From Affinundibacterium nitidum (lineage in GTDB: Bacteria; Pseudomonadota; Gammaproteobacteria; Burkholderiales; Burkholderiaceae_D), in the NCBI RefSeq assembly GCF_014284155.1, contig NZ_JACOFZ010000001.1:310001-374000 (forward strand): a stretch of DNA of 64,000 nt, in the 5' to 3' direction. The position numbers and the translations under genes are program-made. Numbering within the stretch: the first letter of the stretch is position 1; each line of letters starts with the position of its first letter. This document shows, piece by piece, positions 1 to 64,000 of the stretch. The notes beneath the pieces were generated by a model. That model did not search any database. It worked only from the letters and a program-made list of their open reading frames with translations, and was not told where the DNA came from.

Positions 1-2
1 TT

Positions 3-710
3 GTGGTTTACCAGCCGCAAATCGATATGCAAAGCGGAAAGACAGTTGGCGCTGAGGCCTTGTTAAGGTGGCGAACGGAAGAAGGAAATTTCATCCCACC
101 AGACCAATTTATTCCAATTGCAGAATATTCTGGCCTCATCGTAAATATTGGGGAATGGGTTTTACGCAGTGCATGCTTTGAATTGATGCAGTTACGTGAA
201 TCAGGCTTCGCCGATTTTCAAATCGCAGTCAACGTTTCACAAGCCCAGTTTTCGCATCCGCTGTTTATGCAGAGCTTAGAAAGAGCAATAAGAGACTCTC
301 GAATCCCACCTAATTGTCTCGAACTCGAGATCACCGAATCCATGGCAATGACCGATCCTGAGATGTTGGTTAATACCTTACAACAAATTAAACGAATGGG
401 GGTTCGAATATCGATTGATGACTTTGGTACAGGTTTTTCATCACTCAGTCAGCTACAAAAGCTCAACGTTGATAAACTAAAGATTGATCGTGCTTTTGTC
501 TCCGAGATCTCTTCGTTAGACAGCGAAGCAAGCATCGCAAAGATGATCGTGCAATTAAGCCAAAGCCTTAATTTAGCAGTTATTGCTGAAGGTGTAGAAA
601 CTCAAGAGCAAGCAAATGCGTTGATGGCTTTCGGTTGTCAATATGCGCAAGGCTTCCTTTACGCGAAGCCACAAACTCGAAGTGAATTACGTAAATGGCT
701 CAAATCATAA
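3..710 (+). CDS. EAL-domain c-di-GMP phosphodiesterase, C-terminal part (5' end outside window)
   Basis: This is the EAL domain of a cyclic-di-GMP phosphodiesterase, which hydrolyses c-di-GMP to pGpG in the cytoplasm. The reading frame is open to the window edge, so the true start and any PAS or GGDEF domains lie upstream. Within the 235 visible residues I see the signature EALLRW (18-23), NVS (77-79), ELEITE (107-112), the DDFGTG metal loop (139-144), LKID (159-162), AEGVE (195-199) and QGF near the end. All the usual metal and catalytic positions are present, so the domain should be active. The gene ends 44 bases before the convergent TetR gene. Family assignment is certain; the full architecture is not visible. 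Confidence 0.93.
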   Translation: MVYQPQIDMQSGKTVGAEALLRWRTEEGNFIPPDQFIPIAEYSGLIVNIGEWVLRSACFELMQLRESGFADFQIAVNVSQAQFSHPLFMQSLERAIRDSRIPPNCLELEITESMAMTDPEMLVNTLQQIKRMGVRISIDDFGTGFSSLSQLQKLNVDKLKIDRAFVSEISSLDSEASIAKMIVQLSQSLNLAVIAEGVETQEQANALMAFGCQYAQGFLYAKPQTRSELRKWLKS

Positions 711-754
711 AGATTGTCTTTTCCCCTGGTGCCGCTCCGCTACTCCTAAGCAAT

Positions 755-1372
755 TTATTTGCTGATCTTTTCTAAACCCTGAAAACAAACTCGCAACATA
801 TTTTCAACAATCGAATCTGTATCCATTTTGCTAAATTTTTGCAAATATTCCACCGCAGGGTCGCAACTGCGTGCATAGTAGCTAAACAAGATTACATCGG
901 AATGAAGATCGGGGTTGAGATCGCCCTCTTTCTGCGCTCGAATGACCAACTTCTCGAGCTGATTATTCAGTTTAATTACACGCCCTACATATTTGAGGTT
1001 ACGCATTAACATTTCACGCACAGCATTGCTGGTCGAGGGGAGAAATGGCAAGCCCCCACCTAAGCGCACGCGTAGCGCCCATTCAAGCAACGCACCGAGT
1101 TTTTCTTTTGCATTCAATGACTCTGGCAAGGACTCAAGTTGAGAGATAGCGCCATCGATCAGTCTTATCATCGCTGCCCCGACAAGATCTTCCTTCGACT
1201 TGAAATGCTTGTACAAGCTCGGCTTAGAAATGCCGATTTGATTTGCCACATCATCCATCGTCATCAAGTCAAAACCCTTGCTCGCAAGAATCGTTGTAGT
1301 TGCATCAAGAATAGCGTCTTCACGCAGTCTAAATGCTTGATCCTTAAAATTTAGTTTACTAAAGATACTCAT
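755..1372 (-). CDS. TetR/AcrR-family transcriptional repressor
   Basis: A 205-residue DNA-binding regulator. The N-terminal helix-turn-helix is clear: a TILASKGF helix, then DDVANQIGISKPSLYKHFKS around residues 39-58, the classic TetR recognition block. The C-terminal two thirds is a variable ligand-binding and dimer domain, so no ligand can be named. The gene is divergent from an eight-gene lipid-related operon starting at 1477. Their shared 104-base intergenic region is full of AT-rich palindromes, so it most likely represses itself and that operon. No good ribosome binding site precedes the ATG at 1372. Equivalent operons elsewhere are often controlled by a sigma factor/anti-sigma pair; a TetR control gene here is a local choice (inference). 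Confidence 0.9.
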   Translation of the reverse strand: MSIFSKLNFKDQAFRLREDAILDATTTILASKGFDLMTMDDVANQIGISKPSLYKHFKSKEDLVGAAMIRLIDGAISQLESLPESLNAKEKLGALLEWALRVRLGGGLPFLPSTSNAVREMLMRNLKYVGRVIKLNNQLEKLVIRAQKEGDLNPDLHSDVILFSYYARSCDPAVEYLQKFSKMDTDSIVENMLRVCFQGLEKISK

Positions 1373-1432
1373 AAGTATTAATATCTACTAATTAGTAGCG
1401 TTTTTATCTGAACAGTATTAATATTAACACTG
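1373..1432. promoter_or_regulatory. Probable TetR operator region with palindromes and a direct repeat
   Basis: Between the divergent TetR gene and the lipid operon lie a perfect 14-bp palindrome, CTACTAATTAGTAG (1385-1398), and a 20-bp imperfect palindrome at 1413-1432 centred on TTAATATTAA. The 11-mer AGTATTAATAT occurs twice in direct orientation, 40 bp apart (1374-1384 and 1414-1424). Spacing and symmetry suit binding by TetR dimers over both promoters. No binding has been shown; the assignment rests on position and symmetry. Confidence 0.6.
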
Positions 1433-1476
1433 AAGTAATGCCAAGCCAAATATTTACCATTAAAAGTGAGCGAGTA

Positions 1477-2760
1477 ATGCAAGATCAACGTCAAAGGGTT
1501 GCAGTAATAGGTTCAGGAATCTCGGGCCTCGCAAGCGCCTATTTTTTGCAAAAAAAATATGATGTCACTCTCTATGAATCGAATACATACTTCGGTGGCC
1601 ATACCAATACTGTCGACATCACGGTCGATGGTATTACACAGCCGGTTGATACTGGTTTTTTGGTTTTTAACCACAAAACATATCCCAATTTAATCGCACT
1701 CTTCGCCGAACTTGGAATCGACAGTTACGACACCGACATGTCTTTTGGTGTTTCAGTTAATGATGGTCAAATCGAGTGGGCAGGTACCAATTTAAACACC
1801 GTATTCGCGCAAAGAACTAATTTGCTGTCGATACCATTCATCAATATGCTGCGTGACATCTTGCGCTTTAATAAGGATGCTGAAGCCAATCTCGAAGCTT
1901 CATTGACCAATAAGGTCAACCTAGGTGAACTGTTGAAGAACGAAGGATATGGGCGCCGCTTTCAAGAGCATTATTTAGTTCCAATGGCCGCCGCAATTTG
2001 GTCAAGTTCACCGAAGGATATTCTTGAGTTCCCAGCCAGTACGTTTCTCAGATTTTGTTTGAATCACGCGCTACTACAGGTCAATGACAGGCCAAAATGG
2101 AAAACCGTTAAAGGCGGTGGACGCAGTTATGTCAAGAAAATTCTCGAAACAATCAGCGATAAAAGGCTTAATACCGCAGTAGAAAAAGTGGAGCGTCAAC
2201 AAGGCAAGGTAGCGGTCACGGCAAATGGGGGCACGGAACTTTTCGACGAAGTTGTTTTCGCTACTCACGCACCTACCAGTCTTGCGCTGCTTAAGGATGC
2301 TGATGAGAAAGAGAGAAAAATACTCTCGCAATTCCGTTATCAGACCAACCGTGCAGTGTTGCATACGGATACTCGTCTGCTACCTAGTAATAAAAACGTA
2401 TGGTCCGCATGGAACTATATTGGTACCAAGGCGACAGGACCGGAAGATCAAGCTGCGGTTTGTGTAAGCTATTTATTGAATCAATTACAGCGTCTTGAAA
2501 TCAAGGCACCAGTCATTGTTACGCTAAATCCTGCAGTAGAACCACAACCTTCGAAAGTCTTACGAAGTTTTGATTACGAACACCCTATCTTCGACCAGGC
2601 GGCAATTGATGCTCAAGTCGCATTAGTCGAGATCCAAGGCAAAAACAAAGTTTGGTTTACAGGGGCTTGGTCTGGCTATGGATTTCACGAGGATGGACTC
2701 AAGTCGGCGTTAAAAGTTGCAACAGCCATAGGCGTTGCTCCTGAATGGATGAAGCTCTAA
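1477..2760 (+). CDS. FAD-dependent amine-oxidase-fold oxidoreductase (COG2907 type)
   Basis: A 427-residue flavoprotein of the amine oxidase/phytoene desaturase fold. The Rossmann dinucleotide motif VAVIGSGISGLASAYFL starts at residue 8, followed by the second FAD motif around FGGHTNT. The C-terminus ends in the FAD-closing segment GAWSGYGFHEDGLKSAL. COG2907-type proteins typically sit next to DUF1365 and CFA-synthase-like genes, as here, and probably oxidise or desaturate a fatty acyl chain; that role is inference. I chose the ATG at 1477 over the one at 1438 because it puts the FAD motif at the usual distance from the N-terminus. It is the first gene of the operon; the next start follows after 2 bases. 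Confidence 0.88.
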   Translation: MQDQRQRVAVIGSGISGLASAYFLQKKYDVTLYESNTYFGGHTNTVDITVDGITQPVDTGFLVFNHKTYPNLIALFAELGIDSYDTDMSFGVSVNDGQIEWAGTNLNTVFAQRTNLLSIPFINMLRDILRFNKDAEANLEASLTNKVNLGELLKNEGYGRRFQEHYLVPMAAAIWSSSPKDILEFPASTFLRFCLNHALLQVNDRPKWKTVKGGGRSYVKKILETISDKRLNTAVEKVERQQGKVAVTANGGTELFDEVVFATHAPTSLALLKDADEKERKILSQFRYQTNRAVLHTDTRLLPSNKNVWSAWNYIGTKATGPEDQAAVCVSYLLNQLQRLEIKAPVIVTLNPAVEPQPSKVLRSFDYEHPIFDQAAIDAQVALVEIQGKNKVWFTGAWSGYGFHEDGLKSALKVATAIGVAPEWMKL

Positions 2761-2762
2761 TC

Positions 2763-3566
2763 ATGAAACTCGCTTTGCGATCAAAACTGTTGGTTGGGAA
2801 GGTGATGCATGAGCGAATGCATCCTAAATCCCATCGTTTTGTCTATCCTATTTTCCTATTACGGTTAGACCTTCAAGAGTTAGAAAACAATAGCGATGCT
2901 CTTAATAGTGCGATCTTCGGCGTAAATAAATGGCGTCCTCTATCCATTTATTTGAAAGACTACGGGCCGAGAGACGGATCCAGTCTATTTGTGTGGGCGA
3001 ACAAACTGCTCGTTGAACATGGAATGCAAAAAGCCAGTCGTATTGAGCTGCAGAGTTTTCCGCGCATTTTCTCATACGCGTTTAACCCAATTTGTATCTG
3101 GTATTGTTTTGATCAACAAGATGAATTGTTGAGTGTGATCGCAGAGGTCAACAATACTTTCGGTGACCATCACTTCTATCTGCTAACGAACTCCAATGAA
3201 AACCGCGTGAAAGAAGATACCATTTTGCAGAGTGTGAAGTCGATGCATGTCTCTCCATTCTGCGAGGTTAAGGGTCGGTATGAATTTCAATTCAAAGACA
3301 ACAAAAATCACAGCGTGGTGAAAATTGACTATTTTGAAGATCAAGATCTGACGATCAAAACAGCGATCGGCGCTACGATTAAATTATTTACTCCAAAAAA
3401 TTTACTAATCGCATTCGCAAAGCAACCCTTACTGACATTTGGCGTGTTTTGGCGAATTCACTGGCAAGCATTCCTACTGTGGTCAAAGGCGGTTCCATTC
3501 TTTCGCTTACCACAAAGTTCAAAACACAAAATTACAATCGGCACACCAATTCGAGAGGAGCATTAA
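2763..3566 (+). CDS. DUF1365 family protein
   Basis: A 267-residue DUF1365 protein with the family opening SKLLVGKVMHERMHPKSHRFVYP and the conserved FNPICIWYCFD and EVNNTFGDHHFYL blocks in the middle. The biochemical function of DUF1365 is not established. It is almost always encoded between a COG2907 flavoprotein and a CFA-synthase-like methyltransferase, which points to fatty-acid modification. The ATG at 2763 was preferred over the one at 2745, which would overlap the upstream gene by 16 bases, because it places the conserved YVGKVMH-like block at its usual position. The stop codon abuts the next start with no gap, so translation is probably coupled. Confidence 0.88.
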   Translation: MKLALRSKLLVGKVMHERMHPKSHRFVYPIFLLRLDLQELENNSDALNSAIFGVNKWRPLSIYLKDYGPRDGSSLFVWANKLLVEHGMQKASRIELQSFPRIFSYAFNPICIWYCFDQQDELLSVIAEVNNTFGDHHFYLLTNSNENRVKEDTILQSVKSMHVSPFCEVKGRYEFQFKDNKNHSVVKIDYFEDQDLTIKTAIGATIKLFTPKNLLIAFAKQPLLTFGVFWRIHWQAFLLWSKAVPFFRLPQSSKHKITIGTPIREEH

Positions 3567-4811
3567 ATGACTTCGATGCAAACCAATAACACCTGCCTCA
3601 ACATCGATGGCGCGAAAATGTCGCTCCCGGAGAAGGCGCCTACCACTGCGAAATTTTTCCTCAAAATGCTAGCAAAGTTAAAGCACGGGAATTTGCATCT
3701 GGTGACTCCTGATAATCATGTTCTCCATTTCGGAGACACCACTCAAGCACAAGCAGTCGTCTTGCATATCCATGATTGGCGTGCATGTGCAAAGATCATG
3801 CGCAGCGGTGATATAGGCTTTGCTGAGGCTCTGGAAGCTGGCTGGATAACCACGACAGACTTAACCGCCCTCTTACGTTTAGCCATTCGAAATGAAGCAA
3901 CCTTAGACCAGGCGATTTTTGGTGGTCGCATCATGTCGATCTGGTACAAAATCAAACATCTACTACGATCAAATACAAAAGAAGGAAGCCGCAAGAATAT
4001 TCATGCCCACTACGACCTTGGAAATAACTTTTATCGTCTATGGCTAGATCCAAGCTGGACCTATTCTAGTGCAATTTTTTATAAGGACTATCAGATAAGT
4101 CTCCAAGAAGCCCAATATCGTAAGTATCAACGAATTATCGATGTCTTAGGCTTGAAAACTGGTGACAAGGTATTGGAAATTGGATGTGGCTGGGGTGGCT
4201 TTGCAGAACACGCTGCTCAGCAAGGTATCGAAGTTCATGGCATCACGATTTCAAAAGCCCAGCTAGAAATTGCGCAAGAGAGAATTCAACGCCAACAACT
4301 AGACAAACTTGTTCGACTTGAATTATGTGACTATCGTGATTTGAATAGCCAATATGACGCGATTGTCTCAATTGAAATGTTTGAAGCCGTCGGTGAGAAA
4401 TTTTGGCCGACCTACTTTGCGACGGTTGAGCGTTGCCTGAAGCCTAGCGGAAAAGCATTAATTCAATCCATCACAATCGATGAAAAACATTTTGAACGCT
4501 ATCGTAGTGGCTCCGATTTTATTCAACAATACATTTTCCCAGGTGGCATGTTGCCAAGCCCTGAAAGGTTCATTGCGAATGCGCAGCAATACAATTTAGA
4601 AACTACCAATTCATTCGCCTTTGGTTTGGATTATGCAGAGACCTTAAGACGTTGGAATAAGGCCTTTGACCAAGAGATTGAGGCCATTGCACAACAAGGT
4701 TTCGATCCAAAATTCCAACGCATTTGGCAGATGTATTTTTCGTATTGTGAAGCAGGCTTCGAGGAAAAACGTACCGACGTCTATCAGTTCCTCCTCCAGA
4801 AAAAGGGCTAA
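3567..4811 (+). CDS. CFA-synthase-like SAM-dependent lipid methyltransferase
   Basis: A 414-residue member of the cyclopropane-fatty-acyl-phospholipid synthase family, acting on membrane phospholipid acyl chains. A N-terminal lipid-binding domain (about 1-135) precedes the methyltransferase domain, with HYDLGN at 148-153 and the SAM motif VLEIGCGWGGFAEH at 202-215. In E. coli Cfa the bicarbonate site uses Cys139, Glu239, His266 and Tyr317. By eye the Glu (E273) and Tyr (Y356) are kept, but Cys is Ser168 (YSSAIF), the His after Glu is Ala274 (FEAVG) and His266 aligns with Gln300. Cyclopropanation by the usual mechanism is therefore doubtful; simple methylation or another one-carbon transfer is more likely. 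A good ribosome site, GAGAGGAG, precedes the ATG. Confidence 0.88.
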   Translation: MTSMQTNNTCLNIDGAKMSLPEKAPTTAKFFLKMLAKLKHGNLHLVTPDNHVLHFGDTTQAQAVVLHIHDWRACAKIMRSGDIGFAEALEAGWITTTDLTALLRLAIRNEATLDQAIFGGRIMSIWYKIKHLLRSNTKEGSRKNIHAHYDLGNNFYRLWLDPSWTYSSAIFYKDYQISLQEAQYRKYQRIIDVLGLKTGDKVLEIGCGWGGFAEHAAQQGIEVHGITISKAQLEIAQERIQRQQLDKLVRLELCDYRDLNSQYDAIVSIEMFEAVGEKFWPTYFATVERCLKPSGKALIQSITIDEKHFERYRSGSDFIQQYIFPGGMLPSPERFIANAQQYNLETTNSFAFGLDYAETLRRWNKAFDQEIEAIAQQGFDPKFQRIWQMYFSYCEAGFEEKRTDVYQFLLQKKG

Positions 4812-4812
4812 C

Positions 4813-5337
4813 GTGAAAACTATTGGCTCAATCATTATTCTGATCTCGCTGATCTTCAATGCACCAGCAAAAGCACAAGAATGGCGCAAGGATATTCCGC
4901 AGGCACAACTTCTCGGATCTGGTGAATTTACATGGTGGGGCTTATCTATTTACACCGCAAAACTTTGGCATGGACAAAACAGTTTCAATGTAGATGACGA
5001 CTTTGCGCTCGAGTTAACCTACCACAAAAATATCAGCAGGGATCGTTTTGTGGACGCCAGCATTGACGAGATCAAACGTCTGCAAGGAAGTAAATTGACG
5101 CCAGAACAATTACAACTTTGGCGTAGTTACATGCAAAAATCCTTTGTTGACGTTAAGCCTGGAGATCAACTTATCGGTGTCAAGCTCGCAAAACGAGGTT
5201 GCCGCTTTTATAGCAGGGAAAAGCTCATTAGCGAAATTAATGATGAAGCGTTTGCACAGGCTTTTTTCTCAATCTGGTTAGACCCACGTAGCAAAGATCA
5301 AGATCTACGTGCGCGTATTTTGGGAAAAGCAAAATGA
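4813..5337 (+). CDS. Secreted chalcone-isomerase-like protein
   Basis: A 174-residue periplasmic protein of the bacterial chalcone-isomerase-like family. The GTG at 4813 lies 1 base after the upstream stop, has an AAAAGGG-type ribosome site, and gives a clean signal peptide (KTIGSIIILISLIFNAPAKA) cleaved before QEWRKD. Longer upstream starts would simply read through the end of the methyltransferase gene. Conserved family features include the LLGSGEFTWWGLSIYTAKLW block and the C-terminal FFSIWLDPRSKDQDLR block. Plant proteins of the same fold bind fatty acids, so a fatty-acid-binding role would suit the operon; this is inference, and no flavonoid chemistry is implied. It overlaps the MFS gene by 4 bases (ATGA). 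Confidence 0.85.
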   Translation: MKTIGSIIILISLIFNAPAKAQEWRKDIPQAQLLGSGEFTWWGLSIYTAKLWHGQNSFNVDDDFALELTYHKNISRDRFVDASIDEIKRLQGSKLTPEQLQLWRSYMQKSFVDVKPGDQLIGVKLAKRGCRFYSREKLISEINDEAFAQAFFSIWLDPRSKDQDLRARILGKAK

Positions 5338-6620
5338 AGCGGTTCGGGCATGTTTTCTATGGACTACTAGGTCTCCCATTAGCCATGGCGAGCTTGCCCA
5401 TGTACGTGCAACTACCTGCTTACTATACGCAGCAACTTGGATTACCCATGGCTGCCGTCGGTTACGTCTTATTTTTCACACGATTATTCGATACATTCCA
5501 AGATCCGTTTCTTGGCGTGTTAATCAACCGTTATAAGGCATCACACCCACTCTCTTATATCGTTGGGGGCGTATTAATGGCGCTTGCATTCGCCGCTCTG
5601 TGGTTACCCCCGCTATGGATTCAACGTGATCTGCATTTGAGTTTAGTTTGGATTGGCTTTATGCTTTTCTTCGCTTACAGCGCCCATAGTTTGTTGAACA
5701 TTGCTTACCTTTCATGGGGAGCAGAACTGGGGAAGGAAACGGGGCCTGAAACAAACTCGGCTACCCTGCTCGGTGCAGCTACATGGCGTGAAGCTTTCGG
5801 ACTTCTCGGCGTGATTTTGGCTAGCATCGCACCGGCATTTCTACTGATTGGAACACCTGATGAGCAGCGAGACAAACTCGCGGTGTATTGTGGATTGTTT
5901 GGGATCGCCATAGCACTGTCTATTTTTGTGCTCTTGAAGTTCGCTTCCAGGCCACATGAATATCAAACAAATCAGTCAAGTCTCAGGTCACAAATAAGTC
6001 AAATTAGCACAGATAAAAAGGTAAGGCCTTTGTTCCTCGCTTACTTGATTAACTCACTGGCAGTTGCTTTACCGGCGAGCTTGATGCTGTTTTTTGTAGA
6101 CCAACAAATTGGCGCCAACGAAAAATTGCCGCAATTTTTAGTCTCCTATTTTGTTTCCGGAGCGATTGGATTACCAGTCTGGCTGTTGTGCGCTAAACGC
6201 TTCGGCAGTCGAATTGTGTGGCAGGTGAGCCTATTGATCTCTATTTTTGCATTCATCGGAGCAGCGTTTCTTACCCGAGGAGACGTCAATGGTTACACGA
6301 TTATTTGCATTACCTCTGGGCTGTGCCTTGGCGCTGACCTTGTTTTGCCGCCGGTTCTACTCTCGGAACAGCTTGGGACGAGTACTCAGCACGCAAGTTA
6401 TTTCGGTGTCTGGACATTTCTTGGAAAGATAGCGCTTGCAACATCAAGTTTGAGTCTGCCACTACTCGATTTCTTACAAAAGAATGCAGACTTTATCGGT
6501 GCGACAAAAGGACTGGTTGACAATATTGCTTTAGTGATGTGCTATGCGTTGATCCCATGCGCGCTCAAGATTCTTACATTTATTTGCCTCATTGATTCAC
6601 ACAAAAGGAATACAAAATGA
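5334..6620 (+). CDS. MFS transporter (GPH/melibiose-carrier-like)
   Basis: A 428-residue inner-membrane carrier with about 12 hydrophobic segments and the GPH-type N-terminal half (GLLGLPLAMASLPMYVQLP, then FTRLFDTFQDPFLGVLINR). Carriers of this subfamily usually move sugars or drugs with cations. In this operon type the substrate is unknown; a lipid or lipid precursor is possible but unproven. Its start codon overlaps the previous stop (ATGA), and its own stop overlaps the next start in the same way, so it is translationally coupled on both sides. Confidence 0.88.
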   Translation: MKRFGHVFYGLLGLPLAMASLPMYVQLPAYYTQQLGLPMAAVGYVLFFTRLFDTFQDPFLGVLINRYKASHPLSYIVGGVLMALAFAALWLPPLWIQRDLHLSLVWIGFMLFFAYSAHSLLNIAYLSWGAELGKETGPETNSATLLGAATWREAFGLLGVILASIAPAFLLIGTPDEQRDKLAVYCGLFGIAIALSIFVLLKFASRPHEYQTNQSSLRSQISQISTDKKVRPLFLAYLINSLAVALPASLMLFFVDQQIGANEKLPQFLVSYFVSGAIGLPVWLLCAKRFGSRIVWQVSLLISIFAFIGAAFLTRGDVNGYTIICITSGLCLGADLVLPPVLLSEQLGTSTQHASYFGVWTFLGKIALATSSLSLPLLDFLQKNADFIGATKGLVDNIALVMCYALIPCALKILTFICLIDSHKRNTK

Positions 6621-7144
6621 TACGCCGCCTAATAAGTTTGTTTTGTTTAATGCTGCTAAGTGCTTGTGCAGTCACCGACGTCAACGTCTATCGTAACGAA
6701 TCGCCAAAGCTAGATTTGGAAAAATTCTTTGTCGGAAAAACAGATGCATGGGGTATTTTTCAGAAGCGATCCGGAGAGGTAGTTAAACGCTTTCACGTTG
6801 AAATTGAGGGAAAGAAAGTCGGTGATGATTTGGTGTTGGATGAGCACTTTACCTACAGCGATGGTACAAAACAGCAGCGTATTTGGCGCTTGAGTAAAAC
6901 CGGAACTAACCGGTGGTCCGGTCGAGCAGATGATGTAAAGGGTGATGCGCAGGGTGAGCTAGCTGGTAATGCTTTCAAATGGGAATATGTACTCTTGCTT
7001 CCTGTCGACGGCACCACCTATGAAATGCATATGGACGATTGGATGTATCTGGTCGACGACAATACCCTCGTGAATCGAACCAAAATGAGCAAATTCGGTA
7101 TTGACCTAGGTGAAGTAAGCATATTCTTCCGTCGGAGACTCTAA
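6617..7144 (+). CDS. DUF3833 lipoprotein
   Basis: A 175-residue lipoprotein of the DUF3833 family. The signal peptide ends in the lipobox LLSACA, with the acylated Cys at about residue 17. The conserved blocks LEKFFVGKTDAWGIFQKRSGEV and the WMYLVDDNTLVNRTKMSKFGI C-terminal block are clear. The fold is probably a small lipocalin-like beta barrel that could shuttle a lipid in the periplasm (inference). It starts inside the stop of the MFS gene (ATGA) and ends overlapping the SDR start by 1 base. Confidence 0.87.
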   Translation: MIRRLISLFCLMLLSACAVTDVNVYRNESPKLDLEKFFVGKTDAWGIFQKRSGEVVKRFHVEIEGKKVGDDLVLDEHFTYSDGTKQQRIWRLSKTGTNRWSGRADDVKGDAQGELAGNAFKWEYVLLLPVDGTTYEMHMDDWMYLVDDNTLVNRTKMSKFGIDLGEVSIFFRRRL

Positions 7145-7932
7145 TGTTTCCATTCCGAACACCGCTTAACCGACCAATACGAGACTGGTCACAGCAACGA
7201 GTCTGGATCATCGGTGCATCGAGCGGGATTGGTGCTGCACTTGCCAAAACTTTGCTCGACAAAGGTGCAAACGTCATTCTCTCTGCACGCCGCATCGAAC
7301 GATTACTTGAATTGTCGGCGCAATACCCGAAAGCGCTTAGTTTAGCTATGGATGTCGCCGATAGTTCATCTTGGGCTACGGCTTTGCAAAGTCTCAAGGG
7401 AGACATTGACCAAATTGATTTGATTATTTTCTGCGCAGCCAAATACCACCCCGAGAGATCATGGGAATTGGTCCCGATGGAGACTGAGAATACAATCAGC
7501 ATCAATCTTCAAAGCGTGTACCAGGGCATTCAAAGCGTTTTGCCTTCAATGATCGCAAGAGGAAGCGGCGGTATTGCGGTGATAGCCAGCGTCGCTGGTT
7601 ATTTAGGGCTGCCCAATGCTACCGTTTATGGGCCGAGCAAAGCTGCACTCATTAACTTAGCGGAATTACTTTACTCAGATTTACATACTAAAAACATTAA
7701 TGTCTACTTGATCAACCCGGGCTTTGTCAGTACGGAACTGACGGCAAAAAACAACTTCTTTATGCCTGCGTTGCAAACGCCTGAGCAAGCTGCGCATGCG
7801 ATTATCGAAGGGTTTGAGGCGGGTGATTTCGAGATACATTTTCCAAAACGTTTTACGTTTGTTCTCAAGCTTATGCAAATGTTGCCGTATCGATTACGGT
7901 TCGCTTTAATTAGAAAATTCGTTACGGTTTAA
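7144..7932 (+). CDS. Short-chain dehydrogenase/reductase (SDR)
   Basis: A 262-residue classical SDR. The cofactor motif WIIGASSGIGAALA is near residue 22. ARRIERL after the second strand favours NADP(H). The catalytic Ser lies in VIASVAGY, and the Tyr and Lys in YGPSKAAL. The substrate is not recognisable; as part of the operon a fatty-acyl carbonyl or alcohol is the obvious candidate. It overlaps the preceding stop by 1 base and is followed after 6 bases by the last operon gene. Confidence 0.9.
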   Translation: MFPFRTPLNRPIRDWSQQRVWIIGASSGIGAALAKTLLDKGANVILSARRIERLLELSAQYPKALSLAMDVADSSSWATALQSLKGDIDQIDLIIFCAAKYHPERSWELVPMETENTISINLQSVYQGIQSVLPSMIARGSGGIAVIASVAGYLGLPNATVYGPSKAALINLAELLYSDLHTKNINVYLINPGFVSTELTAKNNFFMPALQTPEQAAHAIIEGFEAGDFEIHFPKRFTFVLKLMQMLPYRLRFALIRKFVTV

Positions 7933-7938
7933 TTTATC

Positions 7939-8358
7939 ATGACTCCACCTGTACAAGCGATCGTCGATTGGTATTCCAATTTAAGTGAAAAAAGTTTACA
8001 TGACATTTCGAACTTATATGTGAACGATGCTTTCTTCAAAGACCCTTTCAACGAGGTTCATGATGTCGAGGGTATCAAAAAAATCTTCTCACATATGTTT
8101 AGGACTACGGTCGATCCCAAATTTGTGTTTAAAGAGGTATTCGAGCAAGGAAATCACGTATTCTTGAGTTGGATTTTCCACTTTAAGCTCGAGCAGAAGA
8201 CATATGAGGTTCATGGAGCAACGCATCTGGTACTGGCATCGAGTGGCAAGATAGAGTTACACAGAGATTATTGGGACCCAGCTGAAGAATTATGGCAAAA
8301 GCTTCCGATCTTAGGCAAACTAGTCGCTTGGTTGCGGAGTAAATTTAAAGCGCACTAA
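7939..8358 (+). CDS. NTF2/SnoaL-like protein
   Basis: A 139-residue small alpha+beta barrel protein of the NTF2-like (SnoaL-type) superfamily. The start reads VQAIVDWYSNLSEKSLHDISNLY, followed by FFKDPFNEVHDVEGIKKIF, a typical pocket-forming arrangement. The C-terminal part (HRDYWDPAEELWQKLPILG) matches the versions linked to DUF1365/CFA-type operons. It may be an isomerase or hydratase-type partner, or simply bind a lipid; no catalytic dyad can be assigned by eye. It is the last gene of the operon, 6 bases after the SDR. No clear terminator follows. Confidence 0.82.
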   Translation: MTPPVQAIVDWYSNLSEKSLHDISNLYVNDAFFKDPFNEVHDVEGIKKIFSHMFRTTVDPKFVFKEVFEQGNHVFLSWIFHFKLEQKTYEVHGATHLVLASSGKIELHRDYWDPAEELWQKLPILGKLVAWLRSKFKAH

Positions 8359-8648
8359 CCTCATCCATTTCGCCGCGCAAACCTCCCGGCTATGTTAAAA
8401 CAGAAGTGACTTTAGTTCATCCAATCAAATCTTGGGCGTGGGATTTCCTCGCATTCAAGAGAAAGCTCACACTCAAAAGACAATAAAGTATCCGAGTTTA
8501 TGCATACTGGGACTCAGATCTACTTGTCTCTGAAGCCTATTCTGCTAAAATTGACGCCTACTTATAACCAAAACGAATACGCTTATTCGTTTTGGTTATA
8601 AGCAGTGAAAATTATCGTCAATTGCTCTCTTTCGCCTCCTTGGAAACC
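8359..8648. other. Intergenic region upstream of the desulfurase fusion
   Basis: These 290 bases separate the lipid operon from the desulfurase fusion gene. I see no gene or clear factor-independent terminator. The only strong structure is the perfect inverted repeat at 8561-8602. A TATAAC sequence (8563-8568) lies within the left arm and could be a -10 box, but no convincing -35 box accompanies it. Confidence 0.6.
8561..8602. repeat. Perfect 19-bp inverted repeat with 4-base loop
   Basis: The left arm CTTATAACCAAAACGAATA (8561-8579) is the exact reverse complement of 8584-8602, separated by CGCT. It ends 46 bases before the ATG of the desulfurase fusion. There is no trailing T-run, so it is not a standard terminator in either direction. 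It may be an operator overlapping the promoter, a leader-RNA hairpin, or a small palindromic repeat element. Confidence 0.85.
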
Positions 8649-10751
8649 ATGTCAATTTCTTCCCGCGTTATTTACCTAGATTCAAATGCTACTACGCCTG
8701 TCATGCCGCTTGCCCTTGAAGCAGCACGCGCTGTTATGGAAGATGACTATGGCAATCCAAGCAGTGTACATAGCAGTGGTTTGCAAGCCAAAGCGGTGAT
8801 GGAGCAAGCAAGAGCCACTGCTTGCGACTTGCTTGGGTGTTCAGAAGGCAAACTTCTCTTTGTGAGTGGCGCGACAGAAGGTATACAAACAGCGGTGTTT
8901 TCAGCTCTGCTCGCACTCCGCGAAAAACAGGCGCAGGATGAAAAAGTAGGGACTGATCTTTTATATGGTGCGACTGAACACAAAGCTGTACCTGAGTCTC
9001 TCCATCACTGGAATACTGTTCTTAATTTGAATTTCCGTATCCTTGCTATTCCCGTCGACAATGCTGGTCGGCACGACTTAAAATTCATCGAAGAACATAT
9101 TCAAGACGCCGGTTTGATTTGCACCATGGCGGCTAACAATGAAACAGGTGTTATTACCGATTTAGTGAGTATTGAAAATCTCATCAAAGATAGCCCGGCA
9201 TATTGGTTGGTCGATGGTGTTCAAGCACTCGGAAAACTTCCACTGAAACTCAATCAGCACAGGATCGACTATTCCCTTTTCTCTGGACATAAGCTTTATG
9301 CGCCAAAAGGAATCGGCATGCTATACGTGCACAAGGATGCGCCGTTTACACCATTGCTAGCAGGTGGTGGCCAGGAGAGTAGCTTACGCTCGGGTACTGA
9401 AAACGTATCGGGAATCGCCGCGCTTGGTGCAGTGATGAAAGCCTTGGGTGATGGCATCAGCTTTCGTGATCACGCGACGCTCAGTCGATATCGCTTACAG
9501 CTTTTGGAGGCGATGCGTGATGCATTTCCTGGCTTAATACTGAATGCTTCGCTAGAAGAAAGTCTACCGACGACACTCAATTTTTCAGTCCCAGGTTTGA
9601 CCAGCAAAGAAATTCTTGATCTGTTTGATGCTGCAGATGTACGCGTCAGCGCAGGATCTGCCTGCAGTGCTGCAAAGGCCCAGCCAAGTTTCGTTTTGCA
9701 AGCAATGGCGTTACCTGAATGGCAGGCAGCTAGCGCAGTGCGTGTATCATTTGGCCCTGCTACCACCCAAGATTATATTGATGAGGCATGCAAACGTGTG
9801 CGCGTATGCGGTGAAGCTTTGCGCAAGACTTGCATGGTGACAGGTGACATTGAGCCCCTGCCGGCAGATGGCGTAATGCAACTCAGTTTTGGCGCCGCAT
9901 GTACTTGGATCATTGCAAACGCGGCCACTAAAGAGTGCGTGGTGATTGATCCACTTCCTGAATTAATTGAACGAATTGCGAAGTATATGCGCTGTCAACA
10001 TTACTCGGTAAAGGCTGTACTGGCAACGAACAGTCATCCTCAGCAAGATCTTCATAATTCATCTTTAATCAAGCTATTAGCAGATGCGTATTCGGGCGCA
10101 CAGAACGACGATCCAAGCGGATTCTATACCGACTCAAACTCGTCAAGTTTGGAGAGCTCTGAAAAGTATCTAAGCTTAGGCAAAATGAAAATTCGGAAGT
10201 TGGATTCCCAACTGCAAACGGAAACACACTTTGTCTATCTGTATGGTTCAACAGAATCACAAATACAATTCGCTTTTTGCGGTGATGTATTACGCAATGA
10301 ACGCCTAAGCAACGAACAAAGAAGCGACATCGAGAATCAGTTTTCAAAGCATACCTTGATTTGTGTCGCACATGACTTTGAAAAACAACTCGTATCCCGC
10401 CTCGAGTCATCTCAAGAGTGCAAGCTAGAAGATGTAACGATCCCATCTTCAGGTCTCAACGAGTTTCTTCGCACGCACCCAGGCACCGTCATGGTAGATG
10501 TACGAGAACCATACGAACAGCAGTTAAGCCATTTCGATGTACCAGCTGGTACTGAGGTTTTGCACGTGCCTTTAAGTCGTTTAGCCAACGGCGTAGATAG
10601 ATGGTTACGCACAGAAGACCACGCAAAAGCCCCTCTTCTGTTTTTCTGTCGTACTGGAGGCCGCAGCTCGCAAGCCGTTCAATGCCTACGACGTTTAGGA
10701 TATGCTAATGCATGGCATATTGCAGGAGGCCTAGCGCTCTGGCAACACTAG
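8649..10751 (+). CDS. Three-domain fusion: cysteine desulfurase, degenerate MBL (ETHE1-like), rhodanese
   Basis: A 700-residue sulfur-handling protein. Residues 1-400 are a NifS/IscS-type PLP cysteine desulfurase with His111 (TEHKAV), PLP lysine K215 (SGHKLYAPKG) and the persulfide cysteine C339 in SAGSACSA. Residues about 404-581 resemble the metallo-beta-lactamase fold of ETHE1 persulfide dioxygenases: VVIDPLPELIERI, FCGDVL and CVAHDF are recognisable, but the HxHxDH metal motif is replaced by NSHPQQD (461-467), so iron binding is unlikely. Residues about 605-700 are a rhodanese with catalytic C667 in CRTGGRSS. The protein could pass the desulfurase persulfide directly to the rhodanese Cys (inference). 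The ATG at 8649 was chosen because upstream codons run into the inverted repeat. Confidence 0.9.
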   Translation: MSISSRVIYLDSNATTPVMPLALEAARAVMEDDYGNPSSVHSSGLQAKAVMEQARATACDLLGCSEGKLLFVSGATEGIQTAVFSALLALREKQAQDEKVGTDLLYGATEHKAVPESLHHWNTVLNLNFRILAIPVDNAGRHDLKFIEEHIQDAGLICTMAANNETGVITDLVSIENLIKDSPAYWLVDGVQALGKLPLKLNQHRIDYSLFSGHKLYAPKGIGMLYVHKDAPFTPLLAGGGQESSLRSGTENVSGIAALGAVMKALGDGISFRDHATLSRYRLQLLEAMRDAFPGLILNASLEESLPTTLNFSVPGLTSKEILDLFDAADVRVSAGSACSAAKAQPSFVLQAMALPEWQAASAVRVSFGPATTQDYIDEACKRVRVCGEALRKTCMVTGDIEPLPADGVMQLSFGAACTWIIANAATKECVVIDPLPELIERIAKYMRCQHYSVKAVLATNSHPQQDLHNSSLIKLLADAYSGAQNDDPSGFYTDSNSSSLESSEKYLSLGKMKIRKLDSQLQTETHFVYLYGSTESQIQFAFCGDVLRNERLSNEQRSDIENQFSKHTLICVAHDFEKQLVSRLESSQECKLEDVTIPSSGLNEFLRTHPGTVMVDVREPYEQQLSHFDVPAGTEVLHVPLSRLANGVDRWLRTEDHAKAPLLFFCRTGGRSSQAVQCLRRLGYANAWHIAGGLALWQH

Positions 10752-10762
10752 TCATCAAAAAA

Positions 10763-10804
10763 ATAAAAAAGACTTGCAACGCTACGCTGCAAGTCTTTTT
10801 TTTT
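10763..10804. terminator. Bidirectional factor-independent terminator
   Basis: The hairpin GACTTGCA-N8-TGCAAGTC is flanked by an A-run on the left and a T-run on the right. It lies 12 bases after the stop of the desulfurase fusion and about 40 bases beyond the stop of the convergent small lipoprotein gene, so it can serve both. Confidence 0.88.
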
Positions 10805-10810
10805 GTCGCT

Positions 10811-10834
10811 TTTCTTTATCGTTTTTCTTTATCG
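10811..10834. repeat. Short tandem duplication TTTCTTTATCG
   Basis: The 11-mer TTTCTTTATCG is present at 10811-10821 and 10824-10834 (period 13 bp), between the terminator and the stop of the small lipoprotein gene. It looks like a slippage duplication of no clear function. Confidence 0.7.
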
Positions 10835-10842
10835 ATTAAAGA

Positions 10843-11079
10843 TCACTTACGGCCCAATGGATCTGTTGGAGTCGCTGCACGAGGCATATTGATCATGTCG
10901 TCACCACTTACCGTCTTCACGTCAGAATTACGCTTGGATTTCTTTTGAGGGAGCATGCTGCCAGTTGTATATTCACGCTCAACTGCGACACTCGGATCAG
11001 TGGGCGCATTTGTATCTACTGATGCACAAGCGCATAGATTTAACAACACAACGATAGCAATAATTGATTTCATCTTCAT
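10843..11079 (-). CDS. Small lipoprotein of unknown function
   Basis: A predicted 78-residue lipoprotein. Starting at the ATG at 11079 (GAGAGA ribosome site 5 bases upstream) gives MKMKSIIAIVVLLNLCACAS, a signal peptide with lipobox LCAC. The mature part is only about 60 residues, polar and probably disordered (PQKKSKRN, then MPRAATPTDPLGRK). Earlier in-frame starts add a charged segment ahead of the signal peptide and are unlikely. I do not recognise a family. It converges on the desulfurase fusion, sharing a terminator. Confidence 0.72.
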   Translation of the reverse strand: MKMKSIIAIVVLLNLCACASVDTNAPTDPSVAVEREYTTGSMLPQKKSKRNSDVKTVSGDDMINMPRAATPTDPLGRK

Positions 11080-11327
11080 GATCTCTCTTCTAAAAAAGTT
11101 CCGTTCTAAATGGTTGTATCCAACTACTTCACCTGTAAGGGAGCGAACATATCTCTGCTGGACAATTTCGCTCTCTGTGCAATTGACTAGCGCAATCACC
11201 TCGAAGAATTACAACCTTCTACAAATGTAGTACGACAACTGTAGTAAAAGCTGCGAACCTTGTCAACTGATTTACCAAAATTTCAAATAAATCAATCGAG
11301 CAAAAGCAAAAAAATCAAAAACAAAGT

Positions 11328-13214
11328 CTATTTCCAATCACCTCGAAGATTTTTTACCACCTCTTGCAAGTGTCCTGGGGTCACTGATGCAGGCTCCTGG
11401 GGTTCGCCCACAACTAGTTCAAGGCGGGAGAATGGACCGCGTCGGAAAGAACGCTGGAACGGATTGCCCTTATCCCGAGATAAGAAACTTCCCCATAATC
11501 CACGCAAAGCCATTGGAATAACAGGAACGGGAGTGCGCTCGATAATTTTCATCACGCCCCCTTTGAACTCGTTAATTTCGCCATCTTTGGTCAATTTACC
11601 TTCAGGAAAAATACACACAAGATCGCCTTCGTGCAAAGCTTGAGCGATATCGATGAAAGATTTTTCCATCAACCATGGATCTTCTTTTGCCGGTGCGATG
11701 GGGATTGCTTTCGCGGTCCGAAATACCCATGACAAAAACGGAATTTTAAAAATGCCATGGTCCATCACAAAACGAATTGGACGTGGGCTGTAAGCCATGA
11801 TTACGATGGCGTCCATGTAGCTTACATGGTTGCAAACTAAGACGGCTGGTCCTTCATCTGGAATGCGGTCAACATCAATACCGCGCACACGATGAACGGT
11901 ATGAATCAAGAGCCACGCCACGAAACGCATTAAGAATTCAGGTACGACACTAAAAATATAAATAGCAACCAAGCCATTTAATACCGCTGTTGCCATGAAT
12001 ATCTGCGGAATCGTGAAACCTTGTTTCAGCATTAGCATTGCAGCTAAAGAAGCCACAACCATGAACAATGCATTCATGATATTCATACCTGCAATTGTGC
12101 GAGAAAGGTGCTTAGGATCGCATCGTGTTTGGATCAAAGCAAACAAGGGAACAATATAGAGTCCACCAAAGATACCTATCATCACGATATCAAACATAAT
12201 TTTCCAGCTACCGGTCTGCTGCATGAACGACCACGCATCCACTGTTGTTTGGTTCGTATAAGCGAGACTAGACAAGAACAGATCAAAACCGAACAAGGAT
12301 AAACCGATCGCACCAAATGGTACCAAGCCGATCTCAACTTTATGGCCTGATAGACGTTCACATAGCAATGAACCAGCACCGATTCCAAAAGAAAAAACCG
12401 TCAACAATAAAACAAAAACACCATGGTCGCCATGTAGATAATCTTTAGCATAAAGTGGAAATTGGGCGAGTACGATCGCACCATAAAACCAAAACCACGA
12501 GTTTGCCAGTAATGATAAAAATACCGGTCGATTTTGACTGCTAAATCGAATATTGCGGACTGTCTCTGTCGCAGAGTTCCAATTAATCTTTAACTCTGGA
12601 GCTGGTGCTGGAGAATCTGGAATACGCAGACTCGCAAGCCATCCAATGATCGCAATCACAATCGTGCCGCCAGCCACCAGCTCAATGCCCCATGGTTTAT
12701 GCACTACCAGCATCGCGCCAAGAATCTCACCGAGCAAAATACCAACAAAGGTTCCCATCTCGATGACACCATTCCCACCAACGAGTTCATCTGAACGTAA
12801 GTGTTGAGGTAAATAAGCGTATTTGACTGGACCGAATAATGTGGAATGAATCCCCATACCTGCGACTGCAACAATCAACAGCCAGAGTTGGTGGTTCATC
12901 CAACCGATTGCAGCGATGATCATAATGCCGATCTCGAGCAATTTAACATAGCGGGCAACTTTGCCTTTCTCGAATTTATCGGCTAGCTGTCCTGAGGTCG
13001 CTGAAAAGAGCACGAAAGGCAAAATGAATAAACCAGGAATTAGGTTATTCAACAAGCCAACATCCATATTTGTCCAAGACAAAGCATCGTAAGTCAGGAT
13101 CGTCAGCAGAGCGGTTTTGAACACATTATCATTAAATGCACCAAAAAATTGTGTCCAGAAAAATGGCGCGAAACGGCGCTCTTTTAGAAGTGAGAACTGA
13201 CTATGTTGGCTCAT
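11328..13214 (-). CDS. MFS transporter-acyltransferase fusion (LplT-PlsC type)
   Basis: A 628-residue inner-membrane protein. Residues 1 to about 420 are an MFS carrier resembling the lysophospholipid flippase LplT (FFGAFNDNVFKTAL, then LPQHLRSDELVGGNGVIEMG). Residues about 445-628 are a PlsC-type acyltransferase with the NHVSYMD (HX4D) motif at 462-468 and FPEG at 536-539. In E. coli LplT and the acyltransferase Aas are separate partners that flip and re-acylate lysophospholipids; here both roles lie in one chain, without the Aas acyl-ACP synthetase domain. I chose the ATG at 13214 because the longer frame adds an unrelated N-terminus that includes the terminator hairpin. Confidence 0.9.
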   Translation of the reverse strand: MSQHSQFSLLKERRFAPFFWTQFFGAFNDNVFKTALLTILTYDALSWTNMDVGLLNNLIPGLFILPFVLFSATSGQLADKFEKGKVARYVKLLEIGIMIIAAIGWMNHQLWLLIVAVAGMGIHSTLFGPVKYAYLPQHLRSDELVGGNGVIEMGTFVGILLGEILGAMLVVHKPWGIELVAGGTIVIAIIGWLASLRIPDSPAPAPELKINWNSATETVRNIRFSSQNRPVFLSLLANSWFWFYGAIVLAQFPLYAKDYLHGDHGVFVLLLTVFSFGIGAGSLLCERLSGHKVEIGLVPFGAIGLSLFGFDLFLSSLAYTNQTTVDAWSFMQQTGSWKIMFDIVMIGIFGGLYIVPLFALIQTRCDPKHLSRTIAGMNIMNALFMVVASLAAMLMLKQGFTIPQIFMATAVLNGLVAIYIFSVVPEFLMRFVAWLLIHTVHRVRGIDVDRIPDEGPAVLVCNHVSYMDAIVIMAYSPRPIRFVMDHGIFKIPFLSWVFRTAKAIPIAPAKEDPWLMEKSFIDIAQALHEGDLVCIFPEGKLTKDGEINEFKGGVMKIIERTPVPVIPMALRGLWGSFLSRDKGNPFQRSFRRGPFSRLELVVGEPQEPASVTPGHLQEVVKNLRGDWK

Positions 13215-13255
13215 GGAAATACTGAGTAGAATGATAGGAAAGACAATTCTAAAGT

Positions 13256-13291
13256 AAAACACCCGCAGCAGGAGAGTGCGCGGGTGTTTTT
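13256..13291 (-). terminator. Factor-independent terminator downstream of the serine hydrolase gene
   Basis: A hairpin with arms AAAACACCCGC (13256-13266) and GCGGGTGTTTT (13280-13290). On the minus strand it follows the serine hydrolase stop (13367) and precedes the MFS-acyltransferase start (13214), with a T-run after the stem. Confidence 0.75.
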
Positions 13292-13366
13292 GTCGACGAA
13301 TAGCTGGCCCAAACGTCGTTTCCATGCTGAGATGTCGTTTTGACGCAGCACGAACTTGCAGCTGAC

Positions 13367-14995
13367 TTATTGCTTCTCAACCCGCTTTAAATCAAGGTCA
13401 TGAAAATCAAAGCTGAAATCAGTCAGCGGCGAGATTGCTTTCATAGAGATAGCGCTGGCGTTTCCATCTGTATCAAGCTGAAAATTGACGAATGCGTCCG
13501 CATTAAAGGTACGGTCATGCCATCTGACAACGAAGGTACTACCTTTATAAAACGATAAATCACCAATCAATGCGGGAGAACGTTTCGAAGCAAATTGCAT
13601 TTGTCCGTTTTTGCCAACTGAGATAGAAACCTCTCCAAACCAGTTGTCTTTGTAAGTACCCAAGTACGGTGCGGTATTTAATTTCACTTTGCCGTTGGCT
13701 TTGGTCTGTTCGTCAATTGCCTTCCAAATTTCTGCGACCATTTTGTCAGCTTCACCATTTCGCTTTGCCTGACGATCGGCGAACTCTTTAACACGGTCAA
13801 CCACTGGCATTCCAAAGTAGCTATCCTTAATTGTGTTAGTGATCGCGCTAAATGCAGCGCCCTGCTCTTGATTGGTCAGGACCACGATGCCAAGTTTCAA
13901 TTCAGGAATCAAGGTCACTTGCGTGACCATGCCGAGCAAACCACCAGTATGTGAAACTTGTTTATATCCTTTCACATCGTTGATGCCCCAACCAATACCA
14001 TAAGAATTGAAGTGTGTGTTGTAAGGACCGCCGTTCGGCCCCATCTGAATAATCGTGTGCGGAGACCACATCTCGTGTTGAGCCTGCTCGCTAAACAGAC
14101 GCTTGTCACCGTAGCTGCCTTTATTCAGTTGCATGCGTACCCATTTAGACATATCGTCAATATTGCTATAAATACCGCCAGCAGCGTTGATCACTTCATT
14201 TGGTCGAAATGGAACAACTTGTAACTGCCCATTGACGGCGACGTGTGGCTCAACTTTATTGCCCGCATTCTTAAGACGAGTAATTGACGCAGCGCTTGCA
14301 TTCATCTGCAAAGGCTGCATGATTTTCTGCTCAATGTACTCTTCCCAACTTAAGCCTGAAACACGCTTTATCACCTCACCGGCGATGATATACAAGTTAT
14401 TGTCATAATCAAACTGTGAACGGAAACTCGATGTTTGCTTCAAATAGCGTAGATTATGAATGACATCTTTGATCGTAAAATCGCTCCCATCTGGGAAAAA
14501 CATCAAATCGCCCGCTCCTAGACCCATGCCACTACGATGTGTCATCAAGTCCAGCACTGTGAATTCTTCGGTCACATAGGGGTTATACAGCTTAAATTCA
14601 GGAATGATGTTGTTGACCTTATCATTCCAACTTAGTTTTTTTTCGTCGACCAAGATTGCCAACGCCGCGGCGGTGAAAGCTTTGGAATTCGAAGCGATAC
14701 CGACTAATGTACTAGTCTCCATCGGCAATTTCGATTTAATATCACGAACGCCATATCCTTTTGCATGGATAAGCTTATCGTCCTTAATTACCGCAACTGA
14801 GATACCAGGAACATTAAACGTTTTCATGGCGCTCTCAACTACGCGATCAATCTGCTCTGAGGTGATGGTTGTCGGCGAAGCAGCTTTCACATCGGCTGCT
14901 TGCATCGAACCCACCTCTGCAAACGAAGGTAAGGACAAACAAAATCCCGCTAAACAAGCCGCAACTAGCAATGTCATTTTTCTCGGTTGAATCAT
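13367..14995 (-). CDS. Periplasmic serine hydrolase, class C beta-lactamase/esterase family
   Basis: A 542-residue penicillin-binding-protein-like serine hydrolase. A Sec signal peptide (TLLVAACLAGFCLSLPSFA) is followed by the SxxK nucleophile motif SNSK (S102, K105), the YDNN motif (YxN) in the middle of the domain and HTGG (KTG equivalent). The C-terminal 130 residues resemble the DUF3471-type beta-barrel tail often found on these enzymes. Relatives include D-aminopeptidases, esterases and carboxypeptidases; true beta-lactamase activity cannot be assumed. It lies 42 bases downstream of lolD on the same strand and may be co-transcribed with it. Confidence 0.9.
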   Translation of the reverse strand: MIQPRKMTLLVAACLAGFCLSLPSFAEVGSMQAADVKAASPTTITSEQIDRVVESAMKTFNVPGISVAVIKDDKLIHAKGYGVRDIKSKLPMETSTLVGIASNSKAFTAAALAILVDEKKLSWNDKVNNIIPEFKLYNPYVTEEFTVLDLMTHRSGMGLGAGDLMFFPDGSDFTIKDVIHNLRYLKQTSSFRSQFDYDNNLYIIAGEVIKRVSGLSWEEYIEQKIMQPLQMNASAASITRLKNAGNKVEPHVAVNGQLQVVPFRPNEVINAAGGIYSNIDDMSKWVRMQLNKGSYGDKRLFSEQAQHEMWSPHTIIQMGPNGGPYNTHFNSYGIGWGINDVKGYKQVSHTGGLLGMVTQVTLIPELKLGIVVLTNQEQGAAFSAITNTIKDSYFGMPVVDRVKEFADRQAKRNGEADKMVAEIWKAIDEQTKANGKVKLNTAPYLGTYKDNWFGEVSISVGKNGQMQFASKRSPALIGDLSFYKGSTFVVRWHDRTFNADAFVNFQLDTDGNASAISMKAISPLTDFSFDFHDLDLKRVEKQ

Positions 14996-15037
14996 GATAT
15001 CTCCCTAAATTGTTAGTAATCTCGCTGAACCAAACTT

Positions 15038-15757
15038 CTATGGCATTGCCACCAAGCCGTCATTATTTAAACGTAGGACGCGGTCGCACCGTTTCGCTAA
15101 TTCGGCGTCATGGGTAACGATGACGAAAGCAGTACCCAAGGTTTTCGACAGTTCCAATGTCAATGCAAATACCTGATCGGCAATACCGCGATCGAGATTG
15201 CCCGTTGGTTCATCCGCCAAGACACAGGCTGGCTCAGTAACTAATGCGCGAGCCAATGCCACACGTTGACGTTCACCGCCAGATAGTTCTCCTGGCACAT
15301 GCGTCAGCCGGTGTCCTAGTCCGACCCGATCCAAAATGACGCGTGCTTTTTCCTGCGCATCCGACCGTTTCATGCGGCGGATCAATAAGGGCATCGCGAC
15401 GTTGTCCAATGCCGAAAATTCTGCGAGTAGATGATGGAACTGGTAGACAAAACCTAGAGATTGATTGCGTAAATCACCGCGAGCTGTTTCGCTAAGACTT
15501 GCAAAATCTTGACCGTTCAAAGTCACAGAACCATTCGTTGGTGTATCAAGTCCACCTAGCAGATGTAACAAAGTAGACTTACCCGACCCCGAGGCACCAA
15601 CGATGGCGATCCTCTCCCCTGCCCTAATTGAAAAGTCGATATTACGAAGAACGCGAACAGCTTGTTCACCATCGCCGTAGGTTTTGGACAAGTTGCTGCA
15701 CGCAAGCACTGCTTGACCAGATAAAACTTGATTTTGGGTTTGCATTTTTTTACTCAT
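15038..15757 (-). CDS. lolD: Lipoprotein-releasing ABC transporter ATPase LolD
   Basis: A 239-residue ABC ATPase that powers release of outer-membrane lipoproteins from the inner membrane to LolA. Walker [10 protein letters not shown], the signature [15 protein letters not shown], Walker [13 protein letters not shown] and the H-loop THD are all present. The MacB/LolD-type [19 protein letters not shown] block supports LolD. The start at 15757 overlaps the stop of the permease gene by 8 bases (ATGAGTAA), which indicates translational coupling; the longer frame is antisense-like sequence inside lolC. Confidence 0.93.
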
Positions 15758-17006
15758 AGCGCAGAGCCTCCGCTGGTTTGACACGGGCAGCGCGCCAGCT
15801 TGGGTAAATAGTGGCGAGGAAAGCGAGCACGACCGCAATACCACCAATAGCCCAAACGTCAGGCCAGTGTAGATCTGAAGGCAAAGTGCTAATCACGTAA
15901 ATTTCCTTATTCAAGAACTGTACGCCGAGAAGACGCTCAATAAAGGGAACAATCACATCAATGTTAAGTGCCACGATAACGCCTGAGATTACTCCTAAGG
16001 CAGTACCAAACAAACCAACCAGGCCACCTTGGATCATGAAAATTTTCATGATCGACAACGGCGATGCGCCCAAGGTGCGCAAGATTGCAATATCTGCTTG
16101 TTTTTCGGTGACTGTCATCACCAAGGTAGAAACCAAATTGAACGCCGCAACTGCGATAATGAGTGTCAAGATAATGAACATCATGGTCTTTTCAGTCTTC
16201 ACTGCAGCAAAGTAATTACTATTTTGCTGTGACCAATCACGGGCGATCAAACTACCACCGAGAGTGTGACTAAGCTCAAACGCCACTTGAGGAGCCTGAA
16301 GCATGTCTTTAATCTTCAAACGAACACCACTCGGTGCATCTTGCCTGAAAAATTTTTGTGCGTCGTTCAAATGAATAAACGCCATGCCAGAATCAAACTC
16401 GTAATGACCCGCTTCGAATACACCAACGACGGTAAAAGCTTTTAATCGAGGGATAGTGCCAGCCGGCGTAATTTGTCCTTCAGGAGCAGCCAATGTCACC
16501 TTCTCCCCGATACCCACGTGCATTGCACGTGCCAATTCAATTCCCAAAATAATATTGAAAGCCCCTTCTTTTAAATCAGTCAACTTCCCTGCTTTCATTT
16601 TAGTGGCCACCACCGAAACCTTTGGTTCTTCCTCGGGAAGAATACCGCGCAAGATCGCTCCACGCATAACGCCATCATTGATGATCATACTTTGAGCGTC
16701 TACATAAGGGGCTGCGCCAAGAACTGAGGTGTGTTTTTCTGCTTCCTTTGCAGTTAGCTTCCAATCCGGTATCACACCACTTGCATCAAACACCTCTATA
16801 TGCGGCAACACCGACAGCATGCGATCACGCACTTCTTTTTGAAAACCATTCATGACCGACAAAACGATGATCAATGCCGCCACACCCAACGCGATCCCTG
16901 CCATCGAGATTAAGGAAATGAATGAAATAAAACTGTTGCGGCTACTTCGTTTGCCTGCACGCGTGTATCGCAGACCAACCAGCCATTCGAACGAGAGATT
17001 CTTCAC
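15750..17006 (-). CDS. lolC: Lipoprotein-releasing ABC transporter permease LolC/LolE
   Basis: A 418-residue permease with four predicted transmembrane segments: one near the N-terminus ([23 protein letters not shown]) and three in the last 150 residues, with a large periplasmic MacB-type domain between. The [13 protein letters not shown] opening is characteristic of LolC/LolE. There is only one permease gene here, so it may act as a homodimer with LolD, as in bacteria with a single LolF-like subunit (inference). The best start is the GTG at 17006, which gives VKNLSFEWL; the frame is open to an ATG at 17126, so the start is uncertain. Confidence 0.9.
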
Positions 17007-17134
17007 AGAGATATAAATCCTGGGTAAAAAAATAAGAAAGTTCAGCAAATTACTGCTTTTTGTGTTTTCCAACAGCGAGCTACAAATAACATCGGATACA
17101 GAAAACCGCGCTAGTTTGCCATACAATACGACAA

Positions 17135-18181
17135 ATGAGCTATTTAGAAATTATCTTGCCTTTTGGCATCCCTAATCCTGCCCTTGCCAAAGAACTCTTG
17201 CGGCAGGCGCAAACACCATCATTGGCAAAACTCACCAGTTTCGGAAGGCTACGACAACATCACCAGCTCAATGAATTTGCGCGCCTATTGCCCCACGAAT
17301 TTTGCCTTTATCAAGATCCGTTCTCTACCGGCAACTCAAAGAAGCAAAACATTGTCTTACTTGATAAAGAGGAGCGTTTTACGAGTCCAGAGACAACGCA
17401 CCACAGCATGTCGCTCAAAGCAGCAACGCCCAAAGCTGGATTTTGGTTCACCTTAAGTCCCGTGCATATTCACATCGCACGAGATCATTTAGTAATGACT
17501 GATCCGCAGAGACTTACTATTAGCGAACATGAATCGCGAGAACTGTTTAAAATTGCTCACGAAATTTGTGTCGAATTAGGGCATGAACTTGTTTACGGCG
17601 ACGCAAAGAATTGGTTCCTTCGAGCAGACGAATGGAGTGAACTCCGTACTTCCAGTTTGTCGGCTGCCGCTGGCCATAACATGGATATCTGGATTGCGGA
17701 AGGCGAAATGGCTAGACCATGGCGCAAGTTGCAAAACGAGATTCAAATGGCATGGCATATTAGTCTTGTTAATCAAGCACGCGAAGAGAATGGACAAACA
17801 CCGATCAACTCGGTCTGGCTGCACAGTGGAAGTGCGCAAGTTACGCCACCGAATTTTCTCACCGGCGTCAAATCATTGCAAAGCGTTTTGCACGACTCCA
17901 ATCTCAAATTATCAATGCAAAGAATCGTGATAGACGATCTCAATGAGCCCGCACTCAATAGCGATTGGGGAAGTTGGTTGGCGCAACTTAATCAGCTTGA
18001 AATGACTTGTTTTAACCCCTTGTGGTCAGCTCTTGAGAAAGGCGAAATCAAAAGCATTAATCTCGTTTTGAGCGATACTCAACAACTGGCATTGATCGAA
18101 TGTCGTCCCGCGCGATTTTGGCAGATGTGGAAAAAGCCAACACTGGCTCCACTTCTAACGCTCGCCCAAGCAAACAAATAG
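17135..18181 (+). CDS. Conserved protein of the COG4255 type, recJ neighbour
   Basis: A 348-residue cytoplasmic protein without a signal peptide. It resembles a betaproteobacterial family sometimes annotated as phosphoglycerate-mutase-like (COG4255), with conserved blocks WFLRADEWSELRTSSLSAAAGHN, WRKLQNEIQMAWH and NSVWLHSG. I cannot support a mutase activity: no alkaline-phosphatase-type metal motif is evident. It is divergent from lolC and lies 60 bases upstream of recJ on the same strand, the usual arrangement in this order. A link to recombination or nucleotide metabolism is possible but unproven. Confidence 0.75.
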   Translation: MSYLEIILPFGIPNPALAKELLRQAQTPSLAKLTSFGRLRQHHQLNEFARLLPHEFCLYQDPFSTGNSKKQNIVLLDKEERFTSPETTHHSMSLKAATPKAGFWFTLSPVHIHIARDHLVMTDPQRLTISEHESRELFKIAHEICVELGHELVYGDAKNWFLRADEWSELRTSSLSAAAGHNMDIWIAEGEMARPWRKLQNEIQMAWHISLVNQAREENGQTPINSVWLHSGSAQVTPPNFLTGVKSLQSVLHDSNLKLSMQRIVIDDLNEPALNSDWGSWLAQLNQLEMTCFNPLWSALEKGEIKSINLVLSDTQQLALIECRPARFWQMWKKPTLAPLLTLAQANK

Positions 18182-18241
18182 AATCTTTTGTATTGCGTCA
18201 TGCACATGCAGACTGCAATTCTAGATAAAAAGAGAAAAGTT

Positions 18242-19945
18242 ATGACCCGTATTAGCATTCGCCCATATTCATTCCGCCAGTCCGAACTATTGAAGCAAAG
18301 TGGCATGCATCCTGTCTTAGCTCGCCTATTTTCCGCTCGCGGCATCTTAAGTGCAGAGGAACTTCTAACGGATCTTCCCGCACTATTACCGCCAGCGAGT
18401 TTAATGAATAATATTAAAGCTGCTCAGTATTTAGCGGACGCAATTGAGCAAAAGAAGAAACTGGTAATCGTGGCAGACTACGATTGTGATGGTGCTACCG
18501 CTTGCGCAGTCGGGATTAGGGGATTGCGAATGCTTGGTGCACAGGTAGACTACATCGTACCAAATCGTTTCGAATACGGCTATGGATTAACACCTGAAAT
18601 TGTTGAACTAACCGCCCGAGAGAAATCTCCGGACGTAATTGTCACAGTCGATAACGGGATTGCGAGTATTGATGGGGTTGCGGCAGCTAAGGCACGTGGA
18701 ATCGATGTCGTTGTAACAGATCACCATCTACCTGCCGACCAACTTCCAGAGGCTTCTGTAATCGTCAACCCTAACCAACCTTATTGTGAGTTCGCGAGTA
18801 AAAATTTGGCTGGCGTGGGTGTAATGTTTTATGTCCTGCTCGCGCTACGTGCAGAAATGCGTCAACGTGGCGCTTTTGATCAACAATCACAACCTAAACT
18901 CGATACTCTTCTCGATCTAGTCGCTCTGGGTACTGTTGCTGACGTTGTTAAGCTTGACCCAAACAACCGAATTCTCGTTGCGCAAGGTTTAAAGCGCATG
19001 CGTGCAGGCCGCATGCATGCCGGCATTGCGGCACTATTTAGAGTCGCTGGACGCGAACCACGTCAGGCAAGTCCATTCGACCTCGGCTTTGCAGTCGGAC
19101 CGCGTTTGAACGCTGCAGGTCGCCTCGCTGATATGGCACTAGGAATTGAATGCTTGACGACAGATGATGAGGGCCGTGCTTGGCAAATTGCGCAAGAGCT
19201 CAATAGCATTAATGCCGACCGCAAAGATATTGAACGAGAGATGCAAGACGTGGCTTTACTTCACCTTGATGCTTTTCAAGCTAAAGACACACATACGATT
19301 GCAGTGTTTGATGAGTCTTGGCATCAAGGCGTTATCGGAATTGTCGCCTCACGCTTAAAGGATAAGTTCTATCGACCAACAATCACATTCGCACCAGGCG
19401 ACGAAGGACTAATGAAAGGTTCTGGGCGCTCAATTCCAGGCTTTCATCTTCGTGATGCTTTAGATTTGGTCTCCAAGCACGCCCCCAAGCTAATACAAAA
19501 GTTTGGCGGACATGCGATGGCGGCAGGTCTAACGATCCGCACCGAAGATTTCCCTGCTTTTCAAGCAGCTTTTGAGACAGTCGGCAAGTCTTGGTTGCGA
19601 CAAGATCAACTTGAACGCGTCATCGAAACGGATGGCATCCTTGAAGAAGCCTATTACACGACGGATTTTATCGATTTACTTGATAGTCAAGTGTGGGGCC
19701 AAGGCTTTCCACCGCCGATCTTTTGCGATGAGTTCAAACTCATTTCTCAGCGTATTTTAAAGGAACGGCACCTAAAAATGGTCTTGGAGAAAAATGGCTT
19801 ACGCTATGATGCGATTTGGTTTGGTCATACAGATAGTTTTGGGGAACGTGTACGAGTGGCATTTCGACTCGACGCCAACGAATACAACGGTGTAACTAAG
19901 GTACAACTTCTCGTCGAGCATGTTGAGGCAGCGCTAGCGACGTAA
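18242..19945 (+). CDS. recJ: Single-stranded-DNA 5'-3' exonuclease RecJ
   Basis: A 567-residue DHH-family exonuclease that degrades single-stranded DNA 5' to 3' in RecF-pathway recombination and mismatch repair. The motif VADYDCDGATA (metal-binding Asp residues) is about 80 residues in, DHH lies in VVTDHHLPAD, and the DHHA1 domain contains GRSIPGFHLRDAL and KFGGHAMAAGLT. The length matches E. coli RecJ (577). The start at ATG 18242 was chosen for its AGAGAAAAG ribosome site and the family-like N-terminus MTRISIRPYS. Confidence 0.95.
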   Translation: MTRISIRPYSFRQSELLKQSGMHPVLARLFSARGILSAEELLTDLPALLPPASLMNNIKAAQYLADAIEQKKKLVIVADYDCDGATACAVGIRGLRMLGAQVDYIVPNRFEYGYGLTPEIVELTAREKSPDVIVTVDNGIASIDGVAAAKARGIDVVVTDHHLPADQLPEASVIVNPNQPYCEFASKNLAGVGVMFYVLLALRAEMRQRGAFDQQSQPKLDTLLDLVALGTVADVVKLDPNNRILVAQGLKRMRAGRMHAGIAALFRVAGREPRQASPFDLGFAVGPRLNAAGRLADMALGIECLTTDDEGRAWQIAQELNSINADRKDIEREMQDVALLHLDAFQAKDTHTIAVFDESWHQGVIGIVASRLKDKFYRPTITFAPGDEGLMKGSGRSIPGFHLRDALDLVSKHAPKLIQKFGGHAMAAGLTIRTEDFPAFQAAFETVGKSWLRQDQLERVIETDGILEEAYYTTDFIDLLDSQVWGQGFPPPIFCDEFKLISQRILKERHLKMVLEKNGLRYDAIWFGHTDSFGERVRVAFRLDANEYNGVTKVQLLVEHVEAALAT

Positions 19946-19979
19946 AGTACTCGATGCTTCGCCGCCCATTTCAGACCAC

Positions 19980-20474
19980 TTATTGCGTTTGTTCCGAGGT
20001 TTCCGCAGAACGACGCCCAATCAATTTCAGAATTACACCGATCATCCCTATCGCAACAGGATTAATATCGAAGTTGACGCTGAAACTACGACCACCGAGG
20101 TTAATCCACGACTCCAAAGTCGGCACAAGGAACAACGCAGCAATCCCCGCATACATCAAATTTGCACCGACCGTTTTCATCTCTTGAAAAACAGCCAGAT
20201 CAAACCCTCGTGCGCGCTCATAGGCACGAAGTAAATTTGAGGCTGACCATAATGCGACAAGATAACTGACTGGAACCAAAATACCTGTCCAGAAATGCGG
20301 AAGTCTAAAACTTAACATCAGCATCGCTCGCGCATCAGTTGTTCCAGCCAAACCAATTGCTTGTGACAACTGCGCAATCTTTTCGACGATTAAGTTCAAC
20401 GTGAATACGATAACCAAAATTTTTGTCATCGCTGACATACTTAACGCGGGTGCCGCATTGTTTTTCGTGCTCAT
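19980..20474 (-). CDS. Membrane protein, DUF2975-like
   Basis: A 164-residue protein with four predicted transmembrane helices (TKILVIVFTLNLIV, WTGILVPVSYLVALW, GANLMYAGIAALFLVP and the C-terminal NPVAIGMIGVILKLIG). The pattern of short loops with LLRAYERARGFDLAVFQEMKTVG between helices 2 and 3 resembles DUF2975 membrane proteins, whose function is unknown. It converges on recJ with 34 bases between the stops. Family placement is tentative. Confidence 0.65.
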   Translation of the reverse strand: MSTKNNAAPALSMSAMTKILVIVFTLNLIVEKIAQLSQAIGLAGTTDARAMLMLSFRLPHFWTGILVPVSYLVALWSASNLLRAYERARGFDLAVFQEMKTVGANLMYAGIAALFLVPTLESWINLGGRSFSVNFDINPVAIGMIGVILKLIGRRSAETSEQTQ

Positions 20475-20642
20475 AAAATATCCTTCAATGCTAGACCCTT
20501 ATCATAATCGATTTACAATACCCTTGGAAATAGATTGAGGAGTTGTCATTTACACTGAAGTGCAATTGCTTTGCGTGCATTTCGAAAACGGTTAAGTTAA
20601 GCTCGAATAAATATAAAAGTTTCGATGAAAGGACGTACTAAG

Positions 20643-21278
20643 ATGACGCGTTTATTTAAAACCTTGATTTTATTGGGCACCCTTTGTTTAAGCAACGCTT
20701 CTCTTTCCGCAACACAAGAGGACGACAACTATCGGATTCTATTTAGTTCGAGCAATCGACTTGAAAATGAAGATCTGATGAATTTATATCGATTTCAAAA
20801 CATACAGATTGCGAAGGTCAAATTCATAGGTAGAGGCTTGTGGGGGAAAAATTTTAAACTCTACGTTCAAGAAGTGGTCGATGGAAAACCTCAAAAGAAA
20901 CAACAAATTTTTGATTCAAAGGAAGATGAATTTTTTAAAATCAAGGAACAAGAATTTGCTTTTGATGTATTGGCTCAACGTACGATGCAAAACAAAGTGC
21001 GCTTCGATTTCCGTTTCCTTGGTTATGGTTTCACCAAAGAATTTTCTGTTAAAGCCGAACAACAAGATTTTGTATTGAAGAGTGCCCAAGATGGCGAGGA
21101 GGATTTAGAAGTCAAGGTCGATAGAGAGTTCAATTTTCTCAGCTTCACTATGCCTTACAAATCCAATCACGGTTCTTTGCGCTACAGTGACTTTGACCCA
21201 CTCAGTGTGCGTCCTGATTCCATGGGGAAGAAGTTTGGCATTCCTCGTTACTTCTTGATACAGATTGAGTTTAACTAG
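20643..21278 (+). CDS. Secreted protein of unknown function
   Basis: A 211-residue protein with a Sec signal peptide (KTLILLGTLCLSNASLSA) and a mature part rich in charged residues and alternating beta strands. I recognise no domain. The ATG at 20643 has an AAAGGA ribosome site 9 bases upstream, which the ATG at 20625 lacks. It ends before a bidirectional terminator shared with the convergent protease gene. Confidence 0.72.
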   Translation: MTRLFKTLILLGTLCLSNASLSATQEDDNYRILFSSSNRLENEDLMNLYRFQNIQIAKVKFIGRGLWGKNFKLYVQEVVDGKPQKKQQIFDSKEDEFFKIKEQEFAFDVLAQRTMQNKVRFDFRFLGYGFTKEFSVKAEQQDFVLKSAQDGEEDLEVKVDREFNFLSFTMPYKSNHGSLRYSDFDPLSVRPDSMGKKFGIPRYFLIQIEFN

Positions 21279-21327
21279 CTAAATTTTCAAACTGACTAAC
21301 CAACAAATTCGGCTCAGTCGACACCAA

Positions 21328-21372
21328 AAAAAACGCCGCAACCAAAGCTAAGCTTTCGATGCGGCGTTTTTT
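21328..21372. terminator. Bidirectional factor-independent terminator
   Basis: AAAAAACGCCGCA (21328-21340) pairs exactly with TGCGGCGTTTTTT (21360-21372). It lies between the convergent secreted-protein gene and the DegP-like protease gene and can act in both directions. Confidence 0.92.
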
Positions 21373-21410
21373 AAATCTACTCCGACTACAATATTTGACC
21401 TATAAAAATC

Positions 21411-22967
21411 CTATTTCTTTTCCCAGATAGCCATCATGTCAGGCGAGCCTTGTGAACGTATGCCGTTATCGGAAAGAACACCTTCTGTCTCGAGAATCAT
21501 TGATTTACGCGGCAACACCATGGTTTCACCCCAGCGCTGATCATAATGAATCACAATCAAATCATCTTTCAGATCACGCAAGACCTCGACTAAGTGTTTC
21601 AAACTGCGAATTTGTATGCCGTTAATCGAATAAATGACAGCACCAAAACGATTGCTGTAACCGGTGACAAGCTTATGCGGAAAAAACGGTGACGCCACAA
21701 CAACCAGCTCTTCACGCTCTTTGCTAGGCATCTCACCACGCATGGTTACCAACGGGCTGGCGTTGTATGCATATCCGTTGAGTGCTGGAGCATTATTGGC
21801 AATGAAGCTCAGATATTCGATCGTCGCGCGCGAGAATACGATTGGTCCAAGAATGAAATACGAAGGATATCCGCCCTGTAAATCTGAAATCAAATGAGGC
21901 CGACCAGAGTATGCGGGTACTTGAACCTTTATAGATTTCCCTGCTCGCACTATTGTCAGTGGCACCATGCCTTTCGTCGCGACCTGTTGGACTTTATACT
22001 TAAACATGACGCGAACATTGGGCTTCAATTTCACCATGCATTGATTATCAATTGCAGTTTCACCGATATGTGTGACGACGTCCCACTCTTTCAACACCGG
22101 TTCCACCCCGTTGGAATAGGGACGATGAATGATGCAACCTTCGATGCTCTTATCAAGCTTTAGATATTCGCGGACAACCGGATTTTCAAAAGTTTGCGTC
22201 ACATCTAAGAGGATCGGCTTGCCGCTATACTTGCCATCAGCAACGTCGGCAAGGAACAGCTCAATCTCCTCGTTAGGAATAATGTAGCCGATGTTCTGCG
22301 CGTGCATTAAACCCGAAAATGCAAGGCCTATCATTTTTTCACCTGCAATCACTGGCCCACCACTATTGCCAGGGTTGATCGCAGCATCGACCTGAATACG
22401 CAATCCACTCACCGCTCCGTCGTAATCCACAAATTCGATACGAGAGACAATCCCTTTTGTAATCGATAGCGAGTTGCCGCCGGTCGGATAACCATACGCA
22501 AACACAGCGTCCGTAATTTCGGGCAACTTATTGCTACGAGCCACTGACAAGTGCGTATCAAAGAAACTTGTGTCATCCAGTTCCAAGAGGGCCAAATCCA
22601 TGCCACGCGCAATGGCAATCACTTTGGCACTAACTTTGTTCCCATCTTGACCGTTCTGCACTTGCACCTGACTGGCATATTCAACTACATGCGCATTTGT
22701 CAAAATGCGCTTCCCTTCAATTACTACCCCAGAGCCAGTAACTTCTTGCGGCGCAGCTTTTGACCATGGCTTAAATGGATCAGGACCACGTAGGGTCGAG
22801 AACACTTTTACTACCGATTTTTCAAGATTAACTGTGGAATCTGCATTCTTTTTTGCGCTGCCTTGCGCCAACGCCGAAGGACTTAAGATGGTACATGTCG
22901 CCACCAGCGTGGTGAATAACATCAATAGCCAAGTTGTTGATATTTGTTGTGCTTGCAATCGTTTCAT
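21411..22967 (-). CDS. Periplasmic trypsin-like serine protease, HtrA/Deg type
   Basis: A 518-residue exported serine protease. A signal peptide (LMLFTTLVATCTILSPSALA) is followed by a chymotrypsin-fold domain with the complete triad H93 (LTNAHVV), D124 (GMDLALLEL) and S202 (NPGNSGGPV). The YPTGGNSLSITKGIVSRI block is like that of the plant Deg9/Deg10 branch rather than E. coli DegP. The C-terminal half holds one PDZ-like region and a second, weaker one (AVIYSINGIQIRSLKHLVEVL). It probably clears misfolded periplasmic proteins. The gene is followed on the minus strand by the bidirectional terminator. Confidence 0.88.
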   Translation of the reverse strand: MKRLQAQQISTTWLLMLFTTLVATCTILSPSALAQGSAKKNADSTVNLEKSVVKVFSTLRGPDPFKPWSKAAPQEVTGSGVVIEGKRILTNAHVVEYASQVQVQNGQDGNKVSAKVIAIARGMDLALLELDDTSFFDTHLSVARSNKLPEITDAVFAYGYPTGGNSLSITKGIVSRIEFVDYDGAVSGLRIQVDAAINPGNSGGPVIAGEKMIGLAFSGLMHAQNIGYIIPNEEIELFLADVADGKYSGKPILLDVTQTFENPVVREYLKLDKSIEGCIIHRPYSNGVEPVLKEWDVVTHIGETAIDNQCMVKLKPNVRVMFKYKVQQVATKGMVPLTIVRAGKSIKVQVPAYSGRPHLISDLQGGYPSYFILGPIVFSRATIEYLSFIANNAPALNGYAYNASPLVTMRGEMPSKEREELVVVASPFFPHKLVTGYSNRFGAVIYSINGIQIRSLKHLVEVLRDLKDDLIVIHYDQRWGETMVLPRKSMILETEGVLSDNGIRSQGSPDMMAIWEKK

Positions 22968-23040
22968 CGGTTCAAAATCTTTTTAGATATATGTAAACGG
23001 TTAGTGCTGGATTGTCGTGTTAACAATTTCACTAGATGGT

Positions 23041-23676
23041 TCAGTGTTTCGCAGCATCTTTGTTTGCTTCATTCAGAGGTTCTGCTTGCAATTTCATTGG
23101 TTCGATCTTGCAATTTGACGCCTGCGCGATTCCTTTTAGGTAAGCACGACGTACAATACCAGCCACACCGGCTGCGCCAACCTCACGCTCATGTCGATCA
23201 GCACCTGAGAGTTTACGTATCCATGAGCGAAAGGGAATAATGCCAGACGTGAAGCTTTTCAAGGCACCCACAGTCGCGTTACCCAACTCTTCAGCTCCTT
23301 TGTTTATCACGTTTCCAGTGGCATCAACTCGCACTGTATCGAGGTCAGCACCGAGAACTTGATCTAAATCGTGAATCTCCTTTGCGAGACTCTCGCAAGT
23401 TGCATTTTCTGGTCTTGCATAAGCAGTTTTCCTAGCTTGTTGCAAAATTGGTGGCACATCTGTACGAACCAAATTCAAATCACTAAATGGGGTTGCTATT
23501 GCATCTCCAACACGGCTATCCATACTAGCTTCATTACCAGCAATAGGACTCGGGACCTTTGATGTGTTCTCTGACTTATGCCCACCATTGCTTGCACATG
23601 CAGAAAGAGAAAGTGCGGCAACTGTCGCGCCGAAAAACGCCAAAGTTCGACTCGAAGAAAATTGATTCAGATGCAT
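23041..23676 (-). CDS. Lipoprotein of unknown function
   Basis: A 211-residue predicted lipoprotein with signal peptide FFGATVAALSLSACAS (lipobox LSAC). The mature part includes DLDQVLGADLDTVRVDATG and a hydrophobic stretch VGALKSFTSGIIPFRSWIRKLSG that may contact the membrane. Similar Burkholderiales lipoproteins carry this pattern but have no known function. It lies 73 bases upstream of the Deg-type protease on the same strand and may be co-transcribed with it. Confidence 0.78.
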   Translation of the reverse strand: MHLNQFSSSRTLAFFGATVAALSLSACASNGGHKSENTSKVPSPIAGNEASMDSRVGDAIATPFSDLNLVRTDVPPILQQARKTAYARPENATCESLAKEIHDLDQVLGADLDTVRVDATGNVINKGAEELGNATVGALKSFTSGIIPFRSWIRKLSGADRHEREVGAAGVAGIVRRAYLKGIAQASNCKIEPMKLQAEPLNEANKDAAKH

Positions 23677-23957
23677 GGAATCCTCATTAATATTTTAATC
23701 ACGGTAGTTTGATACGGCTTTCAACAGTCTGCGCTGAGCCAAAACACAGCGCTTTGCCTACACCCAAAGTGTCGCCAGAATATGATTTTATTGCAAGGTA
23801 TTTTTCGAACGTCTTAGCTTTGTGCGCATCGATTACCTACTGCAAATAGAGCCATTCAAGCAAGACACGCATCAAGAGTAGCGATAACCACCAGAAAGAC
23901 CCTACAAAAAAACGTGCAAAATCACGTACTTGCGCGCTTTCCGGTACAATCGTGGCT

Positions 23958-26267
23958 ATGAATCCAGCTCCGAAAAATCTCTTCGCTTTCCCGCGCTACC
24001 GTCCAGATGTTGGCGGTGAACATGCTGCGCCCTTCCTTCCTATGTCTCGCGCCGAAATGGACGCCTTGGGTTGGGATAGTTGTGACGTCATTCTTGTAAC
24101 GGGTGATGCTTACATCGACCACCCAAGTTTTGGGATGGCCTTAATCGGTCGTCTTCTAGAACAGCAAGGCTTTCGGGTTGGAATTATTAGTCAACCAGAC
24201 TGGCAATCTGCCGATGATTTTCGAGCTCTTGGTCGTCCAAATTTGTACTTCGGCATTACCGCAGGAAATATGGATTCAATGGTCAATCGCTATACGGCAG
24301 ACCGCAAGATTCGCTCGGAGGATGCTTACACGCCCGACGGTGATCCGAATAAACGACCTGATCGTGCAGTAGTGGTTTATGCACAAAGAGCACGTGAAGC
24401 GTTCCCAGAAGTAAATGTCGTCATTGGCAGTATCGAGGCTAGCCTACGTCGTATTGCACATTATGATTATTGGTCCGACAAAGTCAAACGTTCAGTTTTA
24501 CCTGATTCAAAAGCGGATCTTCTCTTGTTTGGCAATGCTGAACGTGCGATCGTCGATTTAACACATCGACTTGCTGCAGGCGAATCTATCAAGGCAATCC
24601 GTGACCTGCGCGGGACGGCATTTATGACCCCTTCGCATTGGTTACCTGATGAAGATTGGAGTGAAATTCAGTCGATCAAAATCGATACTCCAGGCAAGAT
24701 CGAACCACATACAAATCCATATGAGATGGTGCCTGAAGCGAGTGCCACTGGCGGTGCAAAATGTAGCACCGGCGGCGAAACAAAAACCGAAGCAAGCGCA
24801 GATGATGTTGTTAAGGCACAAGCCATTCGCATCATGAGTCGTGAGGAGCGACAAGCGATGTTGCGCAGCAAACACAACAAAACTGTTATTCGTTTGCCGT
24901 CTTTTGATGCCGTCAAAGACGATCCGGTGATGTATGCCCATGCTTCACGTGTTTTTCATCTCGAAGCAAATCCTGGCAATGCGAAAGCGCTATCGCAGGC
25001 ACATGGTGATCGTGATGTATGGATTAACCCACCACCGTTGCCACTCGCTATGGACGAAATGGATGGGGTATACGACAGATCCTATGCACGTGCGCCACAC
25101 CCTAGCTACGGCAAGGCCCGCATCCCAGCTTGGGAAATGATCCGATTCTCAGTCAATATCATGCGCGGATGTTTCGGCGGATGTACGTTTTGTTCAATCA
25201 CCGAGCACGAAGGCCGCATCATTCAAAGTCGCTCAGAACCCTCCATCCTACGTGAAATTGAAGAAATTCGAGACAAAACTAAAGGTTTTACAGGGACGAT
25301 CTCTGATCTTGGTGGCCCGACTGCCAATATGTATCGTCTTGCCTGCAAGGACAAAAAGATCGAAGAATCATGCCGTCGTTTGTCCTGTGTATATCCAAGT
25401 ATTTGCAGCAACCTTAATACCGATCACTCCAAATTGATTTCACTGTATCGCAAAGCACGTGCAATTCCTGGGGTTAAGAAAATCTTGATTAGTTCTGGCT
25501 TGAGATATGACCTCGCTGTGCGTTCGCCGGAATACGTCAAAGAGTTGGTGACCCATCACGTTGGAGGCCTACTCAAGATCGCACCTGAACATACTGAAAC
25601 CAATACATTATCAAAGATGATGAAACCTGGCATCGGTACTTACGATGCATTCAAGGCCATGTTTGAGAAGTATTCGAAGGAAGCGGGCAAAGAACAATAT
25701 CTCATTCCTTACTTTATCGCAGCACACCCGGGGACAACCGATGAAGACATGGTGAATCTGGCGCTGTGGCTCAAGAAGAACAATTTCAAACTAGACCAAG
25801 TACAAACTTTTATGCCGACACCGATGGCATTGGCGACGACGATGTACCACACGCGTAAGAATCCTTTGAAGAAGATCAGCGCTGATTCAGAGGTCGTCGA
25901 AACAGCCCGCTCAGGAAAAATCCGAAAGTTCCATAAGGCACTTCTACGCTATCACGCCCCAGAGAACTACGACGTAGTCAAAGAAGGCTTATTGCGTATG
26001 GGACGTGGGGATCTGATCGGCAGCAGTGAACGTCACTTGATACCCTCAAGGGCTCCCTTGGTCGCCAATCTGGTAAACGCAGGCGTTGTTCCCGTCAAAC
26101 GTGGTGCGGCTCCAAAGCTCAATACCTTCGGAAAACATTCGGCAAATCGAATTGCAGCTAAATCACCAGCTGCGACAAAACCAAGTGGCTCGACACTTTC
26201 CTATAATTCAGCAAAGTCCAAGAAAGTCCCCGCAAAGCCGAATGTCGGGCGTAGCGGTCGAAAATAG
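23958..26267 (+). CDS. ygiQ: YgiQ-family radical SAM protein
   Basis: A 769-residue radical SAM protein of the YgiQ (UPF0313) family. The iron-sulfur-binding motif CFGGCTFC (CxxxCxxC) follows NIMRG near the middle. The N-terminal domain holds the family blocks [23 protein letters not shown] and [21 protein letters not shown]. The C-terminal tail (about 70 residues) is basic and low in complexity. The reaction of YgiQ is not established. The ATG at 23958 was chosen over the GTG at 23952. No clear ribosome binding site precedes it, and a TACAAT box ends only 7 bases before the ATG, so a leaderless mRNA is conceivable. Confidence 0.9.
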
Positions 26268-26461
26268 TGGCTACCAAATTAAAGCTCAGTTTTATTAGAA
26301 AGATATCTTTTTTCCAGCTTGATTTCGACGCAACATGGCCTCAAAAAATCCATTGTTTTTAGTGTCTTTTCTAGGATAGCGCTGTACAATTTCCTCAAGG
26401 CAAAATTTCAGCATATTTTTTGCCAAGGTTCCCATGTTTGAACTCACTGACGGAGAGCGCA

Positions 26462-26752
26462 ATGAAACACATGAAGACGGTGTTAATCTTGGAACACACG
26501 GAAGAAGTTTTTGACAAACTGACTTGCGACGTCTGCGGCGCTGAGTCAAAGTGGGACCAAAACTGGTCTACCGCTGAACATGAGAAAATCAATACCACGA
26601 TACAGCTAGATGAAGAAGAGTCTTTCGCACACGGCGGCTCCTCTGCGCAAACTCAATACCACATTTGTCCACATTGCTTTAAGACAGAGCTAGCAAAGTG
26701 GTTCGAAAGCCATCGGCAGGCAAAACCAACAATTACGAAGTCCGTCTGGTAG
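26462..26752 (+). CDS. Small zinc-ribbon-like protein
   Basis: A 96-residue protein with two Cys pairs, CDVC (about residue 24) and CPHC (about residue 70), spaced so as to bind one zinc ion. Residues between them are acidic and polar. I recognise no named family, but it resembles small zinc-ribbon proteins of unknown function in Burkholderiales. The start at ATG 26462 has a GGAGAG ribosome site; the longer frame from 26420 lacks one. A strong terminator follows. Confidence 0.75.
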   Translation: MKHMKTVLILEHTEEVFDKLTCDVCGAESKWDQNWSTAEHEKINTTIQLDEEESFAHGGSSAQTQYHICPHCFKTELAKWFESHRQAKPTITKSVW

Positions 26753-26776
26753 ATTGCGTTTGTTTTATGCATTGCT

Positions 26777-26803
26777 GGGACCGCCGAATGCGGTCCCTTT
26801 TCA
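26777..26803 (+). terminator. Factor-independent terminator
   Basis: A perfect GGGACCGC-CGAAT-GCGGTCCC stem (26777-26797) followed by TTTTCATTTT, 25 bases after the zinc-ribbon gene. Confidence 0.92.
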
Positions 26804-26948
26804 TTTTGACACTGCATCTGTACAAAGCAGTGCGCGCCCCATTTTTTTTACTTTTATCAACACGCTAGACATCTGATGTGCGCTCTATCGCACTATAGCT
26901 AAGGTATAATCGAAGGTTTTATTACATTTACCATCGCAAAGAGTCCAC

Positions 26949-28053
26949 ATGGAAGCAGAACGCCTCAATAGTATTTCCAACTTGCTCGCCGACTTAACAA
27001 GTCGCGAAGCCGAACTTCGGAGGTATCTTTGACTTCGACGTCAAGTCAGAGAAACTCGAACAAGTTAACGGAGAGCTCGAAGATCCAAAAGTTTGGGAGG
27101 ATCCTAAACGCGCTCAAGAGTTAGGGAAAGAAAAGAAATCGCTCGAAAACATCGTTCATACTTTGATTAAGATCGACACCGACCTCAAAGACACAAATGA
27201 GATTTTTGCAATGGCGCGTGAAGAGGATGATGAAGACACTCTTATCGCAGTTGAGGCTGATGTAGAACATCTCAAAGAACTCGTAGAAGGCATGGAATTT
27301 CGCCGGATGTTCAATAATCCGATGGATCCGAATAACTGCTTTATTGATATTCAAGCTGGTGCTGGTGGTACTGAAGCGCAAGATTGGGCGTCGATGCTCT
27401 TGCGTCAGTATCTGCGCTATTGCGAGCGGAAAGGTTTCAAAGTTGAAATTCTTGAACAGTCCGATGGTGAGGTTGCAGGGATCAAAACAGCTACATTAAA
27501 GGTCGAAGGTGAATATGCCTATGGTTTCCTGCGTACAGAAACCGGCGTGCACCGTTTGGTTCGTAAGTCACCTTTTGACTCTGCGAATGGTCGCCACACT
27601 TCGTTCTCCAGCTTGTTTGTTTACCCAGAAGTCGACGAATCTTTTGAAATTGACATCAATCCTGCTGACGTCCGTGTCGACACCTATCGTGCGTCTGGCG
27701 CAGGTGGTCAGCACATTAACAAAACCGACTCCGCGGTACGTTTAACACACGGCCCATCTGGTATCGTAGTCCAATGCCAAAATGACCGAAGTCAACACCG
27801 CAACCGTGCAGAAGCCTGGGAAATGTTGAAAGCGAAGTTATTCGAATTGGAATTGCGCAAGCGCATGAGCGAAAAGCAAAACCTTGAAGATACCAAAACC
27901 GACGTCGGTTGGGGGCACCAAATTCGCTCCTATGTCTTGGACCAATCTCGCATCAAAGATCTACGCACCAACTACGAAATGGGCAACACCAAAGCAGTGC
28001 TTGATGGCGATCTCGATGGCTTTATTGCTGCATCGTTGAAGCAAGGCGTTTGA
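26949..28053 (+). CDS. prfB: Peptide chain release factor 2 (programmed +1 frameshift)
   Basis: Release factor 2, 367 residues, reads UGA and UAA stop codons. It is encoded in two frames: 26949-27029 (27 codons) ends at an in-frame TGA (27030-27032), and skipping T27030 continues translation at 27031 to 28053. The slip site CGG AGG TAT CTT TGA C and its internal Shine-Dalgarno-like GGAGG match the known autoregulatory frameshift. Stop-codon recognition SPF (KSPFDSANG) and the catalytic GGQ ([13 protein letters not shown]) are present. A TATAAT box lies at 26905-26910. lysS follows after 53 bases, the common prfB-lysS order. Confidence 0.97.
27018..27033 (+). promoter_or_regulatory. prfB: prfB +1 programmed frameshift site
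   Basis: The sequence CGGAGGTATCTTTGAC contains a Shine-Dalgarno-like GGAGG, the slippery CTT codon (27027-27029) and the in-frame TGA followed by C, a poor termination context. Low RF2 favours slipping to the +1 frame and so raises RF2 synthesis. Both frames encode conserved RF2 sequence on either side. Confidence 0.96.
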
Positions 28054-28106
28054 GCATACAGCGCAATTTCACGACACAATTTACATTTACACTTTAGAGA
28101 AGAATC

Positions 28107-29639
28107 ATGTCCGACCAACAAAATCCTGCAGCAGAATTGCCTCAAGACGAAAATTCGATTATCGCTGAGCGTCGTGCCAAGCTTGATGCCATTCGCGCTC
28201 AAGGTGTGGCCTTCCCTAACGATTTCCGTCCTGCACATAAAGCTGCTGACCTTCAAGCCCAATACGGCCAAAGTACGCGTGAAGATTTAGAGGCACAAAA
28301 CGTACAAGTATCGGTTGCTGGTCGCATGATGTTAAAACGTGAAGCTGGTAAAAAAGCTGCGTTCGCGACCTTGCAAGATGCTTCCGGTCTGAAAGCAGAC
28401 GGTCGTATTCAGCTATACGTCACTAGCGACAAAACGGGTGAGGCAGAGATGGAAGCGTTCCGTCATTATGACCTAGGTGACATCCTCGGCATTGAAGGCG
28501 TATTGTTCAAAACTAAGACAGATGAATTGACGATCAAAGTAACCAAGTTGCGCTTGTTGACAAAGTCTTTGCGTCCGTTGCCTGACAAGTTCCATGGTTT
28601 ATCCAACCAAGAAACCAAATATCGTCAACGCTATGTTGATTTGATCATGAGTGAAGAAACACGTCGCACGTTCAAAGCTCGTACAGCAGCGATGAGTTCA
28701 ATCCGAAATTTCATGAACAATCATGGCTTCATGGAAGTCGAAACGCCAATGCTGCATGTCATTCCGGGCGGCGCAGCAGCTAAACCGTTTATCACGCATC
28801 ACAATGCGCTCGATATGGAAATGTATCTGCGTATCGCTCCCGAACTCTATTTGAAGCGCTTAGTAGTCGGCGGTTTTGAACGCGTGTTTGAGGTCAACCG
28901 CAACTTCCGTAACGAAGGTGTGTCACCGCGCCATAATCCGGAATTCACGATGATGGAATTCTATGCGGCCTACGTTGACTACAAATGGCTAATGGATTTC
29001 ACTGAAGAAGTAATTCGCAAAGCAGCAATTGATGCTCATGGCACTGCTGTATTGACATACCAAGGCAAAGAGCTGGATCTATCCAAACCATTCCAACGCT
29101 TAACCATTGTCGGTGCAATTAATAAATACGCCCCACATTACACAGCTGAACAATTGAATGATGCCGAGTTCTTGAAAACTGAACTGAAAAAATTCGGTGT
29201 CAAACCATTCGCCACTTCGGGCTTAGGTGCATTGCAATTAGCGCTATTCGAAGAAACGGCTGAAGCACAATTATGGGAGCCGACTTACATCATCGATTAC
29301 CCAGCTGAAGTTTCGCCTTTAGCACGTGCTTCCGATACCGTTCCAGGCATTACCGAACGCTTCGAGTTATTCATGACTGGTCGTGAAATTGCAAACGGCT
29401 TCTCCGAATTAAACGACGCAGAGGACCAAGCGGCGCGATTCATGGCGCAAGTTGCTGCCAAAGATGCGGGCGATGAAGAGGCAATGTATTTCGATGCAGA
29501 TTATATCCGCGCTTTGGAATATGGCTTGCCACCAACCGGTGGCTGCGGTATCGGCATCGATCGTTTGATGATGTTGATTACAGACTCACCAAATATTCGT
29601 GACGTGATTCTTTTCCCACACTTACGTCGTGAAGAGTGA
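28107..29639 (+). CDS. lysS: Lysyl-tRNA synthetase (class II)
   Basis: A 510-residue class II lysyl-tRNA synthetase. An N-terminal OB-fold anticodon-binding domain (about 60-180, [22 protein letters not shown]) is followed by the catalytic core with motif 1 around [10 protein letters not shown], motif 2 [20 protein letters not shown] and motif 3 [12 protein letters not shown]. The length matches E. coli LysS (505). An AGAGAAG ribosome site precedes the ATG. It lies 53 bases after prfB and ends at a strong terminator. Confidence 0.97.
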
Positions 29640-29670
29640 GAATTACGAACTTGGAATTGAACTGAAACAG

Positions 29671-29700
29671 AAAGGGAGCGCTTCGGTGCTCCCTTTTTTA
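29671..29700 (+). terminator. Factor-independent terminator after lysS
   Basis: An AAAGGGAGC / GCTCCCTTT stem with loop GCTTCGGT, followed by a T-run, 31 bases after the lysS stop. It may also serve the convergent chemoreceptor gene. Confidence 0.9.
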
Positions 29701-29710
29701 TGTAGGTAGC

Positions 29711-31330
29711 TTAGTTCCGGCCGAGTCGCAGTTGGCTAGTTTTTGAAGCACGCCGCGTGTTCGTTGCAGACTTCACACCGGTGTCATTTGCTAACTTAAA
29801 GACACTAACGACATCTACCATGCGAGCAGCCTGATGATTTAAACTCTCGGCGGCTGCGGCAGCCTCTTCAACTAAAGCGGCATTCTGCTGTGTAACATCA
29901 TCGAGCTGCGTGATGGCTTGATTGATCTGTTCGATTCCAACTGTCTGCTCATGCGCGGTGGCGCTAATTTCTCCGATCAAACCAGCAACCTGCTTCACGC
30001 GTTGCACGATGTCATCCATTGAGGTACCCGCTTGGCCAACCAAGCGGCTGCCCGCCTCGATTTTTTCAACACTAGCGCCAATCAGATTCTTGATCTCCTT
30101 CGCAGCCTCAGCAGAACGCCCAGCAAGGCTACGCACCTCACTCGCAACTACCGCAAATCCACGCCCCTGCTCACCGGCCCGCGCAGCCTCGACCGCAGCG
30201 TTCAGAGCCAAAATATTGGTCTGGAACGCGATACCATCGATTACACCAATAATGTCTGCGATCTTTTTCGATGCAGAAGTGATTTCTTCCATAGTCGCAA
30301 CCACCTGACCCACGACTTCACCACCGTTAGATGCGGCAACACTAGCAGCTGAAGCTAAGCGATTTGCCTCGCCGGCGGTTTGAGCATTGGATTTCACAGT
30401 TGAACTTAGCTCCTCCATAGATGCGGCGGTCTCCTGCAAATTACTCGCCTGCGACTCTGTTCGCTGCGACAAATTTGCATTTCCTGAAGCAATTTCGCTT
30501 GAGCCATTCGAAATACTTTCGGCGCACTCACGTACCTCTCCAACCATGCTTGAAAGGCCATCCCGCATTTTCAACATACCGGCAAGCAGTTGCGCTGACT
30601 CATCACTCCCATCAACATCAATGCTAGAAACCAAGTCGCCACTAGCAACCCTTTCGGTCGCTTCGAGGGCTTCGCTCAAAGGCTGAGTAATGCTTTTAGT
30701 TGTTCGCATCGCCAACAATGACGCAATAATTAAGACAAACAATCCAACACCGCTGATGACAACAACGGTCGAACGATTGCTAGCATTCGTCGCATCGACG
30801 ACTGCCAATCTTTGTTGTTTCTGCATATTTATAAAACTAAGCAATTCAGCCGATGCTTTTACTGAAAGTGGATCTATTTTTTTGGTAATCACCGCGGCAG
30901 ATTGTTCGGTGTTAAATTGTGCAGCCAAATCTACCGCATCTTTGAAGAAGGCATCCATCTGCTTATCAATTTCAGCCAAACGCGAGAATAATTCTTTTTC
31001 TTGCCCGGTAAGACCAATAGATTCAAGTTTCGACTTTGCACTCAAATACTGGCTACGATAACGTTTTGCTTCCGCCTCATCTCTTTGCAGTGCGACAGTA
31101 TCGGTCTGTAGTCCCATGTTTCGCACAGAAATAGCACTACTCAACAAATTGTCGCGCATCTCCACCGCAAGGTCTTGTTGTATATTGGCTCGCTGAAGCG
31201 CGTCTATCAAATTAGTGCGACTGACACCCAAACTATAAATCGCACCTATCAACATTAAGGCGGACGCAAGCAAGGTGATACCAAAGCCAAAACCCAGTCG
31301 AAGACCGATACTAAAATTTCGCAAATTCAT
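29711..31330 (-). CDS. Methyl-accepting chemotaxis protein
   Basis: A 539-residue chemoreceptor. TM1 (about 10-32) and TM2 (about 190-212, [22 protein letters not shown]) flank a periplasmic four-helix-bundle ligand domain of about 155 residues. A HAMP domain follows, then the long cytoplasmic coiled coil with the conserved hairpin tip [30 protein letters not shown]. There is no C-terminal NWxxF-type pentapeptide, so it probably relies on other receptors for methylation enzymes. The next gene upstream encodes a stand-alone Cache protein that could deliver a ligand. Confidence 0.95.
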
Positions 31331-31433
31331 GTTGAACTCCAGAGGGGAGTAAAGAAAATTACAATTCGTGGCGCATAGTTTAAATACACATCACGAATTG
31401 AATTAGAGACGATACTGACTTTAACTTGAAAGA

Positions 31434-31913
31434 TTAGTCTTTATAAATTCCACACCCAACCAAAGTGTCACCATTACGTTCGAGGTACATCGCTTTACCT
31501 TCAATTTTTTGAGTGACAGGGTTCAGAAATTTATAACCTTCTACCCACCCCTTACCTTTAGATTTCGCCAAATCAACAAACATTTGAATCAATGGTTTGC
31601 CGTCAGGATCCTTCAGACCGATCAAGTCTTTCCCAACGAGCTTGGGATTTGCACCCTGCGCTAAATTCTTCCCATTCAGATCATAGACGATGATGTACAA
31701 GTCCCGATCTTTGAAGGATTTTCCATTCGTGAATTCGTCGTAGGCTTTTTCTGCACCGTGGGTCTTAATATATGCTACAGCCTTTTTAACCATCGCTTCA
31801 GCTTCTGGAGCTGTGCCCTTTTCGCCTGCGAAGGCCAATCCAGTAGAAACGACAAGCATGGTCAAAAAACTCAACATCATTTTCATTAAATTTCCGAGGC
31901 GATTTATCTTCAT
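31434..31913 (-). CDS. Secreted single-Cache-domain protein
   Basis: A 159-residue periplasmic protein. A signal peptide (MMLSFLTMLVVSTGLAFA) leads into one small Cache domain: AVAYIKTHGAEKAYDEF, the DLYIIVYDLNGKNLAQGANPKLVGKD core and the GKAMYLERNGDTLVGCGIYK end. Such domains normally form the sensor part of chemoreceptors or kinases; here the domain stands alone with no signalling domain. The GGAGA site 7 bases before ATG 31913 supports that start. It lies 103 bases upstream of the chemoreceptor on the same strand, so co-expression and a binding-protein role are plausible (inference). Confidence 0.85.
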   Translation of the reverse strand: MKINRLGNLMKMMLSFLTMLVVSTGLAFAGEKGTAPEAEAMVKKAVAYIKTHGAEKAYDEFTNGKSFKDRDLYIIVYDLNGKNLAQGANPKLVGKDLIGLKDPDGKPLIQMFVDLAKSKGKGWVEGYKFLNPVTQKIEGKAMYLERNGDTLVGCGIYKD

Positions 31914-32177
31914 TTTAGGTCTCCAAGTATAGTTACGCGTGGCAGCGAAGCATAAATGTCTAAAGAAGTCTCACACACTATTTAGCACCGAATTCTCTAG
32001 CCTTATATAGGTTCGAGTTTGCATCGCGACGATTTCAGTATAGGTTATTGCTCAAAAGAAAGCTAATGACATAGGTCAACTTCTGAACAGATTTAAGCAT
32101 TTTCAACATTGATCGCTTCTTTTGTTACTTTTATGTTGAATCGACGAGATTGTTCTCTTTTGAGCCACCATCACTAC

Positions 32178-33179
32178 TCAACGAAGCTCTTTTGATACCT
32201 CAAGGGCACTTAAGAAAGCATTTTCGACTCTACCGCCACCGTCAAGTTCGCCAGCAAACCAATCACCACATACGCCTATCCGTGTTTGTGCATCCCATAG
32301 ATGTGTCTGTGCTAACGGCTGATCCGCAAGTGAGAATCGCCAACGGTGAGCAACGGCATGTATCGCTTGCACTGGTGAGCCTGTTGCCTCATGAAATGCC
32401 TTCGATAGTTTCTCTTTGACCCGCTCATGATCATCTTCTAGATGTTCGACACTCCAAGCCGCACTCGCATGACAAACCCAACGCTCGCCAGCGCGATGCT
32501 CAGGCTTTGACGTGTCACGCGCAATCCAGGCTAATCGGGAGTTATTTACCCAAGCTCCGTCGTAAGCCAGGTTCAAGGGATTTTGGAACGCTAGCATCAA
32601 TGCCCAACAAGGTTGCATATGTACACCTGCTACTGTTTTCGCCAAACGCGGGTGATCTTTGAGAAGAACAGCGGCTTGTTCTGCTGGTATTGCCACAATA
32701 ACGGCATCAAATGGACCAGCAGATGCAAGTACCGCAACTTCATCAGATTTCACCGACAAAAGCCATTGTTCGCCATGCGGCACAATCGCTTGGACTTGTT
32801 GCTCTAATCGAACATCGACACCGTGAGCCAATTGCTGTCCTAATGCACTCATTCCTGGAATAGGAACGAAACGTTGTTGACTTTTTTTCGTGCCAGCCTG
32901 CGAAACCACATTGCCATGATCTAAGGCCACGAGCTTACTATCCCAAGCGGCAATCCATCCTAGCTTACGCCAATCGTTGACCTCTTTCTTGAAACGCTCA
33001 GAAGCAGCTGTGAAGTACTGCGCACCAAAATCGAAACCACCAAATTCTGTTTGTCGTGTACACATACGTCCACTGACACCCCTGCTCTTTTCATACACCG
33101 TCACTTGATGCCCTTGCGCTTGACACTGTCTAGCTGCAGTTAAACCTGCTAATCCCGCACCGATGATGGCGACATGCAT
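32178..33179 (-). CDS. Renalase-like FAD/NAD(P)-dependent oxidoreductase
   Basis: A 333-residue flavoprotein with the N-terminal FAD motif VAIIGAGLAGLTAA, then VTVYEKSRGVSGRMCTR and FDFGAQYFTA, which are typical of renalase-type amine-oxidase-fold proteins (COG3380). The C-terminal GVCGDWFAGELDGGGRVENAFLSAL closes the FAD site. Bacterial renalases oxidise isomeric NAD(P)H forms; whether this protein does so is unknown. A strong AAGGAG ribosome site precedes ATG 33179. Confidence 0.88.
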   Translation of the reverse strand: MHVAIIGAGLAGLTAARQCQAQGHQVTVYEKSRGVSGRMCTRQTEFGGFDFGAQYFTAASERFKKEVNDWRKLGWIAAWDSKLVALDHGNVVSQAGTKKSQQRFVPIPGMSALGQQLAHGVDVRLEQQVQAIVPHGEQWLLSVKSDEVAVLASAGPFDAVIVAIPAEQAAVLLKDHPRLAKTVAGVHMQPCWALMLAFQNPLNLAYDGAWVNNSRLAWIARDTSKPEHRAGERWVCHASAAWSVEHLEDDHERVKEKLSKAFHEATGSPVQAIHAVAHRWRFSLADQPLAQTHLWDAQTRIGVCGDWFAGELDGGGRVENAFLSALEVSKELR

Positions 33180-33275
33180 ATCTATCTCCTTGTTTTTTTG
33201 AGTAAGAAACTAAAAGTGACTACAGACCACATTGACTACTACATTACGTGCAACGACAACCCCAAATTTTGGGAC

Positions 33276-33303
33276 AAAAAAAAGCCCACGGTTTAGCGTG
33301 GGC
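33276..33303 (-). terminator. Factor-independent terminator after the CBS gene
   Basis: GCCCACG (33284-33290) pairs with CGTGGGC (33297-33303). On the minus strand the stem is followed by eight T residues, 8 bases after the CBS gene stop. Confidence 0.9.
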
Positions 33304-33311
33304 TCATTTCA

Positions 33312-33764
33312 TTATTCTGCCTTTTCGTCTTCGACAGGCCAATCGCGGATGTATGCCTTTAACATCTTATTTTCAAAGCTCTGCGCTTCTAACACTGCGC
33401 GGGCAACATCGTAGAAAGAAATTACACCCATCAAGGTCTTTGCATCCATTACCGGCAAATATCGAGAATGCTTCTCTAACATCATCCGACGCACCTCGTT
33501 CACTTCTGTTTCAGGGGTAACTGTCATTGGATGATCGTCCATATACTTACGAACAGTACCATCGCCAACTGAACCGCCATTTTTGTGAACCGCACGAATC
33601 ACTTCACGGAAAGTCAGCATGCCAACCAGATCACCAAATTCCATCACAATCAAAGAACCGATATCTTTTTCTTCCATGAAGCTGACAGCTTCCTTCATTG
33701 GCGTATCTGGGGTGATGGTGAAAAGGATATTTCCCTTCACCTGCAGAATTTCTGAAACTTTCAT
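33312..33764 (-). CDS. CBS-domain-pair protein
   Basis: A 150-residue cytoplasmic protein consisting of two CBS domains: the first (about 8-60) with DTPMKEAVSFMEEKDIGSLIVME, the second (about 75-125) with DDHPMTVTPETEVNEVRRMMLEKHSRYLPVMD. Stand-alone CBS pairs bind adenine nucleotides or SAM and act as energy sensors; no partner can be named. It is divergent from metY, whose product works in sulfur-amino-acid metabolism, and the two share a 247-base intergenic region. Confidence 0.92.
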   Translation of the reverse strand: MKVSEILQVKGNILFTITPDTPMKEAVSFMEEKDIGSLIVMEFGDLVGMLTFREVIRAVHKNGGSVGDGTVRKYMDDHPMTVTPETEVNEVRRMMLEKHSRYLPVMDAKTLMGVISFYDVARAVLEAQSFENKMLKAYIRDWPVEDEKAE

Positions 33765-34011
33765 GTCGTCCTCCGTTAATTCTTATGAGCACTGTAGGTT
33801 TAGGAAAACCTCTTCCTATAGAGCGCATGGGCTTACACTCAATGTATCGCATGCAGAATGAAAAATCTAGTGATATGACTCAAGAATTTTGCAATCCGCA
33901 CAATTATTTTGAAGAATTGTGTATTTTTCAAATGTACCGCGGTGTCAAGACTTTTCAAATATCCCTGCAGTGCGTACGATGTCGCCATTCACTTGTGGAG
34001 AATACCAATTT

Positions 34012-35322
34012 ATGAGCGGTCCAAAATACCCTGGGTTCGAAACCCTCTCATTACATGCAGGGGCAGTCGCTGATCCTGCAACCGGCGCGCGAGCTACGCC
34101 GATCTACTTCAGTTCATCCTTTGAATTTAAAGATTCAGATCATGCAGCTTCCTTGTTTAATATGGAACGTGCAGGACATGTATATAGTCGCATCAGTAAT
34201 CCGACAAATGCGGTCTTGGAAGAACGTATGGCTGCACTCGAAAATGGTGTTGCAGGTCTTGCGGTGGCCAGTGGCCAGGCTGCCTTGCACTTAGGCCTAA
34301 GCACAATTGCTGGTGCCGGCTCCCATATTGTGGCTTCCAGAGCGTTGTATGGTGGTTCGCATAATTTACTCGCCTACACACTCAAACGTTTCGGTATTGA
34401 GACAACTTTTGTCGATCCACGCGACCTCGATGCATGGCGCGATGCTATTCGCCCTGAAACCAAAGTTTTTTTTGGCGAAACCTTAGGTAACCCAGGTCTA
34501 GATGTGTTGAACATTCCTGAGATCGCTGCAATCGCCCACGAACACCATATCCCCTTATTTGTTGATTCGACATTTACTACTCCGTATTTGCTTCAGCCAA
34601 TTGAGCACGGTGCGGACCTCGTATTTCACTCAGCAACTAAATTTTTATGTGGCCATGGTACGGCTATTGGTGGCGTTCTGATCGATGGCGGTACTTTTGA
34701 TTGGCAGAAAGCCTATGAGAAAACAGGACGCTTTGCAGAACTATGTGAACCGTATGAAGGTTTTCACGGCATGGTGTTTGCGGAGGAATCAACCGTTGGT
34801 GCGTTTTCACTTCGAGCACGCCGTGAAGGTTTGCGTGATTTCGGCGCATGCATGAGTCCACATAATGCCTTCGCCATTTTGCAGGGGATCGAAACACTAG
34901 GTATGCGTATGGAAAGACATGTATCCAACGCACGTCGCGTTGTCGAATTTCTAGCAAGCCATGCCGCAGTTGAAGGAATCGCTTTCCCTGAACTCGAGAG
35001 TCATCCTGATTACGAATTAGCTAAAGCACTGCTACCTAAAGGCTGTGGATCTGTATTTTCATTCAATATCAAGGGCGATCGGGCCGCAGGACAACGCTTC
35101 GTGGAATCACTCAAAGTGTTTTCTCACCTAGCAAATGTTGGTGACGCTAAGTCTTTGGTGATCCACCCTGCCTCGACCACGCACTTCCGAGTCCCAGCAG
35201 AACAACTCGCTGCCTCGGGCATCAGCGAAGGTACGATACGCCTTTCTGTCGGATTAGAAAATGTGGACGATCTCATCGAAGATCTAACTCGCGGTTTGAA
35301 AATGGCACAGAAAGGCAAGTAA
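34012..35322 (+). CDS. metY: O-acetylhomoserine sulfhydrylase (MetY type)
   Basis: A 436-residue Cys/Met-metabolism PLP enzyme, probably converting O-acetylhomoserine plus sulfide to homocysteine. The N-terminus FETLSLHAGAVADPATGARATPIY, the YSRISNPTNAVLEERMAALE block and the PLP lysine in SATKFLCGHGTAIGG are typical. The length of about 430 residues favours MetY over the shorter MetZ (about 390). The ATG at 34012 fits homologues; the frame is open to 33919, but that part lacks family sequence. The next gene starts 1 base after its stop. O-succinylhomoserine use cannot be excluded. Confidence 0.9.
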   Translation: MSGPKYPGFETLSLHAGAVADPATGARATPIYFSSSFEFKDSDHAASLFNMERAGHVYSRISNPTNAVLEERMAALENGVAGLAVASGQAALHLGLSTIAGAGSHIVASRALYGGSHNLLAYTLKRFGIETTFVDPRDLDAWRDAIRPETKVFFGETLGNPGLDVLNIPEIAAIAHEHHIPLFVDSTFTTPYLLQPIEHGADLVFHSATKFLCGHGTAIGGVLIDGGTFDWQKAYEKTGRFAELCEPYEGFHGMVFAEESTVGAFSLRARREGLRDFGACMSPHNAFAILQGIETLGMRMERHVSNARRVVEFLASHAAVEGIAFPELESHPDYELAKALLPKGCGSVFSFNIKGDRAAGQRFVESLKVFSHLANVGDAKSLVIHPASTTHFRVPAEQLAASGISEGTIRLSVGLENVDDLIEDLTRGLKMAQKGK

Positions 35323-35323
35323 G

Positions 35324-36130
35324 ATGCACATACAAATTCAACAAAAAGTCGTGTATGCCTACACTGGCGGGAAAGCATTCAATCCAAATTTACCAACAGT
35401 AATTTTCGTGCATGGCGCGCAGAACGATCACTCAGTTTGGGCCTTGCAGTCTCGTTACTTGGCACACCATGGATTTAGCGTGTTAGCAGTTGATCTACCC
35501 GGTCATGGGCGAAGTGAAGGCGCAGCGTTAGATAGCGTCGAAGCGATGGCTAAATGGTTACTTGAATTAATCGAATTGAGCGGCGTACAACAAGCCTTTA
35601 TTGCTGGGCACAGCATGGGCTCATTGATTGCCCTAGAAGCAGCGAGCATGGCCCCAGACCGCATACAAAAGCTTGCTTTATTGGGCACTGCTTTTCCTAT
35701 GAAAGTGTCGGACACGCTGCTCTTCGCTTCACAGAACCACGAACAAAGTGCGATCGATATGGTGAACATTTTTTCACATAGCACCAATTCACATAAGCCC
35801 TCGTGCCCGGGCCCCGGTTTTTCAGTGATGAATTCCAGCATGCGCCTGATGCAAAGGATTTCCGCGATCAACCCAGAGCAAGTGTTCTTCAACGACTTCA
35901 GCGCATGCAACAACTACAGCAATGGCGAGAAAGCAGCGCAACAGGTTACTTGTCCAACTCTATTTCTGTTGGCAAAGCAAGACATGATGACGCCACTCAA
36001 AGCAAGTAACAGTCTTTCGAATTTAATTGTGAATAAACAGATTAAAATCATTGATCAATGTGGGCACTCCATGATGAGTGAACAAGCAGATGCTGTACTA
36101 AATGCCTTGAATAGTTTCTTCAAGGCGTAA
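35324..36130 (+). CDS. Alpha/beta-hydrolase
   Basis: A 268-residue alpha/beta-hydrolase. The nucleophile elbow GHSMGS places Ser at residue 97, the oxyanion region is VHGAQNDHSVW, VDLPGHGRSEG follows, and the catalytic His lies in QCGHSMM near the end. The acid is probably the Asp in LAKQDMMTP. The substrate is unknown. It starts 1 base after metY, so the two are co-translated, and it might act on an acylated homoserine or a related ester (inference). Confidence 0.92.
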   Translation: MHIQIQQKVVYAYTGGKAFNPNLPTVIFVHGAQNDHSVWALQSRYLAHHGFSVLAVDLPGHGRSEGAALDSVEAMAKWLLELIELSGVQQAFIAGHSMGSLIALEAASMAPDRIQKLALLGTAFPMKVSDTLLFASQNHEQSAIDMVNIFSHSTNSHKPSCPGPGFSVMNSSMRLMQRISAINPEQVFFNDFSACNNYSNGEKAAQQVTCPTLFLLAKQDMMTPLKASNSLSNLIVNKQIKIIDQCGHSMMSEQADAVLNALNSFFKA

Positions 36131-36136
36131 CCGACT

Positions 36137-36173
36137 TTCTACGATGGGGGACAAAATGTAGCCCATCGTAGAA
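36137..36173. repeat. 12-bp inverted repeat between convergent genes
   Basis: TTCTACGATGGG (36137-36148) and CCCATCGTAGAA (36162-36173) are perfect reverse complements with a 13-base loop. It lies between the hydrolase stop (36130) and the DUF4407 stop (36217). It has no T-run, so it may be a weak or Rho-assisted terminator or an mRNA-end stabilising hairpin. Confidence 0.8.
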
Positions 36174-36216
36174 TACAAATAACCGCTCACCGAATGACAC
36201 CCCTGGCAAACGGTAT

Positions 36217-37776
36217 TCAATAGCCGAAAGCTTTCATATAACGGGCATGTAGTTCTTGTTGTGCCCGTTCGCACATTTGATCAATTAAAGTCCCACTTGA
36301 CTGCATTTTAACGTCGTGTCCAGCCCGTGATTTTAACTCGCTAATCAGTTTAAGTTCATCAATTCCGGCCTCAAGCAAGCTCCTTGCCATCGCAAGATCA
36401 GCCTTACTTTTCAAAATATGTTTTGTATTTTCTCTTGCCAGCGAGACTTCCAAAGCGATAAGTTCCGATGCAGAGTCTGGAGTTTGATTTCTCCAAGCCG
36501 CCTGTTCCGCCTGCTGTTGCGAAAAGTCGCGCAGATAGCTTGTATTTTGTTGCTCTTGCCACAGACGATATTCCTGCTCGGCGTCGAGCACAAACTTTTT
36601 CTCACTCAATAACAGATAAGTATCGAGTTCCGTTTTTGTACCAAATTTGATTAGTATTGCCACCAACTCGATCGCAACAAACCATGTTAGCCACCAAATC
36701 AATTGCAAGCGTCTATATTTATCCTTAGTGACCAAGCTAGCCACTGCCAAAAAATCCGCTGCAAAACCGGAACGTGAAGCTAGATCAATCTTGCTATCCA
36801 GGTTTGTGACCAAGGCTTGCTGTCGATCACTGGCGATTTGAAGTTGTTGGCGCAATTGTTTTTGCTCGAGCGTAATAGTCAGGTGTTCCTGTTGCTTCAA
36901 CTTTCGCCACTCGGAAATGTGACGATTTACCGCAACATCCGACGCGCTACATATCGATTTAGCCGCTTCACGTTTTTGTTCTAGCCCTGAAATTCGCGCA
37001 TCCAACGTGAGATCGACACCTTTTCCTTCTCGCTGTAAACGGAGCGGTCTTAATTGACGCGATAGCTTCTCATCTTCAACCTTAAACCTGCTCCAACACT
37101 GCCGTGCTATTTGTCTATAACTCAAAATATCGGGCGGTTCTTGAGCCATCGCGATCTCCAGTCGTTGCAAGCTCTGCTGCTGTTGGTCTTGCTCTTGTCT
37201 CAAACGCGGGAGGTTCACGATTCGTTCTGTATTTTCCTTTGCATTGAGCATGCGTTGCTGACTAATCTCACCCACTTTCACATCGATCTCGGCCCGATTA
37301 CTTTCTACGAAAAATGGATACACCATCACGCTAGCCGACATAAAAGCTAAACCCGCGCGCCAACTCAAACCAAAGACTTTTCTCCAGACCGCATCATCAC
37401 TCCGAATACTGATTAAAATTTGACGCTCTAAGCTCCATTGAAAAAGGCCCCAGATCAATCCAGCGATAACTGCACCAGCAGTCGAAATTTGACTCATACT
37501 TGCCAGCATGTGCCCCATACCGTAGGCCGAAAACACAGCGAAGAAGACTACCAAACTACCAAGTCCGTAGTACTTTTGACGCCCGCGCGGAAACTGGAAT
37601 AAACCTTGTTCATCACGCGCCTCTAACAACTCATAGTCGACTGCCGCAGAAAGCGCAAAGAGTCTCGCAAGTGTGTTTTTCAAAGCGCTAGATAGACGCT
37701 GCCACCAATTGATTGGCGTAGACTGAGACTCAGCCGTCAGTTTAGATCTGCTGTTACCACCAAAGAGGTTCATCAT
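36217..37776 (-). CDS. DUF4407 membrane protein
   Basis: A 519-residue inner-membrane protein of the DUF4407 family. Three N-terminal transmembrane helices (YGLGSLVVFFAVFSAYGMGHML, AGAVIAGLIWGLFQW, AGLAFMSASVMVYPFFV) are followed by a long charged coiled coil (about 150-340), a fourth helix (LIWWLTWFVAIELVAILI) and a C-terminal cytoplasmic coil. DUF4407 function is unknown. The start ATGATG at 37773-37776 lies 7 bases after the LytTR regulator stop on the same strand, so it belongs to the two-component operon and is probably its output or sensor accessory (inference). Confidence 0.88.
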   Translation of the reverse strand: MMNLFGGNSRSKLTAESQSTPINWWQRLSSALKNTLARLFALSAAVDYELLEARDEQGLFQFPRGRQKYYGLGSLVVFFAVFSAYGMGHMLASMSQISTAGAVIAGLIWGLFQWSLERQILISIRSDDAVWRKVFGLSWRAGLAFMSASVMVYPFFVESNRAEIDVKVGEISQQRMLNAKENTERIVNLPRLRQEQDQQQQSLQRLEIAMAQEPPDILSYRQIARQCWSRFKVEDEKLSRQLRPLRLQREGKGVDLTLDARISGLEQKREAAKSICSASDVAVNRHISEWRKLKQQEHLTITLEQKQLRQQLQIASDRQQALVTNLDSKIDLASRSGFAADFLAVASLVTKDKYRRLQLIWWLTWFVAIELVAILIKFGTKTELDTYLLLSEKKFVLDAEQEYRLWQEQQNTSYLRDFSQQQAEQAAWRNQTPDSASELIALEVSLARENTKHILKSKADLAMARSLLEAGIDELKLISELKSRAGHDVKMQSSGTLIDQMCERAQQELHARYMKAFGY

Positions 37777-37783
37777 CGAGAAC

Positions 37784-38590
37784 TCACATATTGCGGAACA
37801 AAACCATGAAGGGCTGACTAACACTGAGGGTCTCAGCGCGATTTTTCAGTTTAACGATGCCCTTCCCTCCGTCATCACGCGCTACCGAAGCAATCGCTTT
37901 AAAGTTCACGATAGTGGAACGGTGTATTTGTTTAAATATACTCGGGTCGAGCAAATCCAGTAATTCACGAATAGGTTTGCGCAGTAAAGACTCTCCCTCC
38001 GCTGTCATGACAACTGTATATTTATTATCGGCCTTAAAGTAAGCAACATCATCGACCATAATTAACTTGGTTTCTGTACCTGAACTCGCAGTAAGCCAGA
38101 CAAGATTTTCGCGACGTTGATTAGAGCCAAGAATTCCTTCGGCCGCTGTACCGCCTAGCTTAATCAGAAGATCTGCGACTGCCGCTATCGTTTGCTGTCC
38201 ATTTCCGACCTGCATATTGGTCTGAGACTGGCGTTCTTGCAAACGTAATACGGTAGCGGATAAGCGATCATAGGATACCGGCTTTAGAAGGTAATCAATA
38301 GCACCTTTCTCAAAAGCGTCAATCGCATATTGATCGTAGGCAGTGACAAAGACGATTTGCGTGTGGGGACTCGCTTGCCGCATCGCGGTAGCGATCTCGA
38401 TCCCACTCATTCCCGGCATACGAATGTCGAGAAATACGACGTCTGGCTGGTGCTCGATAATTTCTTCCAAAGCACTGGCACCGTCGTCACATGCAGCAAC
38501 GATCTCTAGGCTAGGCCAGGCACTTTGTAGCTGCTCGAGCAAGGCCTCACGCAACAAACTTTCATCTTCAGCGACGACGCATTTAGTCAT
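37784..38590 (-). CDS. LytTR-family response regulator
   Basis: A 268-residue response regulator. The receiver domain has the phosphoacceptor D55 in VVFLDIRMPG, acidic E9/D9-type residues in VAEDE and a conserved Lys in LLKPVSYDRL. The C-terminal LytTR DNA-binding domain (about 170-268) contains VAYFKADNKYTVVMTAEGE and HRSTIVNFKAIASV. The ATG at 38590 has a GGAGAG ribosome site and overlaps the kinase stop by 8 bases, so the pair is translated together. Target genes are unknown; the adjacent DUF4407 gene is a candidate. Confidence 0.95.
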   Translation of the reverse strand: MTKCVVAEDESLLREALLEQLQSAWPSLEIVAACDDGASALEEIIEHQPDVVFLDIRMPGMSGIEIATAMRQASPHTQIVFVTAYDQYAIDAFEKGAIDYLLKPVSYDRLSATVLRLQERQSQTNMQVGNGQQTIAAVADLLIKLGGTAAEGILGSNQRRENLVWLTASSGTETKLIMVDDVAYFKADNKYTVVMTAEGESLLRKPIRELLDLLDPSIFKQIHRSTIVNFKAIASVARDDGGKGIVKLKNRAETLSVSQPFMVLFRNM

Positions 38591-39836
38591 AATGCTCTCC
38601 TCGCAAAAAACTGGTTGGCAAGCTGATCGTCGCTGCCACGCCCGAAGGGAAATTCGCGACAATACTGAAATGCGCAGAACTACCATACGCTAAGGATAAA
38701 CGCTCACGTATATTACGCAGACCTATACCAGTTCCTGCGCTCTCCGCATTAAATCCACGACCATCATCAGCGACTGTTATTGCAACCATATTCTCGTGCG
38801 CCCTCGCAATCACCCAGATCGTGCCCCCACCCGATTTCGGTTCGATTCCATGCTTGATAGCATTCTCAACTAATGTTTGCAGCATCATATTTGGGACTAG
38901 GACTGTCTTGAGATAATCCGGCACTTCAAATTGCACATTCAAACGTGAGCCCATACGAATTTTCATAATATCGAGATAAGCTTTGGTGCGTTCCAATTCT
39001 TCACCCAAACTTGAGACCGCATCCTCGGTACGAGGAAGCGAATGTCGAAGATAGGTGATCAAGTTACCCAACATCTCATCAGCTTTAGCGGGATCGGATC
39101 GAGTTAACAATTGCGCGCTTGCCAAACTGTTGTACAGGAAATGTGGTTCTACTTGCGCGTGCAGCAGGTTAAGCTTGGCGACCGAAAGTTCTTTTTCGGT
39201 TAGAGATTGTTTAACTGTTTCTCGCTCAATATTGCGCAAGTCTCCAAGCCGCCGATTGAGTGCACGCGTGAGCGCGAGGACATTGTCAAGATTGCTCGCA
39301 TGATCGAGAATAAACATATCGGTCCATGCAGGCCTCTTCGGTTCGCAGATGAGACTAATGGCACTCGTTTCTCCGTTTGGCGTAACTGTCGCATAAATTT
39401 GATTGTCGCCACTCGACAGCCAACGCAAAGCGGGGTGCAGTGTTTGTACGTCTGGATAAAACATTTCGCTACGTTTGACTCGCACTCTCACTTGCAAACT
39501 GTCTGCAGCACTCTCAAGCAGACTGACGCCTGGAAAGTCGCGAATCGACGCCTCCAAAAGCTCAAACGCTTCGTTGGCATTGAGTGGCATTTCAATGACT
39601 CTTCGATGGCGATTCGACAGCGTCTCCAAACTTGGCTTTTGATCTAACAATCGCACACGGCGGATTTGTGACAATGCCACTATCATGGCAATGCCGACCA
39701 AGATAAAGGTCAGAATTTGAAAAACCTCGGGGGGATCGCGTTTGACAATGCCGACAAATAAAAACAACATCACTAAGAGACAGACTGCTCCCCAGGCAGC
39801 TGCGGTACGCACCAAGAAAAAGAAACTAGCAAACAT
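38583..39836 (-). CDS. LytS/YehU-type sensor histidine kinase
   Basis: A 417-residue kinase. Two N-terminal transmembrane helices (AAAWGAVCLLVMLFLFVGIV and VFQILTFILVGIAMIVAL) are followed by a cytoplasmic sensor stretch of about 140 residues. The His_kinase domain has the phosphoacceptor H232 in VEPHFLYNSLAS. A HATPase_c domain follows with the N-box LVENAIKHGI and the G-box DDGRGFNAESAGTGIGLRNI. The ATG at 39836 has a GGAGAA ribosome site; a longer TTG start is unlikely. The periplasmic loop is very short, so the signal is probably sensed within the membrane. Confidence 0.95.
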   Translation of the reverse strand: MFASFFFLVRTAAAWGAVCLLVMLFLFVGIVKRDPPEVFQILTFILVGIAMIVALSQIRRVRLLDQKPSLETLSNRHRRVIEMPLNANEAFELLEASIRDFPGVSLLESAADSLQVRVRVKRSEMFYPDVQTLHPALRWLSSGDNQIYATVTPNGETSAISLICEPKRPAWTDMFILDHASNLDNVLALTRALNRRLGDLRNIERETVKQSLTEKELSVAKLNLLHAQVEPHFLYNSLASAQLLTRSDPAKADEMLGNLITYLRHSLPRTEDAVSSLGEELERTKAYLDIMKIRMGSRLNVQFEVPDYLKTVLVPNMMLQTLVENAIKHGIEPKSGGGTIWVIARAHENMVAITVADDGRGFNAESAGTGIGLRNIRERLSLAYGSSAHFSIVANFPSGVAATISLPTSFLRGEHYD

Positions 39837-40039
39837 AAGTTCTCCAAATAAATTTGATGCGTTCAGGATACGATCAGTCAAACTATTTTGCTCTCAGTAT
39901 CCGACGAAACCCAAAAAAGAGAGACGAAATCGAGTTTCTGGAGGGGATCTCCCGAATTGAAGATTCCAATTGTCGGGTAGCATTATCTACTTTAGAATAC
40001 TTTTTTACCAATGCTCGGGTTAACTATCCTGTGTCTTCA

Positions 40040-41038
40040 ATGATTAGCAAACTCAATCGACGCCAATTTATCGGTCACAGTATGTTCGCGCTCAGTGCGG
40101 CGGCAGGCATCCAGACTTCGTTTACTCCATTGATCGCGCACGCTGCACAAGCAAACTCTACGCGGCTGTCCAACAATAGCAATACCAATGGCATGCACCT
40201 GATTCTACTAGGTACAGCTGGAGGCCCAACACCAAAGAAGAATCGTGCGGCGCCCTCACAGGTGATTATGATCGATGGCGAAGCTTTTGTGATCGATTGT
40301 GGCAATGGCGTCGCCCAACAATTTGTCAAAGCCGGTTTAAAACTTTCATCCCTACGCCATATTTTTATTACCCATCATCACTCTGATCACAATGCCGATT
40401 ACGGCAACTTGATATTGCTAGCTTGGGCGGCCGATTTAAACCATCGTGTAGATACTTATGGGCCAAAACCTTTAGTTCGCATGACCAAGCTTTTCCTGCA
40501 AATGAATGCCTACGATATTCATACGAGGATACAAGATGAAGGTCGTGCCAGCTTGGCAAATATGATCTACCCTCACCAAATCGACACTGATGGAGTGGTG
40601 TATAACAATGGGCGTACCAAGGTAAGTTGCGCGCGTGTAGTACATCCACCGGTCAATCCCTCGTTCGCCTACCGTTTCGACCACCAAGGCAAGTCAATTG
40701 TCATTTCTGGCGACACGACATATTCAAAAAATTTGGTCAAACTTGCACAAGAAGCTGACATCTTGGTACATGAGGTGATGCACGTCCAAGCTTTAGACAA
40801 ACTTCTTGCGAGCGAAGTGCAAGCCACTCGATTGAAGGATCACCTATTCGCGAGCCACAGTAATTTTGAACAGGTTGGACGCGTTGCCACAGAAGCGAAA
40901 GTGAAGAAACTTGTGCTCTCCCATTTTGTACCAGGCGGCGACACTAGCATTAGTGATCAAGATTGGATTGAGGGCGTACGCCCGTATTTTGCGGGTGAAA
41001 TTATCATTGCTCGAGACTTAATGGACCTTCAACCTTGA
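40040..41038 (+). CDS. Exported metallo-beta-lactamase-fold hydrolase
   Basis: A 332-residue MBL-fold hydrolase with the metal motif HHHSDH (residues 112-117) after FVIDCGNGVAQQFV, SGDTTYSKNLV holding the bridging Asp, and a late metal His in VLSHFVPGG. The N-terminus NRRQFIGHSMFALSAAAG is Tat-like (twin Arg, then a hydrophobic stretch), so export as a folded metalloprotein is likely. The overall pattern is closest to RNase Z/arylsulfatase-like MBL enzymes, but export rules out an RNase Z role. I chose ATG 40040; a GTG at 40031 is an alternative. It is divergent from the histidine kinase. Confidence 0.87.
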   Translation: MISKLNRRQFIGHSMFALSAAAGIQTSFTPLIAHAAQANSTRLSNNSNTNGMHLILLGTAGGPTPKKNRAAPSQVIMIDGEAFVIDCGNGVAQQFVKAGLKLSSLRHIFITHHHSDHNADYGNLILLAWAADLNHRVDTYGPKPLVRMTKLFLQMNAYDIHTRIQDEGRASLANMIYPHQIDTDGVVYNNGRTKVSCARVVHPPVNPSFAYRFDHQGKSIVISGDTTYSKNLVKLAQEADILVHEVMHVQALDKLLASEVQATRLKDHLFASHSNFEQVGRVATEAKVKKLVLSHFVPGGDTSISDQDWIEGVRPYFAGEIIIARDLMDLQP

Positions 41039-41056
41039 GTAGGTAGGTAAAAGCAA

Positions 41057-41578
41057 TTACTCGCCGCGTTGAGGCAAGGCGATCGTGCGCAACTGAAATC
41101 GACCATCAGTATTGAACAGCCAAGTTTCCAACATCTCCAGTTTTCCTTGTTTAAGAAAACTTGTTGGAGGAATTGGGAAAGGCTGAGCACGGACTAGACT
41201 TTGCATTGCAGTCGCTTCCGTTTCTTTATCTTTGTTGCTTCGAATTAGCTCTCGTGACACCAGCTTTCCATTGGCGTCGATACTGAATTTAAGAACTACA
41301 ACTGATCTTAGCAAGGCCTGCGGATTCGATACATATATTTTGTCAGGATTCTTTTGAGAAATGTGCACCGCTATTTCGCGCTCGTAAGCACTGATATTTT
41401 TCGCGCGCGATGTCGTTTGCTGGGAAGTCGAATTATCAGGAATCTTCTGCACTTTTTTGAGATTCGAGTCTTCGCTTGATGGCTTTGCCTTAGGAGTAGG
41501 CTCTGGCGTGCCGCAAGCAGCAATAATTAAAATCAAGAACGAACATATAAGATGACGAAAAAATCGTAGACTTTTCAT
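41057..41578 (-). CDS. Lipoprotein with TonB-C-like domain
   Basis: A 173-residue predicted lipoprotein: signal peptide LICSFLILIIAACG (lipobox IAAC), a Pro/Ser/Lys-rich linker (about 25-60), then a C-terminal domain resembling TonB C-terminal repeats (VVVLKFSIDANGKLVSRELIRS, then AMQSLVRAQPFPIPP). Lipid anchoring rather than an N-terminal membrane helix argues against a standard TonB energy transducer. Its role is unknown. It converges on the MBL gene, with 18 bases between stops. Confidence 0.8.
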   Translation of the reverse strand: MKSLRFFRHLICSFLILIIAACGTPEPTPKAKPSSEDSNLKKVQKIPDNSTSQQTTSRAKNISAYEREIAVHISQKNPDKIYVSNPQALLRSVVVLKFSIDANGKLVSRELIRSNKDKETEATAMQSLVRAQPFPIPPTSFLKQGKLEMLETWLFNTDGRFQLRTIALPQRGE

Positions 41579-41625
41579 TTTCTCTTCGTCTCCATTTTTC
41601 TCTCCATTCGATGGGATGAAACAAC

Positions 41626-42333
41626 TTATTGACGCCGCATTTGCTGACGCAGGTACTCAGCTACCACACGCATTTCCGCATCTTGTGCAAACTCAAGAGC
41701 CGTTAGGCCCAACGCATTCTGGAGATGGATATCCGCGCCCTCCTGCACAAGCAATTTCACTGGTGGCAAATCGCCCTTACGAGCTGCCATCATCAGTGGT
41801 GTTGTCTTATTAGGTGATTCTGCATCGATGTAGGCGGAGTGTTCAAGTAGGACTGCAATAATCTGTTCATCGCCGATAGCAGCTGCATAATGTAAAGCGG
41901 TCCAACCTGGTTGATTAATTTGTGCTCCAGCAAAAATCAATTCACTAAGCCAGTCCACTTTACCTAAGTAGGCCGCAAGCATAATTGCCGTATCACCATT
42001 ATTCGCCCTTGCATCAAGATTGATGTCAGGATGAGAAATCAAGTACTGAAAAACTTGATAAGAATCTTCACGCACAGCCAGCATTAATGCGGTTTCACCA
42101 CGATCGCCCTCAGTTACATTCGGGTTTAAACCTTGTTCAGTCAGTAGCTTGACCAACTTCACATTATCAAAACGAGCGGCCTGCAGAAATTGTTCTGTTT
42201 TTTTCTGTTCTGGACTGATCGTTTGCAATATTTGTGAAAAAGCATCGCCCACCACCAGCATACTTATGAGTATCAGCAAAGCTGACTTCATCTTGCGCAA
42301 GGCTTGAAACGCCGTTCGATTGAAGTGACTCAT
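41626..42333 (-). CDS. Secreted ankyrin-repeat protein
   Basis: About 235 residues, with a signal-peptide-like segment (MKSALLILISMLVVGDAFS) and five to six ankyrin repeats of about 33 residues (for example DRGETALMLAVREDSYQVFQ and GWTALHYAAAIGDEQIIAVL). It probably binds proteins in the periplasm. The start is ambiguous: ATGs at 42369, 42333 and 42291 all precede or begin the signal peptide, and none has a strong ribosome site. It lies downstream of tatD on the same strand and may be co-transcribed with it. Confidence 0.85.
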   Translation of the reverse strand: MSHFNRTAFQALRKMKSALLILISMLVVGDAFSQILQTISPEQKKTEQFLQAARFDNVKLVKLLTEQGLNPNVTEGDRGETALMLAVREDSYQVFQYLISHPDINLDARANNGDTAIMLAAYLGKVDWLSELIFAGAQINQPGWTALHYAAAIGDEQIIAVLLEHSAYIDAESPNKTTPLMMAARKGDLPPVKLLVQEGADIHLQNALGLTALEFAQDAEMRVVAEYLRQQMRRQ

Positions 42334-42379
42334 TTGTTCAGAGGAGTTTTTAGAACGTGAGCGATCCATTTCAGCGCTC

Positions 42380-43168
42380 TTATCCCTTAGGATTACTGAG
42401 GCGGAACAAGTCAAAGAAATTTTGAGAGGTAACGTCTTGCACTTGTTTAAGTGGTAGTTCTTTCAGGTCCGCAAGGAACTCACCAACATGGCGCACAAAA
42501 GCTGGCTCATTCATTTTCCCGCGATGCGGTGCAGGCGCCAAATAAGGAGAGTCTGTCTCAATTAAAATACGATCAAGTGGCAATGCTTTAGCAACTGCTT
42601 GCAAGTCTTTCGCGCTCTTAAATGTCAAAATACCAGAAAAAGAAATATAAAATCCCATATCTACTGCAGCCAAAGCAACTTCTAAGGATTCAGTAAAACA
42701 ATGCATCACACCCGCAACACCACCTTGATCAATACCAGCTCCTTCTTCGCGCATGATACGAATCGTATCCTCAGCGGCGGCACGGGTATGAATAATTAAT
42801 GGTTTTTGAGAGATTCGGGAAGCTCGAATATGCTGACGAAACCGCTCACGCTGCCATTCGAGGTCGCCTTTGAGTCGAAAATAGTCGAGTCCTGTTTCGC
42901 CTATGGCAATGATTTTTGGATGTTGAGAGAGTTCAACAAGACGCTCTGCGCTTGGGTCTTCGGTGTTTTCATAATCAGGATGAACACCAACAGATGCGTA
43001 AATATGTGGATACTGTTCTGCCAATGCCAATACCTGAGGAAAATCAGGTAAATCTACTGAAACACACAAGGCATGCGTAACGCCATTTTCTTGCATACGC
43101 TGCAAAAGCGCTGGCATTTGCTGAGCAAGTTCAGGAAAATTAATATGACAATGTGAATCAATATACAT
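42380..43168 (-). CDS. tatD: TatD-family metal-dependent deoxyribonuclease
   Basis: A 262-residue TIM-barrel hydrolase of the TatD family (3'-5' exonuclease activity in E. coli TatD; the YcfH/YcfD-type branch is also possible). It has the metal motif HCH in IDSHCHINF, Glu in GETGLDYF, later His residues in IIHTRAA and MHCFTES, and Asp in LIETDSPYLAP. All metal ligands are present. In this window it lies immediately downstream of lpxB, where many relatives carry rnhB. Confidence 0.93.
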   Translation of the reverse strand: MYIDSHCHINFPELAQQMPALLQRMQENGVTHALCVSVDLPDFPQVLALAEQYPHIYASVGVHPDYENTEDPSAERLVELSQHPKIIAIGETGLDYFRLKGDLEWQRERFRQHIRASRISQKPLIIHTRAAAEDTIRIMREEGAGIDQGGVAGVMHCFTESLEVALAAVDMGFYISFSGILTFKSAKDLQAVAKALPLDRILIETDSPYLAPAPHRGKMNEPAFVRHVGEFLADLKELPLKQVQDVTSQNFFDLFRLSNPKG

Positions 43169-43228
43169 AGATAAAATAAAAAATGTGCGTGTAACAAGCG
43201 CGTCTATATCGCCGTATTCAATTAGAGC

Positions 43229-44395
43229 TTAAGCAATACGTTTATGCTGCGAAATCACATCTAGTACAGCTTGCGAGGAAAGACTAGCCGTATCACGCAG
43301 TAAACTATGGTGCATGTCGATAAAACGTTGTTGTAGACTTTGACGTAAAGTGTCGTCACTCAACTGCTTCCAGAGCGCATCAGCCATCGCCTGTGGCGTT
43401 GCGGCCGATTGCAAGAACTCAGGGACGACAAACTCTTCCGCCAAGATATTCGGCAAGCCAATCCATGGTTGATAGCCCATGTGCTTTAACACATGCCAAG
43501 ATGCTGCCATCATCTTATAGGCAATCACCATGGGTTTCTTGAATAGAGCAACTTCGAGTGATGCAGTACCCGAGGCAACGAGCACTGCATCCGCAGCTGC
43601 AATGGCGGTGTGAGATTTACCGTCCATCAATAGAACAGGCACATCTTCCAGTTTTGCTTCAAGGACAAGGTCAATGTAGTACGCTCGCTGTTTTTGCCCT
43701 GCCATTGGGACTAAGATCTGAAGATGAGGATCTCGCTCCAAAAGCAACTTTGCAGTTTGAATAAAGGTTTCTGTGTTGTACTTCAACTCAGACATTCGGC
43801 TACCTGGCATCACAGTCACCACTCGCGCATCGGGCTCTAAGCCCAATTCTTCTCGCGCTGCGGCAACATCAGGATTCATCGGAATAACCTGCGCCAATGG
43901 GTGCCCAACGTAAGTTGCTGGGATGCCTGCTTTGCGATAGATCTCTTCTTCAAACGGAAAGATCAACAACATATGAGAAACTGCTTGCGCGATCTTATTG
44001 ATGCGACCGCCGCGCCAAGCCCAAATTGATGGGCTAATATAGTGCATCGTCGGGATTCCAGCCTGCTTCAACTGAATTTCCAAATCTAAGTTGAAATCTG
44101 GAGCGTCAACACCGATAAATACGTCGGGCTTCTCATCCAAAAGTTGCTGCATCAAACGCTTGCGAATACCGGAAATTTCACGGTAATGCATCAACACTTC
44201 AAACAAGCCACGGACCGATAACTTCTCCATCGGAAAATCACTGATAAAACCCGATTCCGCCATCCTTGGACCACCTATGCCGTGCATGAGCGAATCCGTC
44301 AAGCGAGGACGCAAACCAGTCAGCAAACGAGCCGCCAACATATCACCGGAAGTTTCCCCGGCGACCATGGAAATAATCGGACGTGTCAATGTCAA
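43229..44395 (-). CDS. lpxB: Lipid-A-disaccharide synthase
   Basis: A 388-residue GT19 glycosyltransferase that joins UDP-2,3-diacylglucosamine and lipid X in lipid A assembly on the inner membrane. Typical blocks are MVAGETSGDMLAARLL at the N-terminus, DAPDFNLDLEIQLK, YISPSIWAWR and LLVASGTASLEVAL-like DAVLVASGTASLEVALF. The length matches E. coli LpxB (382). It lies 24 bases after lpxA in the lipid A cluster. Confidence 0.96.
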   Translation of the reverse strand: MTLTRPIISMVAGETSGDMLAARLLTGLRPRLTDSLMHGIGGPRMAESGFISDFPMEKLSVRGLFEVLMHYREISGIRKRLMQQLLDEKPDVFIGVDAPDFNLDLEIQLKQAGIPTMHYISPSIWAWRGGRINKIAQAVSHMLLIFPFEEEIYRKAGIPATYVGHPLAQVIPMNPDVAAAREELGLEPDARVVTVMPGSRMSELKYNTETFIQTAKLLLERDPHLQILVPMAGQKQRAYYIDLVLEAKLEDVPVLLMDGKSHTAIAAADAVLVASGTASLEVALFKKPMVIAYKMMAASWHVLKHMGYQPWIGLPNILAEEFVVPEFLQSAATPQAMADALWKQLSDDTLRQSLQQRFIDMHHSLLRDTASLSSQAVLDVISQHKRIA

Positions 44396-44419
44396 CTCTT
44401 CAGGAAATGATGTTGCGCA

Positions 44420-45208
44420 TCAGCGCACGATGCCACGGGTTGAAGTATCGAGGAAACTACGCATCAGTTGAAGATGCTGCGCAACGTCTGCAGATACCTG
44501 TGCAATTTCTTGGTCCAACGCTGCTTTTGCTTCATCGAGGGTTAAGCCTGATTTATACAAAGTCTTATAGGCCTGACGAATTGCGGAAATTTGCTCACGA
44601 CTAAAACCACGGCGCTTCAGTCCTTCGATATTGATGCCATGGGCCGCAGCAGGGTTACCATTCAAAATCACGAAAGGCGGCACGTCCTGCGTCAAGCTAG
44701 TTGACATGCCAACCATGGCATGAGCACCAATTTTGCAGAATTGATGAACGTTCGAGAAGCCACCGAGGATAACCCAATCGCCAATATGTACATGCCCTGC
44801 TAATGCCGCATTATTGGCAAAAATAGTACGATTACCGACATGACAATCGTGTGCGATATGTACATACGCCATAATCCAGTTATCGCTACCCACTCTCGTA
44901 ACACCACCATCTTGAACGGTGCCTAAGTTAAAAGTACAGAACTCACGAACGACATTGCGATCGCCAATTTCTAGCAAAGTAGGTTCGCCCGCATATTTCT
45001 TATCTTGCGGTGCGGCGCCAATCGACGAAAATTGAAAAAATTGGTTATCTTTGCCGATCGTCGTATGTCCTTCGACCACCACATGAGGGCCGATTTTTGT
45101 GCCAGCATCGATTCGAACATTCGGCCCAATAATTGAATATGCCCCCACCTCTACCGAAGAGTCGAGTTGCGCTTTAGGATCAACAATTGCGGTGGAATGA
45201 ATAGCCAT
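44420..45208 (-). CDS. lpxA: UDP-N-acetylglucosamine acyltransferase
   Basis: LpxA transfers 3-hydroxyacyl groups from ACP to UDP-GlcNAc, the first lipid A step. At 262 residues it is the same length as E. coli LpxA. It shows hexapeptide repeats of a left-handed beta-helix from residue 2 ([20 protein letters not shown]) and the catalytic His in [18 protein letters not shown] ribosome site 8 bases upstream supports ATG 45208 over the ATG at 45220, which would overlap fabZ. The fabZ stop is 1 base upstream. Confidence 0.96.
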
Positions 45209-45209
45209 A

Positions 45210-45719
45210 TTATTCTCCAACTGGAGTTTCAGGACTTGCTGTTGGTGCTGCTTTTGCTTCGTCGTTCGCGGTACGTAATGTGCACATCAGCTCTGCCTCG
45301 ACAGCAAGTTGACCATCAACTGTTGCAACTGCTTTATATTTCCAGATACCACGAGCAACTCGCAAAATTTCAACATCCATTTTAAGCTGATCGCCGGGAC
45401 CTACTGGGCGTTTGAAACGGACGTTATCAATACCAACAAAATACACAATGGTGTTCTCATCAGGCTTTTGCCCCATCGTCAAAAACGACAAAATCGCCGC
45501 CGTCTGCGCCATGGCTTCTACCATTAATACACCTGGCATCACAGGTTTGTTTGGAAAATGTCCATTAAAGAACTCTTCATTGGCAGTAACATTCTTAATT
45601 GCCGTAATGGTTTTGCCGCTTTCCCATGTCAATACACGATCAACCAACAGCATCGGATAACGATGTGGCAGATATTGTTTGATTTGATTGATATCCAAAG
45701 TTTTGCTGATGTTTTCCAT
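45210..45719 (-). CDS. fabZ: 3-hydroxyacyl-ACP dehydratase FabZ
   Basis: A 169-residue hot-dog-fold dehydratase of fatty acid synthesis type [15 protein letters not shown] holds the catalytic His, and [24 protein letters not shown] holds the catalytic Glu. The core ends near residue 150; a 19-residue Ala/Pro/Thr-rich tail ([19 protein letters not shown]) is extra compared with the usual length of about 150 and is probably disordered. It sits between lpxD and lpxA, the normal position in lipid A clusters. Confidence 0.96.
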
Positions 45720-45763
45720 ACGCTTCTTTACTTATTTAAATAATCAAAATTGTTCGGTCTTGC

Positions 45764-46837
45764 TTAGCCTTGTATATCTTTGCTGTTAGCTTCATTCTGC
45801 TTGATAGCCTTTTCGACTGCTTTCAGCTTGTCCCGCATTGAACCTAAATTACGCACAATCGCGGCTGTCTTTTCCCAGTCTGCATTTTTTGCCAGTGGGT
45901 AAAAACCAGTATATTGGCCTGGCTCAAGAATGGAGCGTGACACCATACTACCCGAGGAGATGTGGACATTATCAGCGATCGTCAGATGACCTAGCACCAT
46001 TGCCGCGCCGCCAAAAGTGCAGTTCTTGCCAATTTTGGCACTACCTGCGACCCCTACACATCCTGCCATTGCAGTGTTTTCACCGATGTGACAGTTGTGT
46101 CCAATCTGAATTTGATTATCGAGAATCACGCCATTCTCAATGATGGTGTCCGCTAAGGCACCACGATCAATACTAGTATTGGCACCGATTTCTACATCAT
46201 TGCCAATCAGCACCCGGCCAGTTTGTGGAATCTTGACCCATTTACCTTTTTCATTTGCAAAACCGAAGCCATCCGCGCCGATTACTGCACCTGAATGAAC
46301 CACGCAGCGTTCACCGATCACACAATCGTGATAGATACTTACATTCGCATTGATTCTAGTTTGTGCGCCGATGGCCACGCGCTTGGCTATTGCGACCCCT
46401 GCACCTATCCAAGCCCCGTCCCCAATTATCGCACCGGCCTCAATCGAGGCATGAGGTCCAATGTAAGCGGATGCCGCAACAGTAGCTTGAGGACTCACCC
46501 AAGCAGAAGGATGTATGCCTGATTCAACTGGTTCGGAATTGAGTGCAAAAAAATACTGCGCCAATTTGGCAAAATAAACGTAAGGGTTTGCAGTAATAAT
46601 TCTCGTACCAATGTAGGCGTCACCAATGGCGTTATGATCTGCCTCAGATAAAATCAAAGCGACTGCTTTGCTGGCAGTCGCTTGAGTTCGAAATTTGGGA
46701 TTGGAAAGAAAGGTGATCTGTTCTTCAGTGGCATCACTTAATGGTGCGATTCCAACCACGCCTTGCTCTGGGTTTCCAAATAACTGTCCCCCAAAGCGAT
46801 CGACCACGTCACCTAGTCGAATGCTTTTTTTTGTCAT
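45764..46837 (-). CDS. lpxD: UDP-3-O-(3-hydroxyacyl)glucosamine N-acyltransferase
   Basis: A 357-residue LpxD adding the second acyl chain in lipid A synthesis. An N-terminal uridine-binding domain (about 1-100, IRLGDVVDRFGGQLFG and ITFLSNPKF) is followed by a left-handed beta-helix of hexapeptide repeats with the catalytic His region DNQIQIGHNCHIGENT. The C-terminal coil ends EKAIKQNEANS. Skp lies 3 bases upstream in the cluster. Confidence 0.95.
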   Translation of the reverse strand: MTKKSIRLGDVVDRFGGQLFGNPEQGVVGIAPLSDATEEQITFLSNPKFRTQATASKAVALILSEADHNAIGDAYIGTRIITANPYVYFAKLAQYFFALNSEPVESGIHPSAWVSPQATVAASAYIGPHASIEAGAIIGDGAWIGAGVAIAKRVAIGAQTRINANVSIYHDCVIGERCVVHSGAVIGADGFGFANEKGKWVKIPQTGRVLIGNDVEIGANTSIDRGALADTIIENGVILDNQIQIGHNCHIGENTAMAGCVGVAGSAKIGKNCTFGGAAMVLGHLTIADNVHISSGSMVSRSILEPGQYTGFYPLAKNADWEKTAAIVRNLGSMRDKLKAVEKAIKQNEANSKDIQG

Positions 46838-46840
46838 GTT

Positions 46841-47359
46841 CTATTTGGCCAATGCTCGCAATACTTTGTCCGTGATATCGATTCTCGGATTAAAAAAAAC
46901 AGCGTCCTGAACAACTAAATCAATTTTTTCAGCTTCAGCAATTTGCCGGACAACTTTCTGCGCACGCTCAGCCAAAATATTTAATTCTTCCTGTTTTCGT
47001 TGTCCCAGATCTTCGCTAAAGATTCTTTGCTTACGATTGAAATCTTGATCGAGATCTGTCAATTCGCGTTGACGACGCGTTCGCTCCAGCTCATTGAGAC
47101 CGGAAGCTTCCTTTTCGAACTTACGTACAGAAGCCCGCAGGTGCTCATTCAAGTCATCCAACTCTTTCTCGCGCCGAGAAAACTCCTGTTTGATCTTTGC
47201 AGTGGCGAGTTTTGCAGGCATAGACTCATTCAAAACTCGTTGCCCATCGAAAAAAGCAACTCGTATATCCTGAGCATAGACATGTGCGCCAGCAAACATC
47301 AAAACGAATGCTGTGATGGCTTTACGCATCCAATTGGAGGAATAAGAAAAACGATTCAA
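46841..47359 (-). CDS. skp: Periplasmic chaperone Skp/OmpH
   Basis: A periplasmic chaperone that carries unfolded outer-membrane proteins to BAM. About 172 residues: a signal peptide (AITAFVLMFAGAHVYA), then a long charged coiled coil (about 50-140) and the C-terminal LNILAERAQKVVRQIAEAEKIDLVVQ block. The most likely start is a TTG at 47359 with a GTGGAG ribosome site 6 bases upstream; an ATG at 47326 gives the E. coli-like 161-residue length but has no ribosome site. It lies 61 bases downstream of bamA. Confidence 0.92.
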   Translation of the reverse strand: MNRFSYSSNWMRKAITAFVLMFAGAHVYAQDIRVAFFDGQRVLNESMPAKLATAKIKQEFSRREKELDDLNEHLRASVRKFEKEASGLNELERTRRQRELTDLDQDFNRKQRIFSEDLGQRKQEELNILAERAQKVVRQIAEAEKIDLVVQDAVFFNPRIDITDKVLRALAK

Positions 47360-47432
47360 AATAATCTCCACGTTACAATTATGAAAGTCTCAGGCAAAAA
47401 TCAAACCGACATTACAAGTTGTATTCAAAATA

Positions 47433-49790
47433 TTAGAAACCAGTTCCCATCGTAAATTGGAATCCCTGACGACGATCTTCCGGCTTCGCATTTAATGGCT
47501 TACCAAAACTCAATTTTAGTGGCCCCATAGGAGAGATCCAACTAATACCCATACCAACTGATGTCCTCAAATCTTGTGCTCGGATTTTTTGTCCTTCATC
47601 AAATACATTACCAATATCGAAGAAGGTAAACCAGCGCAAAGATTTGTCCGCACCTGGGAATGGAACTTGCAATTCAAGATTACCAATCAAGCGTTTCGCA
47701 CCACCGAGGGTATCACCAATAGGATCTTTCGTTCCAAGTGATGAAGGTTCAAAGCCACGAACGGAGCCAATACCACCTGCGTAAAAGTTCTTAAACAAAG
47801 GATAGGCTTTGCCTCCAAGACCATGCCCGTAGTCAAACTCACCGTTCGCAGCAAAAATGACTGAACGATAGACTGGCTTGTAATACTCATGTTTGTAAAT
47901 AGCACGGTAGTACTTGAAGTTACCAAAAGCTGAAACTTCAACGTTAATGCGTTGGTAACGACCGATTGAAGGCGTCAAGATATTGTCTCGACTATCACGT
48001 TGCCAAGCAGCAGAAAGCGGATAAGAATTATTAGTTGCAGAACCAACGCCCCACAATGGGTCCGAAGTGTCTTTAACGATATCCTTTCCACCAAAGTCTG
48101 CCACATACTTCAAATAGCGATATGGACTCTGACCGAGGTAAGTATCAATCTTAGAACGTTCAAGACCAACACCGAAAAATACGGTATCCAATTCAGAGAA
48201 AGGCACACCATACCGCAAGTTACCGCCGGATGATTGAATTCGGTAGTAACCATACGCGCCAATTGGTGGCAATGATGTTCTTACGTACAAATCGATACTA
48301 CGACTAATGCCATCGTCAGTCGCATATGGATCGGTATGCGACAAAGCGATGGTGCGGTTGTAATGGCTTGTATTGATATCGATACCAACTGTATCACCAC
48401 TACCGAACGCATTTGTCTGCTGAATCGAACCGGTCAGGGTGACGCGCTCAGCACTTGAGTAGCCGGCACCAAGCATGATGTTGCCTGTGGGACGCTCAGT
48501 TACGGTCAAATTAACATCAACCTGATCCGTGCTTGTAGGGACTTCAGGTGTATCGATGGTGACTTCTTTAAAGAAGCCTAAGAACTCGACACGATCTCTC
48601 GAAAGTTTAATCTTTTGGCCGTCGTACCATGAGCTTTCGAACTGACGGAATTCGCGACGAATTACTTCATCACGAGTCCGCGTATTGCCGGCTAAATTAA
48701 TACGGCGAACATACACGCGTTTTCCTGGGTCTACAAAAACTGTAAACGCGACTTCTTTTTTCTCTTTATCTAACATCGGGTTGGCATTGACGTTCGCAAA
48801 TGCGTACCCAAAGTTACCCATGCGATCGGAAATGCGTTTAGTACTATCAGTCAAACGCGCTTGATTGAACAAGTCGCCCTTCTTTAGTAGCAGAAGAGAT
48901 GCTAACTCTTCTTCTCGACCAAATGTATCGCCCTCGATCTTGATATCGGATACGGTGTATTTATCACCTTCATCGATATTGATCGTAATGTAAATTTGTT
49001 TCTTGTCTGGCGTAATGGAAATTTGCGTCGAAGCAATTTGCATTTCCAAATAGCCGCGATTTTGATAGAAGGAACGCAAAGACTCTAAGTCGCCAGACAA
49101 CTTCTGTTTGGAGTATTGATCTGCCTTCGTATACCAACTAAACCATGTCGGTGTACTCAACGCCAAGATCTCTTTTAGCTCTCCGTCAGAGAAAGCTTTG
49201 TTGCCAATGATATTGATCGAGCCGATTCGAGCAATATCACCTTCCTCGACATTAAATGTAACGTTCACACGATTACGTTCGATTGGAGTAATCGTAGTTG
49301 TAATGGACATCCCATACAAACCGCGAGAAAGATACTGCTTTTTCAATTCCTGTTCAGCACGATCCACAGTCGCTTTATCAAAGATACGGGTTTCACCAAC
49401 ACCGATATCTTTCAGGGCTTTAAGAAGCGCATCTTTTTCGAACTCTTTGGTCCCAACAAAATCAACAGTCGAAATGGTTGGTCGCTCATCAAGTAAGACA
49501 ATCAGGACCCCATCTTCAACTTCAACTTGCACGTCCTTAAAGAAACCAGTCGCGAACAATGCTTTAATTGTTGCTGTACTTTTAGCGTCGTTAAAAGTCT
49601 CACCTACTCGAACTGGCAAATAGCTAAACACGGTACCTGCCTCAGTACGCTGCAAGCCTTCAACGCGGATATCTTTAATTACAAACGGTTCAATCGCAGC
49701 TGCTTGCCCTGAACACATGGCTAATGCAGCAAGTGCGAGGAGGTGGCGGGGATAAGCTGGCAACGTCAAATTCTCAAATTTTAATTTCAT
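47433..49790 (-). CDS. bamA: Outer-membrane protein assembly factor BamA
   Basis: The 785-residue essential core of the BAM complex inserting beta-barrel proteins. A signal peptide (LLALAALAMCSGQAAA) is followed by five POTRA domains (about 36-440; each begins with an IRVEGLQRTEAGTV-like motif) and a 16-strand barrel. The barrel contains the VRGF motif in GSVRGFEPSSLG and ends in the Phe signal (QFTMGTGF). Length and layout match the family. Confidence 0.97.
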   Translation of the reverse strand: MKLKFENLTLPAYPRHLLALAALAMCSGQAAAIEPFVIKDIRVEGLQRTEAGTVFSYLPVRVGETFNDAKSTATIKALFATGFFKDVQVEVEDGVLIVLLDERPTISTVDFVGTKEFEKDALLKALKDIGVGETRIFDKATVDRAEQELKKQYLSRGLYGMSITTTITPIERNRVNVTFNVEEGDIARIGSINIIGNKAFSDGELKEILALSTPTWFSWYTKADQYSKQKLSGDLESLRSFYQNRGYLEMQIASTQISITPDKKQIYITINIDEGDKYTVSDIKIEGDTFGREEELASLLLLKKGDLFNQARLTDSTKRISDRMGNFGYAFANVNANPMLDKEKKEVAFTVFVDPGKRVYVRRINLAGNTRTRDEVIRREFRQFESSWYDGQKIKLSRDRVEFLGFFKEVTIDTPEVPTSTDQVDVNLTVTERPTGNIMLGAGYSSAERVTLTGSIQQTNAFGSGDTVGIDINTSHYNRTIALSHTDPYATDDGISRSIDLYVRTSLPPIGAYGYYRIQSSGGNLRYGVPFSELDTVFFGVGLERSKIDTYLGQSPYRYLKYVADFGGKDIVKDTSDPLWGVGSATNNSYPLSAAWQRDSRDNILTPSIGRYQRINVEVSAFGNFKYYRAIYKHEYYKPVYRSVIFAANGEFDYGHGLGGKAYPLFKNFYAGGIGSVRGFEPSSLGTKDPIGDTLGGAKRLIGNLELQVPFPGADKSLRWFTFFDIGNVFDEGQKIRAQDLRTSVGMGISWISPMGPLKLSFGKPLNAKPEDRRQGFQFTMGTGF

Positions 49791-49889
49791 TGGGGTTTAT
49801 TCAATCTCAATATTTCAACGCGATTGCTACTTACGCAACTTTGCTAGTAAAAACCAAGTTCAATTCGTTTTTAGCAAATAAGCTGAGTA

Positions 49890-51272
49890 TTATGACATTT
49901 TTCGGACGATATCATTAAACAAAGCGACAATCATTAAACACATCAGCACAACCAGCCCTCCTCGCTGCGCCATTTCTAGGTATTTCACAGGAATTGCCTT
50001 ACCAGACAAAACTTCCAGCGAATAATACAACAAATGCCCCCCATCTAACACAGGAATGGGGAGCAAATTCATTACTCCAAGGCTGATACTAATCGTAGCT
50101 AGGAAGGCGAGGAATACTTCCAAGCCTAAACGAGCCGCCTGATCAGCGTAATCAGCAATAGTGATAGGACCAGTAATATTCTTGAGTGAAGCTTGGCCTG
50201 TCACGATTTTGCCTAACATCTTCAGTGTTAAAGCACTATATTCCCATGTTCTTTGATTACCCAACTGCAAGGCCTCAAAAAAACCGCGGTGCACTGTGAC
50301 GGTCTCTATGGTACCGTCAGGCTGCACTTGAATACGTCCAACTTTTTTCCCACTCACTTCTTCAGCGATGGTTCGAATTTCACCTGTTGCGACGCGACCT
50401 TGTCGTTTATATTCAATCAATAGAGATTGATCTGGCGCAGCTGTCACTAACTCGACCAGATCTTGACCATCACGCACTAAGGTTCCATTAATAGAAAGAA
50501 TAACATCACCTTCATGCATTCCAGCACTTGCCGCTGGACCACCGGCAAGCACCTTTACCAATTTTGCTTCTGGCCTAAAAACACTTAATCCCAGCTTTCC
50601 AAGAAAATCAGCTTCGAAATCTTCTTTCTTGAGCTTATCCATTGGCAAAACAAGCTCGTGCTTGGTCGTATCGCGCACGCCGAATCCTGGCACTAGCGGA
50701 GCAGTGCGCACCACGCTCAAACGCAGCTCCTTGGAATCAAGCCCTGACTGTAACGCATGCCAACGGAACTCAGAATATGCTTTGATTGGCTCCCCATTGA
50801 CCGCGGTTATCACATCACCTTGGCGCAATCCCGCAATGTAAGCGCTCGACTCCGTATTGGCAACGCGCAGCTTAGCCACTGGTTCGGCAACTCCATTCAT
50901 CAACAAAAACGTGAACAAAGCGATAGCTAAGAGAAAGTTGGCTATTGGACCTGCTGCAACGATGGCGATACGCTTCCAGACGTTTTGACGTGTGAACTCT
51001 GCCTTTAAATCGACTTCTGACACTTCAGTCAAATCGGCGTCGCGAGCATCCAGCATTTTGACGTAGCCGCCTAAGGGCAAAATACCAATACTCCACTCAG
51101 TATCACTATTAGCGAATTTTTTGGTCCAAATCGGTCTTCCAAGTCCAATTGAAAATCGCAACACCTTTACGCCACAAAGACGAGCCACCCAATAGTGACC
51201 TAATTCGTGAAACACGACGAGCGGCCCTAGGGCCAACAAGAAAAATAAAACCATGCGCGGGAAATCTTGCAT
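49890..51272 (-). CDS. rseP: Site-2 intramembrane zinc protease RseP
   Basis: A 460-residue inner-membrane metalloprotease that completes RseA cleavage in the sigma-E response. The HEXXH motif is HELGH (H22, E23, H26), near the N-terminus in TM1. Two PDZ-like domains follow (about 110-300), and NLLPIPVLDGGH is the second active-site block. The ATG at 51272 shares one base with the dxr stop (TAATG), so translation is coupled. It is the usual neighbour of dxr and bamA. Confidence 0.96.
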   Translation of the reverse strand: MQDFPRMVLFFLLALGPLVVFHELGHYWVARLCGVKVLRFSIGLGRPIWTKKFANSDTEWSIGILPLGGYVKMLDARDADLTEVSEVDLKAEFTRQNVWKRIAIVAAGPIANFLLAIALFTFLLMNGVAEPVAKLRVANTESSAYIAGLRQGDVITAVNGEPIKAYSEFRWHALQSGLDSKELRLSVVRTAPLVPGFGVRDTTKHELVLPMDKLKKEDFEADFLGKLGLSVFRPEAKLVKVLAGGPAASAGMHEGDVILSINGTLVRDGQDLVELVTAAPDQSLLIEYKRQGRVATGEIRTIAEEVSGKKVGRIQVQPDGTIETVTVHRGFFEALQLGNQRTWEYSALTLKMLGKIVTGQASLKNITGPITIADYADQAARLGLEVFLAFLATISISLGVMNLLPIPVLDGGHLLYYSLEVLSGKAIPVKYLEMAQRGGLVVLMCLMIVALFNDIVRKMS

Positions 51273-52462
51273 TAATGCACTCCAACTCGTGAGACAAAAC
51301 CTGTGGCATGACGACGCGCTTGCCCATCGACTTCTAAAATTGCGGCTAAATCATCTAACGAGACAGATGAAATATGATTCAAACATTCTTCAATTACGCT
51401 TTCAATTTGACGGAATCCTAAACGTCCCGCTAAGAATGCCTCTACGGCGATTTCATTGGCCGCATTCAAAATAGTTGCAGCAGAACCACCAACACGTAAG
51501 GCCTGATATGCAAGTCCTAAACACGGAAAGCGCTGAAAATCTGGCAGCTGAAAATGCAATTGAGAAAACGTAGTGAGATCTAGAGGGGCAACACCGGAAT
51601 CAATACGCTCTGGGAAAGCCAAACCAAAGGTGATCGGCGTACGCATATCAGGATTACCCATTTGCGCCAATACTGATCCATCGACATAGGAAACCATAGA
51701 ATGAACCACGCTCTGCGGGTGAATCAAAACATCAATTTGATCAGCTGGAGCGCCAAACAACCAGTGAGCCTCAATTACCTCCAAACCCTTATTCATCATC
51801 GTTGCAGAGTCAACCGAAATCTTACGACCCATGACCCAGTTCGGGTGTGCGACAGCTTGATCTGGCGTCACATCGGTCAGTGTTTCGACTGCGCGATTGA
51901 GAAATGGCCCACCAGAAGCTGTTAGGATGATTTTTGAAATCCCGCTATGTTCTATCTTACGCCCATAGCTTCCTGGAAGGCATTGAAAGATCGCATTATG
52001 CTCGCTATCAATAGGTAAAAGCGTAGCGCCACTTTTTGCAATCGCATCCATGAAAATATGGCCCGACATTACCAAAGATTCTTTGTTCGCCAGTAAAATG
52101 CGCTTACCGGCCTGAGCAGCTGCTAATGATGAAGGCAGTCCAGCCGCTCCAACAATTGCCGCCATCACCGCATCGCATTCACCAGCGGTCGCCACATCAC
52201 AGAGCGCTTGTGCACCATACAAGACAACAGTAGGAATGCCTTGCAACTTTAACTTTTCTTGGAGCTCCGAAGCCAATTCAGGTGTCGAGACAACCGCATA
52301 TTGTGGCCAAAATTTCAGGCACTGCTCAAACAGCTTATCAATCTGCGTATGGGCTGTCAGCGCAAAAGTCTCATAACGATCAGAATGCCGGCCAATCACA
52401 TCCAGAGTCGACACACCGATCGAACCTGTTGAACCCAAAATCGTTATTCTTTGTTTTGCCAT
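51272..52462 (-). CDS. dxr: 1-deoxy-D-xylulose 5-phosphate reductoisomerase
   Basis: A 396-residue DXR that makes 2-C-methyl-D-erythritol 4-phosphate with NADPH in the MEP isoprenoid pathway. The NADPH motif [17 protein letters not shown] begins at residue 6, [12 protein letters not shown] and the metal-binding [11 protein letters not shown] block are present, then LTASGGPF and [20 protein letters not shown]. It feeds undecaprenyl synthesis by uppS, encoded nearby. Confidence 0.97.
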
Positions 52463-52515
52463 ATTGATGAATCAATAAACTATCTGTAAATCTCGCGGTT
52501 AATGAGAAGGCACAC

Positions 52516-53340
52516 TTATAGTGCCCAAATACCAACCACCAAGGCAGCAAAGGGCATTACCGGAATCAAAGCATCAATACGATCGAGCACACCGCCGTGT
52601 CCGGGCAACAAGTTGCTACTATCTTTGAACCCAATTCGACGCTTAAGCATGGACTCAAATAAGTCTCCAACCACACTTGCGATTGATACTGTAATCAATA
52701 CTGTGATCAAGGCACCGATACCACGATGACTATAAATTTTCGCTGGAAAAGTCTCGGCTAAAGCGGGAACAAAGGCACACGTTAAACCAAACGCAACAAC
52801 AAGAATACAGCCTCCAACTGCGCCTTCCCACGATTTACCTGGTGAAATGCTTGGTGCCAATTTGCGTTTGCCAAAAGCTTTGCCGCAGAAATAGGCACCT
52901 ACATCTGCCGTCCAGACCAATGCCATCGTCGACAACAAGAGCACGGTAGATTTTGCAAATAAAAAATTCATTGCGATAAAACAGCCAAAAATCGCAACGG
53001 CATAAACACCACTGATTAGACTACTTCCAAAACCACCAACTGGCGGCAATCCGAAACGCAAAGCAGGAGCCAAACCAAATACCCAAAATATGGTGCAAAG
53101 GGTGAATAAGGTGGGCAAGGAAAAAGGTGTATTCTGCAATGACATGTAAATAAAAATAAGAGCCCATCCCAAGGCCAATACGATCGCACCAGGCTTATTA
53201 AAGAGACGCTGGTTCTCCCACATCGCCGCCCCTAAGAATAGACCTGCGGCGAAGGTAAAAGCGATCGCACTACCAGAAAACAAAATTGGCAATAAAACAG
53301 CCAAGAGGACGAGAGCAGTGATAACGCGGGTCTTAAGCAT
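52516..53340 (-). CDS. cdsA: CDP-diglyceride synthetase (phosphatidate cytidylyltransferase)
   Basis: A 274-residue multi-pass inner-membrane enzyme that makes CDP-diacylglycerol from phosphatidate and CTP for phospholipid synthesis. The C-terminal signature KRRIGFKDSSNLLPGHGGVLDR (metal and CTP binding) is complete, and about eight transmembrane segments are predicted. It lies 36 bases downstream of uppS. Confidence 0.95.
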   Translation of the reverse strand: MLKTRVITALVLLAVLLPILFSGSAIAFTFAAGLFLGAAMWENQRLFNKPGAIVLALGWALIFIYMSLQNTPFSLPTLFTLCTIFWVFGLAPALRFGLPPVGGFGSSLISGVYAVAIFGCFIAMNFLFAKSTVLLLSTMALVWTADVGAYFCGKAFGKRKLAPSISPGKSWEGAVGGCILVVAFGLTCAFVPALAETFPAKIYSHRGIGALITVLITVSIASVVGDLFESMLKRRIGFKDSSNLLPGHGGVLDRIDALIPVMPFAALVVGIWAL

Positions 53341-53376
53341 AAGTTTCTCTGTAGCGTTGCACTCTAAAAGAGCACG

Positions 53377-54126
53377 TTAGGATTGAGTAGTGAGTTGCTC
53401 GCTGGTCCGACCGAATCGTCGTTCGCGAGCCTGATAGGATTGAATCGCTAGATCAAGTGCCTTAGCATCAAAATCTGGCCAGTATGTATCTGTAAAATAG
53501 AACTCTGTATATGCCAACTGCCACAGCAAGAAATTGGAGATACGAGTTTCCCCACCAGTGCGAATAAATAAATCGGGTTCAGGCGCGTATGCCATTGATA
53601 ACTTGCCTGCCAAATCGTCTTCGGTAATTTCGCGCTCAGAATTGCCTTCGGCGATCAAACGATTAGCTGCCTGTACGATGTCCCAACGCCCGCCGTAATT
53701 GGCACACACCGTCACTGTTAGACCGGTATTTGTTGATGTCTTTGATTCCGCTTCCCGAATAGCGTCTTGCAAGGACAAATCAAATCGCGTTAGATCACCG
53801 ACGATCTTCAAACGAATATTATTATCATGCATTTTACGCACTTCTTTCTCGAGTGCAGTCACGAACAGACGCATCAACAAAGAAACTTCTTCAGCAGGAC
53901 GGCGCCAATTCTCAGAACTAAACGCAAATAAAGTTAAATACTGAATACCGCGTTTAATGCAGGCCTCGACAATACCACGCACTGCATCGACACCCTTTAC
54001 ATGCCCTGCCACACGCGGCAAAAATCGTTTAGTTGCCCAACGACCGTTACCATCCATAATGATAGCAACGTGATTCGGCACAAGTCCCGTTGCAGGGACT
54101 TCTTTCGTTGAGCTGGAATACTTCAT
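53377..54126 (-). CDS. uppS: Undecaprenyl pyrophosphate synthase (cis-prenyltransferase)
   Basis: A 249-residue UPP synthase condensing IPP onto FPP to give the C55 carrier for peptidoglycan and LPS. The [15 protein letters not shown] motif (catalytic Asp) is near the N-terminus, the [16 protein letters not shown] block is in the middle, and the [21 protein letters not shown] block closes the domain. The ATG at 54126 was chosen for its CCGGAG ribosome site and family length; the longer frame runs into frr. Confidence 0.95.
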
Positions 54127-54163
54127 GAAACTCCGGTATATGAAATCGATAAGTTGAAGCTGC

Positions 54164-54724
54164 TTAAACTGTGAGCACTTCTTTTTCTTTTTCACCCAAA
54201 AGCTTATCCACTTCCGCGACAAATTTATCAGTCAATTTTTGAATATCATCTTGAGCTCGACGTTCGTCGTCTTCAGAAATATCCTTGTCTTTCAACAATT
54301 TTTTCAAGGCTTCATTTGCATCACGACGAATGTTGCGCACCGCGATTTTGGCATCTTCACCCTCTGTCTTAACGAGCTTAACCATTTCTTTGCGGCGCTC
54401 TTCAGTCAACGGTGGAGTTGGAACACGAATCAAGTCACCTTGTGATGCAGGATTCAAACCTAAATCGGATTCACGAATCGCTTTTTCGATTACGTTTAAC
54501 ATTTTCTTTTCCCATGGCTGCACACCAATCGTACGCGCATCAATCAGCGTTACGTTGGCAACCTGAGAAAGTTGAGTTGGAGAACCATAGTAGTCCACCA
54601 TGACGTGGTCCAAAATACCTGTATGAGCACGGCCGGTACGTACCTTCGCCAAGTCGCCCTTTAAGGTTTCAATCGATTTTTGCATGCGCTGATCGGCACT
54701 GCTTTTAATACTTGCAACTGTCAT
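54164..54724 (-). CDS. frr: Ribosome recycling factor
   Basis: A 186-residue RRF that splits post-termination ribosomes with EF-G. It has the N-terminal [21 protein letters not shown] block, [26 protein letters not shown] and the C-terminal KEKEVLTV. Two adjacent ATGs exist (54727 and 54724); the AGGAG site is better spaced for 54724. A hairpin between it and pyrH may modulate readthrough. Confidence 0.96.
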
Positions 54725-54748
54725 CATAGACTCCTGAACTAAGTGAAA

Positions 54749-54770
54749 AAGGAGGCCTTGCGCCCTCCTT
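54749..54770 (-). terminator. Hairpin between pyrH and frr
   Basis: On the minus strand AAGGAGG (54770-54764) pairs with CCTCCTT (54755-54749), followed by TTTCAC. The T-run is short, so it is probably an attenuator or partial terminator between the two cluster genes. Confidence 0.55.
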
Positions 54771-54847
54771 CTTCCAAACCAAATGAATGATTACTACGCA
54801 ATCAATGGAAGTAATATTACTTGCAAATGCGCTTTCGAAAGCGCGCA

Positions 54848-55564
54848 TTATACGTGGACTAAGGTACCTTCGTCTCCACCCATAATCAGATTTTTGAGTG
54901 CGCCAGGTTTAACAATAGAAAATACCTTAATTGGCAACTTCTGGTCGCGACACAAAGCAAAGGCAGTCGCATCCATCACCTGCAAATGACGGGCGATCGC
55001 CTCATCGAAAGAAATTGTTGCATAGCGGGTCGCCGTTGGATCTTTTTTCGGATCAGCGGTGTACACACCATCCACTTTAGTCGCCTTTAGAACAAGCTCA
55101 GCTCCTATTTCGGAACCGCGCAAAGCAGCTGCCGTATCTGTTGTAAAGAATGGATTACCAGTACCTGCAGCAAAAATTACCACCTTCCCCTCTTCGAGAT
55201 ACTGCAAGGCTTTTGGACGAACGTAAGGCTCAACAACTTGCTCGATACCAATCGCAGACATCACACGCGCAGTGATACCAACTTGGCGCATCGCATCACC
55301 TAGTGCTAATGAATTCATCACGGTGGCCAGCATACCCATGTAGTCAGCGGTAGCACGATCCATGCCCTGAGCACCTGGAGCTACGCCACGGAAGATATTG
55401 CCACCACCGATGACGATCGCCAATTCAACACCCATACGGGACACTTCAGCGACATCTGCCACCATGCGTTCAATCGTGGCGCGGTTGATGCCGTAGGCAT
55501 CATCCCCCATTAAAGCCTCACCAGAGAGTTTTAAAAGCACGCGCTTATAGGCTGGTTTAGTCAC
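54848..55564 (-). CDS. pyrH: Uridylate kinase (UMP kinase)
   Basis: A 238-residue hexameric UMP kinase of the amino-acid-kinase fold making UDP for nucleic acids and envelope sugars. Blocks include [23 protein letters not shown] and [16 protein letters not shown]. It belongs to the rpsB-tsf-pyrH-frr order. Confidence 0.97.
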
Positions 55565-55781
55565 GATCTGGGCTCCTTAGAAGTTGGAAAGACATTATTG
55601 CAAAAATTCTTGCTAAGACTTTGTGTTCACCACGCAGGCTCAACATTCAAAACGTTTGCGATAATCGCTTACCGAATTTACCTTCACAAGCACCTGAAAC
55701 CAACATACACCACTTCAGCACACTTGCAAAATGCTTTTATCTTTATTTACAACCACGCGCATTGCAATTCACGCCGCGCTT

Positions 55782-55811
55782 AAAAAAACGGGCCTTTCGG
55801 CCCGTTTTTTC
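55782..55811. terminator. Factor-independent terminator after tsf
   Basis: CGGGCC (55789-55794) pairs with GGCCCG (55799-55804), flanked by an A-run and a T-run. It directly follows the tsf stop on the minus strand, so pyrH probably has its own promoter in the 255-base gap 55565-55819. Confidence 0.88.
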
Positions 55812-55819
55812 TTATTTGC

Positions 55820-56701
55820 TTAAGCTTGTTTCGCAGCAGCAACTTGCGCCGCCACTTCTGCAGCGAAATCGTCTTGCTTCTTCTCAATGCCTTCACCAAC
55901 GATAAACATGGTAAATGCTTTGACAGACGCGCCAACAGATTGCAACATTTGTTCAACTGTTTGCTTGTCGTTTTTCACGAAAGGTTGATTCAACAAAGAA
56001 ACTTCTTTCAAGAACTTCTGAACGGAACCTTCAACCATCTTTGTTACGATGTCTGCTGGTTTACCAGATTCAGCTGCTTTTTGAGAAGCAACAGAACGTT
56101 CTTTCTCGATCAAATCAGCTGGAACTTGGTCAACAGACAAAGAAACTGGTTTCATCGCAGCGATGTGCATCGCAACGTCTTTACCAACTTGGTGATCAGC
56201 TGCATCGAATTCAACCACAACACCAATACGAGTGCCGTGCAAGTAGGAAGTTACTTTTGCAGATGTTTCGAAACGTTGGAAACGACGGATAGACATGTTT
56301 TCACCGATCTTACCGATCAAACCAGCACGAACTGTTTCAACAGTACCATCATCCAATGGCAATGCAGACAAAGCAGCTACGTCAGCTGGATTCGCTTCTG
56401 CTACCAATTTTGCCAATTTATTTGCGAAAGCGATGAAGTCATCATTCTTAGTCACGAAGTCTGTTTCACAGTTAACTTCAACCAAAGAACCAACACCACC
56501 GTCGATATAGGAAGCAACAACACCTTCCGCCGTTACGCGGGAAGCTGCTTTAGAAGCTTTGCTGCCCAATTTCACGCGCAAAATTTCTTCCGCACGCTCC
56601 ATGTTACCTTCAGCTTCAGTCAATGCTTTTTTGCACTCCATCATTGGAGCATCTGTCTTAGCACGTAATTCGCCTACCATCGCTGCTGTAATTGCCGCCA
56701 T
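55820..56701 (-). CDS. tsf: Elongation factor Ts
   Basis: A 293-residue nucleotide-exchange factor for EF-Tu. The N-terminal UBA-like domain reads [19 protein letters not shown], followed by the family signature around [10 protein letters not shown]. The length is close to E. coli EF-Ts (283). Confidence 0.97.
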
Positions 56702-56813
56702 GTTTTTCTCCTAATTCACTGCATCGATATGATGCACAATTCATTCAAATATCATGTATATGAAGCGGGCTTCAACAACAGCACAATCGCTTACATATTT
56801 CGTTTTACTTAAA

Positions 56814-56843
56814 AAAAGGGGCTAACGACTGTTTGCCCCTTTT
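56814..56843 (-). terminator. Hairpin between rpsB and tsf
   Basis: AAAAGGGGC (56814-56822) pairs with GCCCCTTTT (56835-56843) with a 12-base loop; on the minus strand it is followed by a T-run. It lies between rpsB and tsf, so it probably reduces tsf expression relative to rpsB by partial termination, as known for the E. coli operon. Confidence 0.78.
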
Positions 56844-56885
56844 ATTTTCTAACGTCAGGCTTGATTACCAAGCCTCGTTTAGAAA

Positions 56886-57629
56886 TTAAGCCTGTTCTAC
56901 TTCAACAAACTCATCGCTTGGCTTAACAGCTTCAAGCACTTCATTTACTGCATTTGCACGACCATCCAAGATCGCATCAGCAACACCGCGAGCATACAAA
57001 GCAATCGCTTTAGAAGAGTCATCATTACCTGGAATGATGTAAGTAACGCCTTCTGGAGAGTGGTTTGTATCAACCACGCCGATTACCGGAATACCCAATT
57101 TAGCCGCTTCAGTGATCGCGCCTTTGTGGTAACCAACGTCAACCACGAAAATCGCATCAGGAACACCTGGCATATCTTTAATACCACCGATGGATTTTTG
57201 CAACTTAATCATCTCACGTTGAAACATCAACGCTTCTTTTTTGGACAATTTTTCTACAGAACCGTCTTCGATTGACGCTTCCATATCTTTCAGACGCTTG
57301 ATTGATGTTTTGACTGTTTTGAAGTTAGTCAACATACCACCCAACCAACGCTGATCAACGAAAGGCATACCAGCACGATTCGCCTCAGCAGCGATCAAAT
57401 CACGTGCTTGACGTTTTGTACCTACCATCAAAATGGTGCCACGATTAGCGGACAATTGGCGAATGAATTTCATCGCTTCTTGATACATCGCCAATGTTTT
57501 TTCCAAGTTCATGATATGAATCTTGTTGCGATGACCGAAGATGTACGGTGCCATTTTTGGATTCCAAAAACGGGTTTGGTGACCAAAATGAACACCAGCT
57601 TCAAGCATTTCACGCATTGTTACAGACAT
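56886..57629 (-). CDS. rpsB: 30S ribosomal protein S2
   Basis: A 247-residue S2. It has the N-terminal signature [22 protein letters not shown], the [17 protein letters not shown] block, [21 protein letters not shown] and [24 protein letters not shown]. It is the first gene of the minus-strand supercluster. Confidence 0.98.
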
Positions 57630-57933
57630 AATAACTCCAGGGTTAGGTCTTGAATCTTGTCAGTGATCCATCATTCAATGATGAACACCCTTTTCGACCA
57701 GATTCGTTTTTAAAAACTACTCGATTGATTTAGCAGGAAATTTTTATTCAAGCTAACCATCGATTCTACTACAGATGCCATCGTTAGAGCAAGTCTTATC
57801 AAGCAGCCATCTTGGAGATGCAATTCTAACCTTACGAGCTCCCGATTTCGTCGATCAAAACAAGCTCCTTTCCACCGAGAAAGCGATCACTCGTCTATAA
57901 TAAGCAGCTAATCCTTTTTACTCGTTAGATAGC
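57630..57933. promoter_or_regulatory. Divergent rpsB/map promoter region and rpsB leader
   Basis: These 304 bases hold no gene. For rpsB (minus strand) a plausible promoter is TTGCTC (57792-57787) and TAGAAT (57768-57763) with 18-base spacing, giving a long leader. That leader contains a small hairpin CATCA-N5-TGATG (57683-57669). In E. coli the rpsB leader binds S2 for autoregulation; a similar role here is inference. For map (plus strand) a TATAAT lies at 57896-57901, about 33 bases before its ATG. Confidence 0.6.
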
Positions 57934-58740
57934 ATGGCAAATATTTCAATTAAATCCGCTGCCGACATCGAAGGCATGCGCGTTGCGGGGCGACTGGGCT
58001 CCGAAGTCCTTGATTACATCACCCCATTTGTGAAGGCAGGCGTCACCACGGGCGAGCTCGACCGTTTATGTCACGAATACATGGTGAATGTGCAAGGCTC
58101 TATTCCTGCCCCCTTGAATTACTGCCCACCCGGCTACACTCCATACCCAAAAGCAATTTGCACTTCGGTCAATGACGTAATCTGCCATGGCATTCCCGGT
58201 GATAAAGTTCTCAAAGATGGCGATGTCGTCAACCTCGACATCACGGTGATCAAAGATGGATATCATGGTGACAATAGTCGTATGTTTTTAATTGGCGACG
58301 TCAAACCTTTCGTCAAACGCCTGAGCGATATTACTTACGAATGCATGTGGCTCGGCATCGCGCAAGTTAAACCAGGCAACCGACTTGGCGACATTGGTCA
58401 CGCCATTCAACAACATGCAGAAAAAGCGGGCTACAGCGTCGTACGAGAATTCTGCGGGCACGGTATTGGCAAAGTATTTCATGAAGAGCCACAAATTTTG
58501 CACTATGGTCGCCCTGGGACTTTAGACGAATTAAAGCCTGGCATGATCTTCACTATCGAGCCAATGATTAATGCCGGACGTCGGGAAATCAAAGAAATGC
58601 CAGATGGCTGGACCATCAAAACCAAAGACCGCAGCCTCTCTGCTCAGTGGGAACATACGGTGCTCGTAACAGAATCTGGCTATGAAGTGCTGACGCTATC
58701 CGCTGGCTCGCCGCCACCACCCGCTTTTATTCAAAATTGA
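57934..58740 (+). CDS. map: Methionine aminopeptidase, type I
   Basis: A 268-residue enzyme that removes initiator Met after deformylation. Blocks include CTSVNDVICHGIPGDKVL, DIVNLDI-like DVVNLDITVIKDGYHGDNS with the metal Asp residues, FCGHGIGKVFHEEP with metal His, and MIFTIEPM with Glu. All five metal ligands appear present. It is divergent from rpsB, and glnD follows after 30 bases. Confidence 0.96.
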   Translation: MANISIKSAADIEGMRVAGRLGSEVLDYITPFVKAGVTTGELDRLCHEYMVNVQGSIPAPLNYCPPGYTPYPKAICTSVNDVICHGIPGDKVLKDGDVVNLDITVIKDGYHGDNSRMFLIGDVKPFVKRLSDITYECMWLGIAQVKPGNRLGDIGHAIQQHAEKAGYSVVREFCGHGIGKVFHEEPQILHYGRPGTLDELKPGMIFTIEPMINAGRREIKEMPDGWTIKTKDRSLSAQWEHTVLVTESGYEVLTLSAGSPPPPAFIQN

Positions 58741-58770
58741 ATCAAACCTGATTTAAATCACTAAAGACTG

Positions 58771-61332
58771 ATGAACACAGCCATCGCCAATGCCTTGGCT
58801 TTCAAAGCAAAACTGAAAGCTGAGCAACAAGTTATTATTGAAGCATTCAAAGAGAAACCGCGAGCAGAAGTTTTGCTCAAAGATCTTTGTCGCTGTGTTG
58901 ATCAGAACTTGAGTGAGATTTGGAAAAGTTTTAAGTTCCCTAAAGAGGTCTCGCTAGTTGCGGTTGGCGGTTATGGTCGCGGCGAGCTATTCCCCTACTC
59001 TGATGTCGACGTCCTCATTTTATTAGCGACAGCACCAGATAAAGAGCTCAAAGAAAAACTCGAAAGTTTAGTTCAAGTTCTGTGGGATATTGGTCTCGAC
59101 ATTGGACATAGCATACGCACAGTTGACGAATGCATGATAGAGGCAGCCGCCGACATCACCGTCAAAACAGCCTTACTCGAAGCGAGACTAATCGCGGGTA
59201 GCCGCAATAACTTTCGCGATCTCAAAGCACGTTACGACGAAGCGATGCATCCGCAGCAGTTTTTCCAAGCCAAACTATTGGAACTACATCAACGCCATGT
59301 CAAATACGAAGACACGCCTTACAGTTTGGAACCGAACTGCAAAGAAAGCCCAGGCGGACTACGTGATTTACAGGTGATTTTATGGGTAGCCAAAGCGGCA
59401 AAACTTGGGGACTCTTGGGCCGAACTTGCTGCACGCGGCTTGATCACTGCGACCGAGGCTCATCAACTCAAACGCAATGAACGCGCTTTCAAAGACATTC
59501 GAATCCGCTTACATATTCAAGCGAAACGCAGAGAGGACCGTTTAGTCTTTGATCTGCAAAATGCGATTGCAGCAACCTTTGGCTTTGAAACAACTGAATC
59601 TCGCCGCGCCAGTGAATATTTGATGCAGCGCTACTACTGGGCGGCCAAAGCCGTCACGCAACTCAACACCATTCTTTTGCAAAATATCGAAGCTGTTCTG
59701 TTCCCGCTACCGCATCAAGCGCAGGCGATTAACGAACGCTTCAATGAAGTCAATGGTTTAATCGATATCGCCGATGAAGAAGTATTTGAGAAGAAGCCTT
59801 CGGCCATGCTCGAAATATTCTTGCTGCTATCCCAACATGCCAATTTAAAAGGCATGACAGCAAAGACTCTGCGCGCCCTATGGCACGCTCGCAATCTGAT
59901 TGACGCGGAATTCCGTCACGACATTTTCAATCGCGCGGCCTTTTTGCAAATCTTGCAGTCACCACGTGGCATTACGCACGTGCTGCGCAGCATGAATCAA
60001 ACTAGTATTCTAGGTCGATATTTGCCGAATTTCCGTCGTATCGTCGGACAAATGCAGCACGATTTGTTTCATGCTTACACTGTCGATCAACACATCTTGA
60101 TGGTCGTTAGAAATTTGCGTCGTTTTACGATGACTGAGCATGCGCATGAATATCCATTCTGTAGTCAGTTGATGGCCAACTTCAATCAACCATGGGTACT
60201 CTATATTGCAGCGCTATTCCATGATATTGCGAAAGGTCGCAACGGTGATCACTCAACACTGGGCATGGCAGATGCACGCAAATTTTGCTATGACCATGGC
60301 ATTTCGCGCGACAACACTGAACTCGTTATCTTTTTAGTGCAGCAGCATCTTACGATGTCACAAGTCGCGCAGAAACAAGATTTGTCAGATCCAGACGTCA
60401 TTCAGAATTTTGCCAAGATCGTTAAAGACGAACGCCATCTCACCGCTCTCTATTTATTGACGGTTTGCGATATTCGCGGCACTAGTCCTAAAGTTTGGAA
60501 TGCGTGGAAAGGCAAACTGCTTGAAGATCTCTATAAGATGACTTTGCGCGTTCTCGGTGGTGAAGCGCCATCAACCGATCGTGAGCTGAAAAATCGCCAA
60601 GAGGAAGCATTAAAGGCCCTGCGCTTAGTCGGCATAGAAAACGATGCTCACATCAAGTTATGGGAGCAACTCGACATCGTATACTTCCTGCGCCATGACG
60701 CTTCTGACATCGCTTGGCAAACACGTGTCTTGCACGACAAAATTAATAGCCCAACACCTGTCGTAAAATGCCGGCTAGCACCAATCGGTGAAGGTCTCCA
60801 AGTAACAGTCTATTTGCGCGACCAAGCCGATCTGTTCGCTCGCATCTGCAATTATTTCGACGGCAAAAATTTCGGCATTCTCGATGCCAAGATTCACACA
60901 ACAAAAGACGGCTATGCGCTCGACACCTTCCTTGTAACCGAACCGGCTTTCGCGAGCAATTATCGCGACATCATTACCTTAATTGAGCATGAGCTTGCCG
61001 AAGTGTTAGCAAAACAATCTCCACTCACAACTCCTAATCAAGGTCGTTTATCACGCCTCTCGCGCAACTTCCCATTAGTGCCAACTGTGGAATTACGGCC
61101 GGACGACAAAGGACAATATTTCCTTTTATCGATTTCTGCCAACGACAAGAATGGTTTGCTGTACTCGGTAGCAAGTGTTTTGGCGAAATACAAAATCAAT
61201 TTGCATACGGCAAAAATTATGACCTTGGGTGAGCGCGTAGAAGACGTTTTCTTGGTCGACGGTGCAGCCTTACATAACCCGAAAAATCAGATTCAATTCG
61301 AGTCTGAATTACTCGACGCGCTCCGCATTTAA
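58771..61332 (+). CDS. glnD: Bifunctional PII uridylyltransferase/uridylyl-removing enzyme
   Basis: An 853-residue nitrogen sensor that uridylylates PII proteins when glutamine is low and removes UMP when it is high. The nucleotidyltransferase motif GGYGRGELFPYSDVD is at 66-80, the HD domain at about 480-510 (LFHDIAKGRNGDHS), and two C-terminal ACT domains bind glutamine (ANDKNGLLYSVASVLAKYKI is the second). Full length compared with E. coli GlnD (890). It belongs with map in the order typical of this group. Confidence 0.96.
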   Translation: MNTAIANALAFKAKLKAEQQVIIEAFKEKPRAEVLLKDLCRCVDQNLSEIWKSFKFPKEVSLVAVGGYGRGELFPYSDVDVLILLATAPDKELKEKLESLVQVLWDIGLDIGHSIRTVDECMIEAAADITVKTALLEARLIAGSRNNFRDLKARYDEAMHPQQFFQAKLLELHQRHVKYEDTPYSLEPNCKESPGGLRDLQVILWVAKAAKLGDSWAELAARGLITATEAHQLKRNERAFKDIRIRLHIQAKRREDRLVFDLQNAIAATFGFETTESRRASEYLMQRYYWAAKAVTQLNTILLQNIEAVLFPLPHQAQAINERFNEVNGLIDIADEEVFEKKPSAMLEIFLLLSQHANLKGMTAKTLRALWHARNLIDAEFRHDIFNRAAFLQILQSPRGITHVLRSMNQTSILGRYLPNFRRIVGQMQHDLFHAYTVDQHILMVVRNLRRFTMTEHAHEYPFCSQLMANFNQPWVLYIAALFHDIAKGRNGDHSTLGMADARKFCYDHGISRDNTELVIFLVQQHLTMSQVAQKQDLSDPDVIQNFAKIVKDERHLTALYLLTVCDIRGTSPKVWNAWKGKLLEDLYKMTLRVLGGEAPSTDRELKNRQEEALKALRLVGIENDAHIKLWEQLDIVYFLRHDASDIAWQTRVLHDKINSPTPVVKCRLAPIGEGLQVTVYLRDQADLFARICNYFDGKNFGILDAKIHTTKDGYALDTFLVTEPAFASNYRDIITLIEHELAEVLAKQSPLTTPNQGRLSRLSRNFPLVPTVELRPDDKGQYFLLSISANDKNGLLYSVASVLAKYKINLHTAKIMTLGERVEDVFLVDGAALHNPKNQIQFESELLDALRI

Positions 61333-61383
61333 CTCAGAAAGAATGTTGTCAGCACATCTGACAGCAACAAGAATATATAAGCT

Positions 61384-62130
61384 ATGACAGAACAATTAAG
61401 ACTCTCCAAACGCATGTCCGAACTCGGATTGTGTTCGCGCCGCGAAGCAGATGAATGGATCGCTAAAGGCTGGGTGCGTGTCGACGGCAAAGTTGTTTCC
61501 GAACTCGGCACCAAAATCTTCCCCGATCAAAAAGTAACGGTGGAAAGACAGGCGGCGGCGGAACAATCAAAGCGCGTCACCATTCTGATTAACAAGCCTG
61601 TGGGTTATGTGAGCGGACAAGCCGAGGATGGCTATTTACCCGCAGTGGCTTTAATCAAAGCTGAAAATCGTTGGAGCGAATGCAAGGTCGACAACCAATT
61701 CCATCCAACGCAGTTGCGTAGCTTAGTACCCGCGGGACGTTTGGATATCGACTCTGTAGGCTTACTCGTATTAACACAAGATGGGCGTGTCGCTAAAAAG
61801 CTGATTGGCGAAAACACAGACGTCGAAAAAGAATACCTAGTGCGTGTGGAGTACACCAAATCTGGCAAATTACCCGAAGGTGACCTTCGCTTGCTTAATC
61901 ATGGATTAAGCCTCGATGGTAAGAAACTGATTCCTGCCAAGGTACGTTGGATGAATGAGGACCAATTACAGTTTATCCTCAAGGAAGGTAAGAAACGCCA
62001 AATCCGCCGCATGTGCGAAATGGTTGGATTGAAAGTGATTGGACTAAAGCGCGTACGAATTGGCAAAGTGCGTCTTGGAAATTTACCCGAGGGGCAATGG
62101 CGTTATTTGAGAGACGATGAGCCGTTCTGA
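61384..62130 (+). CDS. rRNA pseudouridine synthase (RsuA/RluB/RluF family)
   Basis: A 248-residue pseudouridine synthase. An N-terminal S4 RNA-binding domain (about 5-60, [21 protein letters not shown]) precedes the catalytic domain with [18 protein letters not shown], where the Asp is the nucleophile, and the [16 protein letters not shown] block. It is most like RluF/YjbC (23S rRNA), but which uridine it modifies cannot be told from sequence alone. It follows glnD by 51 bases. Confidence 0.92.
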
Positions 62131-62150
62131 TTTAGGTGGGCTCTCTGAAA

Positions 62151-62684
62151 TTAATCATCTTCGTTCGGATCGAGCTCTGGGAATAAAACCTCAGTAAATC
62201 CAAACTTACTGAGGTCACGAATGCGCATCGGATAAAGCACACCGTTTAAGTGATCAGTTTCATGCTGCACAACCCGCGCATGAAAGCCATCGACATCACG
62301 GCTAATTCGATTCCCGAATTGGTCAAAACCTTCATAGCGCAATTTGCTCCAACGCGGTACGAGTCCGCGCATACCAGGAACTGAAAGGCATCCCTCCCAC
62401 GCTTCATCCGTCTCTTCAGATAAAGGTGTGAGCATCGGATTGATTAACACTGTCTCAGGAACGTTCGGCGCATCTGGATAACGTGGATTTTGTTTAAATC
62501 CAAAAATCACCAATTGCAAATTAACACCAATCTGTGGCGCGGCGAGTCCCGCACCATTCGCGTCTTGCATGGTCTCAAACATATCAGCAATCAATTGGTG
62601 CAATGCCGGCGTATCGAAATCCTTAATTGCTTCCGACACTCTCAACAATCTGGGATCGCCCATTTTAAGAATTGGATAAATCAT
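62151..62684 (-). CDS. def: Peptide deformylase
   Basis: A 177-residue iron/zinc peptide deformylase that removes the formyl group from nascent proteins. Motif 1 [10 protein letters not shown], motif 2 EGCLSVPG (metal Cys) and motif 3 HETDHLNG (HEXXH) are all intact. It converges on the pseudouridine synthase gene; galU is 26 bases upstream on the same strand. Confidence 0.96.
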
Positions 62685-62710
62685 CGCAACGCCCTATTCT
62701 TGGATTCGCT

Positions 62711-63595
62711 TTATTGTTTATTCATCAGCTCATGCAAATACTTTGCGAACTCATCACCAACATCAGGGTGCTTTAAGCCGAGAGCAACGCTTGCCTTAAG
62801 GTAGCCTAATTTGGAACCGCAATCATAACGGAATGCATCACAGCGATAAGCAAAAACAGGATCATCTTTGAGCATCGCAGCGATACCATCGGTCAACTGA
62901 ATCTCACCACCAGAGCCTTTACCCAGTTTTTCGAGGTAATTAAAGATCTTGCCGGACAATACATAACGGCCAGCAACCGCTAATGTGGATGGAGCATCCT
63001 CGGGCTTTGGTTTCTCAACGATACCGTGCATGCGCTCAAGATTTTCTTTGTAAGCGGTGCCGCTCACGATACCGTATTGATTCGTGAACTGACGCTGCAC
63101 TTCTTGCACTGCCACGATACTACCGCCTTCTTGTTCATATAGCGCCGCCATTTGGGCGGTGACGCCCTTTTGCCCTGGGCGAACATCCATCAAATCATCA
63201 GCCAGCAAGACCGCAAAAGGCTCATCCCCAACCACAGGACGCGCACACAAGACCGCATGCCCTAAGCCTAAAGCTGCGGGTTGGCGGATATAAATACAAT
63301 TGATATTACTTGGAATGACATTGCGAACGATTTCGAGAAGTGCGTGCTTTCCCGCTACCTCAAGTTCGTTTTCGAGTTCATACGCGGTGTCGAAATGATC
63401 CTCAATCGCGCGCTTATTTCGCCCAGTAATAAACACCATCTCAGTAATTCCGGCCTCCACAGCCTCTTCCACGGCATATTGAATGAGTGGTTTGTCGACT
63501 ACCGACAGCATCTCTTTTGGCTGCGCTTTGGTCGCTGGCAAAAAGCGACTACCGAAGCCAGCGACAGGAAATACCGCTTTCTTAATTTTCTTCAT
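62711..63595 (-). CDS. galU: UTP-glucose-1-phosphate uridylyltransferase
   Basis: A 294-residue GalU making UDP-glucose for LPS and capsule sugars. It has the N-terminal nucleotide-binding [46 protein letters not shown] and the [11 protein letters not shown] block. The ATG at 63595 has a GAGGGG ribosome site; the TTG two codons upstream is unlikely. Confidence 0.96.
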
Positions 63596-63724
63596 TCCCA
63601 ACCCCTCGTATGTAATTTTTCTTATTTCTGTACTCTTCTTGACCGAACTCTACACTAAGCCTTAAGAGCTTTCTAAAAACTCTTTATCGGTCGAATTTCA
63701 GTGACAACACCATGCTTATCGAAC

Positions 63725-64000
<276 letters not shown>

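Follow-up and report, generated by a model that had tools for sequence, protein, structure and literature searches.

The modules discussed here, a cysteine desulfurase, a persulfide dioxygenase (PDO) and a rhodanese, are all in print, and so are two-domain desulfurase-rhodanese and PDO-rhodanese fusions. In Pseudorhodoferax sp. Leaf274, the protein CD-Rhd (WP_056898193.1) carries a desulfurase and a C-terminal rhodanese, both with their catalytic cysteines, and it has been reported that sulfur passes between these two cysteines and that the enzyme is very highly active, its kcat/KM for L-cysteine of about 2e4 per M per s being the highest in the desulfurase table of that paper, while the C466S variant is about ten-fold less active with glutathione or beta-mercaptoethanol (PMC8931425). 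The CyReB sensor has been built on this protein (PMC12319549). The PDO-rhodanese fusions (PRFs) include BpPRF (PDB 5ve3, 5ve4 and 5ve5), a chain of 373 amino acids without a desulfurase. The iron of ETHE1-type PDOs is held by two histidines and one aspartate, which are His79, His135 and Asp154 in human ETHE1 (PMC4383860) and His71, His146 and Asp163 in the P. aeruginosa enzyme, PaPDO (PMC12856154). With regard to regulation, E. coli DecR (also named YbaO or CyuR) turns on cysteine degradation in response to cysteine (PMC11408624); CyuA of E. coli is a desulfidase that yields pyruvate, ammonium and H2S (PMC9040844), unlike the fusion described below. No description of a protein with all three domains was found among the papers listed in searches of open-licence literature, an absence which is weak evidence; within that scope, both the three-domain combination and the repeated loss of its dioxygenase site are new. 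The first-pass annotation had likewise regarded the three-way fusion as not well described; the protein is, however, one of a family and not a one-off.

The fusion gene lies in a 64,000-nucleotide stretch of Affinundibacterium nitidum DNA (the window), and the features identified are collected in Table 1.

Table 1. Features of the fusion gene and its flanks, in window positions.
Feature	Position	Strand	Basis or remark
Fusion gene, 700 aa: cysteine desulfurase, degenerate PDO-type MBL, rhodanese	8649..10751	+	Single uninterrupted ORF and domain searches
Group I (NifS/IscS-like) cysteine desulfurase domain, about residues 8-392	8670..9824	+	Pfam, NCBIfam and PDB matches
K215, PLP lysine	9291..9293	+	Alignment; kept in 112/112
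C339, desulfurase catalytic cysteine, GSACSA loop	9663..9665	+	Alignment; kept in 112/112
Degenerate ETHE1/PDO-type MBL domain, about residues 405-580	9861..10388	+	Profile match to PDO structures; without Pfam match
Rhodanese domain, about residues 598-700	10440..10748	+	PF00581
C667, rhodanese catalytic cysteine, CxxGxR loop (CRTGGR)	10647..10649	+	Alignment; kept in 112/112
Palindrome, two 22-nt arms, 95% complementary, 4-nt centre; putative operator	8558..8605	.	43 bp before the ATG
Terminator-like hairpin after the gene	10765..10801	- in the scan; + strand also ends in a T run	Weak

The frame begins with an ATG, an alternative TTG start being located further upstream at 8592, and is closed by a stop codon whose last base is 10751. 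When the whole protein was searched, Pfam assigned Aminotran_5 to residues 8-378 (E 1.5e-58) and Rhodanese to residues 612-699 (E 1.3e-7), which confirmed that desulfurase and rhodanese are on one uninterrupted chain of 700 residues, as the first-pass annotation had it. K215, C339 and C667 were also found where that annotation had placed them, and they are invariant in an alignment of 43 sequences. The N-terminal domain, which combines the Aminotran_5 fold with a PLP lysine and a cysteine in the GSACSA loop, as is characteristic of group I cysteine desulfurases, matched PDB cysteine desulfurases at 1.7e-57. Its best NCBIfam match was NifS (1.8e-85, under the curated cut-off of that family), and the nearest families were NifS, DndA and IscS, the score being below the cut-off of each of the best 25 families listed. 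The C-terminal domain has the CxxGxR active-site loop of rhodaneses. Two weak Pfam names, BLH_phosphatase and CbiJ, were also returned for the C-terminal part, each under its own cut-off. The possibility of a chance ORF or an artefact was rejected because near full-length relatives with 47-53% identity are present within the window's taxonomic family. The window protein consists of three domains, two of which have intact catalytic residues. It is the sole full-length copy in its own 4.38 Mb genome. The same genome contains an IscS-like gene on a separate contig, C43, in a row with frames for IscR, IscU, IscA and HscB (named by eye), in agreement with the earlier statement that no Isc genes are nearby. 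The fusion and the NifS/IscS desulfurases have the Aminotran_5 domain, the PLP lysine and the catalytic-cysteine loop in common, but the IscS-like protein of this genome is only 31% identical to the fusion, which in addition stays below the NCBIfam cut-offs.

The identity of the middle domain was less obvious. Lactamase_B, which had been expected between Aminotran_5 and Rhodanese, was not matched by Pfam in the whole window protein at E values up to 1, so that two of the three names of that architecture were recovered; the middle piece alone matched no Pfam family at E values up to 10, in searches where HMMER filtering discards most weak matches. A profile built from 11 degenerate middle domains (those of the window, nine Oxalobacteraceae or Burkholderiaceae relatives and one unclassified betaproteobacterium) matched PDO 4ysb at 4.6e-7, BpPRF at 1.3e-4 and human ETHE1 at 7.2e-4, and also matched PA1813. 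Furthermore, the window middle domain aligns with the complete MBL domain of a Pseudoalteromonas relative (L033), and the C-terminal part of L033 has BpPRF as its best solved relative (5.3e-21, homologous across both domains and in the same order); next in rank came an MBL-fold protein, human ETHE1 and others. The suggestion of a persulfide-dioxygenase-like domain between the desulfurase and the rhodanese is thus upheld as homology to PDO/ETHE1-type MBL proteins, but not as a working dioxygenase. When the ligands of ETHE1 and PaPDO were mapped onto the family by alignment, N461 and Q523 of the window protein were found to stand in place of the two iron histidines, and D546 was kept. Three of the seven MBL motif residues are left; the domain keeps H463 and H575 along with D546. 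The window protein therefore has the domain order of a PRF but not its iron site, and it differs from CD-Rhd, in which the desulfurase is joined directly to the rhodanese, by the degenerate domain that intervenes. It is very unlikely, judging from these residues, that N461/Q523/D546 form the site of a mono-iron dioxygenase, and for this domain "persulfide dioxygenase" is a name of ancestry, the activity being not likely. A working PDO in the window protein was rejected on account of the missing iron ligands. This serves as a warning that alignment to persulfide dioxygenases need not mean being one. A second ETHE1-like MBL protein acting in trans was considered and set aside, one query having given only a single further, weak match in the same genome (E 5.2e-7).

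A scan of genome contigs found the best 80 loci in Pseudoalteromonas, Shewanella, Colwellia, Ferrimonas, Idiomarina, Rheinheimera and their relatives, in many betaproteobacteria, in Verrucomicrobiota and Planctomycetota, and in one Oligoflexia bin; among the matches listed, the architecture occurs in Gamma- and Betaproteobacteria, Verrucomicrobiota, Planctomycetota and one Bdellovibrionota bin. In the window's taxonomic family, the gene is present in 38 of 146 genomes, its own included, and in 10 of 44 genera, and none of the seven other genomes of the window's genus carries it at E 1e-60. A class search at E 1e-80 returned 1 of 369 genomes, which was its own. An order search with a two-domain query gave 22 matches in 399 at 1e-60, the best 7 of which (E 2.8e-151 or lower) are members of the protein family, the others resembling ordinary desulfurases with 37-42% identity. 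The gene was found in 1 of 10 genomes of the family of G812 and in 3 of 196 in a Planctomycetota order search. A viral scan found no relative of the fusion protein, and of 398 plasmid records with a match, 3 cover at least 80% of the query, all of them Pseudoalteromonas replicons of 0.8-1.3 Mb; the gene as phage or plasmid cargo was rejected on these grounds.

Family frequencies given here describe the present sample, to which the contig scan contributed its best 80 loci. The 112 members compared are 115 without the duplicates L009, L012 and L015; L031 was excluded for its N runs, and L008 and L102, which are the same gene, are counted twice. The PLP lysine, the desulfurase cysteine, and the rhodanese cysteine with its arginine were kept in every one of the 112, whereas the iron triad was complete in 59 and broken in 53, four of the latter having the domain deleted. 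Forty-seven of the triad-complete members keep all seven scored MBL residues. The other 12 retain the triad but are missing the Asp and/or His that HxHxDH contributes to the second MBL metal site, a pattern to be expected of a mono-iron PDO and not of a two-metal glyoxalase II. Among the broken members, 42 keep no triad residue, 8 keep one and 3 keep two. The MBL domain is absent in four genomes of the window's family (f1; L115-L118), which encode proteins of 510-518 amino acids with a short linker and both catalytic cysteines. No member of this sample has lost either sulfur cysteine or the PLP site, and the dioxygenase is optional, which fits an enzyme centred on cysteine desulfuration with a hand-off to the rhodanese. 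The two-domain members resemble CD-Rhd in the spacing of their cysteines (C338-C479 in L115, C334-C466 in CD-Rhd; PMC8931425), and the main text of PMC8931425 does not contain "lactamase", "dioxygenase" or "ETHE1", that is, no MBL-derived domain is mentioned there. Common descent of CD-Rhd with the family, and with it a possible origin of this unusually active two-domain enzyme used as a cysteine biosensor, is a lead only, as the likeness is taken from the published description.

To follow the distribution of intact and broken triads, a tree was built only from desulfurase domains, those of the 112 members and of four other desulfurases as outgroup, from which the family was set apart. On this tree the triad label required 5 changes, 4 of them forced by starred branches, compared with a mean of 37 for shuffled labels, and a careful 67-row tree also required 5 (bootstrap 5%-95%: 5-5), with or without the window row. 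Parsimony permits one regain of the triad within the betaproteobacteria; without a regain of three ligands, the same 67-row tree asks for about 8 losses (counted by eye), in Idiomarinaceae, L088, L017+L022, L025, the Oxalobacteraceae-type group with L097, L098+L114, L106 and the window row. Deletion of the MBL domain required 3 changes, 2 of them forced. The best tree placed the window protein, on a long branch, with Roseateles/Pelomonas-type sequences (98/94, 18-row set). Its placement with the 26-row Oxalobacteraceae-type group, L103 included, gave a p-AU of 0.265, and of 0.064 when L097 was added. The idea that the window gene had been acquired horizontally from the Roseateles/Pelomonas lineage was withdrawn because a placement in the main group of its own family was not rejected.

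Free drift of the dead MBL domain was rejected because its dN/dS is well below 1. In three groups with broken triads, median dN/dS values of the dead MBL were 0.21, 0.26 and 0.34 versus 0.10, 0.18 and 0.19 for the rhodanese (ratios of about 2.2, 1.4 and 1.8), and in triad groups the MBL and rhodanese values were 0.19 versus 0.20, 0.21 versus 0.10, and 0.15 versus 0.13, with ratios of 1.0 in Pelomonas, 2.0 in Rheinheimera (4 usable pairs) and 1.1 in the second Pseudoalteromonas group. A relaxed constraint on the dead domain is only suggested by these ratios and is not cleanly shown. Since it is under purifying selection, the dead domain does something. Its retention under such selection in related groups, together with the presence of D546, H463 and H575, could even be taken to mean that the enzyme of the window organism is channelled through three working sites, the middle domain being still a dioxygenase by means of other ligands. 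We consider this highly improbable, given that only one of the three iron ligands is left, that almost half of the members have a broken triad, for which the tree requires at least 5 changes, and that four relatives manage without the domain.

Because the window gene has no DecR-like, TauE, suf or TusA neighbour, its role has to be argued from its relatives. The window gene itself comes after a DUF1365/cyclopropane synthase/DUF3833/SDR/SnoaL cluster. Neighbour genes were called mechanically, and some frames in high-GC loci are spurious. In a census of 114 loci (including the duplicates L009, L012 and L015 and also L031, with L013 and L024 absent), a DecR-like gene was located within 2 kb upstream of the fusion in 55, being divergent in 53 and in the same direction in two (L081 and L106); the divergent matches end 100-255 bp from the fusion start. 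The DecR score exceeded the Lrp score in all 55. For instance, the protein of L115 shares 50% identity with E. coli DecR and 39% with Lrp; for the DecR-like protein NCBIfam offers Lrp-type models alone, below every cut-off shown. L013 and L024, outside the census, are also positive, and L079 carries the gene downstream. Among betaproteobacterial members, 51 of 63 have the DecR-like gene, namely 12/16 triad-complete and 39/47 triad-broken members. It is lacking upstream in L017, L022, L025, L076, L084, L094, L098 and L114 and in the window, where the 2 kb upstream of the gene contain no DecR-like match; the best DecR match in the window genome, 40%, is not a close one. Thus the relatives pair with a DecR-like regulator as in E. 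coli DecR/CyuR-cyuPA, but the window gene does not. Such cysteine-sensor neighbours point to the disposal of excess cysteine. One of the Planctomycetota loci described below, L216, has a divergent Lrp/AsnC gene that is nearer to Lrp (35%) than to DecR (29%).

A TauE gene was found in 6 of 86 loci searched, adjoining the fusion each time. It is convergent with the fusion in L051, L058 and L067, and therefore not in one operon with it there; it is on the same strand downstream in L068, and on the same strand directly upstream in L215 and L216. Pfam confirmed five of the six, the one in L215 being identified by tblastn. These loci are 6 of the 10 from Verrucomicrobiota/Planctomycetota, and two of them are Planctomycetota loci with TauE and not suf (L215 and L216 were placed in Planctomycetota by an order search around the genome of L057). 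In three others of the 10, L064, L054 and L057 (Planctomycetota), the fusion is located among suf genes, and L060 has neither TauE nor suf genes within flanks of about 2 kb. The arrangement SufC, SufB, SufD, fusion, Rieske and SufT, all in one direction in L064, and the relatives of SufD, Rieske and SufT that surround the fusion in L054 and L057, would be expected if the fusion were a substitute for SufS or IscS whose rhodanese gives sulfur to SufB, TusA or another carrier for Fe-S or thio-cofactors. The TusA gene, found with a transporter gene upstream of the fusion in nine Pseudoalteromonas loci (PF01206 in L056; annotated TusA in L034), would also fit such a sulfur relay. However, the suf operon is uninterrupted in one locus only, since SufD and the fusion are separated in L054 and L057 by a frame on the opposite strand which both loci share (gaps of 1244 and 892 bp); both Planctomycetota genomes checked have other desulfurase genes; two more Planctomycetota loci carry TauE instead; the partner in betaproteobacteria is the DecR-like gene; and the window genome owns an isc cluster. 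We therefore regard a sulfur-donor function as unlikely.

We lean instead, a little beyond an even judgment, towards a window gene that would encode a cysteine-desulfurating sulfurtransferase derived from a three-module ancestor and serving, independently of the housekeeping Isc system, as a disposal or overflow route for cysteine sulfur. Every chemical step in the window protein, the direction of sulfur flow and this role are what we infer from sequence. The PLP domain would take sulfur off L-cysteine as a persulfide on C339, with release of alanine, as the conserved residues and the family suggest. The sulfur may then move to C667 of the rhodanese, a transfer that is plausible because the two-domain enzyme of Pseudorhodoferax has been reported to carry it out (PMC8931425). 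In relatives with the full triad, the persulfide would be passed on to glutathione and the middle PDO would oxidise the resulting GSSH to sulfite with O2; the rhodanese may join sulfite and sulfane sulfur to form thiosulfate, and TauE-type neighbours would export the product. The addition of an oxidation to sulfite in the full form would explain the TauE neighbours. This third step would be lost in the window protein because its iron site is broken, so that its reaction would end with the rhodanese-bound persulfide, delivered to glutathione or other thiols as a low-molecular-weight persulfide or H2S, with the middle domain acting as a spacer or scaffold. The channelled transfer that the first-pass annotation envisaged thus keeps its persulfide site and its acceptor on one chain, plausible by analogy with CD-Rhd, but without a working dioxygenase in between. 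The acceptor, which it had left unnamed, can be narrowed through the neighbours of relatives, DecR/CyuR-like and TauE genes suggesting disposal and suf genes Fe-S supply, although none of these adjoins the window gene.

For CD-Rhd, oxidation of roGFP2 through transpersulfidation and a release of H2S in the presence of glutathione have been reported. The authors of that work suggest a part in protein persulfidation or H2S formation for defence against redox or antibiotic stress (PMC8931425). The window enzyme could have such a function, with cysteine disposal being only incidental. This appears quite improbable, more so than sulfur donation, because no stress-response partner was seen by eye among the largest 45 neighbour clusters or in 29 neighbourhoods, and because a working PDO, predicted in 59 of the 112 members, would be expected to destroy low-molecular-weight persulfides. 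Returning to the disposal of cysteine sulfur, we tentatively extend it, with less than even confidence, to the whole of this unnamed family: its one-chain enzyme may convert cysteine to alanine and sulfite or thiosulfate by means of desulfurase, PDO and rhodanese, with adjacent TauE sulfite export or cysteine-sensing control, and separate lineages may repeatedly have turned it into a releaser of persulfide or H2S by killing the dioxygenase, and sometimes deleting it, with both sulfur cysteines retained; the window protein would be one such conversion. The natural series with all three sites, with a dead middle site and with the middle deleted would then have the same relay end in sulfite or in persulfide. 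Such a series offers a direct test of whether the presence of a dioxygenase on a desulfurase relay determines if cysteine sulfur is oxidised or released.

The hairpin that follows the gene came from a terminator scan in which 1 was found versus 2.8 expected in shuffles. The two half-sites of the palindrome in front of the gene are the only two exact matches of the 18-mer in the genome. As to a reading of this palindrome as a possible CysB operator, the upstream regions of E. coli cysK, cysP and cysJ reached at best 9, 11 and 12 of 14 positions. The pattern was no commoner than its reversed control in four genomes (4 versus 7, 8 versus 7, 5 versus 6 and 18 versus 17 matches), and one match of the pattern is located near a CysG-like frame (named by eye).

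The 18-nt half-site of the palindrome that precedes the fusion gene of the window (listed in the table with the other located features) had no further exact match anywhere in the A. nitidum genome. When up to three mismatches were allowed, the half-site was found within the 400 bp upstream of 12 of the 110 members, as a raw count that includes the window, and the 11 others were all gammaproteobacterial loci. By eye, an AT-rich TTATA/GTTATA pattern was seen approximately 100 bp or less from the start of many Alteromonadales members in the upstream regions of L033-L062, and this pattern is possibly a candidate operator.

Located features
Feature	Location	Description
Palindrome	window 8558-8605	22-nt arms; immediately 5' of the fusion gene
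Gene cluster	window 1438-8358	amine oxidase-like, DUF1365, cyclopropane synthase, chalcone isomerase-like, MFS, DUF3833, SDR, SnoaL
suf gene row with three-domain fusion	L064 5940-13213	fusion flanked by SufD and a Rieske/SufT pair
TauE-type locus	L216 6798-10783	TauE and fusion on the same strand; Lrp/AsnC gene divergent

The gene cluster of the window adjoins the fusion gene on its upstream side, and it is similar to photoprotective ChrR-type clusters. On the downstream side, a very long gene lies 3' of the fusion on the same strand in 11 loci of neighbour cluster 5 (L099, L100, L102, L104, L105, L107, L108, and L110-L113), with products of, for instance, 2914 aa in L111 and 2972 aa in L104. 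By eye, similar gene starts were also seen 3' of the fusion in L115, L116, L118, L120, and L123.

The genomes of two Planctomycetota suf-type loci, L054 and L057, contain additional desulfurase genes at other genomic sites. The Ramlibacter genome that contains L101 (G901) has two fusion-type desulfurases in open frames of 787 and 789 aa, which scored 63% and 57% against the desulfurase domain of the window, and these two could be paralogues. In the TauE-type locus L216, the genes for the enzyme, the exporter, and the regulator are all adjacent.
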